The notes below the pieces were generated by a model that made no database searches, was not told the origin of the DNA, and was given only the letters and a program-made list of their open reading frames with translations. A stretch of DNA of 64,000 nucleotides from Sphingobacteriales bacterium JAD_PAG50586_3 (GTDB lineage Bacteria > Bacteroidota > Bacteroidia > CAMBQF01), in NCBI GenBank assembly GCA_023213195.1, contig CP096135.1:124001-188000 (forward strand), given 5' to 3'. The translations under genes and the position numbers were made by a program. Below, piece by piece: positions 1 through 64,000 of the stretch. The first letter of the stretch is position 1; every line of letters starts with the position of its first letter.

Positions 1-2
1 CC

Positions 3-152
3 CACGTAGCGGTTGATGTTGCCCAGGCATTTAATGCAAGCCCCGCTTTGGTTATTGCCAATACTGATATGATACACATGCCTGGAGCCGATGCTGCCGC
101 AATGAGCAGCCGTTACCAAAACATGTTTGAGTTTGAACACATTCACAACTAA
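3..152 (+). CDS. MbnP-like protein, C-terminal end (partial)
   Basis: Only the last 49 codons are inside the window; the reading frame is open from base 3 to a TAA at 150-152. The tail has the pattern of MbnP-like copper-associated periplasmic proteins, with a GADAAAMSSRYQNMF stretch close to the end. It is followed within 11 nt by a di-haem peroxidase of the MauG/MbnH type, the usual partner of this family, and this pairing is the main support for the call. The short length keeps confidence moderate. Confidence 0.5.
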   Translation, partial: HVAVDVAQAFNASPALVIANTDMIHMPGADAAAMSSRYQNMFEFEHIHN

Positions 153-162
153 TATTACAACT

Positions 163-1161
163 ATGTTCCGCAGTGTATTAGCGGTATTAACAGTTGTATT
201 TTTATTTGCTTGCGAGAAAGAAAGTGCGGAGCCTCAATATAATTTTGAGGTTCCCGCTTACTTTCCAGCAAAGCACTACAACATGCCTTTTAATGCCAAA
301 CAGTTTGAGCTGGGGCGTAAGCTTTTTACGACCCTCTACTCTCAGAAAACAACACCATATCGTGTGGAAGCTGCCACCAGCAATCGGCTGCATTTGCACA
401 CTTAGACCACCGTGTAAGTCACGGTATAAACGGCCTGGTAGGCACGCGCAACGCGCCACCTATGTTTAACCTGGCGTGGATGCCTGCTTTTATGTGGGAT
501 GGTGGAATTAACCATATTGAAACCATGCCGCTGGCACCCATTACCAACCCGGTAGAAATGGATTTGCCTATGGCTGAAGCAATAGCGCGCCTCAATACAT
601 CGGCAGAGTATAAAGACCTGTTTAATGATGCATTTGGTACCACTTCTATTACCGATTACCATCTCTTTAAAAGCCTTAGCCATGTTTATGGCTAACATAG
701 TATCGGCAAACTCTCGGTACGACCAATATATGCAGGGAAAAACATCTGCACTGAATACTGAAGAAATTGAAGGCCTTGCCCTTGTAAATAGCAAATGCGC
801 AAGCTGCCATACACCTCCGCTGTTTACTGATTTTAGCTACCGCAACAATGGCATAGACAGTGTTTTTACCGATACAGGCCGCAACCACATAACCCAACTG
901 CCCGAAGATATGGGCAAGTTTAAAGTACCAACGCTTCGCAATGTGGCATTGTCTTACCCCTACATGCACAATGGACGTAAAAAATCGTTGAACGATGTGT
1001 TAGACCACTACAGCAGTGGTATTAAACCGTCGGCTACTCTAGATACATCATTGCAAAATGGGATTCCGTTAACACCGGCAGAAAAAGCTAAGATACTGGC
1101 CTTTTTAAACGCCTTGACGGATGAGGATTTTGTGAATAATCCTGCTTATGCGGAGCCGTAG
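163..1161 (+). CDS. Di-haem cytochrome c peroxidase, MauG/MbnH type, lipoprotein (two frameshifts)
   Basis: Periplasmic, membrane-anchored di-haem enzyme of the bacterial cytochrome c peroxidase/MauG family, about 332 residues when read across two frameshifts. The ATG at 163 gives a lipoprotein signal ending FLFAC; the longer upstream TTG start is unlikely. Two haem-binding motifs are visible: CGSCH, recovered only after adding one T to the run at 323-327, and CASCH near base 795. Between them lies the typical stretch DHRVSHGINGLVGTRNAP. The second shift is near 680-685, where one extra base separates the LFKSLS and FMANIVSANSRY parts. The gene directly follows an MbnP-like gene. MbnH-type enzymes modify a tryptophan of MbnP; a detoxifying peroxidase role is the alternative. 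The breaks look like read errors. Confidence 0.75.
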
Positions 1162-1200
1162 TTTCCCTCACTCCCCTGACACTGCGGTCAGGACTGTAAG

Positions 1201-1237
1201 CCTAAATCCCCCTCTCCTAAAGGAGTGAGGGGGACTT
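1201..1237. repeat. Dispersed GC-rich palindromic repeat (CCCCTAAATCCCC family)
   Basis: This is one of three near-identical copies in the window; the others are at 25658-25701 and, inverted, at 40230-40275. The hairpin CCCCTCTCC-TAAA-GGAGTGAGGGG forms its core. The last codons and the stop of the minus-strand gene at 1217-1669 lie inside it. Confidence 0.75.
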
Positions 1238-1669
1238 AAAATAGAATTTCTTTAGCTTCCTGATAGTTATTGCCGAAATAATCAATCCTATTCCTAAAAT
1301 AATTGCATGAATTGTAGCCCCTTCTTTAGCTGGGCGGCTGTTATCTATTAAATATACTTTGTCGCTATTAGGAATATAATACACCAGAGTACTTGAACTT
1401 TTGATGAATTCCTCCGCTCTAAATATGCTTACGTTAATGTAGGCAGTACGCCATTTATTACCTACAGCATCATAATATTTAATCTTTAACTCACTTCCTT
1501 TTTCTTCGGATTTAATATTTACAATTTTAGCCTGTGTTTCAGCTTTATTGTAGAAAAAATGATAGTCCTCTATTAGGTAGCTAATGGACACTATTGTTAC
1601 AATAATACCCGATAGCAAAACCAATAATAATTTAACGCTGTTCTTCTCGTTAAATTTAGCCTTCCCCAT
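1217..1669 (-). CDS. DUF3592-like small membrane protein
   Basis: A 150-residue protein with a membrane segment near residues 13-33 and another near 118-136. The extracytoplasmic region between them looks like DUF3592 proteins: a beta-rich core with AKIVNIKSEE and LVYYIPNSDKVYLID. No enzymatic motif is visible and the function is unknown. The C-terminal residues KSPSLL and the stop codon are supplied by a dispersed repeat, so the tail has probably been rewritten by repeat insertion. It ends just downstream of the peroxidase gene, which converges on it, and lies 14 nt downstream of phoH on the same strand. Confidence 0.6.
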   Translation of the reverse strand: MGKAKFNEKNSVKLLLVLLSGIIVTIVSISYLIEDYHFFYNKAETQAKIVNIKSEEKGSELKIKYYDAVGNKWRTAYINVSIFRAEEFIKSSSTLVYYIPNSDKVYLIDNSRPAKEGATIHAIILGIGLIISAITIRKLKKFYFKSPSLL

Positions 1670-1683
1670 TAATCAATAAACAA

Positions 1684-3035
1684 TTACAAAAGTTCATTAG
1701 CCAGGTTAGCCAGTTCAGAGCGTTCGCCTTTTTCAAGGGTAATGTGCGCATATAGCTTTTGGCCCTTCAGCTTATCAATAAGGTACGATAAGCCATTAGA
1801 CTGTGCATCTAAATAAGGAGTATCAATCTGGTAAATATCGCCGGTAAAAATAATCTTGGTGCCTTCGCCTGCACGGGTAATAATGGTTTTAACCTCGTGC
1901 GGCGTTAAGTTTTGCGCCTCATCAACAATAAAGAAAATGTTAGAAAGGCTTCGTCCGCGAATGTAAGCTAGTGGCTGCACTACCAACTTTTCCTGGTCAA
2001 CCATATCCTGAATTTTTTTATGCTCGCGGCTACCTTCTTCCCACTGGCCCTGTATCATCTTCAGGTTATCCCAAAGCGGTTCCATATAAGGGTTTAGCTT
2101 AGACTTAACATCGCCCGGCAGGTAGCCAATATCTTTATTGCTAAGTGGCACTATGGGGCGTGCCAGGAATATCTGGCGGTAATCGCGTTTTTGGTTAAGC
2201 GCGCCGGCCAGTGCAAGTAGCGTTTTGCCCGTACCTGCTACCCCTTGTATGGTAACCAATTTCACGTTAGGGTTTTCCAGCGCGTGCAAGGCAAACACCT
2301 GCTCTGCATTGCGTGGTTTTATACCAAAGGCCAGGTTTTTTCTACCCTTTCAATCTTTCCCGTTTCAGGGTTGTAAAACGCTAGTACTGATGATTTGCCA
2401 TTCTTCAATACAAAGTACTGGTTATCTGGCGGTGGGTTCTTTTTAAACGCAGGTATTTTCTTAACCTCAATCTCGCTAGTGCGGTACAGTTCGTCAATAA
2501 TGGCACTGTCAAGGTTAACAATCATGTCGCGGCCCTTGTACAGGTCGTCTATATGACGGATTTTGCCCGTTTCAAAGTCTTCGGCGGTAAGGTTAAGCGC
2601 CTTGGCTTTTAAACGCAGGTTAATGTCTTTACTAACCAAAACCACACTGCGGCCGGGGTTTTCCTCTACCGCGCCCAGTGCAGCGTTAAGTATTCGGTGG
2701 TCGGCTTTGGCTTCGCCAAAAACCTTGTTGGCATCTACATTCTTGGTGCGCTCATTCATCCACACCTTTATCTTGCCCTTGCCTGTCCCTACCAGTGGTA
2801 TCCAGTCGTTAAGAGTGTAGTTGCCCGATAGGTCGTCTAACAACCGAATAAACTCACGCGCCTGGAAGTTCTTGGTATCGTTGCCCTTCTTAAAATTATC
2901 AAGCTCTTCTAAAACCGTTATGGGGATAATTACATCGTGCTCTCCAAAGTTGTTTACTGCATTAAAGTCGTATAGAATAACAGAAGTATCAATTACGAAT
3001 ATTTTGCGCTCTCCGGTAATTTTCTTTTTCGCCAT
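1684..3035 (-). CDS. PIN-domain PhoH family ATPase (one frameshift)
   Basis: Read across one frameshift this is about 450 residues, the normal length of the YlaK/PhoH2-like family in Bacteroidota. The N-terminal PIN domain (residues about 10-150) begins [14 protein letters not shown] and carries the acidic residues expected of a PIN nuclease. The C-terminal PhoH ATPase domain has Walker A GVAGTGKT and Walker B FIVDEAQN. The shift is at the A run 2326-2328 on the plus strand; one more base joins KTWP to [18 protein letters not shown] without loss. The family is thought to couple RNA unwinding with cleavage. That comes from family knowledge, not from this sequence. Confidence 0.88.
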
Positions 3036-3310
3036 GTATCTAAAACCTGCTTTTGCGTGAAACTTATAATCCGAAAATTAATCGGGGAACGTGTTTTATG
3101 TGTTAAGCGTTGCCAATTGTTTTCAACACGCGGTTGCCGCTACTATCAAAGCATACGGGTTAAAGGCACGGGGCTGTAGCAAACAGCCTGTTGAAAAGTG
3201 TAAAACTTGTTGTATACTAATTGCTTGCGATTTAACGCTTGCCTAAAAATAATTGCTAATAGCTAAAATAAAACAGGCTTATAAAGCATTATTGTGGTTC
3301 TACTATTAAA
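3036..3310. other. Intergenic region between phoH and lptB
   Basis: This stretch between two divergent genes holds no convincing ORF or RNA gene. The promoter of phoH should lie near its right end. The lptB promoter and a dispersed repeat lie just beyond it. Confidence 0.6.
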
Positions 3311-3347
3311 GCCCTACCCTTTGGGGGAGGGGTTTGGGGTGGGGCTT
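3311..3347. repeat. Dispersed GC-rich palindromic repeat (CCCCACCCCAAACCCCTCC family, inverted)
   Basis: On the minus strand this reads as the Bacteroidota-type element CCCCACCCCAAACCCCTCC followed by a short complementary arm. Related copies are at 23855-23891 and 25742-25778. It ends 12 nt before the lptB -7 box, so it may have displaced the native upstream region. Confidence 0.7.
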
Positions 3348-3358
3348 GAATTAATTTA

Positions 3359-3366
3359 TACCTTTG
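3359..3366 (+). promoter_or_regulatory. lptB promoter, -7 box
   Basis: TACCTTTG matches the Bacteroidota -7 consensus TAnnTTTG. The ATG of lptB begins 6 nt later, so the transcript should be leaderless or nearly so. This supports the start at 3372 over the upstream in-frame start at 3294. Confidence 0.7.
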
Positions 3367-3371
3367 CCATT

Positions 3372-4094
3372 ATGCTGTTAAAGGCCGAGAACCTTATAAA
3401 AAAATATAAAAGCCGCACCGTAGTTAAGGGTGTGTCTGTAGAGGTGCGCCAAGGCGAGATTGTAGGTCTATTGGGCCCCAACGGTGCCGGTAAGACTACA
3501 ACCTTTTACATGATTGTGGGCCTTATTAAGCCCAACAGCGGCATTATCCACTTAGATGGAGTAGACATTACCAAGCTGCCCATGTATAAGCGCAGCCAAA
3601 TGGGTATTGGCTACTTAGCACAAGAGGCATCTGTTTTTCGCCAGTTGAGTATTGAAGATAATATTAAGGCTGTGTTGGAAATGACCAAGCTTACCAAAGC
3701 CGAGCAAAAGGCCAAGCTGGAGTCGTTACTTGATGAGTTTGGTTTGGTAGAGAAGCGCACCTATATGGGCTCTCAACTATCGGGTGGCGAACGCCGCCGT
3801 ACCGAGATTGCCCGCGCCCTAGCCGTTGACCCTAAATTTATTTTGCTTGATGAGCCTTTTGCAGGTGTTGACCCTATTGCGGTTGAAGATATTCAGCAGG
3901 TAGTGCGTAACCTTAAAGCAAAAAACATTGGTATTCTTATTACCGACCATAACGTACACGAAACCCTAACCATTACCGACCGTGCTTACCTGTTGTTTGA
4001 AGGTGGCATTCTTAAAGCCGGTACCGCCGAAGAGCTATCGCAAGACGAGCAGGTACGCCGTGTGTACTTAGGCCAGAACTTTGAGTTGAGGTAA
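3372..4094 (+). CDS. lptB: LPS export ABC transporter ATP-binding protein LptB
   Basis: A 240-residue cytoplasmic ABC ATPase that powers lipopolysaccharide extraction from the inner membrane with LptFG. Walker A is GPNGAGKTT, the Q-loop region reads [16 protein letters not shown], which is characteristic of LptB, the signature is SGGERRR, and Walker B is [13 protein letters not shown]. The H-switch lies in [10 protein letters not shown]. The start at ATG 3372 agrees with the promoter 6 nt upstream. No other lpt gene is next to it. Length and motifs are standard and no defect is visible. Confidence 0.93.
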
Positions 4095-4097
4095 TAG

Positions 4098-4130
4098 ACC
4101 CCTCCCAACCCTCCCCTTGAAGGGAGGGCT
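4098..4130. repeat. Dispersed GC-rich palindromic repeat
   Basis: This copy has the form CCCCTCCCAACCCTCCCC-TTGA-AGGGAGGG, directly after the lptB stop. It could act as a transcript-ending hairpin but has no U-run. Confidence 0.65.
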
Positions 4131-4160
4131 AAAAACATTCCTAAAACACTATCGTTAATC

Positions 4161-4237
4161 GTCATTCCCGCGTAGGCGGGAATCTCACCGTGCGGTACTT
4201 GCCGTCATTGCGAGGAGCAAAACGAAGAAGCAATCTC
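4161..4237. repeat. Two intergenic palindromes: GTCATTCCCGC...GGGAATCTC and CGTCATTGCGAGG...
   Basis: The first unit (4161-4186) is a near-perfect hairpin, ATTCCCGC-GTAG-GCGGGAAT. The second (4203-4237) has the form CGTCATTGCGAGGAGCAAAA followed by CGAAGAAGCAATCTC, a repeat type seen in many unrelated bacterial genomes (from memory). The second unit ends on the stop codon of the minus-strand gene at 4237. Related palindromes lie at 5569-5600 and 28817-28888. Confidence 0.7.
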
Positions 4238-4518
4238 TATTTCCTCTCAATAGTTAAGTCTACATTTTCAACTAAAGCCCACTGATAATTACCACAGTTG
4301 GGGATTAATTTAGACTTTTTCCAGTTCTTATTGTATTCAAAGTGATTCGAATACTTTCCGAAGGCGACTGAAATCCCATAAGCCTTACCATAAGGCATTT
4401 TCTCACACTCAATCTTTTCTACTATTGCATAAAACACCTCTCCCCAATCCTCTCTTCTAACAGCGAATGGCGTTTTCCTCCCAATACTGTCCCAAATTTG
4501 AAAGATATTTAAACTCAT
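4237..4518 (-). CDS. Hypothetical protein, 93 aa
   Basis: I do not recognise this protein. It is 93 residues long, soluble, rich in aromatic residues and lysine, and starts MSLNIFQIWDSIGRKTPF. It has no signal peptide or membrane segment. It sits 4 nt downstream of the DUF6236-like gene on the same strand and shares its AT-rich composition, so the two probably form one transcription unit and arrived together. Its stop codon lies at the end of a dispersed palindrome. Confidence 0.55.
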   Translation of the reverse strand: MSLNIFQIWDSIGRKTPFAVRREDWGEVFYAIVEKIECEKMPYGKAYGISVAFGKYSNHFEYNKNWKKSKLIPNCGNYQWALVENVDLTIERK

Positions 4519-4522
4519 TGGA

Positions 4523-5506
4523 TTAAGATATTCGAGTTAAGTTTGTCAAATATCTTCTACAATTATGCTTATTAGATATATCTTTCCAACGACCACTTGC
4601 AGCAAATCCTCCTGACAAGAGCATTCCTATTCCACCAATTATTTCTTTAATATATTCCTCAGAAGTAGTTGTTGTATTATTCATCAACATATAAATACCT
4701 AAAGGCACTGCTGTAATACTTATTCCTGTCGCAATTACTTCTTTAGTTAATTCAGAATAAATATTATTATATCGCTTTACAAAGTCATTTTCTGTCACTC
4801 CATTTTGAATACTATCTAGTGAATTATCAAGCTCAATATTATATGAGTTTATTAATCCCCTATGTTTGTTTCTAAATTCAATGATTTTGGAAATTGGAAT
4901 TTCTGACAAATTAGCTGGCAATAACAAATTTATCACACCTTGAGCAAATTCATTTTTTTTAGAGTTTGATTTAGGAGTTAATTTTCTATAATTAAGAAAA
5001 TCATTAAATTTATTACTATCTGTAATTATTGACACACCTTCTTCAAATGCAATTTCTTCGGCTAAATATGACATATATGCGAATGCTAGTTCTTCGCATA
5101 CCATAATGCCACCATGTGCATAAGTAGAATAACGATTCTTTTCACAATATTCTTCAAAATCCATACTAAATTTCTCCCTATATATGTAAAAAGTATGAAA
5201 TTCTTTCAATTTGAAATAACGATCCAAATTAGGCTTATTTAAAAGAATACTGTATCTGTGCTTTGCTCCCTTAACTTTATCAAAAAATTCAATTGCATTT
5301 ATTGAAGCCCTTTGACCTTGTGAATATTGAGGTTTATACTTTTTGATTAAGTCAGTATGCTTAACAACATCAGAAAAATTATTTGACAAATCTTTATCTC
5401 CGCTTTTAGGAATAATTGGACTGAATTTTTCCATGTAAAGCAAAGCGAATTTCAACCAATTCTCGCTTAAAGGTTCAAAAGAAGGGAAGTAGATTGTATT
5501 TTTCAT
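4523..5506 (-). CDS. DUF6236-like protein
   Basis: A 327-residue protein whose N-terminus (IYFPSFEPLSENWLKFALLYM, then FSPIIP) resembles DUF6236 proteins, in which a Y-P-x-I/F motif is followed by W-L-K-x-A-L-L. A hydrophobic segment near residues 255-275 and a glycine-rich one near 288-300 could be membrane helices close to the C-terminus. The function of this family is not known to me. The gene is clearly more AT-rich than lptB and bactofilin on either side, and the islet is bounded by related palindromic repeats, which suggests transfer. Confidence 0.6.
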   Translation of the reverse strand: MKNTIYFPSFEPLSENWLKFALLYMEKFSPIIPKSGDKDLSNNFSDVVKHTDLIKKYKPQYSQGQRASINAIEFFDKVKGAKHRYSILLNKPNLDRYFKLKEFHTFYIYREKFSMDFEEYCEKNRYSTYAHGGIMVCEELAFAYMSYLAEEIAFEEGVSIITDSNKFNDFLNYRKLTPKSNSKKNEFAQGVINLLLPANLSEIPISKIIEFRNKHRGLINSYNIELDNSLDSIQNGVTENDFVKRYNNIYSELTKEVIATGISITAVPLGIYMLMNNTTTTSEEYIKEIIGGIGMLLSGGFAASGRWKDISNKHNCRRYLTNLTRIS

Positions 5507-5568
5507 ATTTACAATATTACAAAACCTCCTATTAATTAGCTAATTGGTTCATTAGCTTTCCTGTGACT

Positions 5569-5600
5569 CATGAGATCCCGAAACAAGTTCGGGATGACGG
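5569..5600. repeat. Intergenic palindrome GAGATCCCGAA...TTCGGGATGAC
   Basis: The hairpin arms are ATCCCGAA and TTCGGGAT around ACAAG. It is inverted relative to the GTCATTCCCGC copy at 4161, so the AT-rich islet is framed by two related elements in opposite orientation. Confidence 0.7.
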
Positions 5601-5668
5601 CTTCGATATAGAGAGTTATTTAAAATCACTATATTTGCTAATACCATCTTTTTAACCAACACAGATTT

Positions 5669-6092
5669 ATGTTTAACAAGGGAGATAAAAAGAAGCAGCC
5701 ACAGGTGGCCAGGAGTCTATAAACTTACTGGGCACAGGCACTACCATAAAAGGAGATATTTCGGCTAACGGAGACATTCGTATAGACGGTACATTAATAG
5801 GCACTGTAAACGCCAAAGGCAAACTTGTTTTAGGCCCCAATGGCCATATAGAGGGCGAAGTTTATTGCAAAAGCGCCGATGTAAGCGGCAACATAAAAGG
5901 CAATTTAACTGTTTCAGAATTAACACACCTAAAGGCCACAGCCAAGTTTAGCGGCGACATTAACACCAACAAACTGGCTATAGACCCGGGCGCAAACTTT
6001 ACCGGAAACTGCTCTATGGGGGTGTTATTAAAGAAATGACCAATGCCGTTAAACGAGAACAAAGACAACCCGCCGAAGAAAAGGTCGCTTAA
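5669..6092 (+). CDS. Bactofilin (two frameshifts)
   Basis: A bactofilin (polymer-forming cytoskeletal protein) of about 141 residues after two repairs. The ATG at 5669 starts MFNKGDKKK. A missing base near 5709-5710 puts the core GDISANGDIRIDGTLIGTV into frame; the rest of the beta-helix follows with its regular glycine/asparagine spacing. A second missing base in the G run 6018-6022 restores the tail GGVIKEMTNAVKREQ and a stop at 6090-6092. That tail overlaps the next gene, atpZ, by 50 nt. Bactofilins self-assemble into filaments that act as scaffolds for envelope proteins. Unrepaired, the gene has no intact frame. Confidence 0.8.
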
Positions 6093-6276
6093 TAGCTACG
6101 CCCGCTATTCTACACTTGGTTTTACCATGATAGCCGTAATATTGCTAGGTGTATTTGGTGGCCAGTGGGTAGATAAATACTTCGAGTTTAAAATTCCGAT
6201 ATTTACCGCATCGTGCACCATATTAGCGCTTATTTTTGCGCTGTATTACCTTATAAAAGAAGTAACCCGTAAATAA
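6043..6276 (+). CDS. atpZ: AtpZ/AtpI family protein
   Basis: A 77-residue membrane protein with two helices (residues about 25-45 and 50-70), the pattern of AtpZ/AtpI assembly factors of F-type ATP synthase. The GVFGGQWVDKYF loop between the helices is typical. Its start overlaps the bactofilin tail in another frame, as in many Bacteroidota. The atpBEFHAG genes that normally follow do not; a MerR gene and the nuo operon come next, so this part of the usual cluster is detached here. Confidence 0.75.
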   Translation: MPLNENKDNPPKKRSLNSYARYSTLGFTMIAVILLGVFGGQWVDKYFEFKIPIFTASCTILALIFALYYLIKEVTRK

Positions 6277-6282
6277 TTTATT

Positions 6283-6679
6283 GTGTCTCCTGAAACGCGC
6301 GCCCACCTTAAAAAATATACCCAAGGCATTGCTATTATTACCGCTATTGTAGCCCTTGGTGGTTATTACTTATTGGGCGGGGTGTTAAAATCGCCGGTGG
6401 CCGATGTTTTTCCATTTATAACATTATTTGTAGCCGTGGTAACGCTGGCTATACATATAATGCTGGTGCGCAAGGTTGGTGGCAAGCCCAACCAGTTTAT
6501 AAACAGCTTTATGCTTAGTAACACCGGCAAACTATTTATTTACCTACTCTTTATGGTTGTGTATGCCCTGGTGTTTAAAGACCAAGGCCGTGGCTTTTGT
6601 TATCAGCTTTTTTGGGTTGTATGTTATTTACACCTTTTACGATATAACAGCATCTAACAACTTTTTCAGGAAGAATTAG
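6283..6679 (+). CDS. ATP synthase subunit I-like membrane protein (one frameshift)
   Basis: About 131 residues with four hydrophobic segments, starting at GTG 6283 six nt after atpZ. Proteins of this type sit between atpZ and atpB in Bacteroidota and resemble subunit I, a Mg2+ or c-ring assembly helper. The T run at 6595-6598 has one base too many; removing it gives the tail GFVISFFGLYVIYTFYDI and a stop at 6677-6679. Without the repair the protein ends in unrelated residues at 6657. No atpB follows. Confidence 0.6.
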
Positions 6680-6688
6680 ATATTCTGT

Positions 6689-6696
6689 TATTTTTG
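6689..6696 (+). promoter_or_regulatory. MerR gene promoter, -7 box
   Basis: TATTTTTG matches TAnnTTTG and lies 20 nt upstream of the ATG at 6717. Confidence 0.6.
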
Positions 6697-6716
6697 CACC
6701 CCTTGTTGGATAAATT

Positions 6717-7052
6717 ATGCCTTATAAAGATAAAGAAACGGAGAAACTATACTGGACCATTGGCGAGGTATCTGAAATGTTTAAAGTAAACACGTCGCTT
6801 ATCCGCTTTTGGGAAAAAGAGTTCGACATAATTAAACCACACAAGAATAAAAAAGGCAACCGTCTCTTTACCAAAACCGATGTGGAATACTTCCGCATGA
6901 TATACTATCTGGTAAAAGAACGCGGCTTTACCCTTGAAGGTGCCCGTAAAAAGCTAAAAGGCACTAAAGACGAAGCCAGCCAGATAGTACAAACCATAGA
7001 CCGCTTAAAGGAACTTAAAGTTAAGTTGGTTTCTCTGAAAGAGAGTTTGTAG
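6717..7052 (+). CDS. MerR family transcriptional regulator
   Basis: A 111-residue DNA-binding protein with the MerR winged-helix domain: WTIGEVSEMFKVNTSLIRFWE is the helix-turn-helix and FTKTDVEYFRMIYYLV the wing and linker. The C-terminal part is a short coiled coil (KELKVKLVSLKESL) without ligand cysteines, so it is not a metal sensor. Small MerR proteins of this kind are conserved singletons in Bacteroidota; the target is unknown. It has its own promoter and is followed by 140 nt of spacer before nuoG. Confidence 0.85.
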   Translation: MPYKDKETEKLYWTIGEVSEMFKVNTSLIRFWEKEFDIIKPHKNKKGNRLFTKTDVEYFRMIYYLVKERGFTLEGARKKLKGTKDEASQIVQTIDRLKELKVKLVSLKESL

Positions 7053-7195
7053 TTGTTAGTAGTTAGTCTTGAGGGCTGAGTCCTGAATTATTTTTCATTT
7101 TTAGTTTTTCGTTTTTAATTTAGTTAGTCCTTATTTGGAATTCTTTTAAATAAACGGGGTTAAAATTGGCTTGCCTTAGATATTAGGGAAAGTTA

Positions 7196-7203
7196 TATAT
7201 TTG
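7196..7203 (+). promoter_or_regulatory. nuo operon promoter, -7 box
   Basis: TATATTTG fits the -7 consensus. A TTG at 7171-7173 lies about 22 nt upstream as a possible -33 element. It is 44 nt before the ATG of nuoG, so this operon has its own promoter at nuoG. Confidence 0.65.
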
Positions 7204-7247
7204 CACCGCTTTTTGCGACCAAGTGTCAACCCGCAAGAGTAATCAGC

Positions 7248-8320
7248 ATGCTGAAGGTAACAATTGACGATATTGAAGTAGAGGTAGCCCCGGAACAACT
7301 GTTTTAGAGGCCGCACGCCAAAATGCAGATAAACTGCCCGGTGTGCCCCCGGCTATGTGCTACTATTCTAAACTGGAAGGCAGCGGCGGAAAATGCCGTG
7401 TGTGTTTAGTTAAAGTGGGTATGCCCGCTGTAGACATGGCCACCAAAGAACCCATTATAGACCCCGCAACCGGCAAACAGCGCATAAACTTTATGCCTAA
7501 GCCGCAGGCATCGTGCCGTACAACTGTTGCCCCGGGCATGGTTATACAGGGCGAAACATCGCCTGAGGTATTGGAAGCCCGCAAAGGTGTTGTGGAGTTT
7601 TTATTGATTAACCACCCGCTGGATTGCCCTATTTGCGACCAAGCCGGTGAGTGTAAGCTGCAAGACCTTGCCTACGAAAACGGTCGCGAGGTTACCCGCT
7701 ATAAAGAGAAACGCCGCACTTTTGATAAAATTGATATTGGCGATAAGATAAAGCTACACATGACGCGTTGCATACTATGCTACCGTTGTACTTATGTAGC
7801 TGACCAGCTTACCGACAAACGCGTACACGGTATTATTAACCGTGGCGACCATGCCGAGATAAGCACCTATATACAAAATGCAGTTGAGAACGACTTTAGT
7901 GGCAACATGATTGATGTATGCCCTGTAGGAGCCTTAACCGATAAAACGTTCCGTTTTAAAAGCCGCGTATGGTTTTTAAAGCCTGTAGATGCACACCGCA
8001 CCTGCAACCACCAATCTAAAAACGAGAAAATTAAGTGTAACGGCAAAGCCACTTTGTGGATGTTTGGCGGCGAGGTTTTCCGTGTTACGGCGCGTAAAGA
8101 TAAATGGGCCGAGGTTGAGGAGTTTATTTGTAACGAGTGCCGTTACGACCATAAAAACCCTGCCGACTGGACTATTGAAGGCCCAACGGCTGTTAGCCAC
8201 CAATCGGTTATTAGCGCCAACCATTACACGCTTCCGTTCGAAATGTCTAATAGCATGAAAGACCGTTTGGAGCAAAAGAATTTAAAGAGTAGTAAAATAG
8301 AAAAGCAAATAGGGCAATAA
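7248..8320 (+). CDS. nuoG: NADH-quinone oxidoreductase subunit G, short form (one frameshift)
   Basis: About 357 residues, the short NuoG of Bacteroidota that lacks the molybdopterin-enzyme-like C-terminal part of the E. coli protein. It carries iron-sulphur centres of the peripheral arm of complex I. Visible ligands are C-x11-CRVC plus ASC for the [2Fe-2S] centre, H-PLDCPICDQAGEC for the His-Cys3 [4Fe-4S] centre, and CILCYRC with VCPVG for another. Further cysteines (TCNHQS, ICNEC) follow. The C run at 7288-7291 is one base short; adding a C joins MLKVTIDDIEVEVAP to TTVLEAARQNADKLPG. The stop overlaps the nuoH start (TAATG), implying translational coupling. Confidence 0.9.
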
Positions 8321-9366
8321 TGGGGTTAGAGCTTTTGATATTTAAGGCTATACTGGTATTGGTAATTTTTACCATTACCCTTACCATTGCGGCATACTCT
8401 ACGTATGGCGAGCGTAAGATAGCCGCCTTTTTGCAAGACCGTATAGGCCCTAACCGTGCAGGTCCGTTTGGTTTATTCCAACCCTTGGCCGATGGTGGCA
8501 AAATGTTTCTTAAAGAAGAAATTATCCCTGCGAATGCTTCGGCTTTCCTTTTTGTATTAGGCCCATCGCTGGCTATGTTAACCGCGCTTATGACTGGCGT
8601 TGTTATTCCCTGGGGCGATACCATTACTTTCCAAGGCGTAGAATACTCACTACAAATTACCGACCTTAACATTGGCGTGCTTTACATATTTGGTGTAGTA
8701 TCGTTTGGTGTTTATGGTATTATGATAGGCGGTTGGTCGTCTAACAACAAATTTTCTTTACTTGGCGCTATTCGCGCATCGGCACAAATGATTAGCTACG
8801 AACTGGCCATGGGCCTTTCTATTGTAGCCTTAATTATGACTACCGGCACCCTTAGCATTAAAGAGATTGTAGACCAGCAGGCTACCTGGCATTGGAACAT
8901 ATTATACCAGCCGTTAGGCTTTTTAATATTTATGATTTGTGCGTTTGCAGAGTGTAACCGCGCACCGTTTGACCTTGCAGAGTGCGAAACCGAGCTTGTA
9001 GGCGGCTACCACACAGAGTACAGCTCTATGAAACTGGGCTTTTACCTGTTTGCCGAATACATTAACATGTTTATATCATCGGCACTTATGGCCAGCCTGT
9101 ATTTTGGCGGCTATAACTTCCCGTTTATGAATAGCCTGGGCTTAGACCAAAACTGGGTAACCATTTTAGGTACAGTGGTTTTCTTTGGCAAGGTATTCTT
9201 CTTCATTTTTGTATTTATGTGGATACGCTGGACGTTGCCACGCTTCCGTTACGACCAACTGATGCGTTTAGGCTGGCAGTCGCTAATTCCACTGGCTATA
9301 TTAAACATACTTTTAACGGGCATATTTACCATGCGCGAAGAGTTAAAGAACTGGTTGTTTAACTAA
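8320..9366 (+). CDS. nuoH: NADH-quinone oxidoreductase subunit H
   Basis: A 348-residue membrane subunit at the junction between the peripheral arm and the proton-pumping arm; it forms part of the quinone chamber. The family motifs GERKIAAFLQDRIGPNRAG near residue 30 and CAFAECNRAPFDLAECETEL near residue 210 are intact, and about eight membrane helices are visible. The ATG overlaps the nuoG stop by one base. Confidence 0.95.
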   Translation: MGLELLIFKAILVLVIFTITLTIAAYSTYGERKIAAFLQDRIGPNRAGPFGLFQPLADGGKMFLKEEIIPANASAFLFVLGPSLAMLTALMTGVVIPWGDTITFQGVEYSLQITDLNIGVLYIFGVVSFGVYGIMIGGWSSNNKFSLLGAIRASAQMISYELAMGLSIVALIMTTGTLSIKEIVDQQATWHWNILYQPLGFLIFMICAFAECNRAPFDLAECETELVGGYHTEYSSMKLGFYLFAEYINMFISSALMASLYFGGYNFPFMNSLGLDQNWVTILGTVVFFGKVFFFIFVFMWIRWTLPRFRYDQLMRLGWQSLIPLAILNILLTGIFTMREELKNWLFN

Positions 9367-9383
9367 TTTATCAGGAACGAAAC

Positions 9384-9923
9384 ATGCAGTTAACTAACAG
9401 GTCTAAAGTAGTATCTAACAAAAAAATGAGCTTTGCAGAGAAGATGTATCTGCCTGCCATAGTAAAAGGCATGGCTATTACATTAAGTCACCTCTTCCGC
9501 AAGCCTGCTACTATATCATACCCCGAAGAGAAGCGCCCTATTGCCCCTGTTTACCGTGGCAAGCATGTATTAAAGCGCGATGCTAACGGAGCTGAAAATT
9601 GCACCGCCTGCGGCCTTTGTGCCGTTGCATGCCCTGCCGAAGCCATTACCATGACTGCCGCAGAGCGCAAGCCGGGCGAAGAACATTTGTACCGCGAAGA
9701 AAAATACGCCGCTGTTTACGAAATAAACATGTTGCGTTGCATCTACTGCGGCCTGTGCGAAGAAGCCTGCCCTAAAGAGGCCATCTTCCTTACCCCGGAA
9801 CTTGTACCCACCTACCTTAACCGCAGCGAGTTTATTTACGGTAAAGACAAGTTGGTTGAACCTATTGATAAGCGCGTTGATGTTACCCAACGCCAGAAAC
9901 ACCTTACAGAAAAGAAGCAATAA
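9384..9923 (+). CDS. nuoI: NADH-quinone oxidoreductase subunit I
   Basis: A 179-residue ferredoxin-like subunit with two [4Fe-4S] motifs, CTACGLCAVACP and CIYCGLCEEACP, that carry electrons to the terminal cluster next to quinone. An N-terminal amphipathic region precedes them, as in the family. The start at 9384 follows the nuoH stop by 17 nt; an internal ATG at 9426 would give a shorter product. The stop overlaps nuoJ. Confidence 0.95.
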   Translation: MQLTNRSKVVSNKKMSFAEKMYLPAIVKGMAITLSHLFRKPATISYPEEKRPIAPVYRGKHVLKRDANGAENCTACGLCAVACPAEAITMTAAERKPGEEHLYREEKYAAVYEINMLRCIYCGLCEEACPKEAIFLTPELVPTYLNRSEFIYGKDKLVEPIDKRVDVTQRQKHLTEKKQ

Positions 9924-10423
9924 TGGTATTGTACATTTTTTACGCCCTTTCCGTTATAGCCATGGCCTGTGCCTTGTTGGTGGTTTTTTCTAAAAACCCT
10001 ATACACAGCGTACTGTACCTTATACTTACCTTTTTTGCCATTGCAGGCCACTACGTGTTGCTAAACGCGCAATTTTTAGCCGTGGTGCATATTATAGTAT
10101 ACGCCGGGGCCATTATGGTACTCTTTCTCTTTGTTATCATGCTTCTTAACCTTAATGCCGAAACAGAACCCCATAAAAACACCCTTACCAAAATTATGGC
10201 TACCATATCGGGCGGGTTGTTAATGGTTACTCTTGCAGGTGCCTTCAGGGTGTTGGAGAAAAACCTGGGCCAGGTAACAGTGCAAAACAGCAATGTGGGC
10301 ACTATAGAAAACCTGGGCAAAGTATTGTTTAACGACTTTTTATTACCCTTCGAAATATCATCGGTACTGTTTTTATCAGCAATGATAGGCGCTGTAATAC
10401 TGGGTAAAAAACAACTGAACTAA
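9923..10423 (+). CDS. nuoJ: NADH-quinone oxidoreductase subunit J
   Basis: A 166-residue membrane subunit with about five helices, including the family signature AVVHIIVYAGAIMVLFLFVI. The TAATG overlap with nuoI and the 4-nt gap to nuoK place it firmly in the operon. It is a structural part of the membrane arm near the quinone site. Confidence 0.93.
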   Translation: MVLYIFYALSVIAMACALLVVFSKNPIHSVLYLILTFFAIAGHYVLLNAQFLAVVHIIVYAGAIMVLFLFVIMLLNLNAETEPHKNTLTKIMATISGGLLMVTLAGAFRVLEKNLGQVTVQNSNVGTIENLGKVLFNDFLLPFEISSVLFLSAMIGAVILGKKQLN

Positions 10424-10427
10424 GCGT

Positions 10428-10748
10428 ATGAAAGAAGTTGTACAAGGTATTCCACTTAATTATTACTTAGCGCTAAGCACGGTGTTGTTTAGCATTGGGG
10501 TATTGGGTGTATTATTCCGCCGCAATGCCATTATCATATTAATGTGTGTGGAGTTAATGCTAAACTCTGTTAACCTTTTGCTGGTTGCCTTTTCGGCTTT
10601 CCATGGCGATGCCAAAGCACAGGTGTTTGTATTTTTTATAATGATTGTAGCAGCTGCCGAGGTGGCTGTTGGTTTGGCCTTAATGGTACTTATATACCGT
10701 AACATAAAGAGCCTTGATATTGACTTTCTTAATAAGCTGAAGTGGTAA
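10428..10748 (+). CDS. nuoK: NADH-quinone oxidoreductase subunit K
   Basis: A 106-residue, three-helix subunit with the conserved membrane glutamates seen in MCVELMLNSVNLLLVAF and AAAEVAVGLALMVLIYR. These belong to the proton path of the membrane arm. The stop overlaps the nuoL ATG at 10748. Confidence 0.94.
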   Translation: MKEVVQGIPLNYYLALSTVLFSIGVLGVLFRRNAIIILMCVELMLNSVNLLLVAFSAFHGDAKAQVFVFFIMIVAAAEVAVGLALMVLIYRNIKSLDIDFLNKLKW

Positions 10749-12646
10749 TGAAAGAAATAGCTTGGTTGTTGCCCGCGTTACCGCTTGCTGGTTTTATTAT
10801 AAACGGCTTGGGGCGTAAGTATATACCCAAAACATTGGCGGGTATTATTGGCAGCGCAACCGTATTAGGTGCGTTTATTATTGGCATTATGCTGTTTATG
10901 CAGGTGCACGAAACACAGCAAGGCCAGGTGCTTAACTACTACCGTTGGTTAAGTGTTGGCTCTTTGGTGGTTGATTTAGGTTTGTATGTAGACCAACTAT
11001 CGGCCTGGATGATATTGATTATTACCGGCATTGGCTTTTTAATACATGTGTACTCTATGGGCTATATGAGCCACGATGAGGGTCACAATAAGTTTTTTGC
11101 TTACCTAAACCTGTTTGTTTTCTTTATGTTGGTGCTTGTTATGGGCAGCAACTACCCTATGATGTTTATAGGCTGGGAAGGCGTAGGTTTATGCTCTTAC
11201 CTGCTTATCGGCTTTTGGAATACCAATACCAACTATAACAATGCCGCTAAAAAAGCCTTTGTAATGAACCGCATTGGCGACCTTGGCTTTTTACTGGGCA
11301 TGTTTATGATATACTACAACTTTGGATCGTTAGATTATAACACGGTGTTTGCCAAAGTAGCCGGTTTTGAAATTAACTCGCCTGTATTGGTTGCTATTGC
11401 CCTGTTGCTGTTTGTTGGTGCTATGGGCAAATCGGCACAGTTGCCATTATACACCTGGCTACCCGACGCTATGGCGGGCCCAACACCCGTATCGGCACTT
11501 ATACACGCCGCCACCATGGTAACGGCCGGTATATACATGATTGTACGTTCTAACATTATCTACACCCTTGCCCCGCACGCGCAAGATGTGGTAATGGTAG
11601 TGGGTTTAGCTACTTCTATTTTCGCCGCGGTTATCGGCTTAAAACAAAACGATATTAAAAAGGTATTGGCCTACTCTACCGTTAGCCAGTTGGGCTTAAT
11701 GTTTATGGCATTAGGCGTTGGGGCTTACTCATCGGCCATGTTCCACGTAACTACGCACGCCTTCTTTAAAGCCTTATTATTTTTAGGCTCGGGTAGTGTT
11801 ATCCACGCTATGGGCGGCGAACAGGACATGCGTTTTATGGGTGGCCTTAAAAAGAAACTGCCAATTACGTTTATCACCTTTTTATTAGGAACGTTGGCTA
11901 TTTGCGGTATACCACCGCTATCGGGCTTCTTTTCTAAAGACGAAATTTTATTAAACGCTTTTATGGCAAGCCCGGTTATTTGGAGCTTAGCCGTAATCAG
12001 CTCTTTAATTACCACCATTTACATGCTGCGCCTACTGTTTGTTACCTTTTACGGTAAATTCCGCGGCACGCACGAGCAGGAACACCACCTGCACGAAAGC
12101 CCAGCCAGCATGACTATTCCGTTGGTTATACTTTGTATACTGGCAGTATTTGGCGGTTTGCTTAACGTACCTGAAATTTTTGGCGGCAACGCGTGGGCGC
12201 ATCACTACTTCTCTGGCATGATAATATCAACCGGAGAAGAACATGGCCACCATGTATCGCACGCTACAGAGTTTATATTGATGGGCGTAATGCTTACCCT
12301 TATAGCTGCGGCTTTTGTAGTACTACGCAACAAATACATTACCAAAGGCGCCGTGCCCGAGAAGGACGAGGAAATGACCGGCTTTACCAAGCTTATTGGC
12401 AACAAATTTATGGTAGACGAGATTTACGATTTCTTTATCGTGAAGCCTGCTTACCTAATGTCGAGCGCATTGTACTACGTAGCTGAATTGAAGTTTATAG
12501 ACCTTATTGTTAACGCCATAGGCGATGGTATTGTGGGCTTAGGCCGCATATTCCGCCGCTTGCAAACAGGTAACATTGGGTTTTACATATTTACTATGGT
12601 GCTTAGCATTGTAGCCATTTTAGTATTTAAATATTTTGTGGTTTAG
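10748..12646 (+). CDS. nuoL: NADH-quinone oxidoreductase subunit L
   Basis: A 632-residue antiporter-like proton-pumping subunit with many membrane helices and the long lateral C-terminal helix region. Conserved segments include MFIGWEGVGLCSYLLIGFW, FVMNRIGDLGFLLG and GPTPVSALIHAATMVTAGIY. I chose the ATG at 10748, which overlaps the nuoK stop, over an in-frame GTG two codons upstream. The gene is intact. Confidence 0.95.
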   Translation: MKEIAWLLPALPLAGFIINGLGRKYIPKTLAGIIGSATVLGAFIIGIMLFMQVHETQQGQVLNYYRWLSVGSLVVDLGLYVDQLSAWMILIITGIGFLIHVYSMGYMSHDEGHNKFFAYLNLFVFFMLVLVMGSNYPMMFIGWEGVGLCSYLLIGFWNTNTNYNNAAKKAFVMNRIGDLGFLLGMFMIYYNFGSLDYNTVFAKVAGFEINSPVLVAIALLLFVGAMGKSAQLPLYTWLPDAMAGPTPVSALIHAATMVTAGIYMIVRSNIIYTLAPHAQDVVMVVGLATSIFAAVIGLKQNDIKKVLAYSTVSQLGLMFMALGVGAYSSAMFHVTTHAFFKALLFLGSGSVIHAMGGEQDMRFMGGLKKKLPITFITFLLGTLAICGIPPLSGFFSKDEILLNAFMASPVIWSLAVISSLITTIYMLRLLFVTFYGKFRGTHEQEHHLHESPASMTIPLVILCILAVFGGLLNVPEIFGGNAWAHHYFSGMIISTGEEHGHHVSHATEFILMGVMLTLIAAAFVVLRNKYITKGAVPEKDEEMTGFTKLIGNKFMVDEIYDFFIVKPAYLMSSALYYVAELKFIDLIVNAIGDGIVGLGRIFRRLQTGNIGFYIFTMVLSIVAILVFKYFVV

Positions 12647-12650
12647 GCCA

Positions 12651-14126
12651 ATGGATTATACTACTATCATATTATTAGCCATACCGTTACTTAGCATACC
12701 GCTGTTGTATTTATTGCCGCGCGCGTTTGCCAAACATGTAGCGTTAACTTCTTCATTAGCATCGGCGGCATTTTTGCTGTACGTGTTTTACGAGTTGTTT
12801 ACCATTTGCAACTGCAAAACCTTCCAATTTACCTTTAACGAGGTTTGGGTAAAATCGTTAGGTATTAACTTCCACCTGTCTATGGACGGCATTAGCATGC
12901 TTATGTTGCTGCTTACCAACCTAGCGGTGCCGTTAATCATACTATCATCATACAACAGTCCACAGGGCAATACCCGCGGTTTGTTTGGCCTTATACTGCT
13001 TATGCAGGCATCGCTATTGGGTGTGTTTATGGCAGCAGACTCTTTCCTATTCTACCTGTTTTATGAGCTGGCCCTTGTACCGGTATTCTTTATCATCCTT
13101 AACTGGGGTGGCGAAAACAAAGGCCGTATCAACCTGAAATTCTTTATTTATACGCTTGCCGGTAGTTTGTTAATGCTGGTGGCTATTATCTTCCTATACC
13201 TGCAAACAGGCGATTCGGCTACGTTTAACATCCGCAGCTTTTATACCCTTAGCCTTACTGCTAACCAACAAGGTTTGGTATTTTGGGGCTTTATGCTGGC
13301 TTTCGCGGTTAAGATTCCGTTATTCCCATTCCACACATGGCAGCCTGCTACCTACACCGTAGCACCAACACAAGGCACCATGCTGCTATCGGGCTTAATG
13401 CTTAAAATGGCATTGTACGGTATCTTCCGTTTTGTAATTCCTATTACTCCATTAGCTGTTGAGCAATGGGGCTCTACTATAATGGTACTGGCTGTTATTG
13501 GTGTTGTTTACGGCGCATGGATTGCCATTGCACAAAACAATATTAAAACGCTGTTTGCCTACTCATCGCTATCGCACGTTGGGTTAATTGCTGCCGGTAT
13601 GTTTACGTTAACCACCCAAGGTTTACAAGGTGGTTTATTCCAAATGGTAGCCCACGGTTTTAATGCTGTTGGCTTGTTTATGGTGGCCGATATATTAGGC
13701 CGCCGCCTTGGTACATACGAGCTTAATAAAATGGGTGGCATAGCGCGCCAAGCACCTAAGTTTGCCATATTATTTTTCATAATACTATTAGGTGCTGTTG
13801 CATTGCCGTTAACCAATGGTTTTGTGGGCGAGTTCTTACTTCTGTTAGGCATATTTAGCTACAGCAAGGTAATGGCCGGCATAGCAGGCTTAACCATAAT
13901 ATTGGGTGCGGTGTATATGCTAAACACCTACCAAAAAAGCATGTTTGGCGAGGCTAACGAAACCACCGCCAACTTTAAAGACCTTACCGTTACCGAGATG
14001 TTGGTACTTGTACCCATAGCGGCAATAATATTAGGCGCGGGCATTTTCCCCGAACTGTTTATGAAACTTACCGAGCTACCTGTAGAAACTATGCTTACCA
14101 AGCTTAGTGCAGGCGCTGTGAAATAG
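12651..14126 (+). CDS. nuoM: NADH-quinone oxidoreductase subunit M
   Basis: A 491-residue antiporter-like subunit with the NuoM family pattern: FYELALVPVFFIILNWGG, KIPLFPFHTWQPATYTVAP and YSSLSHVGLIAAGMF. It provides one of the proton channels of complex I. The ATG at 12651 lies 4 nt after the nuoL stop. An upstream TTG inside nuoL is a less likely start. Confidence 0.95.
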   Translation: MDYTTIILLAIPLLSIPLLYLLPRAFAKHVALTSSLASAAFLLYVFYELFTICNCKTFQFTFNEVWVKSLGINFHLSMDGISMLMLLLTNLAVPLIILSSYNSPQGNTRGLFGLILLMQASLLGVFMAADSFLFYLFYELALVPVFFIILNWGGENKGRINLKFFIYTLAGSLLMLVAIIFLYLQTGDSATFNIRSFYTLSLTANQQGLVFWGFMLAFAVKIPLFPFHTWQPATYTVAPTQGTMLLSGLMLKMALYGIFRFVIPITPLAVEQWGSTIMVLAVIGVVYGAWIAIAQNNIKTLFAYSSLSHVGLIAAGMFTLTTQGLQGGLFQMVAHGFNAVGLFMVADILGRRLGTYELNKMGGIARQAPKFAILFFIILLGAVALPLTNGFVGEFLLLLGIFSYSKVMAGIAGLTIILGAVYMLNTYQKSMFGEANETTANFKDLTVTEMLVLVPIAAIILGAGIFPELFMKLTELPVETMLTKLSAGAVK

Positions 14127-14144
14127 ATTATAAAGGCAATACGA

Positions 14145-15521
14145 ATGAAGAGCATAGTATTACTTAGTTTACTTGGAGTTACCTCAATGTTTGCGGGCGT
14201 GTTTAACTACCGCAAGCTTATATTGCCTATAATACTTATTGGCCTTGCAGCGGCTATTGGCCTGCTTGCCGACCAATGGGGCACTAACAAGGTATTTTTT
14301 GAAATGGCCTTGTTTGATAATTACGCCATTGCTTTTTCTTGCCTGCTTATAAGCGTTGCATTTTTGATTTTTACCCTTGCATTGTACCACTACCGTAACG
14401 AGAGCGATATTGTTACCGACCTCTACGCATTGTTTTTATTCGCGCTAACGGGTGGGGTGCTAATGACATCGTTTAACAACCTGGTGATGCTGTTTTTGGG
14501 TATCGAGATTTTATCAATACCCCTATACGTATTGGCAGGCTCTCGCCGGGCCGATTTAGCCTCTAACGAAGCCGCTTTAAAGTACTTTTTAATGGGCGCT
14601 TTTGCCACAGGCTTTTTGCTGTTTGGCATTGCATTGGTTTACGGTGCATCGGGCACGTTTGATATGGCCGGTATTGCCGCCTACGTGCAAAATTCTAAAG
14701 AAATCCCCGACTTCTTCTATATAGGTATAGTGCTATTAATAGTGGCTTTGCTATTTAAAGTATCAGCCGCACCGTTCCACTTTTGGGCACCCGATGTTTA
14801 CCAAGGCTCACCCGTATTGGTTACTACCTTTATGAGCACTGTGGTTAAGATTGCAGCCTTCGCGGCCTTCTTGCGCCTATTTAACTATTGCTTTACTCCC
14901 CTTAGTGGCTATTACGATATTATACTTATTGCCGCCGCTATAGCCACCTTATTAATTGGTAACATAACTGCATTATACCAACAAAGCGTTAAGCGTATGC
15001 TGGCCTATTCAGGTATATCGCATGCCGGTTATTTATTAATTGCATTGGTGGTAATGGGCGCCAGCGCTACATCGGTAGTGTTCTTCTACTCTGCTGCCTA
15101 TGCTGCTGCATCGTTAATTGCATTCTCTGTGCTTACTGCTGTAATGGAAAACAAAGAAGGCCGCGAGAGTTTCGAAAGCTTTAAGGGCCTTGCTAAAAAC
15201 AACCCGTTGCTTGCACTATGCATGAGTATTGCTATGCTATCGTTAGCGGGTATACCACCATTAGCAGGTTTCTTCGGTAAATACTTCTTATTTGCAACCG
15301 CTATAAAAGACGGCTTCTTATGGCTTGTTTTTGTTGCCATATTCAACTCGTTGGTTAGCTTATACTATTACCTAAGGGTGATAGTAAACATGTACACTAC
15401 ATCTGACGAAGAAACCCCTGCATTTAAACCAAACTATGCGTTGGTGGTTATGCTGCTTATTACCGTTGGCGTTAGCCTTGCGCTGGGCTTCTACCCAGAC
15501 CTTTTGATGGGGCTTTTATAG
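14145..15521 (+). CDS. nuoN: NADH-quinone oxidoreductase subunit N
   Basis: A 458-residue antiporter-like subunit and the last gene of the operon. Visible signatures are FNNLVMLFLGIEILSIPLYV, KVSAAPFHFWAPDVYQGSP and RMLAYSGISHAGYLL. It follows nuoM by 18 nt. There is no clear terminator hairpin between it and dnaX; the spacer has only a simple-sequence stretch with GGTCAG words. Confidence 0.95.
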   Translation: MKSIVLLSLLGVTSMFAGVFNYRKLILPIILIGLAAAIGLLADQWGTNKVFFEMALFDNYAIAFSCLLISVAFLIFTLALYHYRNESDIVTDLYALFLFALTGGVLMTSFNNLVMLFLGIEILSIPLYVLAGSRRADLASNEAALKYFLMGAFATGFLLFGIALVYGASGTFDMAGIAAYVQNSKEIPDFFYIGIVLLIVALLFKVSAAPFHFWAPDVYQGSPVLVTTFMSTVVKIAAFAAFLRLFNYCFTPLSGYYDIILIAAAIATLLIGNITALYQQSVKRMLAYSGISHAGYLLIALVVMGASATSVVFFYSAAYAAASLIAFSVLTAVMENKEGRESFESFKGLAKNNPLLALCMSIAMLSLAGIPPLAGFFGKYFLFATAIKDGFLWLVFVAIFNSLVSLYYYLRVIVNMYTTSDEETPAFKPNYALVVMLLITVGVSLALGFYPDLLMGLL

Positions 15522-15615
15522 GGGTCAGAATTCAGAGGTCAGGGATCAGTAATTTTAGAGAAATCAATAACCATTATCGTTAATAACTTGCTATTGGCAG
15601 GCAGTGTTTATGCCT

Positions 15616-15623
15616 TATATTTG
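15616..15623 (+). promoter_or_regulatory. dnaX promoter, -7 box
   Basis: TATATTTG fits the consensus and lies 11 nt upstream of the dnaX ATG at 15635. Confidence 0.7.
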
Positions 15624-15634
15624 CATTATAGTAT

Positions 15635-17440
15635 ATGGATAGCTTTGTAGTATCGGCACGTAAATACAGGCCTAGTACGTTTAAAACCGTAGTAGGGCAG
15701 CAGCATATTACCACCACGCTTAAAAATGCCATTAAAAACAACCATTTGGCGCAAGCCTTTTTGTTTTGTGGTCCGCGCGGGGTTGGTAAAACTACCTGTG
15801 CACGTATACTTGCTAAAACCATAAACTGCTTTAACCCTACGGATGATATTGAGCCGTGTAACGTTTGCGAAAGCTGTACATCGTTCAACGAGAGCCACTC
15901 GTTTAACGTGTACGAGCTTGATGCTGCATCTAACAACTCGGTTGATGATATACGTGCCCTTGTAGAGCAGGTGCGCTTTGCGCCACAACTGGGTAAGTAT
16001 AAGGTGTATATTATTGATGAGGTTCACATGCTATCGGTTGCGGCATTTAACGCGTTTCTTAAAACGCTGGAAGAACCGCCTGCACACGCTATCTTCATTT
16101 TAGCAACTACAGAGCGACACAAGATTATCCCAACCATACTATCGCGTTGCCAGATATTTGATTTTAACCGCATGACGATTAACGACATTGTGGGGCATCT
16201 TGAATATGTGGCTAAAAGCGAGAATGTTGAAGCAGAGCCTGACGCCTTGCACCTGATAGCCCAAAAGGCCGATGGAGCCATGCGCGACTCGCTATCAATC
16301 TTTGACCAACTGGTAAACTTTACAGGTGCTAAGCTGACTTATAAGTCGGTTATAGATAACCTGAACATACTTGATTACGACTACTACTTTAAGGTAACCG
16401 ACTTTATTTTGAAAGGCGATATTGCCAATACCTTATTGATATATAACGAGATTTTAGCCAATGGTTTTGATGGCCACAACTTTATATCGGGCTTGGGCGA
16501 ACACCTGCGCAACCTGCTGGTTAGCAAAGACCCGCTTACATTAAAGTTGCTGGAGGTAGGCGAAAACATTAAAGCTAAGTATGGACAACAGGCCAATGCC
16601 TGCCACCAAACCTTTATACTGCACGGTTTAAAAATTGTAAACCACGCCGACCTTAGCTATAAACAAGCCAAAAACCAACGGCTTTTTATAGAGATGGCCC
16701 TTATAAGCCTTTGCTCGCTGAATTTGAATTCGGCTGACGAAAAAAACTCCTTAACTGAGCAACCGGCAGCACAACAAGTAGCTGAACCTGTTAAGCAGGT
16801 TGCTGCTACCCCACCTGTCGTTTCTCCGCCCGTAAATACTAATGCAGGTGCTCCTGTAGCGGGCTATCAACCGGTAGCGGAACCACCTAAAGCTGTGCAA
16901 GATGCGCCGCCGCAAAGCAAAACGGTTACTGCAGAAAGGCCACAACCTACACGCGGCAAAATGCCTATCAATACAGGGTTTTCCATCAGCGGAAGCTTAA
17001 ACCGCAACAACGAAAAACAGGAGGAAGAAAGTACCAACCTTTTTGCATCTACCGACGGGTTGCCGCAGACCAATTTTACTACCGAGCAGGTGCAAGAGCT
17101 TTGGCTTAAATATGCCGATGCCGCAGGGGCCGATGGTAAAATTAACCTGCGCATGAATTTAAAAACATCGTTGCCAAAGGTAGCCGCTAACCACAGGCTG
17201 GCTATAACGGTACCATCTGTTACCATAAAAGACATGCTTAACGAAGAAAAACTCAACCTGCTAGAGTATCTGCGTAAGCAATTAAACAACTACGTTATAG
17301 ATCTTGATATTACAGTAAACGTAGGCGATGCAGGGGTTACACGTCCCTACACCCAAGGCCAGAAATTCCAGTATTTGGCAGAGCGCAACCCGGCGCTGAA
17401 AAAGCTAAAAGATAAGCTTGATTTGGAGATAGATTTTTAA
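15635..17440 (+). CDS. dnaX: DNA polymerase III subunit gamma/tau
   Basis: A 601-residue clamp-loader ATPase that opens the sliding clamp and couples the polymerases of the replisome. The AAA+ domain has Walker A GPRGVGKTT, a zinc module with cysteines in CFNPTDDIEPCNVCESC, and Walker B YIIDEVHML. Sensor-1 ILATTERHKI follows. A proline/alanine-rich linker (residues about 375-450) leads to a C-terminal tau-like domain. It has its own promoter and is monocistronic. Confidence 0.95.
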   Translation: MDSFVVSARKYRPSTFKTVVGQQHITTTLKNAIKNNHLAQAFLFCGPRGVGKTTCARILAKTINCFNPTDDIEPCNVCESCTSFNESHSFNVYELDAASNNSVDDIRALVEQVRFAPQLGKYKVYIIDEVHMLSVAAFNAFLKTLEEPPAHAIFILATTERHKIIPTILSRCQIFDFNRMTINDIVGHLEYVAKSENVEAEPDALHLIAQKADGAMRDSLSIFDQLVNFTGAKLTYKSVIDNLNILDYDYYFKVTDFILKGDIANTLLIYNEILANGFDGHNFISGLGEHLRNLLVSKDPLTLKLLEVGENIKAKYGQQANACHQTFILHGLKIVNHADLSYKQAKNQRLFIEMALISLCSLNLNSADEKNSLTEQPAAQQVAEPVKQVAATPPVVSPPVNTNAGAPVAGYQPVAEPPKAVQDAPPQSKTVTAERPQPTRGKMPINTGFSISGSLNRNNEKQEEESTNLFASTDGLPQTNFTTEQVQELWLKYADAAGADGKINLRMNLKTSLPKVAANHRLAITVPSVTIKDMLNEEKLNLLEYLRKQLNNYVIDLDITVNVGDAGVTRPYTQGQKFQYLAERNPALKKLKDKLDLEIDF

Positions 17441-17533
17441 TCAATGAACAATTAACAGATAAAGAGATAAAGAATGTAAGCGTTCTTCATTATTTTCTAA
17501 ACACTAACCCCTCGCCGCTTCGCCACTAACAAC

Positions 17534-17541
17534 TATCTTTG
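17534..17541 (+). promoter_or_regulatory. tyrS promoter, -7 box
   Basis: TATCTTTG matches TAnnTTTG. It lies 6 nt upstream of the ATG at 17548 and overlaps the alternative start at 17539, which argues for the later start. Confidence 0.7.
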
Positions 17542-17547
17542 CACATT

Positions 17548-18822
17548 ATGACATTGATTGAAGAGCTCCGCCAGCGCGGAATGATACACGATACCATTCC
17601 CGGTACGGAAGAACTGTTAGAAAACGGCAGCACAGGCGCATACATTGGTTTTGACCCTACGGCGGCATCGCTACACATAGGTAGCCTAGTACAAATTATG
17701 CTGCTTATGCACCTGCAAAAGCGCGGCCACAAGGCGTATGCATTGGTAGGTGGTGCTACGGGCATGATTGGCGACCCATCGGGCAAATCGGAAGAGCGTA
17801 AGTTTTTAAGTACCGAAGATATTCAGGTAAACGTTGACGGCATTAAAGGCCAGTTAGCTAAATTCCTTGATTTTGAAGGCGATAACGCAGCCGAAATTGT
17901 AAACAACGCCGACTGGTTTGGCAAAATGGGCTTTTTAGAGTTTCTGCGCGATGCCGGAAAACTGCTGACAGTAAACTATATGATGGCCAAAGATAGCGTG
18001 CAAAAACGCTTAGAAACGGGCATATCGTTTACAGAGTTTAGCTACCAACTGGTGCAGGGCTACGACTTTTACTATTTATACCACAACAAGGGCGTAAAAA
18101 TACAAGCCGGTGGCAGCGACCAATGGGGCAATATTGTTACAGGTACCGAGTTTATCCGTCGCAAGGTGGGTGGCGAGGCTTATGCCTTTACCTGCCCTTT
18201 AATAACTAAAGCCGATGGTTCTAAATTTGGCAAGAGTGAGCAAGGCAACGTTTGGTTAGATGCCAACTTAACATCGCCCTACCATTTTTACCAGTTTTGG
18301 CTAAACGTAGCCGATGCTGATGCGATGCGATACATAAAGATATTTACGTTTATTCCGTTGGAAGAAATTGCCGAAATGGAGCGCCAGCATACCGAAGCGC
18401 CCCACTTGCGCATACTACAAAAACGCTTAGCCGAAGATATTACGGTACGTGTACACAGTAGGGAAGATTACGACCAAGCCGTAGAGGCATCGGAAATATT
18501 GTTTGGCAAAGGCACTACAGAGAGCCTAGCCCGCCTGCCCGAAAATGTATTTACATCAGTATTTGAAGGTGTGCCGCAGTTTACTGTTGCCAAGGCCGAT
18601 TTAGAAGCCGGTATTAACGTGCTGGATTTGTTAGCGGTAAATACTACCATATTCCCAAGCAAGGGCGAGGCCCGCAAAATGCTTGTTGGCGGCGGTGTTG
18701 GCATTAACAAAATTAAACTGGAAGATGCCGAGGCTACTATTAACGCTACCCAACTGCTTAATAACCGTTACCTGTTAGTACAGAAAGGGAAGAAGAATTA
18801 TTTTTTGATAATTGTTAATTAA
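17548..18822 (+). CDS. tyrS: Tyrosine-tRNA ligase
   Basis: A 424-residue class I aminoacyl-tRNA synthetase that charges tRNA-Tyr. The HIGH-type motif is SLHIGSLVQ and the KMSKS-type motif is KFGKSEQGN. The tyrosine-binding part [11 protein letters not shown] is intact, and an S4-like RNA-binding region occupies the last 80 residues ([17 protein letters not shown]). Length is standard. A strong terminator follows. Confidence 0.95.
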
Positions 18823-18852
18823 TGCATAATTCAGAATGCAAAATGCATAATG

Positions 18853-18879
18853 AAAGCCCCGAGAAATTGGGGCTTTTTT
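18853..18879 (+). terminator. Terminator after tyrS
   Basis: The hairpin AAAGCCCC-GAGAAATT-GGGGCTTTTTT ends in a run of six T. It separates tyrS from the AT-rich accessory gene that begins at 18902. Confidence 0.85.
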
Positions 18880-18901
18880 GTTACCTTTAAATAAAAAAAT
18901 A

Positions 18902-21900
18902 ATGAGCATAATAGTAATAGCTAGTAAGCTTGCTGAAGCAGTTGCCACTGACATTACAACAAGTTGGATTATAAAGAAAGGAAGAAACCTCTTAGGATTA
19001 AATGAAGATCAATTTATAATTACACTTAGGGGGTTAATCAATGATACTATCCTGGAGTTCGATAAAAACCATAAAATTGAAAATGAAGGTAAAAATTTCC
19101 CGTTTTATCATTCAAAACCAATTATAGAGACTTTAATTGATATAAAATTGATTGGCTACGATAATGTCGACATTAAAGAGTTAAAAAATAAAATCAATGA
19201 ATACCCTAATATTATTAAGCCAACAATTTACCAATTAGAAATATTTATTGCTCTATTTGAGCAAAAATGTAGAGATAATTCAACCTTAAAAAAACATCAA
19301 TTTAACGATAATTATAAATATGCTATTTTTAGTATCCTTGAAACTTTAGACCAACTAAACAGCACAGTCAATTCAGTTCTAAAGGAAATAAATACTAGTT
19401 TAAAAACAGAATATTTTGTACAACTAGAAGAAATACAAGAAAATATTTATTCTTTTAAACCCAAAACAGCCTTAGAAAGATTAAACAAATTAGAAAAACG
19501 AGTTGAACAAAATGGCCAATTAACTAACATTATAGAATCTAAAATATGTTATTTAAAAGGAGTGTGTCTACAAGAAGAAAAAAACAATCTAGCGGCTGAA
19601 TATTTAATAAAATCTTACTTAAAATATACTAATAACACTATAAAATCCGAAGCTGCAATTGCATATCTAAATATTAATGATTTAGCTAATGCACAAAAAC
19701 TATCGGAAGAAATACTGAAAGAAGAACCTTATAATATTAATGGATGGGTTGTTAAGATATTACTAGACAAAGAAAATTTCATAGAAAATCTTAAAAATGT
19801 ACCTGCTTTAGTTATAGCCAAAAGAGGATTTGCATTGAATATGATTCGCCATATGAAAAGAACTTTAAACTTCAATGATGATCAAATAACCGATTTAGGA
19901 ATTAAAATTCCCGTCTTAGATGGAGAAAATCTCACATATTTTAACAGAGTAACTTTTGAATTAGTAATAGAGCATCAACTTTCAAACTATTTTGGCTCTG
20001 GTGTTCAGTTTAAGTATGATGAATTAGGCAAAGTATATTACACCAATATTGAAAAACTAAAAAACATTCTAAAATTATTAGATAATTTCTTCAGCAAAAT
20101 AGACAATACGGAAATTAGTGACGTGTTTATTGAATTAAAGTTCTTTCAAATTATGATAAATCATTTGACAGGTAAAGAAAAACAAGATGCTGAAAAGTTC
20201 AAAAAGATATATTATGCAATTAAAGGTAATTTGCCGATATATGATATTTTATATTCACAATATTTAGCAGATTGTGGGGATATTGAAAATGCAATAGATA
20301 TTTTAAGCAAATCGCAACACGAAAGCATTATATACTTACAACTCATCTATTACTATAGAGTACAAAAAAATCAGGGGCTGTAAACCAATTAGTTGACAAA
20401 TACATTAATTCGATTAATATAGTTGATTTTAGTACAATTTATAATGTCAAAAGCTTTTTACTCTGCCTAATGCCAGACCTACAAACAATTAAGTCTGCAT
20501 ATGAAAACATAATAAATCAAAAAACTTTCGAAAACCAATTAATAAAAGAATTATTTACACACACAATTGAAGTTTGTTATTTTATTGAGGGATTAGACAA
20601 AAAAAACATAATAGACAGACTACTCAAGCTGAATGATAATTTCAATGAACACATAGAAATAAAGGCTCATATCTGTCAACTATTATTTTTGTTAGAAGCA
20701 TATTCAGAATGCTCAAAAATAATTACTCCAATGTTCGACAAAAACACTTACTCGGAATTGGGTTTTTTATATGCGAGAGCAACATATAGGAGTAATACCA
20801 ACCTGCAAGAACTATTACTGTATTTTAAAGGGTTGCGAGTCAATAACAACAAAAGTCCTTTTGAATTTCTAGCACTAGAATATAATATTAGAATAAACAT
20901 ATCAGATTATGAAAATATTATAGATATATGCTGGAGAGGTATTGAACAATACCCTGACATAGAAGAATTTCACTCAAACTTATTGAATGCTTTAGCAAAT
21001 AAGAATCAAATAGATAATATCCAAAAATATTTAAATACTAATTATAAAAATGACTATGAAAACGAAGAAACAGGATTAATTGCATGTCGTTCTCTTCAAA
21101 AAACCGGCTATAAAAAACAAGCTGCCGAGATATTATATAATTTGTCTATTAAAATTCAAAATTCAAAATCCAGAACGTATTATTTAACTCTATTAGAGTT
21201 CCCAGATGGCTTTCTATCGGAATATGACGTTGTGGAAAATAGTTCATATATTAAAATTCAAAATGGCGATGACACAAAGTTGCTGAAAGTTAACTCTAAA
21301 GATCATAATCAATATATAGGGAAAAATCTAAATGATACTGTTTTAATTAATAAAAGAGGTTTAGAATTTGAAAGCTATTCCATAACAAGAATAATGAATG
21401 CTCACCTGTTTCTTCTTGAACAAATTATGGAAGAAGCTGCAACTGGAAATAGCAATCTAGGAGTTGAAATCTTAAACTTTACTCAAAATGGAAATATTGA
21501 TTTTAAGGCATTTGAGAAATATTTCATTGATCGATTTGGTGTTGAAAATGAATTACAAAATGTAAAACGTGCTAAGAAACTAGATAATTACTATTTAGGT
21601 AAAGAAAACTTCAGCATGATTTGCAGAAATGTTTTTAATGAAAATCTACTAGAGGCATATCTATTTCTATGTCAGAATCAATTTGTTGCATTATCAAAAA
21701 CAGCCAATTCACAAATTAGTCTATTCCCAGACAATATCTATGTACTTGACTTCACAAGCTTAATACTATTCTCTGATTTAAAAGCTGACTACTCTATTAC
21801 TTTCGGCACAAAGTTCAGAATAAGCCCTAATCTAATTAAATTATTACGCGATCAACATTTAATATTAAAAAGCGAGAAAAATGAAAAAATGTCATTGGCA

Positions 21901-22652
21901 GTTAGTGAAAATAAAGTAAAGAAAATATTATATCCAGATGATTTCAATCAAAAAATACTGTCTTTATATGAAAAAATATTTGCATTTATCGATAGTGAAT
22001 GCATAGAATATATTATAGAAGAAGAAGTTGATTTAATTACCGAATTTAAACGTAAAAACGAACAAGACACTTATTTCAATTATCTAATGGACAATTGTTT
22101 AATGTGTTCTAACTTAAAATTTATATTAATTTCTAACGATACTTTTATAATTGACGCTTTCCAAAATATTGATAGATATATTATATCTCCTGAGCGATTC
22201 ATTAATACTTTTGGAAATGATGACACTAATCTTAAAGCACTAAATTATTACATCCAAAAAAATATGTTGGAGTATCAATTAATAGTACTCTTTTATATGA
22301 TAATTATATAAATTTAGTTGCCAACACAGATAATAATTTTAATATATGTCTTTTAAATTTAAAATATAAATTTTCGGTATCAGTCGAAAATGCAGTTGAG
22401 GCAATAAATTTTTTGAAGAATGTCTATACTGGCCTAACTCTTATTCACAATGATAAAAAACGATTATCACAAATAGTGTTTATTAATATTTTAGATGGAT
22501 GCTTTGGAAGTAAAGAAATTGTATTGTTTCTGAGAGATTCAATTATTAAGGAATTCAGTTTACTTGGCGATGCTGGTGATGAAATATTAGATTCTTTATA
22601 TTTTGCATTGAGCATTTATATAAAAAAACAGGCGGCGGCGCAATCTATTTAG
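18902..22652 (+). CDS. TPR protein with GreA/B-C-like and PIN-like domains, candidate conflict effector (two frameshifts)
   Basis: One protein of about 1250 residues when two frameshifts are repaired. The first is near 20365-20381, where an A or G run is one base short; the second is at GG 22269-22270. The helical N-terminus (about 1-150) has a motif like IIKPTIYQLEIFIALFEQKC, seen in other TPR/STAND-type defence proteins. Helical TPR-like repeats fill about 150-770. A segment near 775-845 (IGKNLNDTVLINKRGLEFE) has the spacing of the GreA/GreB C-terminal domain. The last 300 residues look PIN-like: YVLDFTSLILF, IEEEVDLITEF and ILISNDTFIIDAF supply spaced acidic residues. I recall this order being described as TPR-GreAB-C-PIN in work on conflict systems; I could not check it. 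Composition is far more AT-rich than its neighbours, between two terminators. The predicted role, nuclease-based defence acting near transcription or translation, is inference. Confidence 0.7.
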
Positions 22653-22757
22653 ATTTTATTAAATATCGCTTTACTCTAAGCCTTGGGTTTCAGTAAGCTA
22701 ACGATAGGCAGTATTTATTAAGCATCCAATAAATGCAATTACGACTACATATAAAAC

Positions 22758-22792
22758 AAAAAGCCCTCCCGAAGTATCGGGAGGGCTTTTTT
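22758..22792. terminator. Bidirectional terminator
   Basis: AAAAAGCCCTCCC-GAAGTATC-GGGAGGGCTTTTTT is symmetrical and serves the accessory gene on the plus strand and the sigma factor gene on the minus strand. Confidence 0.85.
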
Positions 22793-22817
22793 CCTTGGGT
22801 TAAGGGCTGTATTGGGT

Positions 22818-23325
22818 TTATTTATTGCGGCGGTTAATTTTGCCCATTAGTTCTTGGCGGGCTATGTGTATGCGGCTTTTAATGGTGCCTATTGGCAGGT
22901 TCATGTGTTCGCCAATTTCTTTGTATTTGTAGCCTTCTACATACATCTCAAAAGGAGTGCGGTATTCAGTTGGCAGTGCAGTAATAAGCCTCCTTAAATC
23001 CTGCTCGTACAAGCGGGTTTCGGTAGTGTTGTTGGTAGCTTTTTGGTGCAACCTGTCGCTATCGGTAGTAACATGTGCATCAATTACCTTAGCCTTTACG
23101 CACGTTTTTGCGGTATACGTTTATGAAAGTGTTTTTCATAATGGTTAGTAACCATGCTTTAAGATTGGTAGAATCGGTAAAGCTATCTTGGTATTTAATG
23201 GCTTTGATGTATGTCTCCTGCATTAAGTCCTGAGCCTCATCGTAGTCTGCTGTCAGTTTAAATGCGAATTTTTTCATTTGATCCTGAAAGCTCATCATCT
23301 GGGTAGTAAATTCTATAGTTGACAT
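22818..23325 (-). CDS. ECF-type RNA polymerase sigma factor (one frameshift)
   Basis: About 169 residues across one frameshift. Region 2 is in the first part (YDEAQDLMQETYIKAIKYQDSF, then LKAWLLTIMKNTFINVYRK), region 4 in the second (LPTEYRTPFEMYVEGYKYKEI, then GTIKSRIHIARQ). The shift lies at CC 23093-23094 on the plus strand; removing one base joins the halves through KAKVIDAHV. ECF sigma factors redirect RNA polymerase to stress or envelope regulons. No anti-sigma gene is adjacent. A near-consensus -7 box (AATCTTTG, 23352-23359 on the minus strand) precedes the start. Confidence 0.87.
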
Positions 23326-23570
23326 ATGCTGTGTTTTTTAAAGTTCTGAGACAAAGATTGAGGCACAACAGAAGTATTTTCTTTGCTTTTCGATAACGGG
23401 TGCTTTTCTATCGATGGATTGTAGTGATTTGGTATATCAACCAACCATCGAAAGTGATAAATATGAGTATTAGCAGGGTATGCAGGCATTATTTAAGGCC
23501 ATTAAAACCATCTATCGATATAATGGATGGATAAGCCAACAATCAACCAAAATAAATATTTATTAATATT

Positions 23571-23622
23571 TACTTGACTTATCTTTTTTGATGTTGTACC
23601 TTTGTGGTGTTATTGCAATAAC
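23571..23622 (+). promoter_or_regulatory. Promoter with GTTATT-GC-AATAAC palindrome
   Basis: TACTTGACTT at 23571-23580 and a -7 box TACCTTTG at 23597-23604 are followed by the perfect palindrome GTTATTGCAATAAC at 23609-23622, placed over or just after the transcription start. The same arrangement occurs at 38581-38633. A dimeric repressor site is a reasonable inference. Confidence 0.6.
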
Positions 23623-23623
23623 G

Positions 23624-23665
23624 GCCTCACCCCCTAGCCCTCTCTCCTAAAGAGAGGGGGATTAA
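23624..23665. repeat. Dispersed GC-rich palindromic repeat (CCTCACCCCCTAGCCC family)
   Basis: Its core hairpin is CCCTCTCTCC-TAAA-GAGAGGGGG. It abuts the palindromic promoter above, so an element has inserted directly after that transcription start. Confidence 0.7.
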
Positions 23666-23681
23666 AAAATAGCCGCGGCTG

Positions 23682-23741
23682 AAAATCCCTCGTCTGTTGC
23701 TTAACAGCAACATCCACTCCCTTTACAAGGGAGAGTTTTTC
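23682..23741. repeat. Variable-hairpin repeat, copy A
   Basis: The frame AAATCCCTCGT...ACTCCCTTTACAAGGGAG encloses an inner hairpin GTTGC-TTAACA-GCAAC. The outer frame is shared with five other copies while the inner stem is unique. Confidence 0.7.
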
Positions 23742-23745
23742 GAGG

Positions 23746-23804
23746 TTTAAAATCCCCCGTTTAGTGCATAGCACTAAACACCCCTTTATAAAGGGGGAAC
23801 TTTT
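23746..23804. repeat. Variable-hairpin repeat, copy B
   Basis: The frame AAATCCCCCGT...ACACCCCTTTATAAAGGGGG encloses the perfect inner hairpin GTTTAGTGC-ATA-GCACTAAAC. It lies directly after copy A. Confidence 0.75.
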
Positions 23805-23854
23805 AAAATTGACCTACAATGCTTATTACGATTCAGAATGATGGTTTAATGATG

Positions 23855-23891
23855 GCCCCACCCCAAACCCCTCCCCGAAGGAGAGGGGCTT
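23855..23891. repeat. Dispersed GC-rich palindromic repeat (CCCCACCCCAAACCCC family)
   Basis: The core is CCCCTCC-CCGAA-GGAGAGGGG. It belongs to the same family as 3311-3347 and 25742-25778. Confidence 0.7.
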
Positions 23892-24155
23892 AAAAGAAAG
23901 GCCTTTAGAATTTAAGATAAATAATTTAACAAGAGGACAAGCTTTGCAATGGCTAAGACCAGCCGAGCCTTTATGGCGGCGCCATTGGTCAGTTGGTAAA
24001 TTGTTATGATAAGTATTGTTACCTACGGGCGGTTTGCGAAAGCAGGCTGCCTATGGGTGTTTGATGCCTACGGCAAACTAAAAACGAAAAGTGAAAAATG
24101 AAAAACAGCTTCGCAAAAAATTGAACTTTTTACTACAAGGCAGAGAGCCAAATAT

Positions 24156-24192
24156 TAGTGAGCAGAAATGACATGGTTTGCTACTGCTTGTA
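24156..24192. repeat. 37-bp direct repeat, left copy
   Basis: It begins TAGTGAGCAGAAATGACATG. The right copy is at 24261-24297 with 34 of 37 bases identical, and a variable-hairpin element lies between them. Confidence 0.7.
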
Positions 24193-24205
24193 AGGTTTGG
24201 AAGAC

Positions 24206-24253
24206 ACCCTCCCTCCCCTCGCTGCGCGAGGTACTCCCTCAATGAGGGAGACC
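24206..24253. repeat. Variable-hairpin repeat, copy D
   Basis: The inner hairpin is CCTCGC-TGC-GCGAGG and the outer arm CTCCCT-CAATG-AGGGAG. It lies between the two 37-bp direct repeats. Confidence 0.7.
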
Positions 24254-24260
24254 TAAAAAA

Positions 24261-24297
24261 TAGTGAGCAGAAATAATGTGGTTTGCTACTGCTTGTA
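24261..24297. repeat. 37-bp direct repeat, right copy
   Basis: It differs from the left copy at three adjacent or nearby bases and ends 5 nt from the stop codon of the permease gene on the minus strand. Confidence 0.7.
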
Positions 24298-24302
24298 GTA
24301 GA

Positions 24303-25547
24303 CTATTTACTACGAATAGCTTCTACGGGGTTTAGGCGCGATGCTGACCATGCCGGGATAATACCCGCTAACAGCCCTATGCTGCCTGATATAGTAATAG
24401 CCCTAACAATATTGGTAAGTGTAAGGCTTATGCCTGCATCCATAAAGCTATTTGCCGCAAGTGTAAGCAGGTAAATAAGCAACAGGCCTATTAAACCACC
24501 AATAAGGCATAGTATAATAGCTTCAAAAAGAAACTCAAGTAATATAAAATAGTTTTTTGCCCCCAGCGATTTTTTAATACCTATAAGGTTGGTACGCTCT
24601 GTAACCGATACAAACATAATGTTGGCAATGCCAAAGCCCCCAACTATAATAGAGAACAGGCCAATAATGCCACCGGCAACATATACTATAACCAACATAC
24701 CGGCAAAGCCTTGCGATAGCAGCGATGTTTGGTTAAGTGCAAAGTTTTGCTCTTCGGCGGGTTTTATGCGGCGTATGCTGCGCATAATACCTTCCAGCTC
24801 AGCTATAAGATCATCGTTTGTTACGCCGGGCTTGGCCTTAACTAAAATAAAAGGGTTGGTGCCTTCTTTAGTAATGTTGATAATGGTTTTGCCAAAATTT
24901 ACGGGTACAAGCACTTCACTATCGTGGGTGTTGCCAAACATATTATCGCCCTCGCGCTTAAATATGCCTATAACAGTCATTTTAGTGCCGTTAATAGATA
25001 CTACTTTGCCCAGCGGGTCGGTTTCGGGGAATAGATTTTCTACAATCTCGGGGCCTATAATGCATACCGAGCGGCCTGCGGTTTGTTCGGCATCGGTAAA
25101 ATACCGTCCATCGGCAATATCAAAGGTTGATATTTTATCGTAATCGTCAGACACGGCTTCAAAATTTACATCGCCCATGGCAAGGTTGCCATACTTTAAG
25201 GTTTTAGAAGTGCTGGCGCTAAAACAAACCCCATCGGCTAATTGAGATTTACGGCGTATATCGTCTGTTTCTTCCAGCTTAGGCAAGGGGCGGCTCATGT
25301 ATTTCCACCAGGGGTAGTCGGCCCCAAACTCCCATGGCCATTTTTGAACGTAAACAATGTTATCGCCCAGAGATGATACGCTGTCGGTAATTTTTTTATT
25401 TAGCGCATCTACCATAGTAAATACTGATATGATAGAGAATATACCTATAACAATACCCAACAACGACAGGAAGGTACGTAGCTTATTTTCTACCAACGCA
25501 TTTAGCGCCGAACCGAAACTTTCAAAAAACAGCCTAATAAATAGCAT
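24303..25547 (-). CDS. ABC transporter permease, MacB/FtsX type
   Basis: A 414-residue permease. An N-terminal helix (residues about 15-45, LRTFLSLLGIVIGIFSIISV) is followed by a periplasmic MacB-like core domain (about 50-275) and three FtsX-type helices at the end (IIGLFSIIVGGFGIANIMFV, LLEFLFEAIILCLIGGLIGL, ITISGSIGLLAGIIPA). Transporters of this type use periplasmic motions to move lipoproteins, peptides or drugs. No ATPase gene is adjacent, so the partner is encoded elsewhere. A -7 box lies 4 nt upstream of the start. Confidence 0.88.
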   Translation of the reverse strand: MLFIRLFFESFGSALNALVENKLRTFLSLLGIVIGIFSIISVFTMVDALNKKITDSVSSLGDNIVYVQKWPWEFGADYPWWKYMSRPLPKLEETDDIRRKSQLADGVCFSASTSKTLKYGNLAMGDVNFEAVSDDYDKISTFDIADGRYFTDAEQTAGRSVCIIGPEIVENLFPETDPLGKVVSINGTKMTVIGIFKREGDNMFGNTHDSEVLVPVNFGKTIINITKEGTNPFILVKAKPGVTNDDLIAELEGIMRSIRRIKPAEEQNFALNQTSLLSQGFAGMLVIVYVAGGIIGLFSIIVGGFGIANIMFVSVTERTNLIGIKKSLGAKNYFILLEFLFEAIILCLIGGLIGLLLIYLLTLAANSFMDAGISLTLTNIVRAITISGSIGLLAGIIPAWSASRLNPVEAIRSK

Positions 25548-25551
25548 AGAA

Positions 25552-25559
25552 CAAAGGTA
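25552..25559 (-). promoter_or_regulatory. Permease gene promoter, -7 box
   Basis: Read on the minus strand this is TACCTTTG, ending 4 nt before the ATG at 25547. The transcript should be leaderless or nearly so. Confidence 0.65.
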
Positions 25560-25657
25560 ATGGGCTTATGTTAATAGCAAACGAATTGCTGCCCTTATTT
25601 ATTGTATTAGTGCAGAAAGAGTGTAAATAGTTACAGTAGTCCACAAAACTGGTTTTA

Positions 25658-25701
25658 CCTCACCCCTAAATCCCCCTCTCCTAAAGGAGTGAGGGGGACT
25701 T
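25658..25701. repeat. Dispersed GC-rich palindromic repeat (CCCCTAAATCCCC family)
   Basis: Almost identical over 37 bases to the copy at 1201-1237, with the longer left end CCTCACCCCTAAATCCCC. Confidence 0.75.
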
Positions 25702-25741
25702 GAATAGTATTCGTTTTTGGTTTCTCCCCCTACAGTTTAAA

Positions 25742-25778
25742 AGCCCCACCCTTAAAGGGGAGGGGTTGGGGTGGGGTC
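25742..25778. repeat. Dispersed GC-rich palindromic repeat (CCCCACCCCAACCCC family, inverted)
   Basis: The inverted core is CCCCTCCCC-TTTAA-GGGTGGGG, of the same family as 3311-3347. Together with 25658-25701 it fills most of the gap between the permease and the next gene. Confidence 0.7.
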
Positions 25779-25855
25779 AAACGCAAAAAGCCGCCTATGT
25801 GGGGGGCAGCTAATTGCAACAAGAACTATACAAAATCTATGAAAAGAATAACATG

Positions 25856-26377
25856 CTACTCATTGTCAGGGTTCTCCGGAGTTTCAGGAGTGTAAGATGC
25901 CAGTGGGGTAACCACTTTTGGTTTTTGTACCGGCTCTTTAGTGTTTACATGGGCTGTATCATCGTATATAAACTCGGTATTGGTAGAGTTTACAGCTTTA
26001 ATACGGTAAAAGTTGCTACCATCAGCCGGGCTATTATCGCGGCAGCTGTAAGTAATTTTGTTTGGCGATGCTACAGCAGGCAGTTTGCCCATATAGCTAT
26101 AGTTTACACCATCGGCCGATTTTTCTATAATAAGCTTGGCTTGCGCATCTTGTTTGCTAAGTATCCAGTTAAGTTTAACTACACCATCAGTATAAGTGGC
26201 GGTAAACTTATCTAAGTTAGCGGTGCTTGGTACATCTTCTCTTACTATAGAAGATGCTAAGCTTGCTGCTGCGGGTGAGCCTTGTTGTGCAAAAGTTGCA
26301 ACAGACAGTAACATAAAGGCTGCAATTAACGTTTTCATGGCTGAGTATTTTTTAATGGTTTTCATAGCGGTGTCCAT
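25856..26377 (-). CDS. Secreted protein with fibronectin-type-III-like fold
   Basis: A 173-residue exported protein (about 160 if started at the inner ATG at 26338). The signal sequence KTLIAAFMLLSVATFAQ is clear. Residues about 55-140 (KLNWILSKQDAQAKLIIEKS, then FYRIKAVNSTNTEFIYDD) follow the strand pattern of fibronectin type III-like domains of Bacteroidota surface proteins. A short proline-rich tail ends it, without a T9SS sorting signal. The function is unknown. Three in-frame ATGs compete as start; the promoter at 26397 allows all of them. Confidence 0.6.
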   Translation of the reverse strand: MDTAMKTIKKYSAMKTLIAAFMLLSVATFAQQGSPAAASLASSIVREDVPSTANLDKFTATYTDGVVKLNWILSKQDAQAKLIIEKSADGVNYSYMGKLPAVASPNKITYSCRDNSPADGSNFYRIKAVNSTNTEFIYDDTAHVNTKEPVQKPKVVTPLASYTPETPENPDNE

Positions 26378-26396
26378 TTTTCATTTGTCTCTGAAA

Positions 26397-26404
26397 CAAA
26401 AGTA
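26397..26404 (-). promoter_or_regulatory. Promoter -7 box for the secreted protein gene
   Basis: On the minus strand this reads TACTTTTG, 19 nt upstream of the first ATG at 26377. Confidence 0.55.
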
Positions 26405-26641
26405 TAGCAGCCCCCCGGCTTAAATAAACCTACCACACCCTTACACTTGCAGATGTAAGTTTTTTAAGAAAATGTGTTACCCTCCACACCCCTATTAAAG
26501 AAAGTAGAAATGCTGAAATAGCTATGGATAATGGCTTGTGGGGATTATCCTGAAAATGAAAAAAACTCAAGTAAACTATTTATCGCATGAAAGTTTGCAC
26601 CTGTATATCAAAAAACATTACCTTTATTCCAACCATTTGTT

Positions 26642-26965
26642 ATGAAAGTTAAGCTGATTGATTTAGCATCGGCCCGATCAGGCGATAAAAACGATGTTTG
26701 CAACATAGGAGTGATGGCAAAATCGAAAGAAAACTATTCTCTTTTGAAAGAGCATTTAACCCCAGAGGTGGTAAAACAACACTTTGGCCCTTTAATTAAA
26801 GGCGAAGTAGTGCGCTACGAGTGGGAATCTATAGAATCGTTAAACTTTGTGTGCCACGGCGCTTTAGATGGTGGCGCATCGCGCTCTATGCGAATGGATA
26901 CGCTAGGCAAAAACTTTAGCAGCCACCTGCTGCGCCTGGAGTTGGATATTCCTGAATTAAATTAA
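26642..26965 (+). CDS. AtuA-related ferredoxin-fold protein
   Basis: A 107-residue protein like the C-terminal domain of AtuA and the free-standing AtuA-related proteins of Bacteroidota. The pattern IDLASARSGDKNDVCNIGVM, a central VVKQHFGPLIKGEVVRYEW and SMRMDTLGKNFSSHLLRLEL matches what I remember of that family. AtuA belongs to acyclic terpene/branched-chain acyl-CoA breakdown. An acyl-CoA dehydrogenase begins 27 nt downstream, so a role in acyl-CoA catabolism fits. The exact reaction of the small domain is not known to me. Confidence 0.65.
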   Translation: MKVKLIDLASARSGDKNDVCNIGVMAKSKENYSLLKEHLTPEVVKQHFGPLIKGEVVRYEWESIESLNFVCHGALDGGASRSMRMDTLGKNFSSHLLRLELDIPELN

Positions 26966-26991
26966 AACAACATAAAGATACCTATATAGTT

Positions 26992-28179
26992 ATGGCAATT
27001 GTAACAAACCCATTTACCGAAGAGCACGAGTTATTGCGCCACTCGGTACGCAGTTTTATAGAGGCTGAAATTTTACCAAACGTTGATGAGTGGGAGAAAA
27101 ACCACTACTGCTCTCGCGATATTTTTACCAAGTTTGGCCAACAGGGCTTTTTTGGGGTTAGCTACCCTACCCAATATGGCGGCAGTGGCATGGACCTTTG
27201 GGCAGCAGCTGTTGTAGCCGAAGAGTTAGCTTATGCTAACTGCGGTGGTTTGGGCATGTCGCTATATGCACATACTTATTTACCATTACCATTAATACTG
27301 GCTATTGGAACCGAAGAGCAAAAACAAAAGTACCTTGCCCCTGCCTTAAGTGGCCAAATGGTTGCCGGCTTAGGTATAACCGAGCCAAGCGGCGGCAGCG
27401 ACGTTGCCGGTATGCTTACCAAGGCTGAAGATAAAGGCGATTATTGGTTGATTAACGGCTCTAAGATGTGGATTACCAACGGCAACCTTGCCGACTTTAT
27501 AGTATTGGTGGCCCGCACCGGCGAGGGCCACAACCTAAGCCTGTTTATTTTTGATACCAAGACAGAAGGTTTTGAGTCTATACCCGTACATAACAAGTTG
27601 GGTATGCACAGCAGCGATACCGGCCAGTTATTCTTCTCAGACTGTAAAATACCAAAATCGGCCTTGTTGGGCGAGGTTAACATGGGCTTTTACTACCTGA
27701 TGGGTAATATACAGGAAGAACGCTTAATTGCTGCCATTACTGGCACATTTGCAGCCGAGTGGGCACTTAACAAAGCCAAAAACTACATGAACGAGCGTAA
27801 GGCTTTTGGTCGCGAAATTGGAAAATTCCAGGTGCTGCGCCACAAACTAGCCGAAATGGCTATTAAGGTAGAGTGCTGCCGCAGCATGGCTTACCGCGCC
27901 ATGGCAGAGTTTATTGAGAAAGGCCCTGAGGCTATCAAAATCATTTCTATGGCTAAGGCCTATGTATCTGAAACTACGCTGGAGGTTATACACGAGGCGA
28001 TACAAATACACGGTGGCTGGGGTTACATGGAAGACTATGGCCTGGCCCGCGCTTGGCGCGACTGCCGCCTTATGACCATTGGGGCAGGCACCACCGAAAT
28101 TATGAACGAAATTATAGGCAAACTGGTAATTGACGAGGTAGAACACAAACGCCAGGTTATTAAGGCACGCGTACACTAG
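26992..28179 (+). CDS. Acyl-CoA dehydrogenase
   Basis: A 395-residue FAD enzyme that introduces the alpha-beta double bond into acyl-CoA. The FAD/substrate signatures GLGITEPSGGSDVAGM and WITNG are present in the middle beta domain. The C-terminal helical part has ERKAFGREIGKFQVLRHKLA and IQIHGGWGYMEDYGLARAWR, with the flavin-binding GAGTTEIMNEIIGK near the end. The predicted catalytic glutamate lies in the EDYG region. Length is normal. It forms a unit with the AtuA-related gene. Confidence 0.93.
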   Translation: MAIVTNPFTEEHELLRHSVRSFIEAEILPNVDEWEKNHYCSRDIFTKFGQQGFFGVSYPTQYGGSGMDLWAAAVVAEELAYANCGGLGMSLYAHTYLPLPLILAIGTEEQKQKYLAPALSGQMVAGLGITEPSGGSDVAGMLTKAEDKGDYWLINGSKMWITNGNLADFIVLVARTGEGHNLSLFIFDTKTEGFESIPVHNKLGMHSSDTGQLFFSDCKIPKSALLGEVNMGFYYLMGNIQEERLIAAITGTFAAEWALNKAKNYMNERKAFGREIGKFQVLRHKLAEMAIKVECCRSMAYRAMAEFIEKGPEAIKIISMAKAYVSETTLEVIHEAIQIHGGWGYMEDYGLARAWRDCRLMTIGAGTTEIMNEIIGKLVIDEVEHKRQVIKARVH

Positions 28180-28199
28180 GTGTTAGGTTCTAGGAAAAT

Positions 28200-28249
28200 A
28201 CTCTCCCTTATAAAGGGAGTACCCGAGCGATAGCGAGGGGAGGGATTCT
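28200..28249. repeat. Variable-hairpin repeat, copy E (inverted)
   Basis: The outer arm CTCCCTTATAAAGGGAG is perfect. The inner part, CCCGAGCGATAGCGAGGGG, pairs only at its ends, so this copy is more degenerate than copy D, which it otherwise resembles on the opposite strand. Confidence 0.6.
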
Positions 28250-28277
28250 AGCCCCGGCATTTGTCGGGGCTTTTGTT
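28250..28277 (+). terminator. Terminator after the acyl-CoA dehydrogenase
   Basis: AGCCCCG-GCATTTGT-CGGGGCTTTTGTTT forms a stable hairpin with a T-rich tail. Confidence 0.75.
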
Positions 28278-28311
28278 TGTAACCAACTATTCAGCTATAC
28301 GTTAATTGCCT

Positions 28312-28803
28312 ATGACTGCTTTCTTCTTCAGCCTTATAATTGCCTTTAGCGCTACCTATACTAAAGACCCTATACCCGATAAAGCATTGGTTGATACACT
28401 GAAAAAGATGTACACCATTGTAAGCTCAACGCCGGTAAAGCCTAAAGAGCAAGACTTGATATACGTATTGTTAAGGAATCAAACAATAACTACACAGTCC
28501 CTTTCTTTTATTACTAAAATCGATAGCTACCTCTTTAAAGGGAAGCCAAATAACCAAGGAATAAAGCCTATTATAGAGTTTCAAATTTGGGAGTTAAACA
28601 CCGAAGAAAATGCTAGGCTGTGCTTTAAGATAATGAAAGAAGCCAGAGAGGATAAACCACCCAAGGGTTATTTTCAGTACCAAAACAAGATATACTACTT
28701 TGCTGCAGGTAGCACTTATATTTATTTAGAATATGGGCGCAAAGCCTATAACAAGGTGGTAAGCTATTTTGATAAGACCCAGATACAGCAGGTTGTGTAC
28801 TAA
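28312..28803 (+). CDS. Secreted hypothetical protein
   Basis: A 163-residue protein with an N-terminal signal-like segment (MTAFFFSLIIAFSATYT). I do not recognise a family. The rest is soluble and mixed alpha/beta, with a hydrophobic-aromatic C-terminal part (QNKIYYFAAGSTYIYLEY). The ATG at 28312 is preferred to a TTG two codons upstream. It stands alone between two terminators. Confidence 0.55.
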   Translation: MTAFFFSLIIAFSATYTKDPIPDKALVDTLKKMYTIVSSTPVKPKEQDLIYVLLRNQTITTQSLSFITKIDSYLFKGKPNNQGIKPIIEFQIWELNTEENARLCFKIMKEAREDKPPKGYFQYQNKIYYFAAGSTYIYLEYGRKAYNKVVSYFDKTQIQQVVY

Positions 28804-28816
28804 ACTCCAACTGTAA

Positions 28817-28888
28817 TCCAGAACTTGATTTGGGATCTCACGTAAGCACCATACGTAACATGAGATGCTGAATCAAGTTCAGCATGAC
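28817..28888. repeat. Intergenic palindrome pair (GATGCTGAA...TTCAGCATGAC type)
   Basis: The right half is the hairpin ATGCTGAA-TCAAG-TTCAGCAT. The left half (AACTTGATTTGGGATCTCA) is a diverged relative of the ATCCCGAA element at 5569-5600. Confidence 0.6.
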
Positions 28889-28897
28889 AGATAAACT

Positions 28898-28922
28898 AAA
28901 AAGCCCCTAACGGGGCTTTTCT
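28898..28922. terminator. Bidirectional terminator between 28803 and accC
   Basis: AAAAAGCCCC-TAAC-GGGGCTTTTCTT is a compact hairpin with A and T runs on both sides. Confidence 0.8.
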
Positions 28923-30309
28923 TATTCTTCGTATTTAAACGTTTCCATAAACTTGGTAGTGTAGTTGCCCGATATAAAATCAGGATCCTTTAACAGCTTG
29001 CGGTGGAAAGGTATCGTAGTTTTAACCCCTTCAATAACAAACTCGCGCAAGGCGCGGCGCATCTTCATAATAGCCTCTTCGCGGGTTTGGGCTACGGTAA
29101 TCACCTTGGCTATCATACTATCGTAGTTAGGTGGTATCATGTAGCCTGCGTAAGCGTGGGTATCTAAACGCACACCGTGGCCGCCCGGAGCGTGGAACGT
29201 AGTAATACGGCCCGGAGTCGGCATAAAGTTCTTAGCAGGGTCTTCGGCATTAATACGGCACTCTATAGCATGTTGCATAGGGTAGTAGTTTTTGCCGGTA
29301 ATAGGGTAACCCATTGCCACTTTTATTTGCTCGCGTACTAGGTCGTAGTCTATTACCTCTTCGGTAATAGGGTGCTCTACCTGTATACGGGTATTCATCT
29401 CCATAAAGTAGAAGTTGCGGTGCTTATCTACCAAAAACTCTACAGTACCTACGCCTTCGTAGCTAACAGCAAGGGCGGCCTTAATGGCAGCTTCGCCCAT
29501 AGCATCGCGCAGTTCAGGGGTCATAAACGGCGATGGTGTTTCTTCCAGCAGCTTTTGGTGGCGGCGTTGGATAGAACAGTCGCGTTCTGATAAGTGGCAG
29601 GCTCGGCCGTACTGGTCGCCCACTACCTGAATTTCAATATGGCGGGGCTCTTCAATAAACTTCTCCATGTACATACCATCGTTACCAAAAGCCGCTTTGG
29701 CTTCGGTACGGGCGCTGTCCCATGCAGCTTCCAGTTCATCCTCGCCCCAAATAACCCGCATGCCTTTGCCACCACCACCGGCGGTAGCCTTCATCATTAC
29801 GGGGTACTTAATTTTTTTAGCTGTTTTTTGGCATCTTCTAAATCGGCCAATAACCCTTCAGAACCCGGTACACAAGGCACACCGGCTGCCAACATGGTAG
29901 ACTTTGCCGAAGCTTTATCGCCCATAGAGTTAATCATATCGGGCGATGCACCAATAAACTTAATGCCGTATTGCTGGCAAATGGCCGAGAACTTAGCATT
30001 CTCAGACAGGAAACCATAGCCGGGATGTATTGCATCGGCATTGGTAATCTCAGCCGCCGATATAATATTGGGCATGTTTAGGTACGAGTCTTTGCTTTGG
30101 GGCGGGCCAATACATACGGCCTCATCGGCAAAGCGCACGTGCAGACTTTCGCGGTCGGCAGTAGAATATACGGCTACCGTTTTTATACCCATTTCTTTAG
30201 CGGTGCGTATAACACGCAATGCTATCTCGCCACGGTTGGCAATCAATATCTTATTAAACTGCCTGATTTGTGGTTCAGCCGCAGTTTTTTTACTCTCTTT
30301 TTTAGCCAT
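28922..30309 (-). CDS. accC: Acetyl-CoA carboxylase biotin carboxylase subunit (one frameshift)
   Basis: About 462 residues after repair of the T run at 29812-29818 (one base short), which joins KKQLKK to [14 protein letters not shown]. The enzyme carboxylates biotin on AccB using ATP and bicarbonate, the first step of malonyl-CoA synthesis. Visible parts are the N-terminal [17 protein letters not shown], the ATP-grasp glycine loop [12 protein letters not shown] and the catalytic [15 protein letters not shown]. It follows accB by 12 nt on the same strand, the usual accBC order. The start MAKKESKK is slightly extended relative to most homologues. Confidence 0.92.
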
Positions 30310-30321
30310 GGTAAACGGGGT

Positions 30322-30803
30322 TTAAAACGGCTCTACCAAAAACAATGGCTGGTCGTACTCTACCGGCGATGAGTCTTCGGCTAATACCTTAACTATACGG
30401 CCGCTAACTTCGCTTTCAATCTCGTTAAACAGCTTCATAGCCTCTATAATACAAAGCACTTTGCCGGGGGCAATGTCGTCGCCTACACTGGCAAACAAAG
30501 GCTTATCAGGACCTGCAGCGCGGTAAAAAGTACCAATCATTGGCGATTTTACCGTTATGTAGTTACCCGCGGGGGCCTCTTCGGCTTTAGCTGCCGGTGC
30601 CGCTGCAACAGGTGCAGGGGCGGCTTGCTGAACAACCTGCGGAGCAGGGCGGCAACTACCTGTGGCTGTTGGTAAACAACAGGCTGGGCAGTACCGTTTT
30701 CGTTCTTAATGACAAGTTTAATTTCTTCAGTTTCAATCTCTAGGCCACTTACGCCCGATTTAGAAACCAATTTTACTAACTCCTGTATATCTTTTAATTC
30801 CAT
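30322..30803 (-). CDS. accB: Acetyl-CoA carboxylase biotin carboxyl carrier protein (one frameshift)
   Basis: About 160 residues. The N-terminal half is helical (MELKDIQELVKLVSKSGVSG), then comes an alanine/proline-rich linker, then the biotinyl domain (residues about 85-160) with the biotinylated lysine in EAMKLFNEIES. The plus-strand G run 30647-30649 is one base short; adding it restores the linker AAPAPQVVQQAAPAP. AccB carries biotin between AccC and the carboxyltransferase. Confidence 0.92.
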
Positions 30804-30924
30804 AAGGATAGATTGACTGTAACCAAGGCGGTAAAATTAAAAAATAAAGTTTTGGCAGGTGCAAAAATTATCAATTGCAAGCTACTTTTCTTTAAATCAA
30901 TAAGTTAAAAAAGAAACAGGCAGG

Positions 30925-31593
30925 CTAATTCCTGCGCCCATTGGCTATTACTGATGCTACGTTGCGGTAAACGTTTTCTGCCGAAAGGTTTAAGTAGTGG
31001 TTTAGCACCCCTATTTGCATACCGGGCGATACTGCCAGTGCATCTTGCACAATATTGCCGGTAATAAAGGTTTGGCGGCTGTCATACACCTCGTAATGAA
31101 TAGCAAAAGAGCTAAGCGGCTTAAAGGCTAGGTTTAGGCCCTTGTGGCCTGTAACCTCAAAAAACGATACAAATATTACAAAGTCGTAAGCCTGTTTAGT
31201 GGCAAGGCCATCTAACACCAGCTTGTCTTCTGGGCTTATTTGTACGCCCTTGTACTTAACCTTTTTGGTAACTAGCTTTTCTTTTTTAGTGATGAAATTT
31301 CTACGTTTGAATTTAACCTTAGCTGTACGGGTTGTTAGCGTAGGCTTTAGGTGCAAGGTATCATCAACACCGGTAACATATACATCAAAGTCTTCTAAAT
31401 CAGGCTTGGCCAGCTTAGCAAAGGTGGCGCGGGCCCTGTCTACCCACTGGGCAGGGGTAATATTATTGGCCGCAAGCACTTTGGCAACATTGCTGTTTAG
31501 CTGCACCGCATGCGGCGGCACTACCAAAATGCGTGGTTTTAATTGCGCGCTTAACGCAAAGGGCAGTATAAGTAATAAAAGTAAAATCCTCAT
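30925..31593 (-). CDS. Exported hypothetical protein
   Basis: A 222-residue protein with a signal peptide (MRILLLLLILPFALSAQ). The mature part is basic with alternating strands (RTAKVKFKRRNFITKKEKL) and a stretch ESFAIHYEVYDS-like around residue 170 that suggests a beta-rich periplasmic or outer-membrane-associated domain. I do not recognise the family. A consensus -7 box at 31604 supports the start. Confidence 0.55.
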   Translation of the reverse strand: MRILLLLLILPFALSAQLKPRILVVPPHAVQLNSNVAKVLAANNITPAQWVDRARATFAKLAKPDLEDFDVYVTGVDDTLHLKPTLTTRTAKVKFKRRNFITKKEKLVTKKVKYKGVQISPEDKLVLDGLATKQAYDFVIFVSFFEVTGHKGLNLAFKPLSSFAIHYEVYDSRQTFITGNIVQDALAVSPGMQIGVLNHYLNLSAENVYRNVASVIANGRRN

Positions 31594-31603
31594 AAGTATG
31601 GTA

Positions 31604-31611
31604 CAAAGTTA
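31604..31611 (-). promoter_or_regulatory. Promoter -7 box for the gene at 30925-31593
   Basis: On the minus strand this reads TAACTTTG, 10 nt upstream of the ATG. Confidence 0.65.
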
Positions 31612-31643
31612 CGGCTAAAAACGGAAGCGGTAGTGTTGTTTGC

Positions 31644-32387
31644 TTAACTCGGGCTTAAAAACACCAATCCACTAAAAAACAAATCGGCAGTTACCCTTAC
31701 CCTTGGGTGCGCTTTTATCTCTTCCCAGGCCTGCTCCATCCCCTCCGACCAATGTATATCGTGAAAAACGAATACCGTATCTCCGTGGGCCTTAGCAAGG
31801 CATTGGTTAAAATAAGCCAGCGTGGGCTCTTTGCGGTGGTTACCATCAAAAAACACAAAGTCTAAACGGGGTTGGGCCGATATTATTGCAGGCAGCACTT
31901 CATCAAAATTACCCACGTGCACCTCCACATTATTAATGCCCAGCTTTTGCAGGTTTTGGCGGGCAAAGGCTGCCGTTTCGGGCGAGCCTTCTACACTCAA
32001 CACCTTAGCGCCCTCATAAGCCGATGCTAAATAAGCAGTGCCTATTCCTAACGATGTGCCCAGTTCTAATACATATTCAGGCTTAAAATAGCGAACCAAC
32101 CTGTGTAGCAAACGACCATGCCTGCGGCCTATGGCAGAGTTTCTAGCAATGTCCTTTACAGGATTAGTATAGGTGCTTCCATTACCGGTACCCGCGCCAT
32201 AGTCAACCACCTGTATAACCTGCGGGCTTTTCTTTAAATCAGCCTTAAGTTTTTCTATCCGCATGCACATACCTGTATCGCCCTTGCGCTTTATGCATCT
32301 GGTAATAAGGTTGTACATAAACGGCGAGTGCGCATCGTGCCTCGTTTGCCCGGTTAGGTAATGTTGTATGTATTTTAATATTGACAT
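31644..32387 (-). CDS. Class I SAM-dependent methyltransferase
   Basis: A 247-residue protein from the ATG at 32387; the longer upstream frame runs through two dispersed repeats and is rejected. Motif I is YVLELGTSLGIGTAYLASAY and motif II VLSVEGSPETAAFARQNL, with the acidic FVFFDGNHRKEPTLAYF near residue 180. This is the caffeoyl-CoA O-methyltransferase-like (Methyltransf_24) subgroup common in Bacteroidota. The substrate is unknown. Confidence 0.8.
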   Translation of the reverse strand: MSILKYIQHYLTGQTRHDAHSPFMYNLITRCIKRKGDTGMCMRIEKLKADLKKSPQVIQVVDYGAGTGNGSTYTNPVKDIARNSAIGRRHGRLLHRLVRYFKPEYVLELGTSLGIGTAYLASAYEGAKVLSVEGSPETAAFARQNLQKLGINNVEVHVGNFDEVLPAIISAQPRLDFVFFDGNHRKEPTLAYFNQCLAKAHGDTVFVFHDIHWSEGMEQAWEEIKAHPRVRVTADLFFSGLVFLSPS

Positions 32388-32396
32388 ATATCTTCG

Positions 32397-32440
32397 GCCC
32401 CACTCCCTAAATCCCTCTCCCCGAAGGAGAGAGGGACTTA
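32397..32440. repeat. Dispersed GC-rich palindromic repeat (CCCCACTCCCTAAATCCC family)
   Basis: The core CCCTCTCC-CCGAA-GGAGAGAGGG is a near-perfect hairpin. It lies immediately upstream of the methyltransferase start. Confidence 0.7.
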
Positions 32441-32442
32441 AT

Positions 32443-32480
32443 ACCCCTCTCTTTTGGAGAGGGGGCAAGAGGGTGAGGCT
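32443..32480. repeat. Dispersed GC-rich palindromic repeat, inverted neighbour
   Basis: The core CCCCTCTC-TTTT-GGAGAGGGGG faces the previous copy. The two arms GCCCCACTCCC and GAGGGTGAGGC close the pair, so they form a head-to-head composite. Confidence 0.7.
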
Positions 32481-32481
32481 C

Positions 32482-33240
32482 TTATTGTTTTCTTATTACG
32501 GTAGTAGCATTAGCCTGCGCGGTGGGTGTAAGTACAATATCTTGTATATAAACATGGGCGGGGCTTTCGGTAATAAAGTATACACTTTCGGCAATGTCTT
32601 CGGCTTGTAGCGGGTCTACGTTTTCGTAAACCTTGGCGGCACGGTCTGTATCGCCATCGTATCGAACAATAGAGAACTCCGTCTCGGCCATGCCCGGTGC
32701 CACCGATGATACTTTAACCCCATGCGGGTGCAAATCTATACGCATGCCTTTGGTTAATGCCTCTACCGCATGCTTAGTGGCGCAATACACATTGCCATTG
32801 GGGTACACCTCTTTACCTGCAATAGAGCTTATATTGACAATATGCCCACTCTTACGGGCAATCATCAGGTTGCATACCACCTTGCTAACGTATAGTAGAC
32901 CCTTCACATTGGTATCTATCATACGTTCCCAATGGTCTAAGTGGCCATCTTGTATGGGACCCAAACCCGCGGCAAGGCCAGCGTTGTTTACCAGTATATC
33001 TATGTTTTGCCAATCGGCGGGTAGCGATTGTAAGGCTTTTTCTACCTCCGCATTATCCCTAACATCAAAACAAAGGGTAAAAACAGGGGTTTTATATTGC
33101 TCTTCTATATGCTGTTTAAGCTCAGCAAGGCGCTCGGCACGCCTGCCGGTAATAATTACCCTGTTGCCGTTTTGGGCATATTTAAGGGCTATTGCCTTGC
33201 CAAAACCTGCGGTTGCCCCGGTTACTAATATTGTTTTCAT
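32482..33240 (-). CDS. Short-chain dehydrogenase/reductase, YdfG-like
   Basis: A 252-residue NAD(P)-dependent oxidoreductase. The nucleotide-binding motif is TGATAGFGKAIA, the structural NNAG motif is present, and the catalytic set is S in VNISSIAGK with YCATK. The protein resembles NADP-dependent 3-hydroxy acid (serine) dehydrogenases such as YdfG. The start is the ATG at 33240, supported by a promoter just upstream; the longer frame to 33312 is rejected. Confidence 0.88.
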   Translation of the reverse strand: MKTILVTGATAGFGKAIALKYAQNGNRVIITGRRAERLAELKQHIEEQYKTPVFTLCFDVRDNAEVEKALQSLPADWQNIDILVNNAGLAAGLGPIQDGHLDHWERMIDTNVKGLLYVSKVVCNLMIARKSGHIVNISSIAGKEVYPNGNVYCATKHAVEALTKGMRIDLHPHGVKVSSVAPGMAETEFSIVRYDGDTDRAAKVYENVDPLQAEDIAESVYFITESPAHVYIQDIVLTPTAQANATTVIRKQ

Positions 33241-33258
33241 GATATTTCCGATAGATGG

Positions 33259-33266
33259 CAAAAATA
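33259..33266 (-). promoter_or_regulatory. SDR gene promoter, -7 box
   Basis: On the minus strand this reads TATTTTTG, with a TTTG element 19 nt further upstream. This is the full Bacteroidota promoter spacing. Confidence 0.7.
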
Positions 33267-33322
33267 GTTTGTGTAAGTGTGGCAGCAAAGCATTTATTTT
33301 GCAATACTTCAATTATTATTTT

Positions 33323-33382
33323 TATCCCCCTTTTGGAGTGGGTGGATGGCGCAGAGCGCCAGACGGGGAGGACAATTGGGGC
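33323..33382. repeat. Variable-hairpin repeat, copy F (inverted)
   Basis: Read on the minus strand it has CCCCGT, the inner hairpin TGGCGC-TCT-GCGCCA, then ACCCACTCCAAAAGGGGGAT. The inner stem differs from all other copies. Confidence 0.7.
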
Positions 33383-33395
33383 TAACATTTAAGCT

Positions 33396-34385
33396 ATGAA
33401 GATATTTATATACACATTTATTATTTTTAGTACGATATGCCTTGAGCATCTTGCGGGCCTAAAGAGCCTACTAAGCCCAAAAGCATGTTAGACTCGCTAA
33501 ACGCCGTTATTGGTCAAGACTCGTCTAACGCTCCAGCGCTACACCAACGGGCTAAGCTGTACCTTACGCAGAAAAAGTACCCCGAGGCGTTGAAAGATAT
33601 GGTGCGTGCGTTAGATGTAGACTCTACCAAAGCCCCATACTTTGTTACCATGGCCGATTTACTTTTGGTGATGAACAAAAGCGGCAGGGCTAAAACAGCA
33701 CTAGAAAAAAGCATATCTATAGAACCTAACAACACCGAGGCTATTTTAAAACTGGCCGAGCTTTACCTGTATGTAGAAGATTACCAAAAAGCCCTTGACT
33801 ACAGTAACATGGCCTTAAAGGTTGATATGCGCCTTAGCCCGTGGATATTTTACCAAAGGCATGGCCTACTCCTATATAGGAGATACCGCCCGCGCCAAAG
33901 CCAACTTTAACACTACTGTAGAGCAAGACCCCGACTACCTGGTGGCCTACGAAAACCTTGGCCGCATTGCCGCAGTGCACAATGAACCGCTTACCGAGGT
34001 GTATTATAAAAACGCCCTGAATATTAACCCCCAAGATGTAAACGTACGCTACCTGCTGGGCGAGTATTACCAACGCAACGAGCGTTTTGACGATGCCATG
34101 CGCGAGTATACCAACATTACCCGCATTATGCCCACCAACCGCTCTGCACACTACAACATGGGCTACATAAACTTTGTATACACGCTTGATTATAACACAG
34201 GCATAAAGCACTTTAGCGATGCCATTGCCGCAGACCCTAAATACTCTGAAGCCTTTTACATGCGCGGCCTGTGCTACGAGAAGTTGAAAAACATACCATC
34301 GGCCGAGGCTGACTTTAAAATGGCCCTACAGTTCAATGCTAACTTTGACAAAGCCAAAGAGGGCTTAAAGAGGATTGGGAAATAG
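33396..34385 (+). CDS. TPR lipoprotein (two frameshifts)
   Basis: About 330 residues read across two frameshifts. The ATG at 33396 starts MKIFIYTFIIFSTICL; a missing base near 33444 brings in the lipobox ASC-GPKEPTKPKS. A second shift near 33835-33855 joins the two TPR blocks. At least seven TPR units are visible, for example YPEALKDMVRALDVDSTKAP and ARAKANFNTTVEQDPDYLVA. TPR lipoproteins scaffold outer-membrane or periplasmic complexes. The partner is unknown. Confidence 0.78.
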
Positions 34386-35453
34386 TTACTTATTAAAGGG
34401 TACCAGTAGTTCAGAATTATTTACCATCATTCCAAAGTAAGGGTACTTAGCATCTTTTCTTTTTAGGAATATGGCAAATGGCCTATTAAACACCATAAAC
34501 TTAGGTTGTGGCTTTTCTGTTTCAAGCACAGTAGAGTCTGAGGCCATATAACCTTGATCTTCCAAAGTTGCACCTTTCCTATCAAACTTAAAATCAATAG
34601 ACTGCCAAGCCTCTACAATTATATGGGGTGTATTACCAGCTTTAAAATCTTGTCCTTCAATATCATGATACCTGTTCTTAATAAAAAACTCAATAGCAGG
34701 TATTGCCATCCTATCCAGTTTGGTAAAATAGGTTTTCCAACTTGCAGTTTTCTTGCTTTTGACTAACCTTTCGGTTGCTTTTATTTTTGCCTTTGCACTA
34801 GTGAAAATATCTTTTAATGTACTACCGTATTTTGTGTCCATTATCAGCAAAATTTCGTGGTCATCATCTTTAGGTTGTAAGCTGATTATAAATTCATCAT
34901 TGTTATTGTAATGCCTTATTTTCATCTGACTTATACCCACTTCATCATAATGGCTGATAATACCAAAAGATTCAAACGACCCCTTGCCATTGAATCTTAT
35001 ACTACCAATATCATGAAACCAATCACTGAATGGTAGCTTCTTAGTAAACTCAGCTATTGCAACTATCTCTCCAGACACTCCATCAACACTAACTTTTGTT
35101 GCATATTCTGTTGGTAACAGTACATTTTTATAGGTGTTATTATGCACCATTGCTTTAAAATCTGCGCTATTGTCTTGCTTTATTATTACGTTGCCCCCCA
35201 TCTTCTTTTCTGTCTCATTCCATGCAAACATAAAAGCAGCTGAGTAAATAGCATTTTTACCATCTGTTATTTTACTATCTAATGTTGGAACCACGATAGT
35301 TTGTTTTAAACTATCGGCACTAACCTGTGATTTCTTTTTCTCATTTACAAGCTTATTTTCTTTATTAAGTTCACGCTCTTTCTTGGGTTCCGATGCTTGA
35401 TTACACGCAAGTACCCAAGGCAATACCAGCAAGGCAATCAGTTTAGTTTTCAT
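34386..35453 (-). CDS. Serpin-like lipoprotein
   Basis: A 355-residue protein from the ATG at 35453, where a lipoprotein signal ends LPWVLACNQ. The last 80 residues follow the serpin reactive-loop region: IIVEAWQSIDFKFDRKGATL corresponds to the hinge preceding the loop, and FNRPFAIFLKRKDAKYPYFG to the strand ending most serpins. The hinge has KGATLEDQG instead of small residues, so inhibition by loop insertion seems unlikely. The N-terminal half is divergent. Family assignment rests on the C-terminus only. The stop lies immediately next to the stop of the convergent TPR gene. Confidence 0.55.
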   Translation of the reverse strand: MKTKLIALLVLPWVLACNQASEPKKERELNKENKLVNEKKKSQVSADSLKQTIVVPTLDSKITDGKNAIYSAAFMFAWNETEKKMGGNVIIKQDNSADFKAMVHNNTYKNVLLPTEYATKVSVDGVSGEIVAIAEFTKKLPFSDWFHDIGSIRFNGKGSFESFGIISHYDEVGISQMKIRHYNNNDEFIISLQPKDDDHEILLIMDTKYGSTLKDIFTSAKAKIKATERLVKSKKTASWKTYFTKLDRMAIPAIEFFIKNRYHDIEGQDFKAGNTPHIIVEAWQSIDFKFDRKGATLEDQGYMASDSTVLETEKPQPKFMVFNRPFAIFLKRKDAKYPYFGMMVNNSELLVPFNK

Positions 35454-35472
35454 TATGGTTGTGTTGGTTGGT

Positions 35473-36528
35473 TTATTTCTCCAAAATCTTAATTTCAACC
35501 CTGCGGTTGTTTTTAGATTCATCGGCAGTTTTGGGGTATTCAAATATCTTTTGGGTATTGCTGTAGCCGCGCCAACGCAGGCGGCCACTTTCAACCTTAT
35601 TGTTTACCAAATAGGCAAAAATGGTTTTGGCACGGTCGTCTGATAGTTTTTGGTAGTACCTGTCGTGCACCATCGATGGCCCGTCTACATGGCCCCCTAT
35701 TTCAATCTTTAGCTTGGGGTTTTCCTGCATCACCTTTAACAGGTTCTTCAATTCAGGTATACTCTCAGGCATCAGGCGGGTTTCATCGGGGTAAAAGTTG
35801 ATGTTCTTCAACGCCAGTGTACTGCCCACATCCAGCTTGGTTAAATCTATTTTGGTTACCGTATCGTTTTTAGTAATGGTAATTGTAGGCTTGGTAACGC
35901 TTGCCACAGGCTTGGTAGCCGCAGCCGCACCGCACTTGTAATGCAGCTTAATAGTGTGGCCTTTACCACCGGTATACACATTATCTACCAACAGGTAGTA
36001 GCGTTGGTCTTTGCGTACATCAACAAACTTACTGTAGCCATTGCCCGGCCCAGAGTGCACAAATGAGTCTTTAGCTGCGACAGACAAGCCCGTTTTACTT
36101 TTTATAGCCTTATTATTACGTGCTATGTTGCTACGTATGGGCTTAATTTCTTTGCTGGCTATCCTGCCGCAATAATCTTTGCCTGCGGCAAATTTAAAGA
36201 GGAGAAAATCGTAATCATCATCCTTGCTTTCGGGTACAATATCAAACGTAAGCTGGCCGCTGCATGGGCATTTAAAAGTGTACCAAACGGTATGGTGCTC
36301 TTGCTCTATATAGTAGAGTGATTTTTTATCATTACCCGAAACCTCCAGTTGTGTACCAAATTTTTCGGGCGGGGCGGTAGGCCCAAAAACAGTGTCTTTT
36401 AGTTCTATGGCCTTTAGGCAATCGGCGTTAGACGGGGCAATGCTTGTTTTGGTTTGTGCCACAGCAAAAGGCAATACGCCAATAAGCATACAAACCAGTA
36501 TTAAAAACCTTTTTAGTATTATTGTCAA
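35473..36528 (-). CDS. OmpA family protein
   Basis: A 351-residue exported protein. The signal peptide ends LPFAVAQ. Residues about 35-200 form a beta-rich domain (HTVWYTFKCPCSGQLTFDI and DDDYDFLLFK) like those of other Bacteroidota surface proteins. Residues about 225-351 are the OmpA C-terminal peptidoglycan-binding domain (IEIGGHVDGPSMVHDRYYQK, LSDDRAKTIFAYLV, NNRRVEI). It anchors the outer membrane to peptidoglycan. It lies 19 nt upstream of the serpin-like lipoprotein on the same strand. Confidence 0.87.
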   Translation of the reverse strand: MTIILKRFLILVCMLIGVLPFAVAQTKTSIAPSNADCLKAIELKDTVFGPTAPPEKFGTQLEVSGNDKKSLYYIEQEHHTVWYTFKCPCSGQLTFDIVPESKDDDYDFLLFKFAAGKDYCGRIASKEIKPIRSNIARNNKAIKSKTGLSVAAKDSFVHSGPGNGYSKFVDVRKDQRYYLLVDNVYTGGKGHTIKLHYKCGAAAATKPVASVTKPTITITKNDTVTKIDLTKLDVGSTLALKNINFYPDETRLMPESIPELKNLLKVMQENPKLKIEIGGHVDGPSMVHDRYYQKLSDDRAKTIFAYLVNNKVESGRLRWRGYSNTQKIFEYPKTADESKNNRRVEIKILEK

Positions 36529-36548
36529 CTGTTAGCTAAACGATAATT

Positions 36549-38074
36549 GTGGAACACCCCAAAAACAAAACAAATCTACATTTTAAGTGGCAGCCTGCAT
36601 TGTTTCTTTTGGTGTTGTTAACGGTTTATTTTGCATTAGGTTTCCAAAATATAGTAAGAGAAAGGCCACAGTCTGTGCACCAATGGGCGCAGTGCGACAG
36701 GGCTTCTGTAGCCATGGTAATGCACAAAGAGGGTATTAGTTTTTCAAAACCTCAAACCCACAACATAGAAAACAGCACCGGCATAACCGGCATGGAGTTT
36801 CCCTTTGTAAACGCCTGCGCTGCTACGTTATACAACGTGTTTGGCCCGTACGAAGCGCTATACAGGCTGATAATTCTGGCCTTTGTAACTGTGGGCTTAC
36901 TGGCTGCCTATATGTTTACCTTTGATATTACAGGCAATGCACTAACAGCAGGATTAATTGTGTTGCTCTTCTTCCTATCGCCTGTATTGGTTTATTACAC
37001 GCCCAATTTTATACCCGACAGTCCATCTATGGCCTTAATACTGGTCTTTTGGCTGTTCTTTTTACGGTACCTTAAACAGCCATCGTGGGGGCTGCTATTC
37101 TTATTAGGCATAATAGGTTTATTGGCTTCACTAATAAAGATAAGTTCGCTATTAAGCATAATTACCGCGCTTTGTATAGTGTTACTGGCTTTAGCCGGTC
37201 AGCTTAAAAAGCATGTTTCTCTTAATAGAAAGTTTAGCTATGGTGCCATAGGTGTTCTACTATTTATAGGCATGTCAACTTATGGTTGGTATAGCTATGC
37301 CGCATGGCTCAACGCTGTTTACCATTCTGATGTATTTATAATGCATGCGCCCATTGTTACCAACCCCAATAAAATAGGCGAACTGTTTACCATTGCTATG
37401 GACGAGTGGGGCTACCAATACTACAGCACCCCTGTGCATATTCTGTGGGGCTTGCTTGCAATTGCTTGCATAGCACTGTGGAAAAAGTTAACCGCCTTGT
37501 GGGACTAATTACCCTGCTGCTGCACTTAGGCGGCGCTTGTTTTTACCTGATAATGATTGGCCAGTTCCGCCACCACGATTATTATATAATACCTCTGCTG
37601 CCTGCCTTTTTATTCCTGCTGATTACGTTTGTTGATTTATTACAACGCCTACCCCGCTTTAACTCCAGGTTTGTATTGCCGGTAGCCCTGACTGTTATAT
37701 GCAGCTACCAGTTTACCGTTGCACAAGCTAATTTAGAAAGCCGCTACAACAAAACCAGCGATTTTTATGGTGTTAACAACGATTATTATTTTGAACTTGA
37801 GAATTACCTGCAAAGCATAAACTTACAATATAACGATGCTGTTATTTCTTTTGCCGACAGTAGCCCTAACGTTACCCTATACCTTATGAACCGCCGCGGC
37901 ATTACCTTCCGCGATTTTGATGATAAAACTGCCATAGTAGCTTCTATGAAAAAGGCCAAATACATAGTAAACAACCAGCCCTCTATCCACGACCATGCAT
38001 ATTTACAACCCTATTTGCAAAACCCTATTGGTAAATTTGGCATAATAGAAGTATATAAAATAACCCAGCCTTAA
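36549..38074 (+). CDS. GT-C family glycosyltransferase, PMT/ArnT-like (one frameshift)
   Basis: About 508 residues from a GTG at 36549. Ten or more membrane helices are visible. An early loop with HQWAQCDRASVAMVM may hold the acidic metal-binding residue typical of GT-C enzymes that use polyprenyl-phosphate sugars. The frameshift near 37490 (one A short) joins WKKLNRLVGLITLLLHLGG. The protein resembles GT39/GT83-like enzymes; acceptor and sugar cannot be told. Its stop overlaps the stop of the convergent thioesterase gene by three bases. Confidence 0.72.
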
Positions 38075-38481
38075 GATTTATAATGTGGCTCTAACGCGGC
38101 AATAACCTCTGCAGGCATGCGTATGGGTTTGCGCGTAAAAGCATCTACAAACAACAGCGTTGTTTCACCATCTGCTGTAAGCTCGCCCGCGGCATTAAAC
38201 ACCTTATACAAAAACTTAATGCGTATGGTAGGCAGTTCCGGTATGGTTACCTGCACGGTTACCTCTTCATCGTAAAACAAGGGCATGTAGTAGTTTACTT
38301 GCAAGTTTAGCACCGGCATCATTATGCCTTGTTCTTCCAGCTTTTTGTAGCTGATGCCAATACTGCGCAAGGCTTCTACCCTACCCGCTTCAAAATACTC
38401 GGCGTAGCGGCCATAGTAAACATAACCCATCTGGTCAGTCTCGCCATAGCGGACCCTTATTTTAGTGCTGTGTGTAAACAT
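38071..38481 (-). CDS. Acyl-CoA thioesterase, YbgC/4HBT type
   Basis: A 136-residue hot-dog-fold thioesterase. The active-site segment RVRYGETDQMGYVYYGRYAEYFE is the YbgC-type signature, with the catalytic aspartate in ETDQMG. The start at ATG 38481 places this motif near residue 15, as in the family; the longer frame to 38520 is not supported. It hydrolyses short acyl-CoAs or acyl-ACPs. Confidence 0.85.
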   Translation of the reverse strand: MFTHSTKIRVRYGETDQMGYVYYGRYAEYFEAGRVEALRSIGISYKKLEEQGIMMPVLNLQVNYYMPLFYDEEVTVQVTIPELPTIRIKFLYKVFNAAGELTADGETTLLFVDAFTRKPIRMPAEVIAALEPHYKS

Positions 38482-38580
38482 ACGTTGGCAAATGTAGTTA
38501 ATGGTTAATGCACAATGCAAAATTCATAATGCAATAATTAAAGCTATGCATAAAACTATTTATTAACAAACAATATTTTA

Positions 38581-38633
38581 TACTTGACTTTTGGTGGTAC
38601 ATTGTTGTATATTTGCACTGTTATTCGAATAAC
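38581..38633 (+). promoter_or_regulatory. Promoter with GTTATT-CG-AATAAC palindrome
   Basis: TACTTGACTT at 38581-38590, -7 box TATATTTG at 38608-38615 and the palindrome GTTATTCGAATAAC at 38620-38633 reproduce the layout at 23571-23622, with spacings differing by one base. Confidence 0.65.
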
Positions 38634-38812
38634 ATACTTGGCACGCCACCTGATGCGTTAATCAGGAACAAAAAATAACCGCTACGTAGCAAAAAACAAC
38701 TATTAAGTATTAATCAAAAAAAGAATTAAATAATCTGGTTTAGTTAATAAAAAAGAAACTACCGCATACCGGACAGGGTGAATTATATCCTGTTGGGTAT
38801 GCGGTTATTTTA
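38620..38812 (+). ncRNA. Candidate small RNA with 3' terminator hairpin
   Basis: The region between a good promoter and a terminator holds no ORF: the first ATG (38652) is followed at once by TAA. Near the 5' end is a hairpin CCTGAT-GCGTTA-ATCAGG. The 3' end is ACCGCATACC (38761-38770) pairing perfectly with GGTATGCGGT (38796-38805), with further pairing inside, then TATTTT. The length is about 190 nt. I do not recognise a known RNA family; a 6S-like RNA is one possibility I cannot support. Confidence 0.5.
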
Positions 38813-38912
38813 TGCTTAAAACGTGGCTTAAAGTGCTAAAAAACTTTGCAAAAACGTTAAATTTTACTACAACCACAAGCATTTAATCCCAATACTAAAA
38901 AATGTAATTATC

Positions 38913-39302
38913 TCACTTCAACCTCTCTAGTTTATCCTTGCGTTTCACAATGTTTTTATAGTCCCACTGAATGGAGGCAGCCTTACCCAACCAACGATGC
39001 AGGTCATCCATATTTATTTCATCAACTGATGTGTACCGCTTTTCAGCGGCCTTAAATTTACCCTCGTTTTGTAAGCCCGGCTCGTCAAAGCTTTGGCCGC
39101 TCCAAAACAGCAGGCGTATGCAGCCTTTCAACTTGCTATAGCCTGCAACGGGGTTACCATCTAAAAACCAAACCGGGTGGGCATGCCATATCTTGTTCTC
39201 TGCCTCGGGCAGGCAGCGGTTAATCTCCGCAGCCAACACATTGCAAATTTGCTTGTCTACAGGCTCTTGCTTGTTGTTGTATTCTACAATCTCAGGGTTC
39301 AT
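38913..39302 (-). CDS. DUF1801 domain protein
   Basis: A 129-residue protein with the YdhG/DUF1801 pattern: ENKIWHAHPVWFLDGNPVAGYS in the middle and RYTSVDEINMDDLHRWLGKA towards the end. The fold is alpha/beta and soluble. The function of the family is unknown. It lies 10 nt downstream of the DUF1493-like gene on the same strand. Confidence 0.72.
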   Translation of the reverse strand: MNPEIVEYNNKQEPVDKQICNVLAAEINRCLPEAENKIWHAHPVWFLDGNPVAGYSKLKGCIRLLFWSGQSFDEPGLQNEGKFKAAEKRYTSVDEINMDDLHRWLGKAASIQWDYKNIVKRKDKLERLK

Positions 39303-39312
39303 TTATTAGGTT

Positions 39313-39623
39313 TCATTTAGTCTTTGAATATCTTTCAGGATCAAACCATTTCTTTGCTATCACAACCTTATGCAGGTGTTCCAAATCGCATTCCCAAGCT
39401 CTTCTTAGCATAAATACATTTTTAATAGCATGTATGCCCCAAGGGAAATATTTCTCATATCTAAAATCAGAATAATCTATTTCAAAATCGGTAAAAAAAC
39501 TATCCATTAATACATCTGCATCCATACCTGCTATGCCCAATCTATCAAAAAAATTGTCTTGTCAGTTACCTCTACTCTTATGTGCTTAGTTAGCCATATT
39601 CTCAACTCTTCCTTTGTTACCAT
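39313..39623 (-). CDS. DUF1493-like (acyl-carrier-like) protein (one frameshift)
   Basis: About 103 residues after repair of the A run at 39547-39553 (one base short), which joins MVTKEELRIWLTKHIRVEVT to DRLGIAGMDADVLMDSFF. The sequence DRLGIAGMDADVLMDSFFTD resembles DUF1493 proteins, relatives of acyl carrier proteins that often lack the carrier serine. Here the D-A-D-V segment has no serine at the usual site. The role is unknown. Confidence 0.6.
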
Positions 39624-39738
39624 TTCAATAAGTGTAATAGCTATTCTCAAAAGTACTATTTCCCAAATAATATCCTTGTAATCTATTAAATCCCCATTAA
39701 TCTGTGGTTCAGACTTTATTCCCTAATTTAGCCGCACT

Positions 39739-40222
39739 GTGTTAAGGCGAATTATACAAATACTGTTAGGCGTTGCCATTATTGCTGTGGGCTTCTTTTT
39801 GTACCAATCGGTGCAGGGGCCTGTAAAATGGCAAAAAGAAAAAGAGGTGCGCTATACCGATATTAAGGCCCGCCTTATAGACATACGTACCGCGCAAAAC
39901 AGCTACAAAGCAGCTAACAGGCACTATGCCCGCACCTTTGCCGACCTTACCTTGGTACCTAAATCAGGGCAAGCTAAAACGGGGCAAAGGCAAAACAATA
40001 TCGCCTGCCGACTCGCTTTTTGGGCCGGGCTACCAGGTGTTTTCTATACAATATGTACCCCACAACGGGCAGGTTAAGTTTAATATGGAGGTTAAGATAG
40101 ATGCTGATAGTACCGAATATATTGAAGTAAGCGACCCTAAGCCTTTTGACGAAGAAGACCCGCTTAGCTTTGGCTCGCTGGTAGAAAGCACCCTAAAGGC
40201 ATCGTGGGAGGTAGATAAATAA
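39739..40222 (+). CDS. Membrane-anchored hypothetical protein (one frameshift)
   Basis: About 160 residues from a GTG at 39739. One N-terminal helix (IIQILLGVAIIAVGFFLYQS) anchors a soluble domain with KAANRHYARTFADL near residue 65. An extra G near 39954-39955 breaks the frame; removing it joins FADLT to YLNQGKLKRGKGKTISPADS. The layout recalls periplasmic proteins of Bacteroidota annotated as hypothetical. I assign no function. Confidence 0.55.
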
Positions 40223-40229
40223 TTTTTTT

Positions 40230-40275
40230 AAAGTCCCCCTCACTCCTTTAGGAGAGGGGGATTTAGGGGTGAGGG
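40230..40275. repeat. Dispersed GC-rich palindromic repeat (CCCCTAAATCCCC family, inverted)
   Basis: This is the reverse complement of the copies at 1201-1237 and 25658-25701. It fills most of the gap before the DUF3822 gene. Confidence 0.75.
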
Positions 40276-40301
40276 AATGGGAAATTTAACGTAAACTTGT
40301 A

Positions 40302-41165
40302 GTGCAAACAGATACTTTGGATACCGTATTAATAGATAAGGAAATGCTGTTGGGGGTAAAACCCTCTAACCTTCACCTAAGCATAGAAGCTTCTGATGAG
40401 GGTTTTGGCTTTGCCTTGTTTGATTTGCTTAACAACCGCTACGTAGGCATAGGCTACCGCAATTTTGGTACCGCTTTGCACGGCCATGCCCTTGCCAAGC
40501 GCCTTAGCGAAGAATTTGATAAAAACCACCTGCACGAAACAGGCTTTACCAAAAGCTCTTTGGTATGGGTTAGCAACCGCGCTACGTTGGTGCCCGAGGC
40601 ATTGTTCGACGAGAAATATGCAGCAGATTACTTCAACCTAAACCTTAGCGCGCAACAGCACGAAATACTGTATTACGAAAAGGTAAAAGGCCTGGGCGCT
40701 TACAACGTATTTGCCATACCCGAAGCGTTGGAAGATTTTTGCTCGGCCAAGCTAAAAACACCTGCGGTAATGCACCACTCGCGCATTTTGCTTGAGAACC
40801 TTTTGCTGGCAGGCAACCCAAGGGGATTACACGTTTACCTGCATGTGCAGGCCAAACATTTTGATATTGTGGTTATAGAAGATGGCGCCCTAAAGCTATA
40901 CAACTACTACCAATACATTAGTGCCGAAGATTTTACCTACCACACCCTTAACACCTGCAAGCAACTGGGCATAGACCCCCAAACGCTGGCTGTTACGTTA
41001 ATTGGTGAGATAGAAGCCGAGTCGGCGCTGTTTACCATACTTAACAAATACCTTTTTAAGGTGAATTTTTACGAGCCCATGCCAGATTATTCCCTTAGCC
41101 TTGAGCTGGGCAAACTGCCCCATCATTTTTACTACAACCTTTTAAATCAATACGCGTGCGTATAG
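40302..41165 (+). CDS. DUF3822 family protein
   Basis: A 287-residue protein of the DUF3822 family, found next to rsmD in Bacteroidota. Internal features such as LHLSIEASDEGFGFALFDLL and HVYLHVQAKHFDIVVIEDGA recall the two halves of an actin-like (ASKHA) fold. The role is not established. Translation begins at a GTG at 40302. The end overlaps rsmD by 10 nt, so the two are translationally coupled. Confidence 0.75.
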   Translation: MQTDTLDTVLIDKEMLLGVKPSNLHLSIEASDEGFGFALFDLLNNRYVGIGYRNFGTALHGHALAKRLSEEFDKNHLHETGFTKSSLVWVSNRATLVPEALFDEKYAADYFNLNLSAQQHEILYYEKVKGLGAYNVFAIPEALEDFCSAKLKTPAVMHHSRILLENLLLAGNPRGLHVYLHVQAKHFDIVVIEDGALKLYNYYQYISAEDFTYHTLNTCKQLGIDPQTLAVTLIGEIEAESALFTILNKYLFKVNFYEPMPDYSLSLELGKLPHHFYYNLLNQYACV

Positions 41166-41706
41166 TTAGCGGAAAATTTAAGGGCCGCACCATAATTGCC
41201 CCCGGCAACCTGAGTGCACGCCCCACAACAGACTTTGCCAAAGAAGGCCTTTTCAATATCCTGTATAACAACTTTTATTTTGAAGATGTAAAGGTGCTGG
41301 ATTTGTTTGCAGGCACGGGCAATATTACCTACGAGTTTATATCGCGTGGGGTAGAAGATGTTATCTGTATTGAAGGCAGCGCCCCATCGGCCAAGTTTAT
41401 AAAAGAAACCGCCGAAAAAATGGCCCCCGGCAAGGTGCGGGTACTAAATATGGATGTGTTCCGTTTCTTAAAGAATTGTAAAGAAGGGTTCGACATTATT
41501 TTTGCCGACCCCCTTACGAAATGCCCGACATTGACAAAGTGGTAACCGGTGTTTTTGAACACGATTTGCTTAAACCCGGCGGCTGGTTGGTTCTGGAACA
41601 CTCTGTAAAACTGAAATTTACAGATCACCCGCACTTTGTAGAGCAAAGGCACTATGGCAAGGTTAATTTTAGCTTTTTCTATATAAAAGAAGAGGAATCA
41701 ATTTAA
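41156..41706 (+). CDS. rsmD: 16S rRNA (guanine(966)-N2)-methyltransferase RsmD (one frameshift)
   Basis: About 183 residues. It starts at a GTG inside the DUF3822 end with MRIVSGKFKGRTI. The SAM-binding motif is VLDLFAGTGNITYEFISRG and the catalytic motif becomes FADPPYEMP once one C is added to the run 41509-41513; without repair the protein ends in unrelated residues. RsmD methylates G966 of 16S rRNA in the 30S subunit. The length is normal after repair. Confidence 0.88.
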
Positions 41707-41762
41707 AACTCCCCCTTATAAAGGGGGTGGACACACCGAAAGGTGTGGACGGGGGATTTTTA
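41703..41762. repeat. Variable-hairpin repeat, copy C (inverted)
   Basis: On the minus strand the frame AAATCCCCCGT...ACCCCCTTATAAGGGGG encloses an inner hairpin CACACC-TTTC-GGTGTG. The outer frame matches copy B while the inner stem does not. It begins at the rsmD stop. Confidence 0.75.
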
Positions 41763-41779
41763 ACATAGAAATTATTACC

Positions 41780-42148
41780 ATGAAAAAACTCGCATTAATC
41801 ACCATCATACTTTTCTCTGCCTTTGCAGCCAACGCCCAAATTTGCGATGTAACCGCCAACGGCCAGCAGGTGCAGGTTTTTAATTGCAGCGGCAACCGCA
41901 CCACAAGCAAATTCTTAATGGGCGACGACCAACTGGTTGACTTTTCAGAATCGCTGATTGTAGTTAAATCTGGCGGAAATAACATTACCGTTTACGATGA
42001 TAAATTCAACATGGTAGCTACCAAATTTTTATTTGATGGCGATGTTATTAAAAACGTAATTGGCGATTATATCATTGTTCGCGATAACCGCGGCATGGTA
42101 ACCATCTACGATAAAAACTTCAGCCGCAAGGGCTCTCATTATGAGTAG
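41780..42148 (+). CDS. Exported hypothetical protein
   Basis: A 122-residue protein with a clean signal peptide (MKKLALITIILFSAFAANAQ). The mature part is beta-rich with a repeated pattern of short strands (NNITVYDDKFNMVATKF, then GMVTIYDKNFSRKG), which suggests a small propeller-like or beta-sandwich unit. The family is not recognised. Confidence 0.6.
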   Translation: MKKLALITIILFSAFAANAQICDVTANGQQVQVFNCSGNRTTSKFLMGDDQLVDFSESLIVVKSGGNNITVYDDKFNMVATKFLFDGDVIKNVIGDYIIVRDNRGMVTIYDKNFSRKGSHYE

Positions 42149-42234
42149 TTAAAAAGCCCGTTAATACTTAGTGGTTCGGCAACCAATTACAGGCTGTTTA
42201 TTCTGTACTTTAGCGTGGTATAATTCTATTCTGC

Positions 42235-42701
42235 ATGAAAAAAATAGCTGTCTTCCCGGGCTCGTTTGATCCCTTTACCCTTGGCCATGAGCAAATAGTA
42301 AGGCGCAGCCTTGGTTTGTTTGATGAGGTTATAATTGCCATAGGCGTAAACTCCCGCAAAGAAAGCTTCTTTCCCTTGAAAAACGCATCCACTGGATAGA
42401 GAAAACCTTTGCCGGCGAACCTAAAGTGAGGGTTGACGTATACGAGGGCCTAACTATAAATTATTGCGAAAAAGTGGGTGCCCAATTTTTGGTACGTGGT
42501 TTGCGTAATACTATAGACTTTGAGTTTGAAAGCGGTATAGCAAACATGAATAAAGCCATGATGCCACAGCTGGAAACAATATTTATACTTACAACCCCCG
42601 AACTATCGGCCCTGAATTCTACCATTGTACGCGATATTATTAAAAACGGAGGCAACGCTGCCCCTTTTGTACCCGCGGCCATAGACTTGTATGCCGAATA
42701 A
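42235..42701 (+). CDS. coaD: Pantetheine-phosphate adenylyltransferase (one frameshift)
   Basis: About 155 residues once one C is added at 42373-42375. The enzyme makes dephospho-CoA from 4'-phosphopantetheine and ATP. The nucleotidyltransferase motif is [17 protein letters not shown] (T/HxGH region) and the second conserved block is [18 protein letters not shown]. The C-terminal [15 protein letters not shown] also fits. The end overlaps the next gene by 11 nt. Confidence 0.92.
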
Positions 42702-44077
42702 TACCTTGTTAAAATACGCTTTAGCATTAGTTATACTGGCTTCTGCCTTACAAACAGAGGGTCAGCAAACTGTTATTAAAGGCACTGCACCATCGTTTAA
42801 AAAGGCGCAGTTGCAACTATGCACTATTGATGATTACATTAATGGGCACGAGTTGGTTTTAGACAGCGCCGTGGTTGATGATAAAGGCAACTTCGGCTTT
42901 AAAACCACCATCAACCAAACTATATACAGCTACATTAAGCAGGGCGACCTGTTATACGATTTGTATATAGAGCCTACTAAAAACCTGGATATTACCATAC
43001 CCGACACCATAGGCTTTGCCAAAGACTCGGTGCTAAAACCTATAGTGTTTATCCAACCCAGTGCCCTAAACGCAGATATTACACAGTTTGATGCCGACTA
43101 TAACGACTTTTTAATTGCCAACTACAAGGCCATACTGCGCAGAACTGCCAAGCCGCAAACAAAGGTGTTTATTAAAGCCCAGCAGGATAAGTATGCCGCT
43201 ATTACCAATAGTTATTTCAACCAGTATCTGTTCTACAGGTTAGGCTCTTTAGAGCTGTTGGCTGGTACCAAAAGTCGCAAAGAGGTGCTTGGGTTTTATG
43301 TTAAAGATAAGCCTATACTATACAACAACACAGCCTACATGGGCTTGTTTAACGAGTTGTTTGAAGAGAACCTGAAGGTGTTCCGCAGCACCGGGGCGGG
43401 CGATGCCCTTACCTCTGCCATTAACGACCGTATAGACTATGCAAAAGCCATGGGAATTATGCAGCGCGACAGTACCCTAACTAATGATACGTTACGGGAA
43501 CTAGCCCTGCTAAAAGGGCTTGGCGAAATGTATTACGAACCCAATGCCGTGCAATACAGCGTGCTGGAGATGCTTAGGCATATTGCTACTAATGGCCTTA
43601 CCGCGTACAACAAAGGAGTAGCTAAAAACGCGGTAGCACAACTGGAAAAACTACGTACAGGAACACCTGCTCCAGCCTTTACTTTAAAAGATATTGTATC
43701 GGGCAAGATGGTTTCTTTGGCCGATTTTAAGGGCAAGTATATTTATCTTTCATTTTGGGATGAGGGCAACCCACGGTCGGTACAAGAGATAGACCTTATA
43801 CGCGAACTGGATAAAAAATACGGACGAAAAATAGCTTTTGTTAGCATCTGCACATCGGTAAACGAAACCCGCACCCTGAGCATTTATCAACCGGAATAAA
43901 TACAAATGGGTATTTTTAAATGCCACCGGCAGCCCTAAACTTTTAAAGGATTACGATGTACTGTCGTACCCCTCTTTTTACCTTATAGACAGAGAAGGCA
44001 ACATACTGCGCTGCCCTGCCGACAGGCCAACCGGCAACATTGTGCGCACGCTTGATATGTTGGATAAACAGAAATAA
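42691..44077 (+). CDS. TlpA-like thioredoxin-fold protein without redox cysteines (one frameshift)
   Basis: About 462 residues. The N-terminus is a signal-like segment, then a DUF4369-like region, then a long helical middle, then a thioredoxin-like domain from about residue 310 (TPAPAFTLKDIVSGKMVSLA). At the position of the usual WCxxC the sequence is FWDEGNPRSVQEI, so the catalytic pair is missing. A lost base near 43880 breaks the frame; after repair the end reads DYDVLSYPSFYLIDREGN, with the cis-proline of the fold. A binding rather than oxidoreductase role is likely. Confidence 0.7.
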
Positions 44078-44079
44078 TT

Positions 44080-44722
44080 ATGGGAATAGACTTACTTACA
44101 AAATACTATCCGGCGCTTACACCACAGCAGCTTGAATTGTTTGAAAAGGCATTTGTTTTATATGCAGAGTGGAACGACCAGATAAACGTTATATCGCGCA
44201 AAGACATTGATTACTTTTACGAGCGCCATGTGCTGCACTCATTAGCCATAACCAAAGTACAGAAGTTTGAAGCCGGCCAACACGTGCTTGATATTGGCAC
44301 CGGTGGCGGTTTTCCGGGTATTCCACTGGCTATTTATTATCCCGGTGTACAGTTTACACTGGTAGACTCTATTGCCAAGAAAATAAAGGTGGTAAATGAG
44401 GTTGCCACAGCATTAGGCCTTACCAATGTTAAAGCCGTATGGGGCAGGGTTGAAGAACAAGAGGGCCCGTTTGACTATGCCGTAACCCGTGCCGTAGCGC
44501 CTGCTGCCACGCTTTTATATTGGCTTGGCATACCTGAAAAACCCAGGGGCAAAGCAAAACCCATGAAGATTAAAAAAGGCTTGCTGGCACTAAAAGGTGG
44601 CGATTTAGAAGAAGAGCTAAAGGGCATTGCCTTAGCCTGTTTACGAGCATAACATAGCACGCCTGTACAACGAAGAATTTTTGAAACCAAAAAGGTGGTT
44701 GAATTTAAGTTTACTTAATTAG
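44080..44722 (+). CDS. rsmG: 16S rRNA (guanine(527)-N7)-methyltransferase RsmG (one frameshift)
   Basis: About 213 residues. The SAM motif is HVLDIGTGGGFPGIPLAIYY and the family signature INVISRKDIDYFYERHVLHS is intact. Near 44633 one extra base breaks the frame; removal gives an end IARLYNEEFLKPKRW and a stop at 44720-44722. RsmG methylates G527 of 16S rRNA, where loss gives low-level streptomycin resistance in other bacteria. The repaired end overlaps the end of the convergent T9SS-cargo gene by 12 nt. Confidence 0.88.
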
Positions 44723-46581
44723 CGCTACTTTACCTACGTAAGTATGCTTCTTAATGTCGTACAGCTGGGTAAAGTTTACATGGTATACATAAATACCATC
44801 AGCTAAAATCTCACCATCGTTAAAGTAAGCGCCATTCCACCTTTCAAATGGGTTGGTGGTAGCAAACACTTGGTGGCCCCAACGGTCGAATATTAGCATT
44901 TCAAAATCGTTGTAGTTAATACCATCACTGTATACCTGAAACTCCTCATTTACCTTGATCGCCATTAGGCGTAAAGGCCGATGGCACATAGAAGTTCAAC
45001 TCATAATCAATACGCACGGTGCGCATAATAGTATCAGTACAACCACGGTTGCTGGCAGCAATAAGCGTTACATTATAAATACCCGGTGTTGGGGGGTAGG
45101 TATGCGTAGGATCTTTTGTAAAGTCAAAAAAGTTATCGCCAAAATCCCAAATGTAAGAGTCGGCGTTAATAGACATGTTTTTAAACGTAGTGGTGGGGTC
45201 TAAATAGGACATTACCGCCGGTTGGGCATAAAACTCAGCCTTTACATCATTAACATTTAAAATAGTTACCGAGCCTTGCAAAGCACAGCCGGGGTTATTG
45301 GCATCGCTAACAGTTACTGTATAAACAGCAGGGGCAAGGCCACCTATAGAATCTGTTGGGGCTCCGGCGGGCTCCAACTATAGGTAAAGTTACCGCTACC
45401 GCCTACAATGGTAACCTCGGCAGCACCTAAACCGGCACTACAGGTATCATTATATCCTGCAACATTAATTTGAAAGCTCAAAGGGTCTGCAATAGCAAAG
45501 GGCAATATCGCCTGGCAGCCACCATCATCGGTTATAGTAAGGCTGTAGTTACCTTCATCAAGACCTGTTATATTATCGATTGTAGCACCTGTAGACCATA
45601 AGTAGGTATAAGGCGGTGTGCCACCACTGGCCACTACACTGGCAGCGCCATTGCTTTGTCCACAAAACTCATCGGTAATTTGTAAAATGCCACTAACCGC
45701 TGATATATTAAAGGGGAAACTGGCCGGAAAAGGAGCCGCGTTGCCACAGTTATCAGTAACAGGACCAACAAGGTCTAGCGAGTAGTTTCCGCTGGCTGTA
45801 AGTGGGGGGCTTACGGTAAAAGTAAATTCATCTTCAAACGTGCCGCCCGATTGGCATGCCGCACCAACAAGATTTGATATTGTATAAGGGCCGCCGGGGC
45901 CGGTTAATTGAAAATCGGCGGTTTGCGCAGAACTGCACAAAACATTCTCATTAAAAGTAAAGGTAAGTTGGGTAGCACCGCAGGCAATAGGTTGGGTAAC
46001 CCCAATTACACCGGGGGCAACGTTATCAAGTATTGGCGAATTAAGAAAATCTAACGTGTAGCCCGATTGGGTTGACGAAAAATTACTAACGCAAACAACG
46101 TATGTTTCACCGGCTAAAACCGGTATTACAGCTTCATCTTGCGGGTTGGGGCCACCATTAGGGCCGGTAGTAGCATTGGGAAAGGTAGAACCCGAAAAAT
46201 TACAAGCAACTTCTAAAGTATCAACATTAAAAATATCGGCGCATGATGCGTTGGTAAGGTTAAATACCGCCCAGTCGTAATCGTTAGTCTGGTCTACAGG
46301 GGTAAGGTTAAAAGAAAGGTTGCCATCTGCCTGCACAGTAATAATGTACCAAACAGCATTAAGCTCTCCAGCACCAAGGCAAGAAGATGTATTATTTACC
46401 TCTCCGGTAACGCTGCCAGAGCCTGAATAAGAGTTTGGCTGGTTGAAAACCCCTGGCATACAGGCAGGGCGCTAAAGCAGTCCTGCTCAGGCGATTGCGC
46501 GTAAGCAATTGATGTACAAGACATTACAATTGCTAAAACCAATGCTGTTACTATGTTTTTATGTCCCAAAGCTGTTTTCAA
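44711..46581 (-). CDS. Gliding-motility-associated C-terminal (T9SS type B) surface protein (three frameshifts)
   Basis: About 624 residues after three repairs at runs near 46450, 45369 and 44949. Start: a TTG at 46581 gives a signal peptide KTALGHKNIVTALVLAIVMS with AYAQ; a -7 box lies just upstream, so the longer frame is rejected. After SALPVCQGVFNQPNSYSG comes a carbohydrate-binding-like beta domain. An Ig-like repeat with TPPYTYLWSTGATIDNITGL and a PKD-like segment SYIWDFGDN follow. The C-terminus is the CHU_C domain (FYVPSAFTPNGD, then FDRWGHQVFATTNPFERWNG), which directs export by the type IX system and surface attachment. Confidence 0.85.
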
Positions 46582-46596
46582 AACCTTAACCAATTC

Positions 46597-46604
46597 CAAA
46601 GATA
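46597..46604 (-). promoter_or_regulatory. Promoter -7 box for the T9SS cargo gene
   Basis: On the minus strand this reads TATCTTTG, 15 nt upstream of the TTG start at 46581. Confidence 0.6.
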
Positions 46605-46721
46605 TAAACCTGAGTGCAATAAACAAAACAAATTATATATTTCAACACCTATTTATTATTGGCTTTTTGAGAATAATATCTTCTTATATTCGCACCACGA
46701 ACAATTAAACTCATCATAGCA

Positions 46722-47660
<939 letters not shown>

Positions 47661-47709
47661 CTTATAGCTTATAGCTTATAGCTTATAGCTTATAGCTTAT
47701 AGCTTATAG
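47661..47709. repeat. Tandem repeat, seven copies of CTTATAG
   Basis: Seven perfect 7-bp units follow the mdh stop codon directly, and the stop itself sits in TGTATAG, a partial eighth unit. A 7-bp slippage tract of this purity is likely to vary in copy number. Confidence 0.9.
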
Positions 47710-47747
47710 AAAAATCCCCGCACATGTGCAGTGCGGGGATTTTTTTG
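47710..47747. terminator. Terminator between mdh and the sulfotransferase gene
   Basis: AAAAATCCCCGCAC-ATGTGCA-GTGCGGGGATTTTTTT is symmetrical and serves both convergent genes. Confidence 0.88.
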
Positions 47748-49383
47748 TTATTTTATAAATACTTTATAATTGCCCATTGCACTGCCAACACTTACCTTTA
47801 ACACATACAAACCACTTGGTAAACCGGCTGCATTAATAGCATTGCTATTGGATGATGTATAGCATAACTGCCCTACCCCATTATAAAGTTGTACTGATGA
47901 AATTGCCTTAGCAGAATTGATGTACAACACATCTTCGGCAGGGTTAGGATAAATGACAATATTGTCAAACATAACCTCTTCAACATTCACAGCCAATTGC
48001 TCGCAAATAGAAGGGCTGGTTGGGTTAAGCTCAACCTCATCGCCGGGATTTAAATCGGGGCTAAAATTGAAGTAATCCAAAGGATAATAGTTGGCCCTAA
48101 AAAGTAGGTTGTTAGTTGCTATTGCCCCTTGGGCTATTGCGTTGCCATTAACTACAGGGTTTACATATTTCCAAACCGTGTTTTTATTCGAATCAACTTC
48201 AAATACAGTACCCGCAGGGCCATCAGATATAAGAAAAGAACCATTTGGCAATGCATAAGCCCCTGAAATATTGCTGGCATACAAGTTAGTTGGCAAAGGG
48301 TCTGTATATGTCCAAAATAATGTATCGGGCCCATAAGCCGTACTGCCGTTAATTAGGTATGTATGGTCTTGTTGCAGGGGTGGCACAACCATATCTACCG
48401 ACGAATAATTGCCCCCTGGGCGGTTTTGCCCATTGTTAAACACCATTATATTACCTGCATTGGGGTAGCCCTGCGGAATCCACGTAGCATGGTGTTGAGC
48501 ATAAAAAATACGGTTGTTTATTGTACCACGCCCATAAGTGCGCGGGTTGCCCCAACGGTAAAGCAAATCGCCACCCTTATTATTGTTGCCCCCACTATGC
48601 CCTGCTGCCTGCTGCGTGGTTGTAGAGTGGTCTACTATCCATAACTCGCTAAAACCATGCACACTTAAAAGCACCTTGGTCTAAATCTGCATTGTATTCT
48701 ATTGAATTGAGGTGAACCCAATCTGCCGTTGTGGGTGGGCCGCCTATAAAATTTATATTAATCAGCTCCGGGTGTTGGTTAACCGTATTGTAATTAAGTT
48801 TTGTGTTATCAAACTCTTGTATCAAATGATCCCATACATCCCACTCCCAAACTATGTTAGCCTGGTTGGCGCCAAAAGGCTGTATTTCTATCAACCTCTC
48901 GCTCCAAAATTCATTCCCTATTTGTGCAGGGTTTCTACCATTGGCAATAGCATCGGCAGTGGTATGCAATGCCCACACAATAAGCAGTAAGTTGCCATTG
49001 GGCATAACTGTAAAATCATGATGCTGGCATTGGGTAGAATCTGAAAGCCTGTAAGACCATATAAGGTTGCCCTCCCAATCATACTTCTCAATTATACCTC
49101 CGCTTCCACCCGAATTAAAGACGGTATTACCTGTATTACCTGACCGGTAAAAGCTACCATCCGGCATTAGGTATGCCGAAAGGCCCGGCCTGTAAGTGCT
49201 TTCCCATTGATTAATCTCCCGCCCGCATTTATCTATCAGATATGTAGTAAACGAGCCCATAGGGGCATACAATACATATCCGTCAGTATTGGGCACATTA
49301 TATTGAACAAGGCCAACCGTAGGCTGTTGTGCTACGCTATATTGATAAATAAATACTGCAATTAGAGTCAGTAGTTTTTTCAT
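47748..49383 (-). CDS. Aryl-sulfate sulfotransferase-like T9SS cargo (one frameshift)
   Basis: About 544 residues. The signal peptide is MKKLLTLIAVFIYQYSVAQ. The propeller body has arylsulfotransferase-like signatures: YDWEGNLIWSYRLSDSTQCQ with HHDFTVMPNGN, IVWEWDVWDHL, and ADWVHLNSIEYNAD. The frame breaks at CC 48673-48674; removing one base gives LLSVHGFSELWIVDHS. The last 80 residues are a type A T9SS sorting domain (NIVIYPNPAEDVLYINS, then LPSGLYVLKV). Whether the sulfotransferase is active is open. Confidence 0.82.
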
Positions 49384-49648
49384 AATTCCAAATTACATCG
49401 TTGTTCTACTCTATAACTAATAAAATAATAGAGAGTATATTATTATACCCTACCTCAGCACCGGGATTTAATACCCACTATGTTATTGCCTATGATAGTT
49501 ACACCGCTAAGATGCCTGTTATTAAACAAAATGCGGGCGTAATTTTTATCCTCCTATACAAAGGTTTATACAATAGACCAAACAACGTAAACTTAGTTTA
49601 ATTTCAATATGAATACTATATGTATTTTGCTAATAGCAAAGCAAGCAA
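49384..49648. other. Intergenic region between the sulfotransferase and retropepsin-like genes
   Basis: I see no convincing gene here. A 66-codon frame at 49401-49601 has no start context or recognisable content. Confidence 0.5.
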
Positions 49649-49656
49649 TAACTTTG
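49649..49656 (+). promoter_or_regulatory. Promoter -7 box for the retropepsin-like gene
   Basis: TAACTTTG, with a TTTTG element ending exactly 19 nt upstream. This is one of the cleanest promoters in the window; the ATG is 17 nt further on. Confidence 0.75.
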
Positions 49657-49673
49657 ATTGAGCTAGATAATTT

Positions 49674-50114
49674 ATGAAGAGAGTAAGTGAAACAGTACTA
49701 AACCTTAAAGTGCTTAGCATAGAAGGAGATGGTTACCACCTATATATAGATGCCAAAATAAATGGGCACAATGCTCATTTGCTGGTAGATACAGGCGCAT
49801 CTAAAACAGTGTTTGACAAAAGCCGCATTGTTAATTTTAGCGAAGAAAATAAGCTGGTTGAACTAGACCGTTTATCTACCGGCCTGGGTACCGACTCTAT
49901 GCGTGGCCACACTATAGATATTGACGAGATAACGCTGGGTAACATTATGGTAAAAAACTACCAGGGCCTTGCCTTAGACCTTAGCCACGTAAACGCCAGC
50001 TACGACAAAATGGGCCTTGAGCCTATTGATGGTGTTTTGGGCAGCGATATTCTGCACGAATACAACGCAATTATCGACTATAAAAACAAGGAGCTTACGC
50101 TGGAGAAAATCTAA
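49674..50114 (+). CDS. Retropepsin-like aspartic protease
   Basis: A 146-residue single-domain aspartic protease-like protein. The active-site triad region is LLVDTGASKTVFD and a flap-like SMRGHTIDIDEITLGN follows; the C-terminal part has DGVLGSDILHEYNAIIDY, the usual second hydrophobic-glycine motif. Single-domain proteins of this kind must dimerise to cleave. There is no signal peptide, so it acts in the cytoplasm if expressed as seen. The substrate is unknown. Confidence 0.8.
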   Translation: MKRVSETVLNLKVLSIEGDGYHLYIDAKINGHNAHLLVDTGASKTVFDKSRIVNFSEENKLVELDRLSTGLGTDSMRGHTIDIDEITLGNIMVKNYQGLALDLSHVNASYDKMGLEPIDGVLGSDILHEYNAIIDYKNKELTLEKI

Positions 50115-50170
50115 TTAAGAGATAAAAAGATAAAGAATTAAAAAATTATTTATTTCCTATCCGCTGTAAG

Positions 50171-51658
50171 CTATACCCTACTGTTAACATACTTCCAAAT
50201 ATAGTATACCGGTATGCCTGTTAGTACTATTATCAATCCCGGAACGGTAAATTCAGGTTTTACAATCAACAGGTTTACAATAAAGCAAATCATAGCAATA
50301 ATGTACAGGGCAGGTAAAACAGGGTAGCCAAATGCCTTGTAAGGCCTGTCGGCTTTGGGTTGTTTAAAGCGCAGGATAAACAAGCCCGCAATAGTCAAGA
50401 TATAGAACAGGATTACAACAAACATTACATAATCAAGCAAATCGCCGTACTTACCCGATAGGCACAGTAGCGATGCCCACAAACACTGCACCCATAAAGA
50501 AAAGCCCGGAACCTGCTGTTTATTGCTGTTGCCCATCTTTTTAAAGAATAACCCATCGTTAGCCATGGTTTGGTAAACCCGTGCACCCGATAGCACAATA
50601 CCATTATTAGCCCCAAAGGTTGATATCATAATAAGCACCGCCATAACTATAGCCCCGCTAGCCCCAAGCATAACCTGCATGGCTGCAGTACCTACACGCT
50701 CGTATTCGGCGTACTGAATACCCCTGCCTGCCAATGTAGTTGCACCTTCTGTGCCCCACATAGGCAATACGAACAAGTAGCCCAAATTAGTCAGCACATA
50801 AAGCAATGTTACCCCTCCAACCCCAATAATCAAGCTGCGGGCTACGTTCTTTTTGGGGTTTTCCATTTCCCCGGCAATAAAGGTAACCCCGTTCCATGCA
50901 TCGCTGCTGAACAACGGGCCCACCATAGCAGCGCCAAAGGCCGATAGCAGGGCTAACCAACTCCACGATTCAACATTGGTATAATTAGGTATTGCACTTA
51001 ATGGTGGATAAACAGTCCAACCATCTACGGCTTGCCTTTCTATAATAAAACGTTTATCAATTGAAAAGAAGTTCTGAAAATTCATCGCTATAGCCTCTGC
51101 ATTGCTAAAGATGAAGATAGTAGCTATAATCAGCAGGATAAGCGTTAACGCCTTTATAATGGTTAGCGATGATTGCACTACGGCCCCGTATTGTATTCCT
51201 CTTGAGTTGATAAATGTAAGCAGCGCTATACTGGCTACAGCCAGCAACTGCCCGGCATGTATAGTAAAATCGCCCGACTGGAAGAGGATATTATCGGCAC
51301 TAAACCACGGCACCAAAACCGCCGTAAACTTAGCAAAAGCCACCGCCACCGCGGCAATGGTGCCCGTTTGTATTACCGCAAACAGCGACCAGCCATATAA
51401 AAAACCCATCAGCGGGTTAAAGGCCTCTTTAAGGTACACATACTGCCCACCCGATTTTGGGAACATAGCCGAAAGCTCGGCATACGATGTAGCGGCTATA
51501 ACCGTAAGTATACCGGTGGTTATCCACACCAAAATAAGTAACAACGGGTTGGCTAATGCCTGGGCTACCCCGGCGCTTACTATGTACACGCCCGAGCCTA
51601 TCATAGAGCCCATTACCAGAAATATGCCTGTACTTAGGCCTACCTTGTTTTTCTGCAT
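50171..51658 (-). CDS. APC family amino acid permease
   Basis: A 495-residue transporter with about 12 membrane helices. The first-helix motif GIFLVMGSMIGSGVYIVSAG contains the unwound GSG substrate-binding region of APC transporters, and YAELSAMFPKSGGQYVYLKE is the conserved loop. It resembles the SteT/LAT-like branch (amino acid exchangers). The substrate cannot be named from sequence alone. Confidence 0.87.
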   Translation of the reverse strand: MQKNKVGLSTGIFLVMGSMIGSGVYIVSAGVAQALANPLLLILVWITTGILTVIAATSYAELSAMFPKSGGQYVYLKEAFNPLMGFLYGWSLFAVIQTGTIAAVAVAFAKFTAVLVPWFSADNILFQSGDFTIHAGQLLAVASIALLTFINSRGIQYGAVVQSSLTIIKALTLILLIIATIFIFSNAEAIAMNFQNFFSIDKRFIIERQAVDGWTVYPPLSAIPNYTNVESWSWLALLSAFGAAMVGPLFSSDAWNGVTFIAGEMENPKKNVARSLIIGVGGVTLLYVLTNLGYLFVLPMWGTEGATTLAGRGIQYAEYERVGTAAMQVMLGASGAIVMAVLIMISTFGANNGIVLSGARVYQTMANDGLFFKKMGNSNKQQVPGFSLWVQCLWASLLCLSGKYGDLLDYVMFVVILFYILTIAGLFILRFKQPKADRPYKAFGYPVLPALYIIAMICFIVNLLIVKPEFTVPGLIIVLTGIPVYYIWKYVNSRV

Positions 51659-51682
51659 AGGGCAATAATAGTGATTTAGAAT

Positions 51683-52506
51683 TTAATAGAAGGTGTATTG
51701 GTATATTGATTCTGTGTTGGGTTCTTTATATTTTCCGGGGCTTATTTCCCTTGTTCTCCACTCTTTTACAATTAGGTTTTTATCGTTATAAAAATAATGA
51801 TAGAGGTGTTTTGTATAAATTTCTCCTTTACCCATATACACAATATCAACTTTCTTTACAGGCAATTTATTCTCATTAAAAAACCACTCTATCAGGTTGT
51901 CGTATGCTTCTCCGCCAGAAGACCATTGCTTTTCCAATACCCCAAGCCGGTTATAGGTGTATTTAACAATATTCTGCACAGCATCAAATAATACAATCTT
52001 GCCTGTAGAATCGTATTTAGTATCCACATATTCACTAAGCTTATTATCTGTATATGTTAATCTTTGGCCGGATGTTAGGCGCCCTGCATCATCTAAAAAA
52101 TACACCCATTTATCTTTCATTTTTATATCCGTATCGTATGCATATAACTTTGTTTTTAACCTGCCATTGCTATAATAAGTATATCGCACCATGCTATTTT
52201 CTAAGCTGCTGTAGTATTTAACTAAATTGCCGCTGCTGTCATAATAATAGTATTCATATTCTGCTAACACAATAGTATCTCGTTGTATGGTACGTTTTAC
52301 CATGCGCCCGTTAGTATCGTACTTTTCACGAATAATGGTTTCGGGCGTTATACCCCCGGCATTGTATATTGATTTTTTAACCGTTTTAATTCCACGGCGT
52401 TTAGCAGTAGTGTCGGCCAAAATGGGGGCTCAAAATCTTGGGCGTAAGAGTAAACGGCAAACAGGCAAAAAGTAGCTATTGCAATATGTTTCAGTTCCTT
52501 GGCCAT
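51683..52506 (-). CDS. Exported protein with YD-like repeats (one frameshift)
   Basis: About 275 residues from the ATG at 52506, with a signal peptide (KHIAIATFCLFAVYSYAQ). The G run at 52424-52428 on the plus strand is one base short; repair joins QDFEPP to LADTTAKRRG. The body is a series of imperfect repeats, each around Y-D-x-x-G-x-x-x (YDTNGRMVKRT, YDSSGNLVKYY, YDSTGKIVLFD), as in RHS-like and MORN-like surface proteins. No toxin domain is visible. Its role is unknown. Confidence 0.65.
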
Positions 52507-52611
52507 AACTAACCGTTTATACTATTTGTACAATAAAAAGTTATAAAAACCATGCTACACAATAAAATGGCACAGTATTCGTATTAGCAAGGTTGATAAA
52601 ATTATTTATAT

Positions 52612-52619
52612 TACATTTG
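52612..52619 (+). promoter_or_regulatory. Promoter -7 box for the Skp-thioesterase operon
   Basis: TACATTTG lies 22 nt upstream of the ATG at 52642. Confidence 0.65.
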
Positions 52620-52641
52620 CGCCCTTAAACAACTATTAATA

Positions 52642-53157
52642 ATGAAGAACTTATTTAAAGTATTTGTAGTAGCATTTATGGTAATGGCATCGGTTGGTAT
52701 AACCAGCGCCCAAAAGGTTGGCCACATTAACTTGCAAGAGCTTGTAACCTTTATGCCTGATGCTAAAAAAGCTAATACTGAGCTTGATACACTACAATCT
52801 ACCCTATTGCGCGAAATTGACCGCAAAACCAACGAGATTAAAGTTAAGTACGACGCTTACAAAGGCGATATGGCAAAAGGAACAATGCTTCCTTCTATCC
52901 AAAAAACACGCGAAGACGAGTTAAACCGCCTGCAAACAGATTTGCAAAGCTTTCAGTACCAAGCCCAAGACGATATGGACAAAAAGCGTACTGAGCTTTT
53001 CCAGCCTATCATTAAAAAAGCTACCGATGCTATAAACGCGGTATCTAAAGAAAAAGGCTACAGCTACGTTCTTGACTCTAGCGCAGGTACTATCCTTTTC
53101 TCTACAGAGGGCGATGATTTAATGCCATCAGTAAAAACCAAATTAGGTTTAAAATAA
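52642..53157 (+). CDS. OmpH/Skp family periplasmic chaperone
   Basis: A 171-residue protein with a signal peptide (VFVVAFMVMASVGITSAQ), then KVGHINLQELVTFMPD, the OmpH start. A long charged coiled coil (residues about 45-135) makes the tentacles of the Skp trimer, and the end returns to the beta core (GYSYVLDSSAGTILFS). It delivers outer-membrane proteins across the periplasm. The stop overlaps the thioesterase start (TAATG). Confidence 0.88.
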   Translation: MKNLFKVFVVAFMVMASVGITSAQKVGHINLQELVTFMPDAKKANTELDTLQSTLLREIDRKTNEIKVKYDAYKGDMAKGTMLPSIQKTREDELNRLQTDLQSFQYQAQDDMDKKRTELFQPIIKKATDAINAVSKEKGYSYVLDSSAGTILFSTEGDDLMPSVKTKLGLK

Positions 53158-53693
53158 TGACCAAAAAAATAACGGCAAAAGAAAGTGCAGCCGTTTTAAC
53201 GGAGATTGTATTACCTAACGATACCAATACGTTGGGTAACCTGATGGGTGGCCGCTTACTCCATTGGATGGATATTGCCGCCGCTATTGCCGCCCAACGC
53301 CATAGCAAAAGGGTATGTGTTACAGCATCGGTAAATAACGTATCGTTTAACCAACCTATCAAACTGGCCGATATTGTTACGTTAGAAGCAAAGGTTTCGC
53401 GCGCCTTTAACTCATCAATGGAGGTATATATTGATGTGTGGGTAGAAAACAATGCAACCGGCGAAAAAATCAAATGCAACGAGGCTATTTACACTTTTGT
53501 AGCGGTAGACCAAATTGGCAACCCTATTAACGTGCCGGAGCTGCAACCCGAAACCGAATTAGAGATACAGCGCTACGGTGGTGCTTTACGTCGCCGCCAG
53601 TTAAGTCTTATTTTAGCAGGTAAGATGAAACCCGAAGAAGCTACTGAATTAAAGAAACTATTCTTTACCGAAGAAGGCGAAGAGAAGAAATAA
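53157..53693 (+). CDS. Acyl-CoA thioesterase, YciA/BACH type
   Basis: A 178-residue hot-dog-fold enzyme. The signature LPNDTNTLGNLMGGRLLHWMD (here starting VLPNDTNTLGN) carries the catalytic aspartate region of the BACH/YciA subfamily, followed by AAAIAAQRHSKRVCVTASVN. It hydrolyses medium or long acyl-CoA. The C-terminal extension RRRQLSLILAGKMKPEEATE is typical of Bacteroidota members. A terminator follows. Confidence 0.88.
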   Translation: MTKKITAKESAAVLTEIVLPNDTNTLGNLMGGRLLHWMDIAAAIAAQRHSKRVCVTASVNNVSFNQPIKLADIVTLEAKVSRAFNSSMEVYIDVWVENNATGEKIKCNEAIYTFVAVDQIGNPINVPELQPETELEIQRYGGALRRRQLSLILAGKMKPEEATELKKLFFTEEGEEKK

Positions 53694-53710
53694 AAATATT
53701 TTCAATTATA

Positions 53711-53744
53711 AAAAAAGCCCTGGCAATATTGTCAGGGCTTTTTT
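53711..53744. terminator. Terminator after the thioesterase gene
   Basis: AAAAAAGCCCTG-GCAATATTGT-CAGGGCTTTTTT is symmetrical and can serve both convergent genes. Confidence 0.88.
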
Positions 53745-53762
53745 ATTGGGTATTGCAGATGC

Positions 53763-54149
53763 TTATTTACATGGCTGCAACTTGCACAACCTGGTATAAT
53801 TCATTACCAGCCGCGATTTAATGCATGATGAATTTTTATCAATGGCCCATCTATCGTGTATAGGGTAGGGCGAGTTGTGCTCTTTCAGAAATACCTTATC
53901 GCCATCCCAAACCCACTTGCCGGTTATGTCAACCTTTTTAGCAGGGTCGGCATTGTTAATGTAGCTAAAAGTAAAATCCTCATTAACGGTAAGCCTTACC
54001 ATAATTTCTTTTGAACCTGCGCCTTCACAATCGCACACGCCATAAGAGCCATACGTAAACGTTGCCTTACGTGGCGCCTTTTTATATCCCGACAGGGCTA
54101 CTACACTAATGGCACAAATGGCTAGTAATATCAGCTTGCTTGTTTTCAT
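53763..54149 (-). CDS. Exported hypothetical protein with altered lipobox
   Basis: A 128-residue exported protein. The signal region LLAICAISVVALSGYKK has tyrosine where a lipoprotein would have the lipobox cysteine (LSG-C). A single base change (TGT to TAT) would account for it, so it may be a read error. The mature part is beta-rich (ATFTYGSYGVCDCEG, VDITGKWVWDGDKVFLKE) and recalls small lipocalin-like META/DUF proteins. The function is unknown. Confidence 0.55.
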   Translation of the reverse strand: MKTSKLILLAICAISVVALSGYKKAPRKATFTYGSYGVCDCEGAGSKEIMVRLTVNEDFTFSYINNADPAKKVDITGKWVWDGDKVFLKEHNSPYPIHDRWAIDKNSSCIKSRLVMNYTRLCKLQPCK

Positions 54150-54182
54150 ATTGTGTGGTTTTGGTTAGATTAAAGTTAGATG

Positions 54183-54971
54183 TTATTTCTTCATTTCCCA
54201 CCATGCTATTATTGAAAAATCTGTCAATAGTCTACATACATTTCCATCTTTATCAAAGCCTATATATGTACCATAACATCCATCGCCATAGCCTGTGGAA
54301 AATGTAGTTAGATTATGACCTGAAAAGTCATACGTATAACCTGTATAATTAATCTTTTCCATGTTAATGATAAATACTTTCTCCCAAAGCTTCTGGCCTA
54401 GATTATTGAAAACGCTATTAGATATAGAGTCTATAAATAGACCTACTCCGCCATCTACGCCATAACAATAATAATCTGAATCGTTAATTGGCTTAGGCTT
54501 TTGACCGGGTATTATAGCAGATTCCCATTTAGCAACTTCGGCATTTGAAAATAAAATACGACTAAACGCAACACGCATATCACTTCCGGTATTTGCCATT
54601 GCTAATTGCACAGGAAAACTACCTATAGGAAAGCGCTGGGTAAAAGCAATTTCATCATGCATTGTAATAGGGTCACAAGCAATAATTCTGCCTGATTCTA
54701 TTTTTATTTTACCTGCATCAAAAATGCTAAAAACATACTTTCCATGCCCTGTATTAACACTTGTACTTTTATGGTAAGCAGCTTCAAAAAATAATGGAAA
54801 CGCAACGCCTTTAAAAGTAGTATTAAGCACAGGCTTAACAGTATCCGGCGGAATACTATCAATTAATTTCTGAATAGACATATAATCTTGCATCGCCTTA
54901 TTTTGCTTACCTGAATCGCGGCAACCAAATACAACAACAATTAAGACTATAACTAGAATAGCTTTGCCCAC
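54183..54971 (-). CDS. DUF4241 lipoprotein
   Basis: A 262-residue lipoprotein from a GTG at 54971; the signal ends VVVFGC. The body has the DUF4241 pattern GRIIACDPITMHDEIAFTQR, FPIGSFPVQLAMANTG, VDGGVGLFIDS and GDGCYGTYIGFDKDGN. The function of this family is unknown; some members occur near toxin-immunity genes. It follows the SDR gene with a 1-nt gap, so the two are probably co-translated. Confidence 0.78.
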   Translation of the reverse strand: MGKAILVIVLIVVVFGCRDSGKQNKAMQDYMSIQKLIDSIPPDTVKPVLNTTFKGVAFPLFFEAAYHKSTSVNTGHGKYVFSIFDAGKIKIESGRIIACDPITMHDEIAFTQRFPIGSFPVQLAMANTGSDMRVAFSRILFSNAEVAKWESAIIPGQKPKPINDSDYYCYGVDGGVGLFIDSISNSVFNNLGQKLWEKVFIINMEKINYTGYTYDFSGHNLTTFSTGYGDGCYGTYIGFDKDGNVCRLLTDFSIIAWWEMKK

Positions 54972-54972
54972 G

Positions 54973-55845
54973 CTACTTGCCCCTCGTCATTTTTTCAATA
55001 GCATCCCACATATCGTCGGGAACAGCGCCCAGGTTGGTAAACTCTCCGGCGCCGTGTATCCACTCGCCACCATCAATAGTAACAACCTCGCCATTTACAT
55101 AAGCTGAGTAATCAGAAACTAAATAAGCAGCAAGGTTAGCCAGTTCCTGGTGCTCGCCAAAGCGGCCCAGTGGTATGCGTTTTAATGGGTCAATTTCATT
55201 AGCTAAATCTTGAGGGAACAAACGTTGCCATGCACCCTGTGTAGGGAATGGGCCAGGGGCGATAGCATTTAAGCGTATACCCTTACGGCCCCACTCTGCC
55301 GCTAAAGAGCGTGTCATCATTAACACACCCGCCTTTGCCACAGCCGATGGCACTACATAGCCCGAGCCTGTCCACGCGTAGGTAGTAACAATGCTTAACA
55401 CGTTGCCCGGTTTTTTATCGGCAATCCACATTTTACCCAATGCAAGGGTGCAGTTGTAGCTGCCTTTAAGTACAATATCTACTACCACATCAAAACCCTT
55501 GTGGCTAAGCCTTTCGGTAGGGCTTATAAAGTTACCTGCAGCGTTGTTTACCAGCACATCAACATAGCCAAACTCTTCTTTGGTTTTGGCAATCATAGCC
55601 TCTACCTCATCGTACTTGCGTACATCGCAGGCCAGACCCAGAATGTTGCCGCCGGTTTCTTTACGCAACTCTTCGGCAGTAGCCTGTATAACATCAAGCT
55701 TACGGCTGGCAATGGTTACATTGGCACCAAGCTCTAAAAAGTACTTGGTCATAGACCTGCCAAGGCCCGTTCCGCCGCCGGTTACTATTATAGTTTTGCC
55801 CTTTAAAGAGCCTTCTTTTAACATCGGTTCTGTGTATGCTGACAT
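54973..55845 (-). CDS. 2,4-dienoyl-CoA reductase-like SDR
   Basis: A 290-residue SDR closely resembling the mitochondrial 2,4-dienoyl-CoA reductase (DECR1) type rather than the FadH flavoprotein. Visible are TGGGTGLGRSMTKYF (NADPH site), NNAAGNFISPTERLS, the active-site region TYAWTGSGYVVPSAVAKAG with serine and lysine spaced as in DECR1, and GPFPTQGAWQRLFP. It removes double bonds from unsaturated acyl-CoA in beta-oxidation. The resemblance to the human sequence is from memory. Confidence 0.82.
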   Translation of the reverse strand: MSAYTEPMLKEGSLKGKTIIVTGGGTGLGRSMTKYFLELGANVTIASRKLDVIQATAEELRKETGGNILGLACDVRKYDEVEAMIAKTKEEFGYVDVLVNNAAGNFISPTERLSHKGFDVVVDIVLKGSYNCTLALGKMWIADKKPGNVLSIVTTYAWTGSGYVVPSAVAKAGVLMMTRSLAAEWGRKGIRLNAIAPGPFPTQGAWQRLFPQDLANEIDPLKRIPLGRFGEHQELANLAAYLVSDYSAYVNGEVVTIDGGEWIHGAGEFTNLGAVPDDMWDAIEKMTRGK

Positions 55846-55938
55846 ATTGAATTTGTTTTTGCTAAATGTAAAAAATTCTGTTTACCAATAACTTAACATA
55901 CGTCACAAAATAGAGGCTTTGTGCATATTGTATTAGTT

Positions 55939-56999
55939 TTAGTTTTCAATCGGGTTATTGTAATCCTGCCCTTTAAACTTCTCCTGCGCTGTATCATAAG
56001 CATTTAAAGCATGGCGCATGCGGCTTTTTATTTTGCTTTGCAACCTGCGCGGTGCCAAAACCCTGATAGATTCGCCAAAGCCCAGTATCTCGCGCTCCAA
56101 TTCAAAGTTCCATATTACCTCAATGCTAAAAATCAACCCATCATCTTCCTGCTTTAGCACCTTTTGCGATGAATGCAGCGGCTTGGTTAAAATATAAGGC
56201 ACTGTTCTGTTATCAACCTTTAATACAATTGTAGATGGTAACTGACCCGGCATTTTTGTTACCCCAATACAATCGTTAAAATAGGTACGGGTATCAATAA
56301 TAGTATTCTTAACAAACGGCTCCAGGGTTAGTTCTTTAATATCTACAATGCGGTCTAATGCCATATTTTGCAGTACTTTACCCTTGCGGTTAAGGCCAAG
56401 TAAAAACCAACGGTTGCGGTATTCCTTTAATATATAAGGGTAAATAACCATATCTACCGGCTTTTCTGCTTTAAACGATTGGTATGAAACCTGTAGCGTT
56501 TGCTGTTTAATAATAGCTTTATGCAAAGGCTCTATAAGGTTAATGCCTTTTAACAGTTCATTCTTTTCAAAATCGATATACGTGCGGCCTTTGTTTTTAG
56601 TGCTTTGCACCTTATCCTCCAGGCGGCTTATCATGCCTGTTAATTCATCAAAGTAGCCAAACCCTTTAAACTGCTTTAGAATCTCTACCACCTCGTTAAG
56701 CGTTCCCAAATCTTGCCCCGTAAGGGGAATGTTGGTTATGCTGTAGTTTTTTCTGAATAGGAATAGAACTTCTTGTCAGTAACAGTAATAGGCGCGTTGT
56801 AGCCAAGCTTTTCGCTGCGCATAATCTGTATATCCATTTGTATAGTGCGGCGACTTATGCCTTTGGTAATGCCTTCGTATTCGTACAACGCATCAGCACA
56901 AGCTTCTATTAAATCGTCCAGCGTCCATTTCCTGAAACGGTTTTGCAGGCAGTTATCTATTGTTTTATAACGTATTAAGGCGTGTTTATTTATCGGCAT
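55939..56999 (-). CDS. WYL-domain transcriptional regulator (one frameshift)
   Basis: About 354 residues from the ATG at 56999. The N-terminal winged helix occupies about 1-95 (WTLDDLIEACADALYEYEG, ISRRTIQMDIQIMRSEKLG). A WYL domain follows at about 175-280 (VIYPYILKEYRNRWFLLGLN) with a C-terminal WCX extension. One A is missing from the run at 56747-56752; repaired, the joint reads SEKNYSITNIPLTGQDLG. WYL regulators sense ligands such as nucleic acids and control DNA-damage, RNA-repair and defence genes. It is divergent from the Ro gene, and matching operators sit before both, so autoregulation and control of the repair operon are likely. Confidence 0.85.
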
Positions 57000-57023
57000 G
57001 GTATTTTTTGCAAGGTGACTTAG

Positions 57024-57031
57024 CAAATATA
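57024..57031 (-). promoter_or_regulatory. WYL regulator promoter, -7 box
   Basis: On the minus strand this reads TATATTTG, 24 nt upstream of the ATG at 56999. Confidence 0.65.
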
Positions 57032-57041
57032 ATTCATTTAC

Positions 57042-57060
57042 TACGCAATCTATCTGCGTA
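57042..57060. promoter_or_regulatory. Operator, regulator side: TACGCA-N7-TGCGTA
   Basis: A perfect 6-bp inverted repeat with a 7-nt spacer (ATCTATC), located 10 nt upstream of the -7 box of the regulator gene. A half-site TTACGC lies at 57072-57077. Confidence 0.6.
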
Positions 57061-57143
57061 ATTAAAAATACTTACGCTTTAATATAAATTTTAATACATT
57101 TTATATCAATTAGTTAACTACAATGCTACAAAGTAAATTAAAC

Positions 57144-57162
57144 TACGCAACATGGCTGCGCA
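57144..57162. promoter_or_regulatory. Operator, Ro side: TACGCA-N7-TGCGCA
   Basis: The same arms and spacer length as the site at 57042, with one base changed in the right arm, also 10 nt upstream of a -7 box. The mirrored placement suggests binding by the WYL regulator at both promoters. Confidence 0.6.
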
Positions 57163-57172
57163 CATAGGAACA

Positions 57173-57180
57173 AATATTTG
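57173..57180 (+). promoter_or_regulatory. RNA-repair operon promoter, -7 box
   Basis: AATATTTG differs from TAnnTTTG at the first base. A weak box next to an operator is expected for an activated promoter. It lies 46 nt before the ATG of the Ro gene. Confidence 0.5.
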
Positions 57181-57226
57181 CAATGTCGAAAGGCAACAAA
57201 GCAATTCGGCTAAAAAATAAGAAGCA

Positions 57227-58746
57227 ATGAAATTTAATTTACTAAAACGGATGACCAACAAAACGGTAAACCACGAGGGCGCAGCTGCTTATAAACTATC
57301 GCCTGAAATGGAGCTGTACAGTGCAGTAGCTACTGCAGGCTTGTCTGACACTTTTTACGAAAAGCAAGGCGACCGTTTACAACGCATACAAGATTTGTTG
57401 GCTAAAACAAACCCTGAGTTTACTGCCCGCCTTGCAGTATATGCACGTAACAACATGAATATGCGCAGTGTGCCTATGGTGTTGGCAGTAGAAATGGCAA
57501 AATTGCAAACCGGCAACTCATTAGTATCTAAAACAGTTAGCGGCGTGGTACAGCGTGCCGATGAAATTGCGGAGTTGCTTGCATACTACCAGCTGGCTAA
57601 CAAACGCGATGGCGCTAAAAAGCTGAACAAGCTATCTAAACAGGTGCAAAAAGGTTTGGCGGTATCGTTCAACAAATTTGATGAGTACCAGTTTGCCAAG
57701 TACAACCGCGCTACAGAGGTTAAATTGCGCGATGCTTTGTTTCTTGTTCACCCTAAAGCTAAAAGCGACGAGCAACAAGCGTTGTTTAACAAAATAGCTA
57801 AAGATGAGTTGGCGGTTCCATATACATGGGAGGTTGAATTATCAAGCTTAGGCCAACAAAAGTTTGAAAACGAGAAAGCGCGTAAAAAAGCTTTTACTGC
57901 CAAGTGGGAAGAGTTGATAGACAGCGGCAAAGTTGGCTACATGGCTATGCTACGCAACTTGCGCAACATACTGGATGCACAAGTATCGTACACCCACATG
58001 GAAAAAGTATGCGCTTACTTAGCCAACGAAAATGCTGTGGCCAAATCAAAGCAATTGCCCTTCCGCTTTTTAGCGGCTTACCGCGAGGTTAAGAAAATGC
58101 AATCGCCATACACATCAATAGTATTAGATGCGTTGGAAGATGCTGTAGCAGCCTCGGCAGCTAACATACAGGGTTTTGATGGTGATACAAGTGTTGTTAT
58201 TGCCTGCGATGTATCATCATCTATGCAGCAACCGGTATCTAAAAAAAGCGCTGTGTTGTTGTACGATGTGGGTTTGATGTTGGGTATGTTGTTGCAAAGC
58301 CGCTGCAAAAAGCAATATCAGGTATGTTTGGCGATACCTGGAAAGTAATAAACATGCCTAAGCGAAACATATTAAGCAATGTTGATGAATACTGCCGCCG
58401 CGAAGGTGAGGTTGGCTACTCTACCAATGGCTACAAGGTAATAGAGAATTTACTTAACTCGCGCACAAAAGCCGACAAAGTAATGATGTTTACCGATGTG
58501 CAAATGTGGAATAGCACCGGTGGTGACCAAACCATACAAAGAGTTTGGGCGAAGTACAAACAGTTTATGCCCAATGCAAAATTGTATTTGTTTGATTTGG
58601 CCGGCCATGGCACAGTGCCATTGCAGGTGCATAACAACGGTGTGTACTTAATAGCCGGTTGGAGCGATAAGGTTTTTGATGTGCTGCACGCATTAGAAAA
58701 CGGCCAAACAGCTATAGGTTACATAAACCAAATAGAGTTAAAATAA
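57227..58746 (+). CDS. Ro60/Rsr homologue, TROVE and vWA domains (one frameshift)
   Basis: About 506 residues after adding one A to the run 58307-58311, which joins LQSRCKKAISGMFGDTWKVI. The TROVE domain (about 10-330) is a HEAT-like ring that binds Y RNA on its outside and misfolded RNA ends in its hole; visible segments are ELYSAVATAGLSDTFYEKQG and FTARLAVYARNNMNMRSVPM. The vWA domain carries the MIDAS motif DVSSSM and later FTDVQMW. Bacterial Rsr works with Y RNA in RNA decay and repair. Here an array of Y-RNA-like units follows 15 nt after the stop, and RNA ligase and kinase-phosphatase lie beyond. Confidence 0.92.
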
Positions 58747-58760
58747 ATAGTAAAGTAAAC

Positions 58761-58903
58761 ACAGCCGCCTGTGCCGTAGGTAATGGATACTTCGTTCACC
58801 TTTAGGTCGCGGGTTCGACTCCCGCTCTCGTTTTAAACGAGGTAGCTCAGGTGGTAGAGCAAAAGCATGTAAGCCCTTTGCCGACTTATTGCCCGGTGGC
58901 TGT
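58761..58903 (+). ncRNA. Y-RNA-like unit 1 with circularly permuted tRNA domain
   Basis: The outer stem is ACAGCCGCC (58761) with GGTGGCTGT (58895). The 5' loop has TGCCGTA, a weak inner stem GGTAA/TTGCC and then TACTTCG. The effector part runs in permuted tRNA order: T arm GCGGG-TTCGACT-CCCGC (58809-58825), acceptor strand TCTCGTT, a 3-nt cap, the pairing strand AACGAGG (58836-58842), TA, and D arm GCTC-AGGTGGTA-GAGC (58845-58860). Bacterial YrlA-type Y RNAs are known to mimic tRNA in this permuted way. TTTT follows the outer stem. Confidence 0.8.
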
Positions 58904-58944
58904 TTTACAATTCGTTCTTTGACAATTTAGTTACCCGTTCCTTG

Positions 58945-59006
58945 TTGCCGGTTCTCAGTATCTCTTATAAAAAATTACAGGGAACAGGGAACTGACAACC
59001 GGGAAC
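58945..59006. repeat. Imperfect inverted repeat between Y units 1 and 2
   Basis: GTTGCCGGTTCTCAGT (58945-58960) pairs with ACTGACAACCGGGAAC (58991-59006) at 14 of 16 positions. It separates unit 1 from the tightly packed units 2-6 and could be a processing site or an inserted palindrome. Confidence 0.5.
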
Positions 59007-59007
59007 T

Positions 59008-59102
59008 AAATAAGGTGCCGTAGGTAAGAGTTACTTCGTTTGGTTGAAGCCCCTTGTGGGTTGGGTTCGAATCCCGTCTTTTACTGCCTTTTGCCCTTAT
59101 TT
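59008..59102 (+). ncRNA. Y-RNA-like unit 2 with T-arm-like domain
   Basis: The outer stem is AAATAAGG/CCTTATTT. The 5' loop is TGCCGTA, the inner stem GTAAGAG/CTTTTAC, then TTACTTCG; the 3' loop is GCCTTTTGC. The effector part has a hairpin CCC-CTTGT-GGG and a T-arm-like GGG-TTCGAAT-CCC, without acceptor stem or D arm. Confidence 0.75.
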
Positions 59103-59126
59103 ATAAAATACTCCGGTTAGGTTATA

Positions 59127-59247
59127 TGCTTAAATGCCGTTGGAATGAGATACTTCGCTACCATTAGGGGCAAGGGTTTCACGTAAGTGATTCGCGGTGC
59201 AAATCCGCACAGGCGTGCCCCACTCATACCGCTTATTGCTTTAAGCA
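59127..59247 (+). ncRNA. Y-RNA-like unit 3 with closed two-hairpin tRNA-like domain
   Basis: The outer stem is TGCTTAAA/TTTAAGCA. The 5' loop is TGCCGTT, the inner stem GGAATGAG/CTCATACC (one mismatch), then ATACTTCG; the 3' loop is GCTTATTGC. A closing stem GGGGCA/TGCCCC holds a hairpin TCAC-GTAA-GTGA with a GNRA loop and a T-arm-like GCGG-TGCAAAT-CCGC. Confidence 0.75.
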
Positions 59248-59353
59248 AACCCAATGGTGTCGTTAACCAAGAGCTACTTCGTGGCATGAGCCCTTCGGGG
59301 CAAGCAGGTTCGAATCCTGTAACCTCTGGTTGCCATTTACCCATTGCCGGTTT
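59248..59353 (+). ncRNA. Y-RNA-like unit 4 with hairpin and T-arm-like domain
   Basis: The outer stem is CAATGG/CCATTG, extended by AACC/GGTT. The 5' loop is TGTCGTT, the inner stem AACC(A)AGAG/CTCTGGTT with one bulged A, then CTACTTCG; the 3' loop is GCCATTTAC. The effector part has GCCC-TTCG-GGGC (UUCG loop) followed by a T arm GCAGG-TTCGAAT-CCTGT. Confidence 0.75.
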
Positions 59354-59371
59354 ACCGTATTGCTTGCCTAT

Positions 59372-59441
59372 AAATAAGGTGCCGTAAACAAAAGATACTT
59401 CGCTTATAATGAACCGCTTTTGTTACCTATCGCCCTTATTT
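59372..59441 (+). ncRNA. Y-RNA-like unit 5, minimal, without tRNA-like domain
   Basis: The outer stem AAATAAGG/CCTTATTT is identical to unit 2. The 5' loop is TGCCGTA, the inner stem AACAAAAG/CTTTTGTT is perfect, then ATACTTCG; the 3' loop is ACCTATCGC. Only about 14 nt remain inside, so this 70-nt unit is a bare Ro-binding-like module. Confidence 0.72.
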
Positions 59442-59460
59442 TAAATTAAAAAACAGTTCC

Positions 59461-59591
59461 ATAATGGTGCCGTAAAACAGGGTTACTTCGACTGTTAATC
59501 GTGATGTCGGGGGTTCGAATCCCTCCTTGGCAGCAATGCCTTGTAGCTCAGTGGTAGAGCACAACGTCTCTGTTTGCTTTTTGCCCATTAT
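59461..59591 (+). ncRNA. Y-RNA-like unit 6 with circularly permuted tRNA-Asn-like domain
   Basis: The outer stem is ATAATGG/CCATTAT. The 5' loop is TGCCGTA, the inner stem AAACAGGG/CTCTGTTT (one G-U), then TTACTTCG; the 3' loop is GCTTTTTGC. The effector begins CGA-CTGTTAA-TCG, which has the form of a tRNA-Asn anticodon loop, then T arm GGGGG-TTCGAAT-CCCTC (59509-59525), acceptor strand CTTGGCA, a GCAA tetraloop, strand TGCCTTG (two T-T mismatches), TA and D arm GCTC-AGTGGTA-GAGC. Confidence 0.8.
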
Positions 59592-59595
59592 ACCT

Positions 59596-59669
59596 TGGCC
59601 CGTAGCTCAGTTGGTTAGAGCACCACTCTTTTAAAGTGGGAGTCCCGCGTTCGAGCCGCGGCGGGCCAA
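59596..59669 (+). tRNA. tRNA-Lys (anticodon UUU)
   Basis: A full cloverleaf: acceptor TGGCCCG/CGGGCCA, TA at 8-9, D arm GCTC...GAGC, anticodon stem CCACT/AGTGG with loop CTTTTAA, T arm CCGCG-TTCGAGC-CGCGG, discriminator A. No CCA is encoded. The acceptor starts U1-A72, unusual for tRNA-Lys. It lies 4 nt after Y unit 6. Confidence 0.85.
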
Positions 59670-59672
59670 CAT

Positions 59673-59745
59673 TGGCCTATAGCTCAGGTTGATTAGAGCA
59701 CTGTCCCTTGGGCTGGAGACCCGGGTTTGAATCCCGGTAGGCCAA
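59673..59745 (+). tRNA. tRNA-like gene, anticodon not assignable
   Basis: Acceptor TGGCCTA/TAGGCCA, TA at 8-9, D arm GCTC-AGGTTGATTA-GAGC and T arm CCGGG-TTTGAAT-CCCGG are perfect. The 20 nt between D and T arms (CTGTCCCTTGGGCTGGAGAC) do not form a 5-bp anticodon stem with a 7-nt loop. Either a base is lost in the assembly or the molecule is not a decoding tRNA. The acceptor is again U1-A72. Confidence 0.6.
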
Positions 59746-59750
59746 TACAT

Positions 59751-59823
59751 TCCACGGTAGCAAAGCCGGTCTATGCGGCGGACTGAAAATCCGTAGATGT
59801 TGGTTCAACCCCAACCCGTGGAA
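59751..59823 (+). tRNA. tRNA-Phe (anticodon GAA)
   Basis: Acceptor TCCACGG/CCGTGGA (U1-A72), TA at 8-9, a short D stem GCA/TGC with a large loop, anticodon stem GCGGA/TCCGT with loop CTGAAAA, T arm GTTGG-TTCAACC-CCAAC. No CCA is encoded. It lies 29 nt upstream of the RNA ligase start. Confidence 0.75.
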
Positions 59824-59852
59824 CATTAATTAATAGTTTAATTTTGAACGTT

Positions 59853-60872
59853 ATGTTTGAGCCAACGCTTTTACAAGAAATGATTGAGCAGGGGTATGTG
59901 GTGGTGCAAAAACACCCACATGCCAACCTGTTTATATACAACTACTCGGCAAAAGCCCAGTACGACCGTGTGTGGAACGATGTTACCCTGCATTGCCGTG
60001 GGCTGATACTGGATGAAAACCAAAATGTAGTAGCCCGCCCGTTTAAAAAATTCTTTAACCTGGGCGAGCATGAAAACCAGGTAATACCTAACGAAACCTT
60101 TGAGGTGTATGAGAAAATGGACGGCTCTTTGGGTATACTATATTGGCATAACAACGCGCCATTTATTGCTACACGTGGCTCATTTACCAGCATACAATCA
60201 GCAAAAGCAAATGAAATACTGAATACCCATTATGCACATTTACTAGATGGCTTAGATAAAAACAATACGTACCTGTTTGAGATTATATACCCAGAAAACC
60301 GCATAGTGGTTGATTATGGTACAACAGAAGACCTTATTCTTTTATCGGTTATAGATAAACAAACGGGTAATGATGTAGCTATTGATAATTGGGGCTTTAA
60401 AACGGTAAAAAAATACGATGGCATAAATGATATACAAGCCTTGGCCGCATTGGAAGAAGACAATAAAGAAGGCTTTGTAATTTGCTTTGCATCGGGCTTG
60501 CGCTATAAGGTTAAGTTTGCAGAGTATGTACGTATACACCGCATTATAACACAGGTATCAACCATTAGCATTTGGGAGTATTTAAAAGAAGGCCAATCGC
60601 TAAATGAACTGATAGAACGCGTACCCGATGAGTTTTATGATTGGGTAAAGAAGACCAACGCAGGTTTACTACAAGCCTTTGCCACTATTGAAGCGCAGGC
60701 GAAAGCCGATTTTAAAATTTTAGAAACAAGAAAAGAAACAGCATTGTATTTTATGCAATGTAAATATCCAACGGTTTTGTTTAATATGCTGGATGGGCGC
60801 GATTATTCGCAAGCTATCTGGAAGATGCTCCGTCCGCAGTACTCAAGACCATTTATGAATATTGAAGAATGA
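59853..60872 (+). CDS. T4 Rnl1-type RNA ligase
   Basis: A 339-residue ATP-dependent RNA ligase of the T4 Rnl1 family. The adenylated lysine is in motif I EKMDGSLGILY. Upstream lies the Rnl1-type CRGLILDENQNVVARPFKKF with FNLGE, and motifs III-V are visible as YLFEIIYPENRIVVDYG, EGFVICFASG and RYKVKFAEY. Such ligases seal tRNAs cut in the anticodon loop after end healing. I start at ATG 59853 rather than TTG 59844. The end overlaps the kinase-phosphatase start (ATGA). Confidence 0.9.
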   Translation: MFEPTLLQEMIEQGYVVVQKHPHANLFIYNYSAKAQYDRVWNDVTLHCRGLILDENQNVVARPFKKFFNLGEHENQVIPNETFEVYEKMDGSLGILYWHNNAPFIATRGSFTSIQSAKANEILNTHYAHLLDGLDKNNTYLFEIIYPENRIVVDYGTTEDLILLSVIDKQTGNDVAIDNWGFKTVKKYDGINDIQALAALEEDNKEGFVICFASGLRYKVKFAEYVRIHRIITQVSTISIWEYLKEGQSLNELIERVPDEFYDWVKKTNAGLLQAFATIEAQAKADFKILETRKETALYFMQCKYPTVLFNMLDGRDYSQAIWKMLRPQYSRPFMNIEE

Positions 60873-61742
60873 AAAAAGTAATATTAATGCGTGGCTTGCC
60901 CGGCAGTGGTAAAAGCACGTACGCTAAGCAATTGGTAGATGATAACCCGGGAATGTATAAGCGCATAAACCGCGACGATTTACGTGCCATGTTTGATAAT
61001 GGCATTACCAACAACAGCAACGAAAAGTTTATTAAGCAGGTGCGCGACATGCTTATTGTTAAAGCCTTGGCAGACGGCAAGCATGTTATTGTTGACGATA
61101 CTAATCTGTCTGAAACCAACGAAACCCGCATAAAGCAACTGGTACACCAGTTTAATAAAGAGCATAACGATAGTGTAGCTGTTGAGGTAAAAGAGATGGA
61201 AACATCTTTAGAGGAATCGTTGGCGCGCGATGCTAAGCGGGAAAAACCGGTGGGCGATAAAGTTATACGCCAAATGCACCGGCAGTTTTATGCCCGTACT
61301 GTAGACTATGTGCAGCAGGATGAAAGCCTGCCCAAAGCACTAATGTGCGATTTAGATGGCACTTTGGCCATACTTGGCAAGCGTGGACCGTTTGATGAGC
61401 ATTTGTGCGAGAGCGACGACTTAAATAAGCCTGTAGCAAACGTATTACTTACCTATGCAGCGTTAGGTTATAAAATATTGCTACTATCGGGCCGCAGGGA
61501 TAGTTCCCGTGTGCAAACAGAAAACTGGCTAAAAACATATAACATACCATACGAGGTATTGCTTATGCGTGCGGCTAAAGATGCCCGGAAAGATTCTATT
61601 GTAAAGCGCGAAATATTTGACCAACATGTTGCAGGCAAATACTTTGTAGAGTTTGTTTTAGACGACCGCGACCAAGGTAGTAGATATGTGGCGCACAGAG
61701 CTGGGCCTGCCATGCTTTCAGGTTAATTATGGTAATTTTTAA
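60869..61742 (+). CDS. pnkp: T4-type polynucleotide kinase-phosphatase (one frameshift)
   Basis: About 290 residues with the domain order of T4 Pnkp: N-terminal 5' kinase with P-loop RGLPGSGKST and VDDTNLSETNETRI, then a C-terminal HAD 3' phosphatase with CDLDGTLAILGKRGPFD and LLLSGRRDSSR. An extra G at 61676-61677 breaks the end; removed, it reads DQVVDMWRTELGLPCFQVNY and stops at 61740-61742. The enzyme converts 2',3'-cyclic phosphate and 5'-OH ends into ends that Rnl1 can seal. It is the last gene of the operon. Confidence 0.9.
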
Positions 61743-61748
61743 AAACAG

Positions 61749-61783
61749 AAAACGCCCCTAACAATAATGTTAGGGGCGTTTTA
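61749..61783 (+). terminator. Terminator of the RNA-repair operon
   Basis: AACGCCCCTAAC-AATAAT-GTTAGGGGCGTTTTA is a 12-bp perfect stem followed by T residues. Confidence 0.9.
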
Positions 61784-61813
61784 ATAATCAGGTGATCTTT
61801 ATAAAGGTAAAGA

Positions 61814-63292
61814 CTAATAATATGTCATACGCACAACCTTGCTTAGGTATTTGCTTAGGCGCATTACTTGGCGGGTGTAACCATATTCGTTATCGTACCA
61901 AATGTATAATACGGCGCGCATACCATCGGCAGATACTATGGTAGCCGGGCTATCTACAATAGAAGCGCAAGGGTTACCAATCAAATCGCTAGATACAAGC
62001 TCGTTAGATATGGAATATTGTATTTGCTCTACCAAATCGCCTTCTAAAGCAGCTTTTTTCAATATAGCGTTAAGCTCGTCTTTGCTGGTTTTGGTTTTAA
62101 GGTTAAGGCTAAGGATAACCAACGAAACATCGGGGGTTGGTACGCGTACCGAGTTAGCAGTAAGCTTGCCCGAAAGTACCGGAAGCACCTTTTTAATAGC
62201 ACTATCGGCACCAGTCTCGGTAATAACCATGTTTAACGCTGCAGAACGGCCACGGCGGTATTTTGCGTGGTAGTTATCCAACAGGTTTTGGTCGTTAGTG
62301 TAAGAGTGGATAGTTTCTAAATGGCCGTTATCTATACCTACGCTTTCTTCTACCACTTTAAGTATAGGAATAATTGCGTTAGTAGTACACGATGCAGCAG
62401 AGAAAATAGTATCGCTATCGGCAGGGTGGTTTAGGTGGTTTACACCGTGAACAATGTTAGGCACATCGCCCTTGCCGGGGGCAGTTAAAAGCACCTGGCT
62501 AATACCGTTAGATTTTAAGTGCAAGCCAAGACCTTCGCGGTCGCGGAAAACACCGGTATTATCAATAACAAGAGCGTTGGTTATGCCGTGCGCTTCGTAA
62601 TCTACCGCATCAGGAGATTTGGCAGCAATTAATTTAACTGTGTGTCCGTTAATTATAAGGGCATTGTTTTCCACATCGGCAGTAATAGTGCCTAGGAATG
62701 GCCCGTGGATAGAATCGTTACGTAAAAGGTCGGCACGCTTTTCAATATCATCTTTAGATAAAGAACGGGTAACAATAGCGCGAAGACGCAATTGCTCGCC
62801 TTTACCGGCTTGCGTTATAAGCTCGCGGGCGGCTAAGCGGCCAATACGACCAAAACCGTATAAAACAACATCTTTAGGGGTTAGGCTTGCTGCTGCATTA
62901 CCAACAAAGCCGTTTAATTTAGCGCCTAAAAATTCAGCTTGGGAAGCAAATGATGAACCTTCGGTTACCCACTCTGCTGCCAAACGGCCAATATCTAAAC
63001 GCGATGGGGCAATATCAATTTTCAATAACTCGCCCGATAGGGTAAGCACATCGTTAATGGTAATAGGCTTGCCAACAAAATTACGGGCATAATCAATAAG
63101 GCCCAAAACCTCGCTAACGCTACGGTTTACCAGTTGATTACGGAAAATTACCAACTCAACAGATTTGTCTAACCACAGGTGGCTAACATTGTTGATTACC
63201 TGTACGGCCGATTTTTCCTGTTCAATCCAACCGTTAAGCTGTGTTTCGTAATTGCCTAGTTCGGTTGCCAAAGTTGCAGTATTGCTTTCCAT
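61814..63292 (-). CDS. gap: Glyceraldehyde-3-phosphate dehydrogenase, long form
   Basis: A 492-residue enzyme with an N-terminal extension of about 150 residues, a form found in Bacteroidota next to the usual 330-residue type. The NAD domain begins VLYGFGRIGRLAARELI, the catalytic cysteine is in AASCTTNAIIP, and HSYTNDQNLLDNYH and YDNEYGYTRQVMRL are intact. It may be the NADP-dependent or anabolic isoenzyme; this cannot be told here. A -7 box precedes it. Confidence 0.9.
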   Translation of the reverse strand: MESNTATLATELGNYETQLNGWIEQEKSAVQVINNVSHLWLDKSVELVIFRNQLVNRSVSEVLGLIDYARNFVGKPITINDVLTLSGELLKIDIAPSRLDIGRLAAEWVTEGSSFASQAEFLGAKLNGFVGNAAASLTPKDVVLYGFGRIGRLAARELITQAGKGEQLRLRAIVTRSLSKDDIEKRADLLRNDSIHGPFLGTITADVENNALIINGHTVKLIAAKSPDAVDYEAHGITNALVIDNTGVFRDREGLGLHLKSNGISQVLLTAPGKGDVPNIVHGVNHLNHPADSDTIFSAASCTTNAIIPILKVVEESVGIDNGHLETIHSYTNDQNLLDNYHAKYRRGRSAALNMVITETGADSAIKKVLPVLSGKLTANSVRVPTPDVSLVILSLNLKTKTSKDELNAILKKAALEGDLVEQIQYSISNELVSSDLIGNPCASIVDSPATIVSADGMRAVLYIWYDNEYGYTRQVMRLSKYLSKVVRMTYY

Positions 63293-63320
63293 TATATAAA
63301 AGGGGGTTGTTTTAGGACTG

Positions 63321-63328
63321 CAAAGGTA
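63321..63328 (-). promoter_or_regulatory. gap promoter, -7 box
   Basis: On the minus strand this reads TACCTTTG, 28 nt upstream of the ATG at 63292. Confidence 0.65.
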
Positions 63329-63434
63329 GGAAAAAAGGGGCGAATTTTAATGCAAATTTCAGAATGCATAATGTATTTTGCCAATGCACATATAATACAC
63401 AGCAGCAAAGCATATCACACTAAGGAATTGCTAA

Positions 63435-64000
63435 TTAAAGTGATTTTTGGCTACCCAGCTTTTTAAGCATTTTGGCATGCTCCCACAAGGCGCGGCGGAA
63501 TGTTGGCTGCACATGGTACGGAATATTAAATTCCTGCGCTGTTTGCTGCACAATAGGGGCCAGTTTACGGTAATGCACATGGCATACACGGGTAAACAAG
63601 TGGTGCTCTATCTGAAAATTCAACCCACCAATAAACCACGATAATAAACGGTTTTTAGGGGCAAAGTTGGCGGTGTTTTCCATTTCGTGTATGGCCCAGC
63701 TGTCTTCCATTTTATGTTTGCTGTCTTCTTTGGTAACAGGGGCCGCGTAGCCCGATGTTTCCATAACGTGGGCCGGTTGAAATACACACGACAGGAACAG
63801 CCCTGTAACAAAGTGCATCAACAAAAAGCCGAATATTACATAGTACCAAGGCATGCCTGAGAAAAGGATAGGCAGCACAATGATATATCCGTAGTAGAAA
63901 ATTTTATACAAGGTAAGGCTAAAAACGGCCTTTTTAAGTGTTGTACGTTGTTTGATTAACAAGTCTTTACGCTTGTAGCGGATTACCTGTATAAAGTCTT
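63435..64000 (-). CDS. Acyl-lipid fatty acid desaturase (partial, cut by window end)
   Basis: The frame is open to base 64000, so the N-terminal part is outside the window; the TTG at 63962 is not the true start. Visible are two membrane segments (FYYGYIIVLPILFSG, VIFGFLLMHFVTGLFLS), a region like HEMENTANFAP and the third histidine box NFQIEHHLF, which marks front-end or linoleoyl-type desaturases. It inserts double bonds into membrane lipids. Confidence 0.85.
   Translation of the reverse strand, partial: DFIQVIRYKRKDLLIKQRTTLKKAVFSLTLYKIFYYGYIIVLPILFSGMPWYYVIFGFLLMHFVTGLFLSCVFQPAHVMETSGYAAPVTKEDSKHKMEDSWAIHEMENTANFAPKNRLLSWFIGGLNFQIEHHLFTRVCHVHYRKLAPIVQQTAQEFNIPYHVQPTFRRALWEHAKMLKKLGSQKSL

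Follow-up and report, generated by a model that had tools for sequence, protein, structure and literature searches.

A Ro locus with an array of six RNA units

The window analysed here is a 64-kb stretch of a genome that consists of a single 4.16-Mb contig. From position 57227 its forward strand carries, in order, a gene for a Ro/TROVE protein, six RNA units, three tRNA-type genes, and genes for an Rnl1-type ligase and a Pnkp-type kinase-phosphatase. The Ro gene (57227..58746) is present as two overlapping frames (57227-58348 and 58324-58746), the first of which matches Pfam TROVE (1.8e-33), and the protein resembles the solved TROVE structures 9l5y and 9kop. Divergent from it on the reverse strand is a WYL/WCX regulator (55939..57026), also in two frames. 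The first (55939-56709) matches WCX (1.9e-12) and WYL (1.1e-11); a Pfam scan of the second (56736-57026) gave no match. In the relatives examined, Ro is one unbroken frame of at least 505 amino acids. The two splits, both inside 2 kb, may be real or may be assembly errors.

We identified a T4-type tRNA repair pair, in which an Rnl1-family ligase gene adjoins that of a kinase-phosphatase. The ligase (59844..60872, forward strand) matches PF09511 (RNA_lig_T4_1; 7.1e-19) and the structure of T4 RNA ligase 1 (2c5u, 4e-16). The product of the next gene (60869..61726, forward strand), a polynucleotide kinase with a HAD-type phosphatase, matches PF13671 (AAA_33; 4.2e-20), PF25109 (HAD_PNKP; 1.2e-37), Pnkp1 (4xrp, 3.8e-48) and T4 Pnk (1ltq, 1.1e-33). 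Neither RtcB nor RtcR, which mark an rtcBA repair operon, was found among the six window frames scanned with Pfam.

The six units span 58764-59592 on the forward strand, downstream of Ro. Their common plan starts with an outer helix (6-8 bp), after which come a bulged U and two more pairs; an internal loop (5' side CGTA or CGTT) then leads to an inner helix of 6-8 bp, TACTTCG, a head and the 3' strands. An earlier note on this DNA had proposed six successive units of one architecture. This was borne out, with boundaries within a few bases, as were by sequence the 5' loops (TGCCGTA in units 1, 2, 5 and 6, TGCCGTT in unit 3, TGTCGTT in unit 4), and the invariant TACTTCG, the stems and the 3' loops are as that note gave them. 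The bulged U and the two further pairs directly after the outer stem are added here.

Units were scored with R1, a covariance model built from 26 units of class P (alignment A2; the classes are described below). Units 1 (58764..58900) and 6 (59460..59592), both of class P with a permuted tRNA head, belong to the training set and score 104.6 and 114.6 bits. R1 also finds three units outside the training set: unit 2 (59008..59102; class V/T, a hairpin and T arm without D arm; 50.7 bits), unit 4 (59250..59348; class V/T by its sequence and fold, a variable-arm-like hairpin and T arm; 28.3 bits, E 7e-6) and unit 5 (59372..59441; class 0, the Ro-type helix without a head; 52.5 bits). Unit 3 (59127..59247; class M) was not detected in the R1 search of the window and was recognised from alignment A1 and pair counts. 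The model also spans a tRNA pair in the window (59629-59710, 29.5 bits).

The motif GTGYCGTNN{4,11}TACTTCG has five matches in the whole 4.16-Mb genome, every one inside the array, and a looser TGYCGT motif has seven, namely the six units and one elsewhere. Among the loci of 80 relatives (the best 80 of 213 Ro loci), our detector called 320 units on the Ro strand 1.4-5.6 kb past the Ro start; it made six calls elsewhere on the Ro strand and four on the opposite strand. In a swapped-half control, a mean of 103 of 370 motifs (28%) kept an acceptable 3' side, versus 334 of 370 real ones, the latter counted under a slightly looser rule. The detector is thus lenient, and the covariation tests therefore carry more weight. 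The set used below comprises 329 units from the window and 79 of the 80 relatives' loci (L076, where the sequence ends shortly after Ro, has no units). It derives from 333 calls, of which four were dropped as spurious (at 40887 in the window, 162 in L045, 12274 in L051 and 5525 in L057).

The second pair after the bulge is C:G in 143 units, T:A in 150, T:G in 24 and C:A in none, for a total of 317/329. Complementary bases also occur in three of the other 12 units, as A with TC in two and as G with CC in one. Fisher's test for the bulge-adjacent pair gives p 4e-65, a value overstated by the kinship between units; 3' ends GC and AC earned a bonus in the detector, irrespective of the 5' base. RNAalifold was run on MAFFT alignments of class M (A1, 25 of 41 distinct units) and class P (A2, 26 of 115 distinct units), both chosen by eye for diversity. 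It recovered both stem helices, the bulge and the T arm in each, and also the acceptor and D arm in P. Compensatory changes occur in 27 of 34 predicted pairs in P and 22 of 30 in M. The covariation scores are 0.639 (P) and 0.568 (M) versus 0.217 and 0.221 after shuffling, and none of 500 shuffles reached either value. Covariation across homologous loci, for which the earlier note had asked, is thus strong in both alignments.

As in bacterial Y RNAs, the 5' and 3' ends of each unit pair into a helix with a bulge and internal loop, the predicted Ro site. The likening of the core to the Ro-binding region of Y RNAs is thereby supported, in the form of a covarying bulged helix that is predicted to bind Ro. 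We identify the six units, with very high confidence, as a Ro-linked array of Y-like RNAs. BoxA-type antitermination signals were considered and rejected: 5 of 89 loci have the motif [CT]TCTTTGA in the 250 nt ahead of their first unit, with no enrichment (0.07 vs 0.08 per kb). A copy occurs in the window at 58915.

Heads of the units

What had been noted as a variable insert does vary between units, but most of it resembles tRNA, a feature known from the YrlA RNA. Units 1 and 6 contain a permuted tRNA body composed of T arm, acceptor with a short closing loop, and D arm; units 2-5 lack this permuted domain. Rfam YrlA (RF02553) matches unit 1 at 58801-58864 (40.7 bits, E 2.7e-7) and unit 6 over the whole model (38.8 bits, E 9.8e-7), and also P units of two relatives' loci, L097 and L109. 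The best YrlA scores across loci are 33-42 bits, versus a cut-off of 69 bits, and an Rfam scan of the window and the loci of 11 relatives gave no YrlA match at or above the cut-off. Because the model scores units 1 and 6 below its cut-off, the units are a subfamily distinct from YrlA and are not members of RF02553 as now modelled.

The D-armless, tRNA-like head of unit 3 is a hairpin and T arm enclosed by GGGG/CCCC. We propose a short pseudoknot here, in which the G of TACTTCG and the following bases would pair with the stretch just before the C strand. Of its five named pairs, the middle three can form in 24, 24 and 20 of 25 units, with compensatory changes in two; the pairs at either edge can form in just 6 and 9 of 25. 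Unaided, RNAalifold predicts a different pairing for this region. The GGGG/CCCC pair is nearly invariant in class M and so carries no covariation signal. On our reading, the hairpin and T arm of units 2 and 4 resemble the 3' part of a tRNA with a long variable arm.

Rule-based sorting of the 329 units gave 145 of class P (117 with a standard D arm and 28 other), 51 T+hp, 49 class 0, 43 M, 11 V/T, 7 S and 5 R. The remaining 18 were left unsorted by the rules, and several of these are visibly P or S. T+hp is a mixture of D-armless permuted heads and some P heads in which the rules overlooked a D arm. The isoacceptor assignment of the non-standard D arms is ambiguous. Several classes share single arrays and recur across genera, which suggests that they have different partners.

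A long head that begins like 23S rRNA is present in five loci (L066, L095, L097, L107 and L109), more loosely in L095. Searches of the L109 and L097 genomes showed that 33 bases of the L109 head recur exactly at another site of the L109 genome (E 4.5e-10) and at one site of the L097 genome, both of which are 23S rRNA by Rfam. We take the copied segment to be the helix 69-71 region. For class S heads, an own-genome search returned no other good match (best 34.6 bits, E 0.019) and Rfam no convincing family.

P heads retain traces of an anticodon arm. Of the five bases after the D arm and the five before the variable region, 3.57 of 5 pair, versus 2.17 (sd 0.12) with shuffled partners; for 45 distinct stems the values are 3.58 and 2.18. 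For the loop analysis the length of the variable region was set at 4 or 5 nt according to the better pairing. The seven bases before the 3' strand resemble positions 32-38 of an anticodon loop, with U33 in 73%, A37 in 73% and A38 in 82% of 60 of the 70 distinct P heads (in the other ten the loop overlapped TACTTCG); U also makes up 43-53% at positions 32 and 34-36, and both U33 and a purine at 37 occur in 34 of the 60. These counts are not independent, because Chryseobacterium units are close kin. The triplet between U33 and A37 varies. In unit 6 the loop is CTGTTAA (59492-59498), like the anticodon loop of tRNA-Asn(GTT) of the same genome, and other loci have TTGTGGT (L087, tRNA-His), CTCATAA (L105, tRNA-Met) and CTGTCAC (L099, tRNA-Asp). 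The Ro-type helix therefore occupies the place at which a break 5' of position 32 would open a tRNA.

Occurrence beside Ro, neighbouring genes and extra tRNAs

We searched the same 247 Bacteroidota genomes for TROVE and, under strict filters with 13 candidates scored per genome, with R1. Ro was found in 19 genomes. At 53.7 bits or more there are 26 R1 matches (two of them the window's own training units), all full-length, all within 2.2 kb of a Ro match and together covering 18 of the 19 Ro genomes. In the 19th (G225), two matches adjoin Ro, both full-length and scoring 45 bits. The next match below the 26 (53.3 bits) is partial, covers model positions 26-118 and lies in a genome without Ro; many similar partial matches (26-118 or 31-118) follow, and were taken for tRNA genes lying side by side. 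Among the matches listed, at least seven genomes without Ro have full-length ones of 36-48 bits (up to 47.6). Linkage of such a model to Ro, which the earlier note had made its test, thus holds for the 26 best matches but not for the weaker ones, which fall on tRNA pairs and in Ro-less genomes.

By itself, the motif is frequent by chance (present in 119 of 197 genomes in a pattern survey) and only clusters are informative: six were found among the matches listed, each adjoining a Ro gene. In viral contigs, the matches listed for the exact motif are one per contig, as expected by chance. Across a set of 91 loci (L144, on the same contig as L031, was left out), the number of units ranges from 0 to 9 and is most commonly 3 or 4; 87 loci have at least two, two have one and two have none. 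The units lie next to Ro and downstream of it in 89 of the 91. The loci without adjoining units are L076 and L142 (genome G076), the latter with an array 25 kb downstream of Ro (seven motif matches; eight units according to the detector), on the far side of an integrase gene that comes after a tRNA-Asp gene. In G276, R1 matches lie on the upstream side of Ro.

Genes downstream of Ro in these 91 loci include RtcB in 28, Rnl1 in 6, Pnkp in 4 and an RNA_ligase-family enzyme in one (together with Rnl1), counting only relatives of our query proteins. The Ro-ligase-kinase operon of the earlier note is secure in so far as Pfam and structure matches identify all three proteins, but in the window the ligase-kinase pair is an atypical partner of Ro. 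At least one ligase is present in 34 loci. Searches up to about 7 kb downstream found no ligase of the kinds sought in the other 57, which include all 45 Chryseobacterium loci, so that synteny does not support a repair role at every locus. A divergent WYL gene occurs in 32 of the 91 loci and a Band-7 protein in one (L138).

The three tRNA-type genes between unit 6 and the ligase (59596-59824) were absent from the earlier note. Two of them, an extra tRNA-Lys(TTT) (59596..59670) and an extra tRNA-Phe(GAA) (59751..59824), both on the forward strand, have diverged from the chromosomal copies (61-71% identity), with the same anticodon loop and a different anticodon stem. Between them is a tRNA-like gene with a poorly formed anticodon arm (59672..59746, forward strand; Lys(ctt) by ARAGORN, 42 bits). 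The cluster in the relative L031 is Lys, Phe and Pro(TGG), by analogy with which we would guess a Pro origin for this gene.

ARAGORN called tRNA genes 1.4-5.7 kb past the Ro start in 11 of 91 loci. Likely spurious among these are the only call in L056 and single calls in L139 and L095, all overlapping units, and the L087 gene may be an ordinary one. The largest set is in G083, where 23 (25 by Rfam) of the genome's 58 tRNA genes lie within 6 kb after Ro and on its strand, covering 19 amino acids with Cys alone missing; one overlaps a unit, nine lie beyond an opposite-strand serpin gene and 14 adjoin the array. Arrays also occur upstream of Ro, at 1-5 kb in L061 (16 genes), L067 (8) and L105 (4) and at about 12 kb in Chryseobacterium G001 (16). 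Most of the 43 loci (of 80) that were scanned whole have no extra tRNA genes.

Compared with chromosomal tRNAs of the same anticodon (tRNA-Met pairs left out), the extra tRNAs of G083 have a mean identity of 69% and share the anticodon loop in 10 of 20 cases and the stem in none of 20; for G001 the values are 66%, 3/14 and 0/14. Between different families, chromosomal tRNAs are 81-83% identical, sharing loops in 25/28, 22/28 and 19/26 cases and stems in 3/28, 12/28 and 4/26. The extra tRNAs thus differ from their own genome's set more than the sets differ between families. With scores up to 75 bits, they look like working tRNAs. They may be nuclease resistant, by analogy with phage tRNAs (PMC10264068, PMC11555353).

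Ro-like proteins were found in 93 phage records by tblastn. The region that follows TROVE in crAss001 and cr106_1 is unannotated and contains Y-like units with TTACTTCA. It also contains a tRNA body (GGAGGGA...TCCCTCC) of normal order whose anticodon arm carries a Y-like core. Folding of this body gives acceptor, D and T arms, and a second crAss001 body gives acceptor and T arm. The folds in these two related records reach modest z-scores (-1.4 to -1.9) and their R1 scores are low (18-20 bits), and we regard the normal-order units as a lead.

Possible roles and relation to known systems

The units share one helix and bear different, mostly tRNA-like heads; thus, we infer that the array likely supplies interchangeable adaptors for damaged tRNA. 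We lean, with modest confidence, towards Ro being an RNA-repair scaffold, in which the common bulged helix would bind the Ro ring and the heads would dock enzymes that cut, mend or degrade tRNA. The array would be transcribed as one RNA and then cut into units, and the docked enzymes could be the neighbouring ligase and kinase, PNPase or an invading anticodon nuclease. The WYL regulator may derepress the operon upon RNA damage. The P head would imitate a tRNA opened in the anticodon arm, with the Ro-type helix between positions 31 and 32 and the loop signature kept, and the diverged tRNA genes would provide a reserve for times when regular tRNAs are cut. There is precedent in a Y RNA that links Rsr to PNPase and in YrlA, which serves both TruB and DusA as a substrate (PMC8394870). 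Class 0 units offer nothing for docking, a point against adaptors.

A more far-reaching idea, which we hold only tentatively, in part since a tRNA array is present at few loci, is a counter-system to tRNA-cutting attack. The Ro ring would present mimics of toxin targets (anticodon-loop-opened tRNAs with different anticodons, D-armless tRNA, a T arm, a piece of 23S rRNA), the ligase would mend the real ones, and a deeply diverged second tRNA set, nearly complete in some species, would sustain translation. The Ro helix would have been inserted into the anticodon arm of tRNAs, with the tRNA order permuted in bacteria and normal in crAss-like phages.

The heads could instead act as decoys that occupy tRNA- or rRNA-cutting toxins as competitive inhibitors, with Ro merely stabilising them. 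The retention of U33 and A37/A38 in P heads, the 33 nt copied from host 23S rRNA in one class and the altered anticodon stems of extra tRNAs near some loci all fit this proposal, and Hughes et al. suggest that YrlA may competitively inhibit a nuclease (Hughes et al., 2020; PMC7790460). We nevertheless find it rather doubtful, as classes M, T+hp, V/T, 0 and S have no recognisable anticodon loop, the anticodon stem of P heads is imperfect and opened by the Ro-type helix, and these loci have no known toxin. A role in RNA decay, with units tethering Ro to PNPase (RYPER-like) for the degradation of broken tRNA and rRNA, has its precedent in the Deinococcus Y RNA (PMC8394870, PMC8058203). It would require that head diversity be drift of one PNPase-binding module and is improbable, given that classes recur and co-occur instead of drifting at random, one being empty and one 23S-derived.

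P heads do have a 3' half followed by a 5' half, with a loop signature and a partial anticodon stem, and 34 of 91 loci have an RNA ligase as a neighbour. They could accordingly be read as precursors from permuted tRNA genes, from which the Ro-type helix would be excised and the halves sealed by the operon ligase into working tRNAs. The anticodon stem, which pairs at only 3.57 of 5 positions, the presence of U33 with purine 37 in only 34 of 60 loops, the regular tRNAs already in the genome and the inability of M, 0, S and R units to yield tRNAs make this reading highly improbable. Least credible of all is that the heads are functionless tRNA fragments caught in a repetitive noncoding region. 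Nearby tRNA genes could seed such fragments, but compensatory changes extend across genera and the 26 best R1 matches are all beside Ro; we rejected this reading on the covariation.

Y RNAs with a permuted tRNA-like domain beside Ro and ligases are already known (PMC8394870, PMC7790460). Our full-text literature searches covered titles and abstract openings, with the core papers on bacterial Y RNA (Chen, 2014; Sim & Wolin, 2018; Sim, 2020) and on Ro repair operons (Burroughs & Aravind, 2016) outside their scope, and returned no Y RNA arrays with different heads and no second tRNA set beside Ro. As far as these searches show, the arrays of up to nine units, the seven unit classes with one that copies 33 nt of host 23S rRNA, the permuted heads with an anticodon-loop signature and the diverged extra tRNAs near some loci are new. 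The earlier note had thought six units with different cargo undescribed; arrays with several heads are new by the literature searched, but six units are unexceptional in this group. Bacterial Y RNAs have so far been understood from few RNAs of few species. This family gives hundreds of natural variants with a constant Ro-type helix and exchangeable heads, so that head function can be tested directly through swaps. Should the spare tRNAs function in the proposed way, bacteria may resemble phages in carrying sets of nuclease-resistant tRNAs, here close to genes for RNA repair.

In the circularly permuted tRNA genes of algae and archaea, the 3' half precedes the 5' half. P units have the same order of halves; unlike those genes, their anticodon arm bears a Ro-type helix, and what is known of them here is the order of the gene, the stem pairing and the loop signature. 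Burroughs and Aravind reportedly described, in 2016, RNA repair systems in which Ro and Y RNA occur with a variety of ligases. Those systems are likewise reported to join Ro with ligase, kinase and phosphatase modules, and the Band-7 protein of L138 is a further likeness; arrays with different heads or neighbouring second tRNA sets are not known among them.

YrlA (RF02553) is like the units in being Ro-adjacent and in its end-to-end helix, internal loop, inner helix and permuted T arm, acceptor and D arm. The conserved TGYCGT...TACTTCG core departs from the Rfam consensus, however, and the arrays here have up to nine units, several heads that are not permuted tRNAs, and a retained anticodon-loop signature. 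The Salmonella rsr-yrlBA-rtcBA repair operon (PMC7790460) likewise combines Ro and Y RNAs with an RNA ligase at a single locus, and the RtcB of 28 of our 91 loci is a shared element. In contrast to that operon, the window has Rnl1 and Pnkp in place of RtcB and RtcA, WYL in place of RtcR, six units and three tRNA-type genes. Phage tRNAs have been proposed to survive or offset anticodon nucleases (PMC10264068, PMC11555353), with altered anticodon loops in the former paper. Unlike the phage tRNAs portrayed there, the extra tRNAs lie in bacterial chromosomes near Ro arrays, and their divergence spans the whole molecule, including every anticodon stem compared.

Diverged tRNA genes around Ro

We identified a second set of tRNA genes in genome G083 (locus L147, C86:65369-70070), located 3' of the gene for Ro, the TROVE-domain protein, and on its strand. 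ARAGORN predicts 23 genes in this set and Rfam 25, of the 58 in the genome, and they cover 19 amino acids. Fourteen are interspersed with or adjoin Y-like units, and nine lie past a serpin gene encoded on the opposite strand. These tRNAs are strongly diverged, and none of those compared has an anticodon stem in common with its chromosomal cognate. Arrays of 4-16 diverged tRNA genes were also identified ~1-14 kb upstream of Ro in four genomes (L241, G001:C17:195900-198700; L061 1292-3290; L067 1983-3039; L105 4506-4920). The arrays of L061 and L241 are 90% alike. In the window, the identity of one tRNA-like gene (59672-59746), called Lys(ctt) by ARAGORN, is uncertain, and its anticodon arm is badly formed.

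In the Xanthocytophaga locus (L095 3581-11522), Ro is flanked on both sides by units and tRNA genes. Two distinct RNA ligases (PF09414 and PF09511) are encoded there in tandem.

Unusual unit heads

Conserved 23S rRNA sequence is copied within long unit heads of five loci (L066 10723, L095 5193, L097 10532, L107 10338 and L109 9614), the match in L095 being looser; the L109 head includes 33 bases identical to 23S rRNA. Class S heads (TTTAGA..TCTAA...TGCATGTCT) occur repeatedly in Chryseobacterium (e.g., L061 7953, L066 10305, L080 9217 and L109 9201). No parent RNA for them was recognisable among own-genome matches or in Rfam.

A possibly interrupted locus and split frames

In G076, Ro is followed directly by a tRNA-Asp gene and then a phage-type integrase gene (L142 2872-4375). 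The RNA array (L269, C4:212500-218500) lies 25 kb further downstream, and the locus seems to be interrupted by an integrated element.

Frames are split in the window in both Ro (58300-58350) and the WYL regulator (56700-56760), whereas Ro is unbroken in the relatives examined. These two splits within 2 kb are possibly assembly errors.

Phage loci with a TROVE gene

Unannotated stretches 3' of the TROVE genes of the crAss-like phages crAss001 (L524 5905-6500) and cr106_1 (L525 7350-7690) contain Y-like units and candidate tRNA bodies. The phage tRNA bodies are in normal, unpermuted order, and the Y-like core sits within the anticodon arm.
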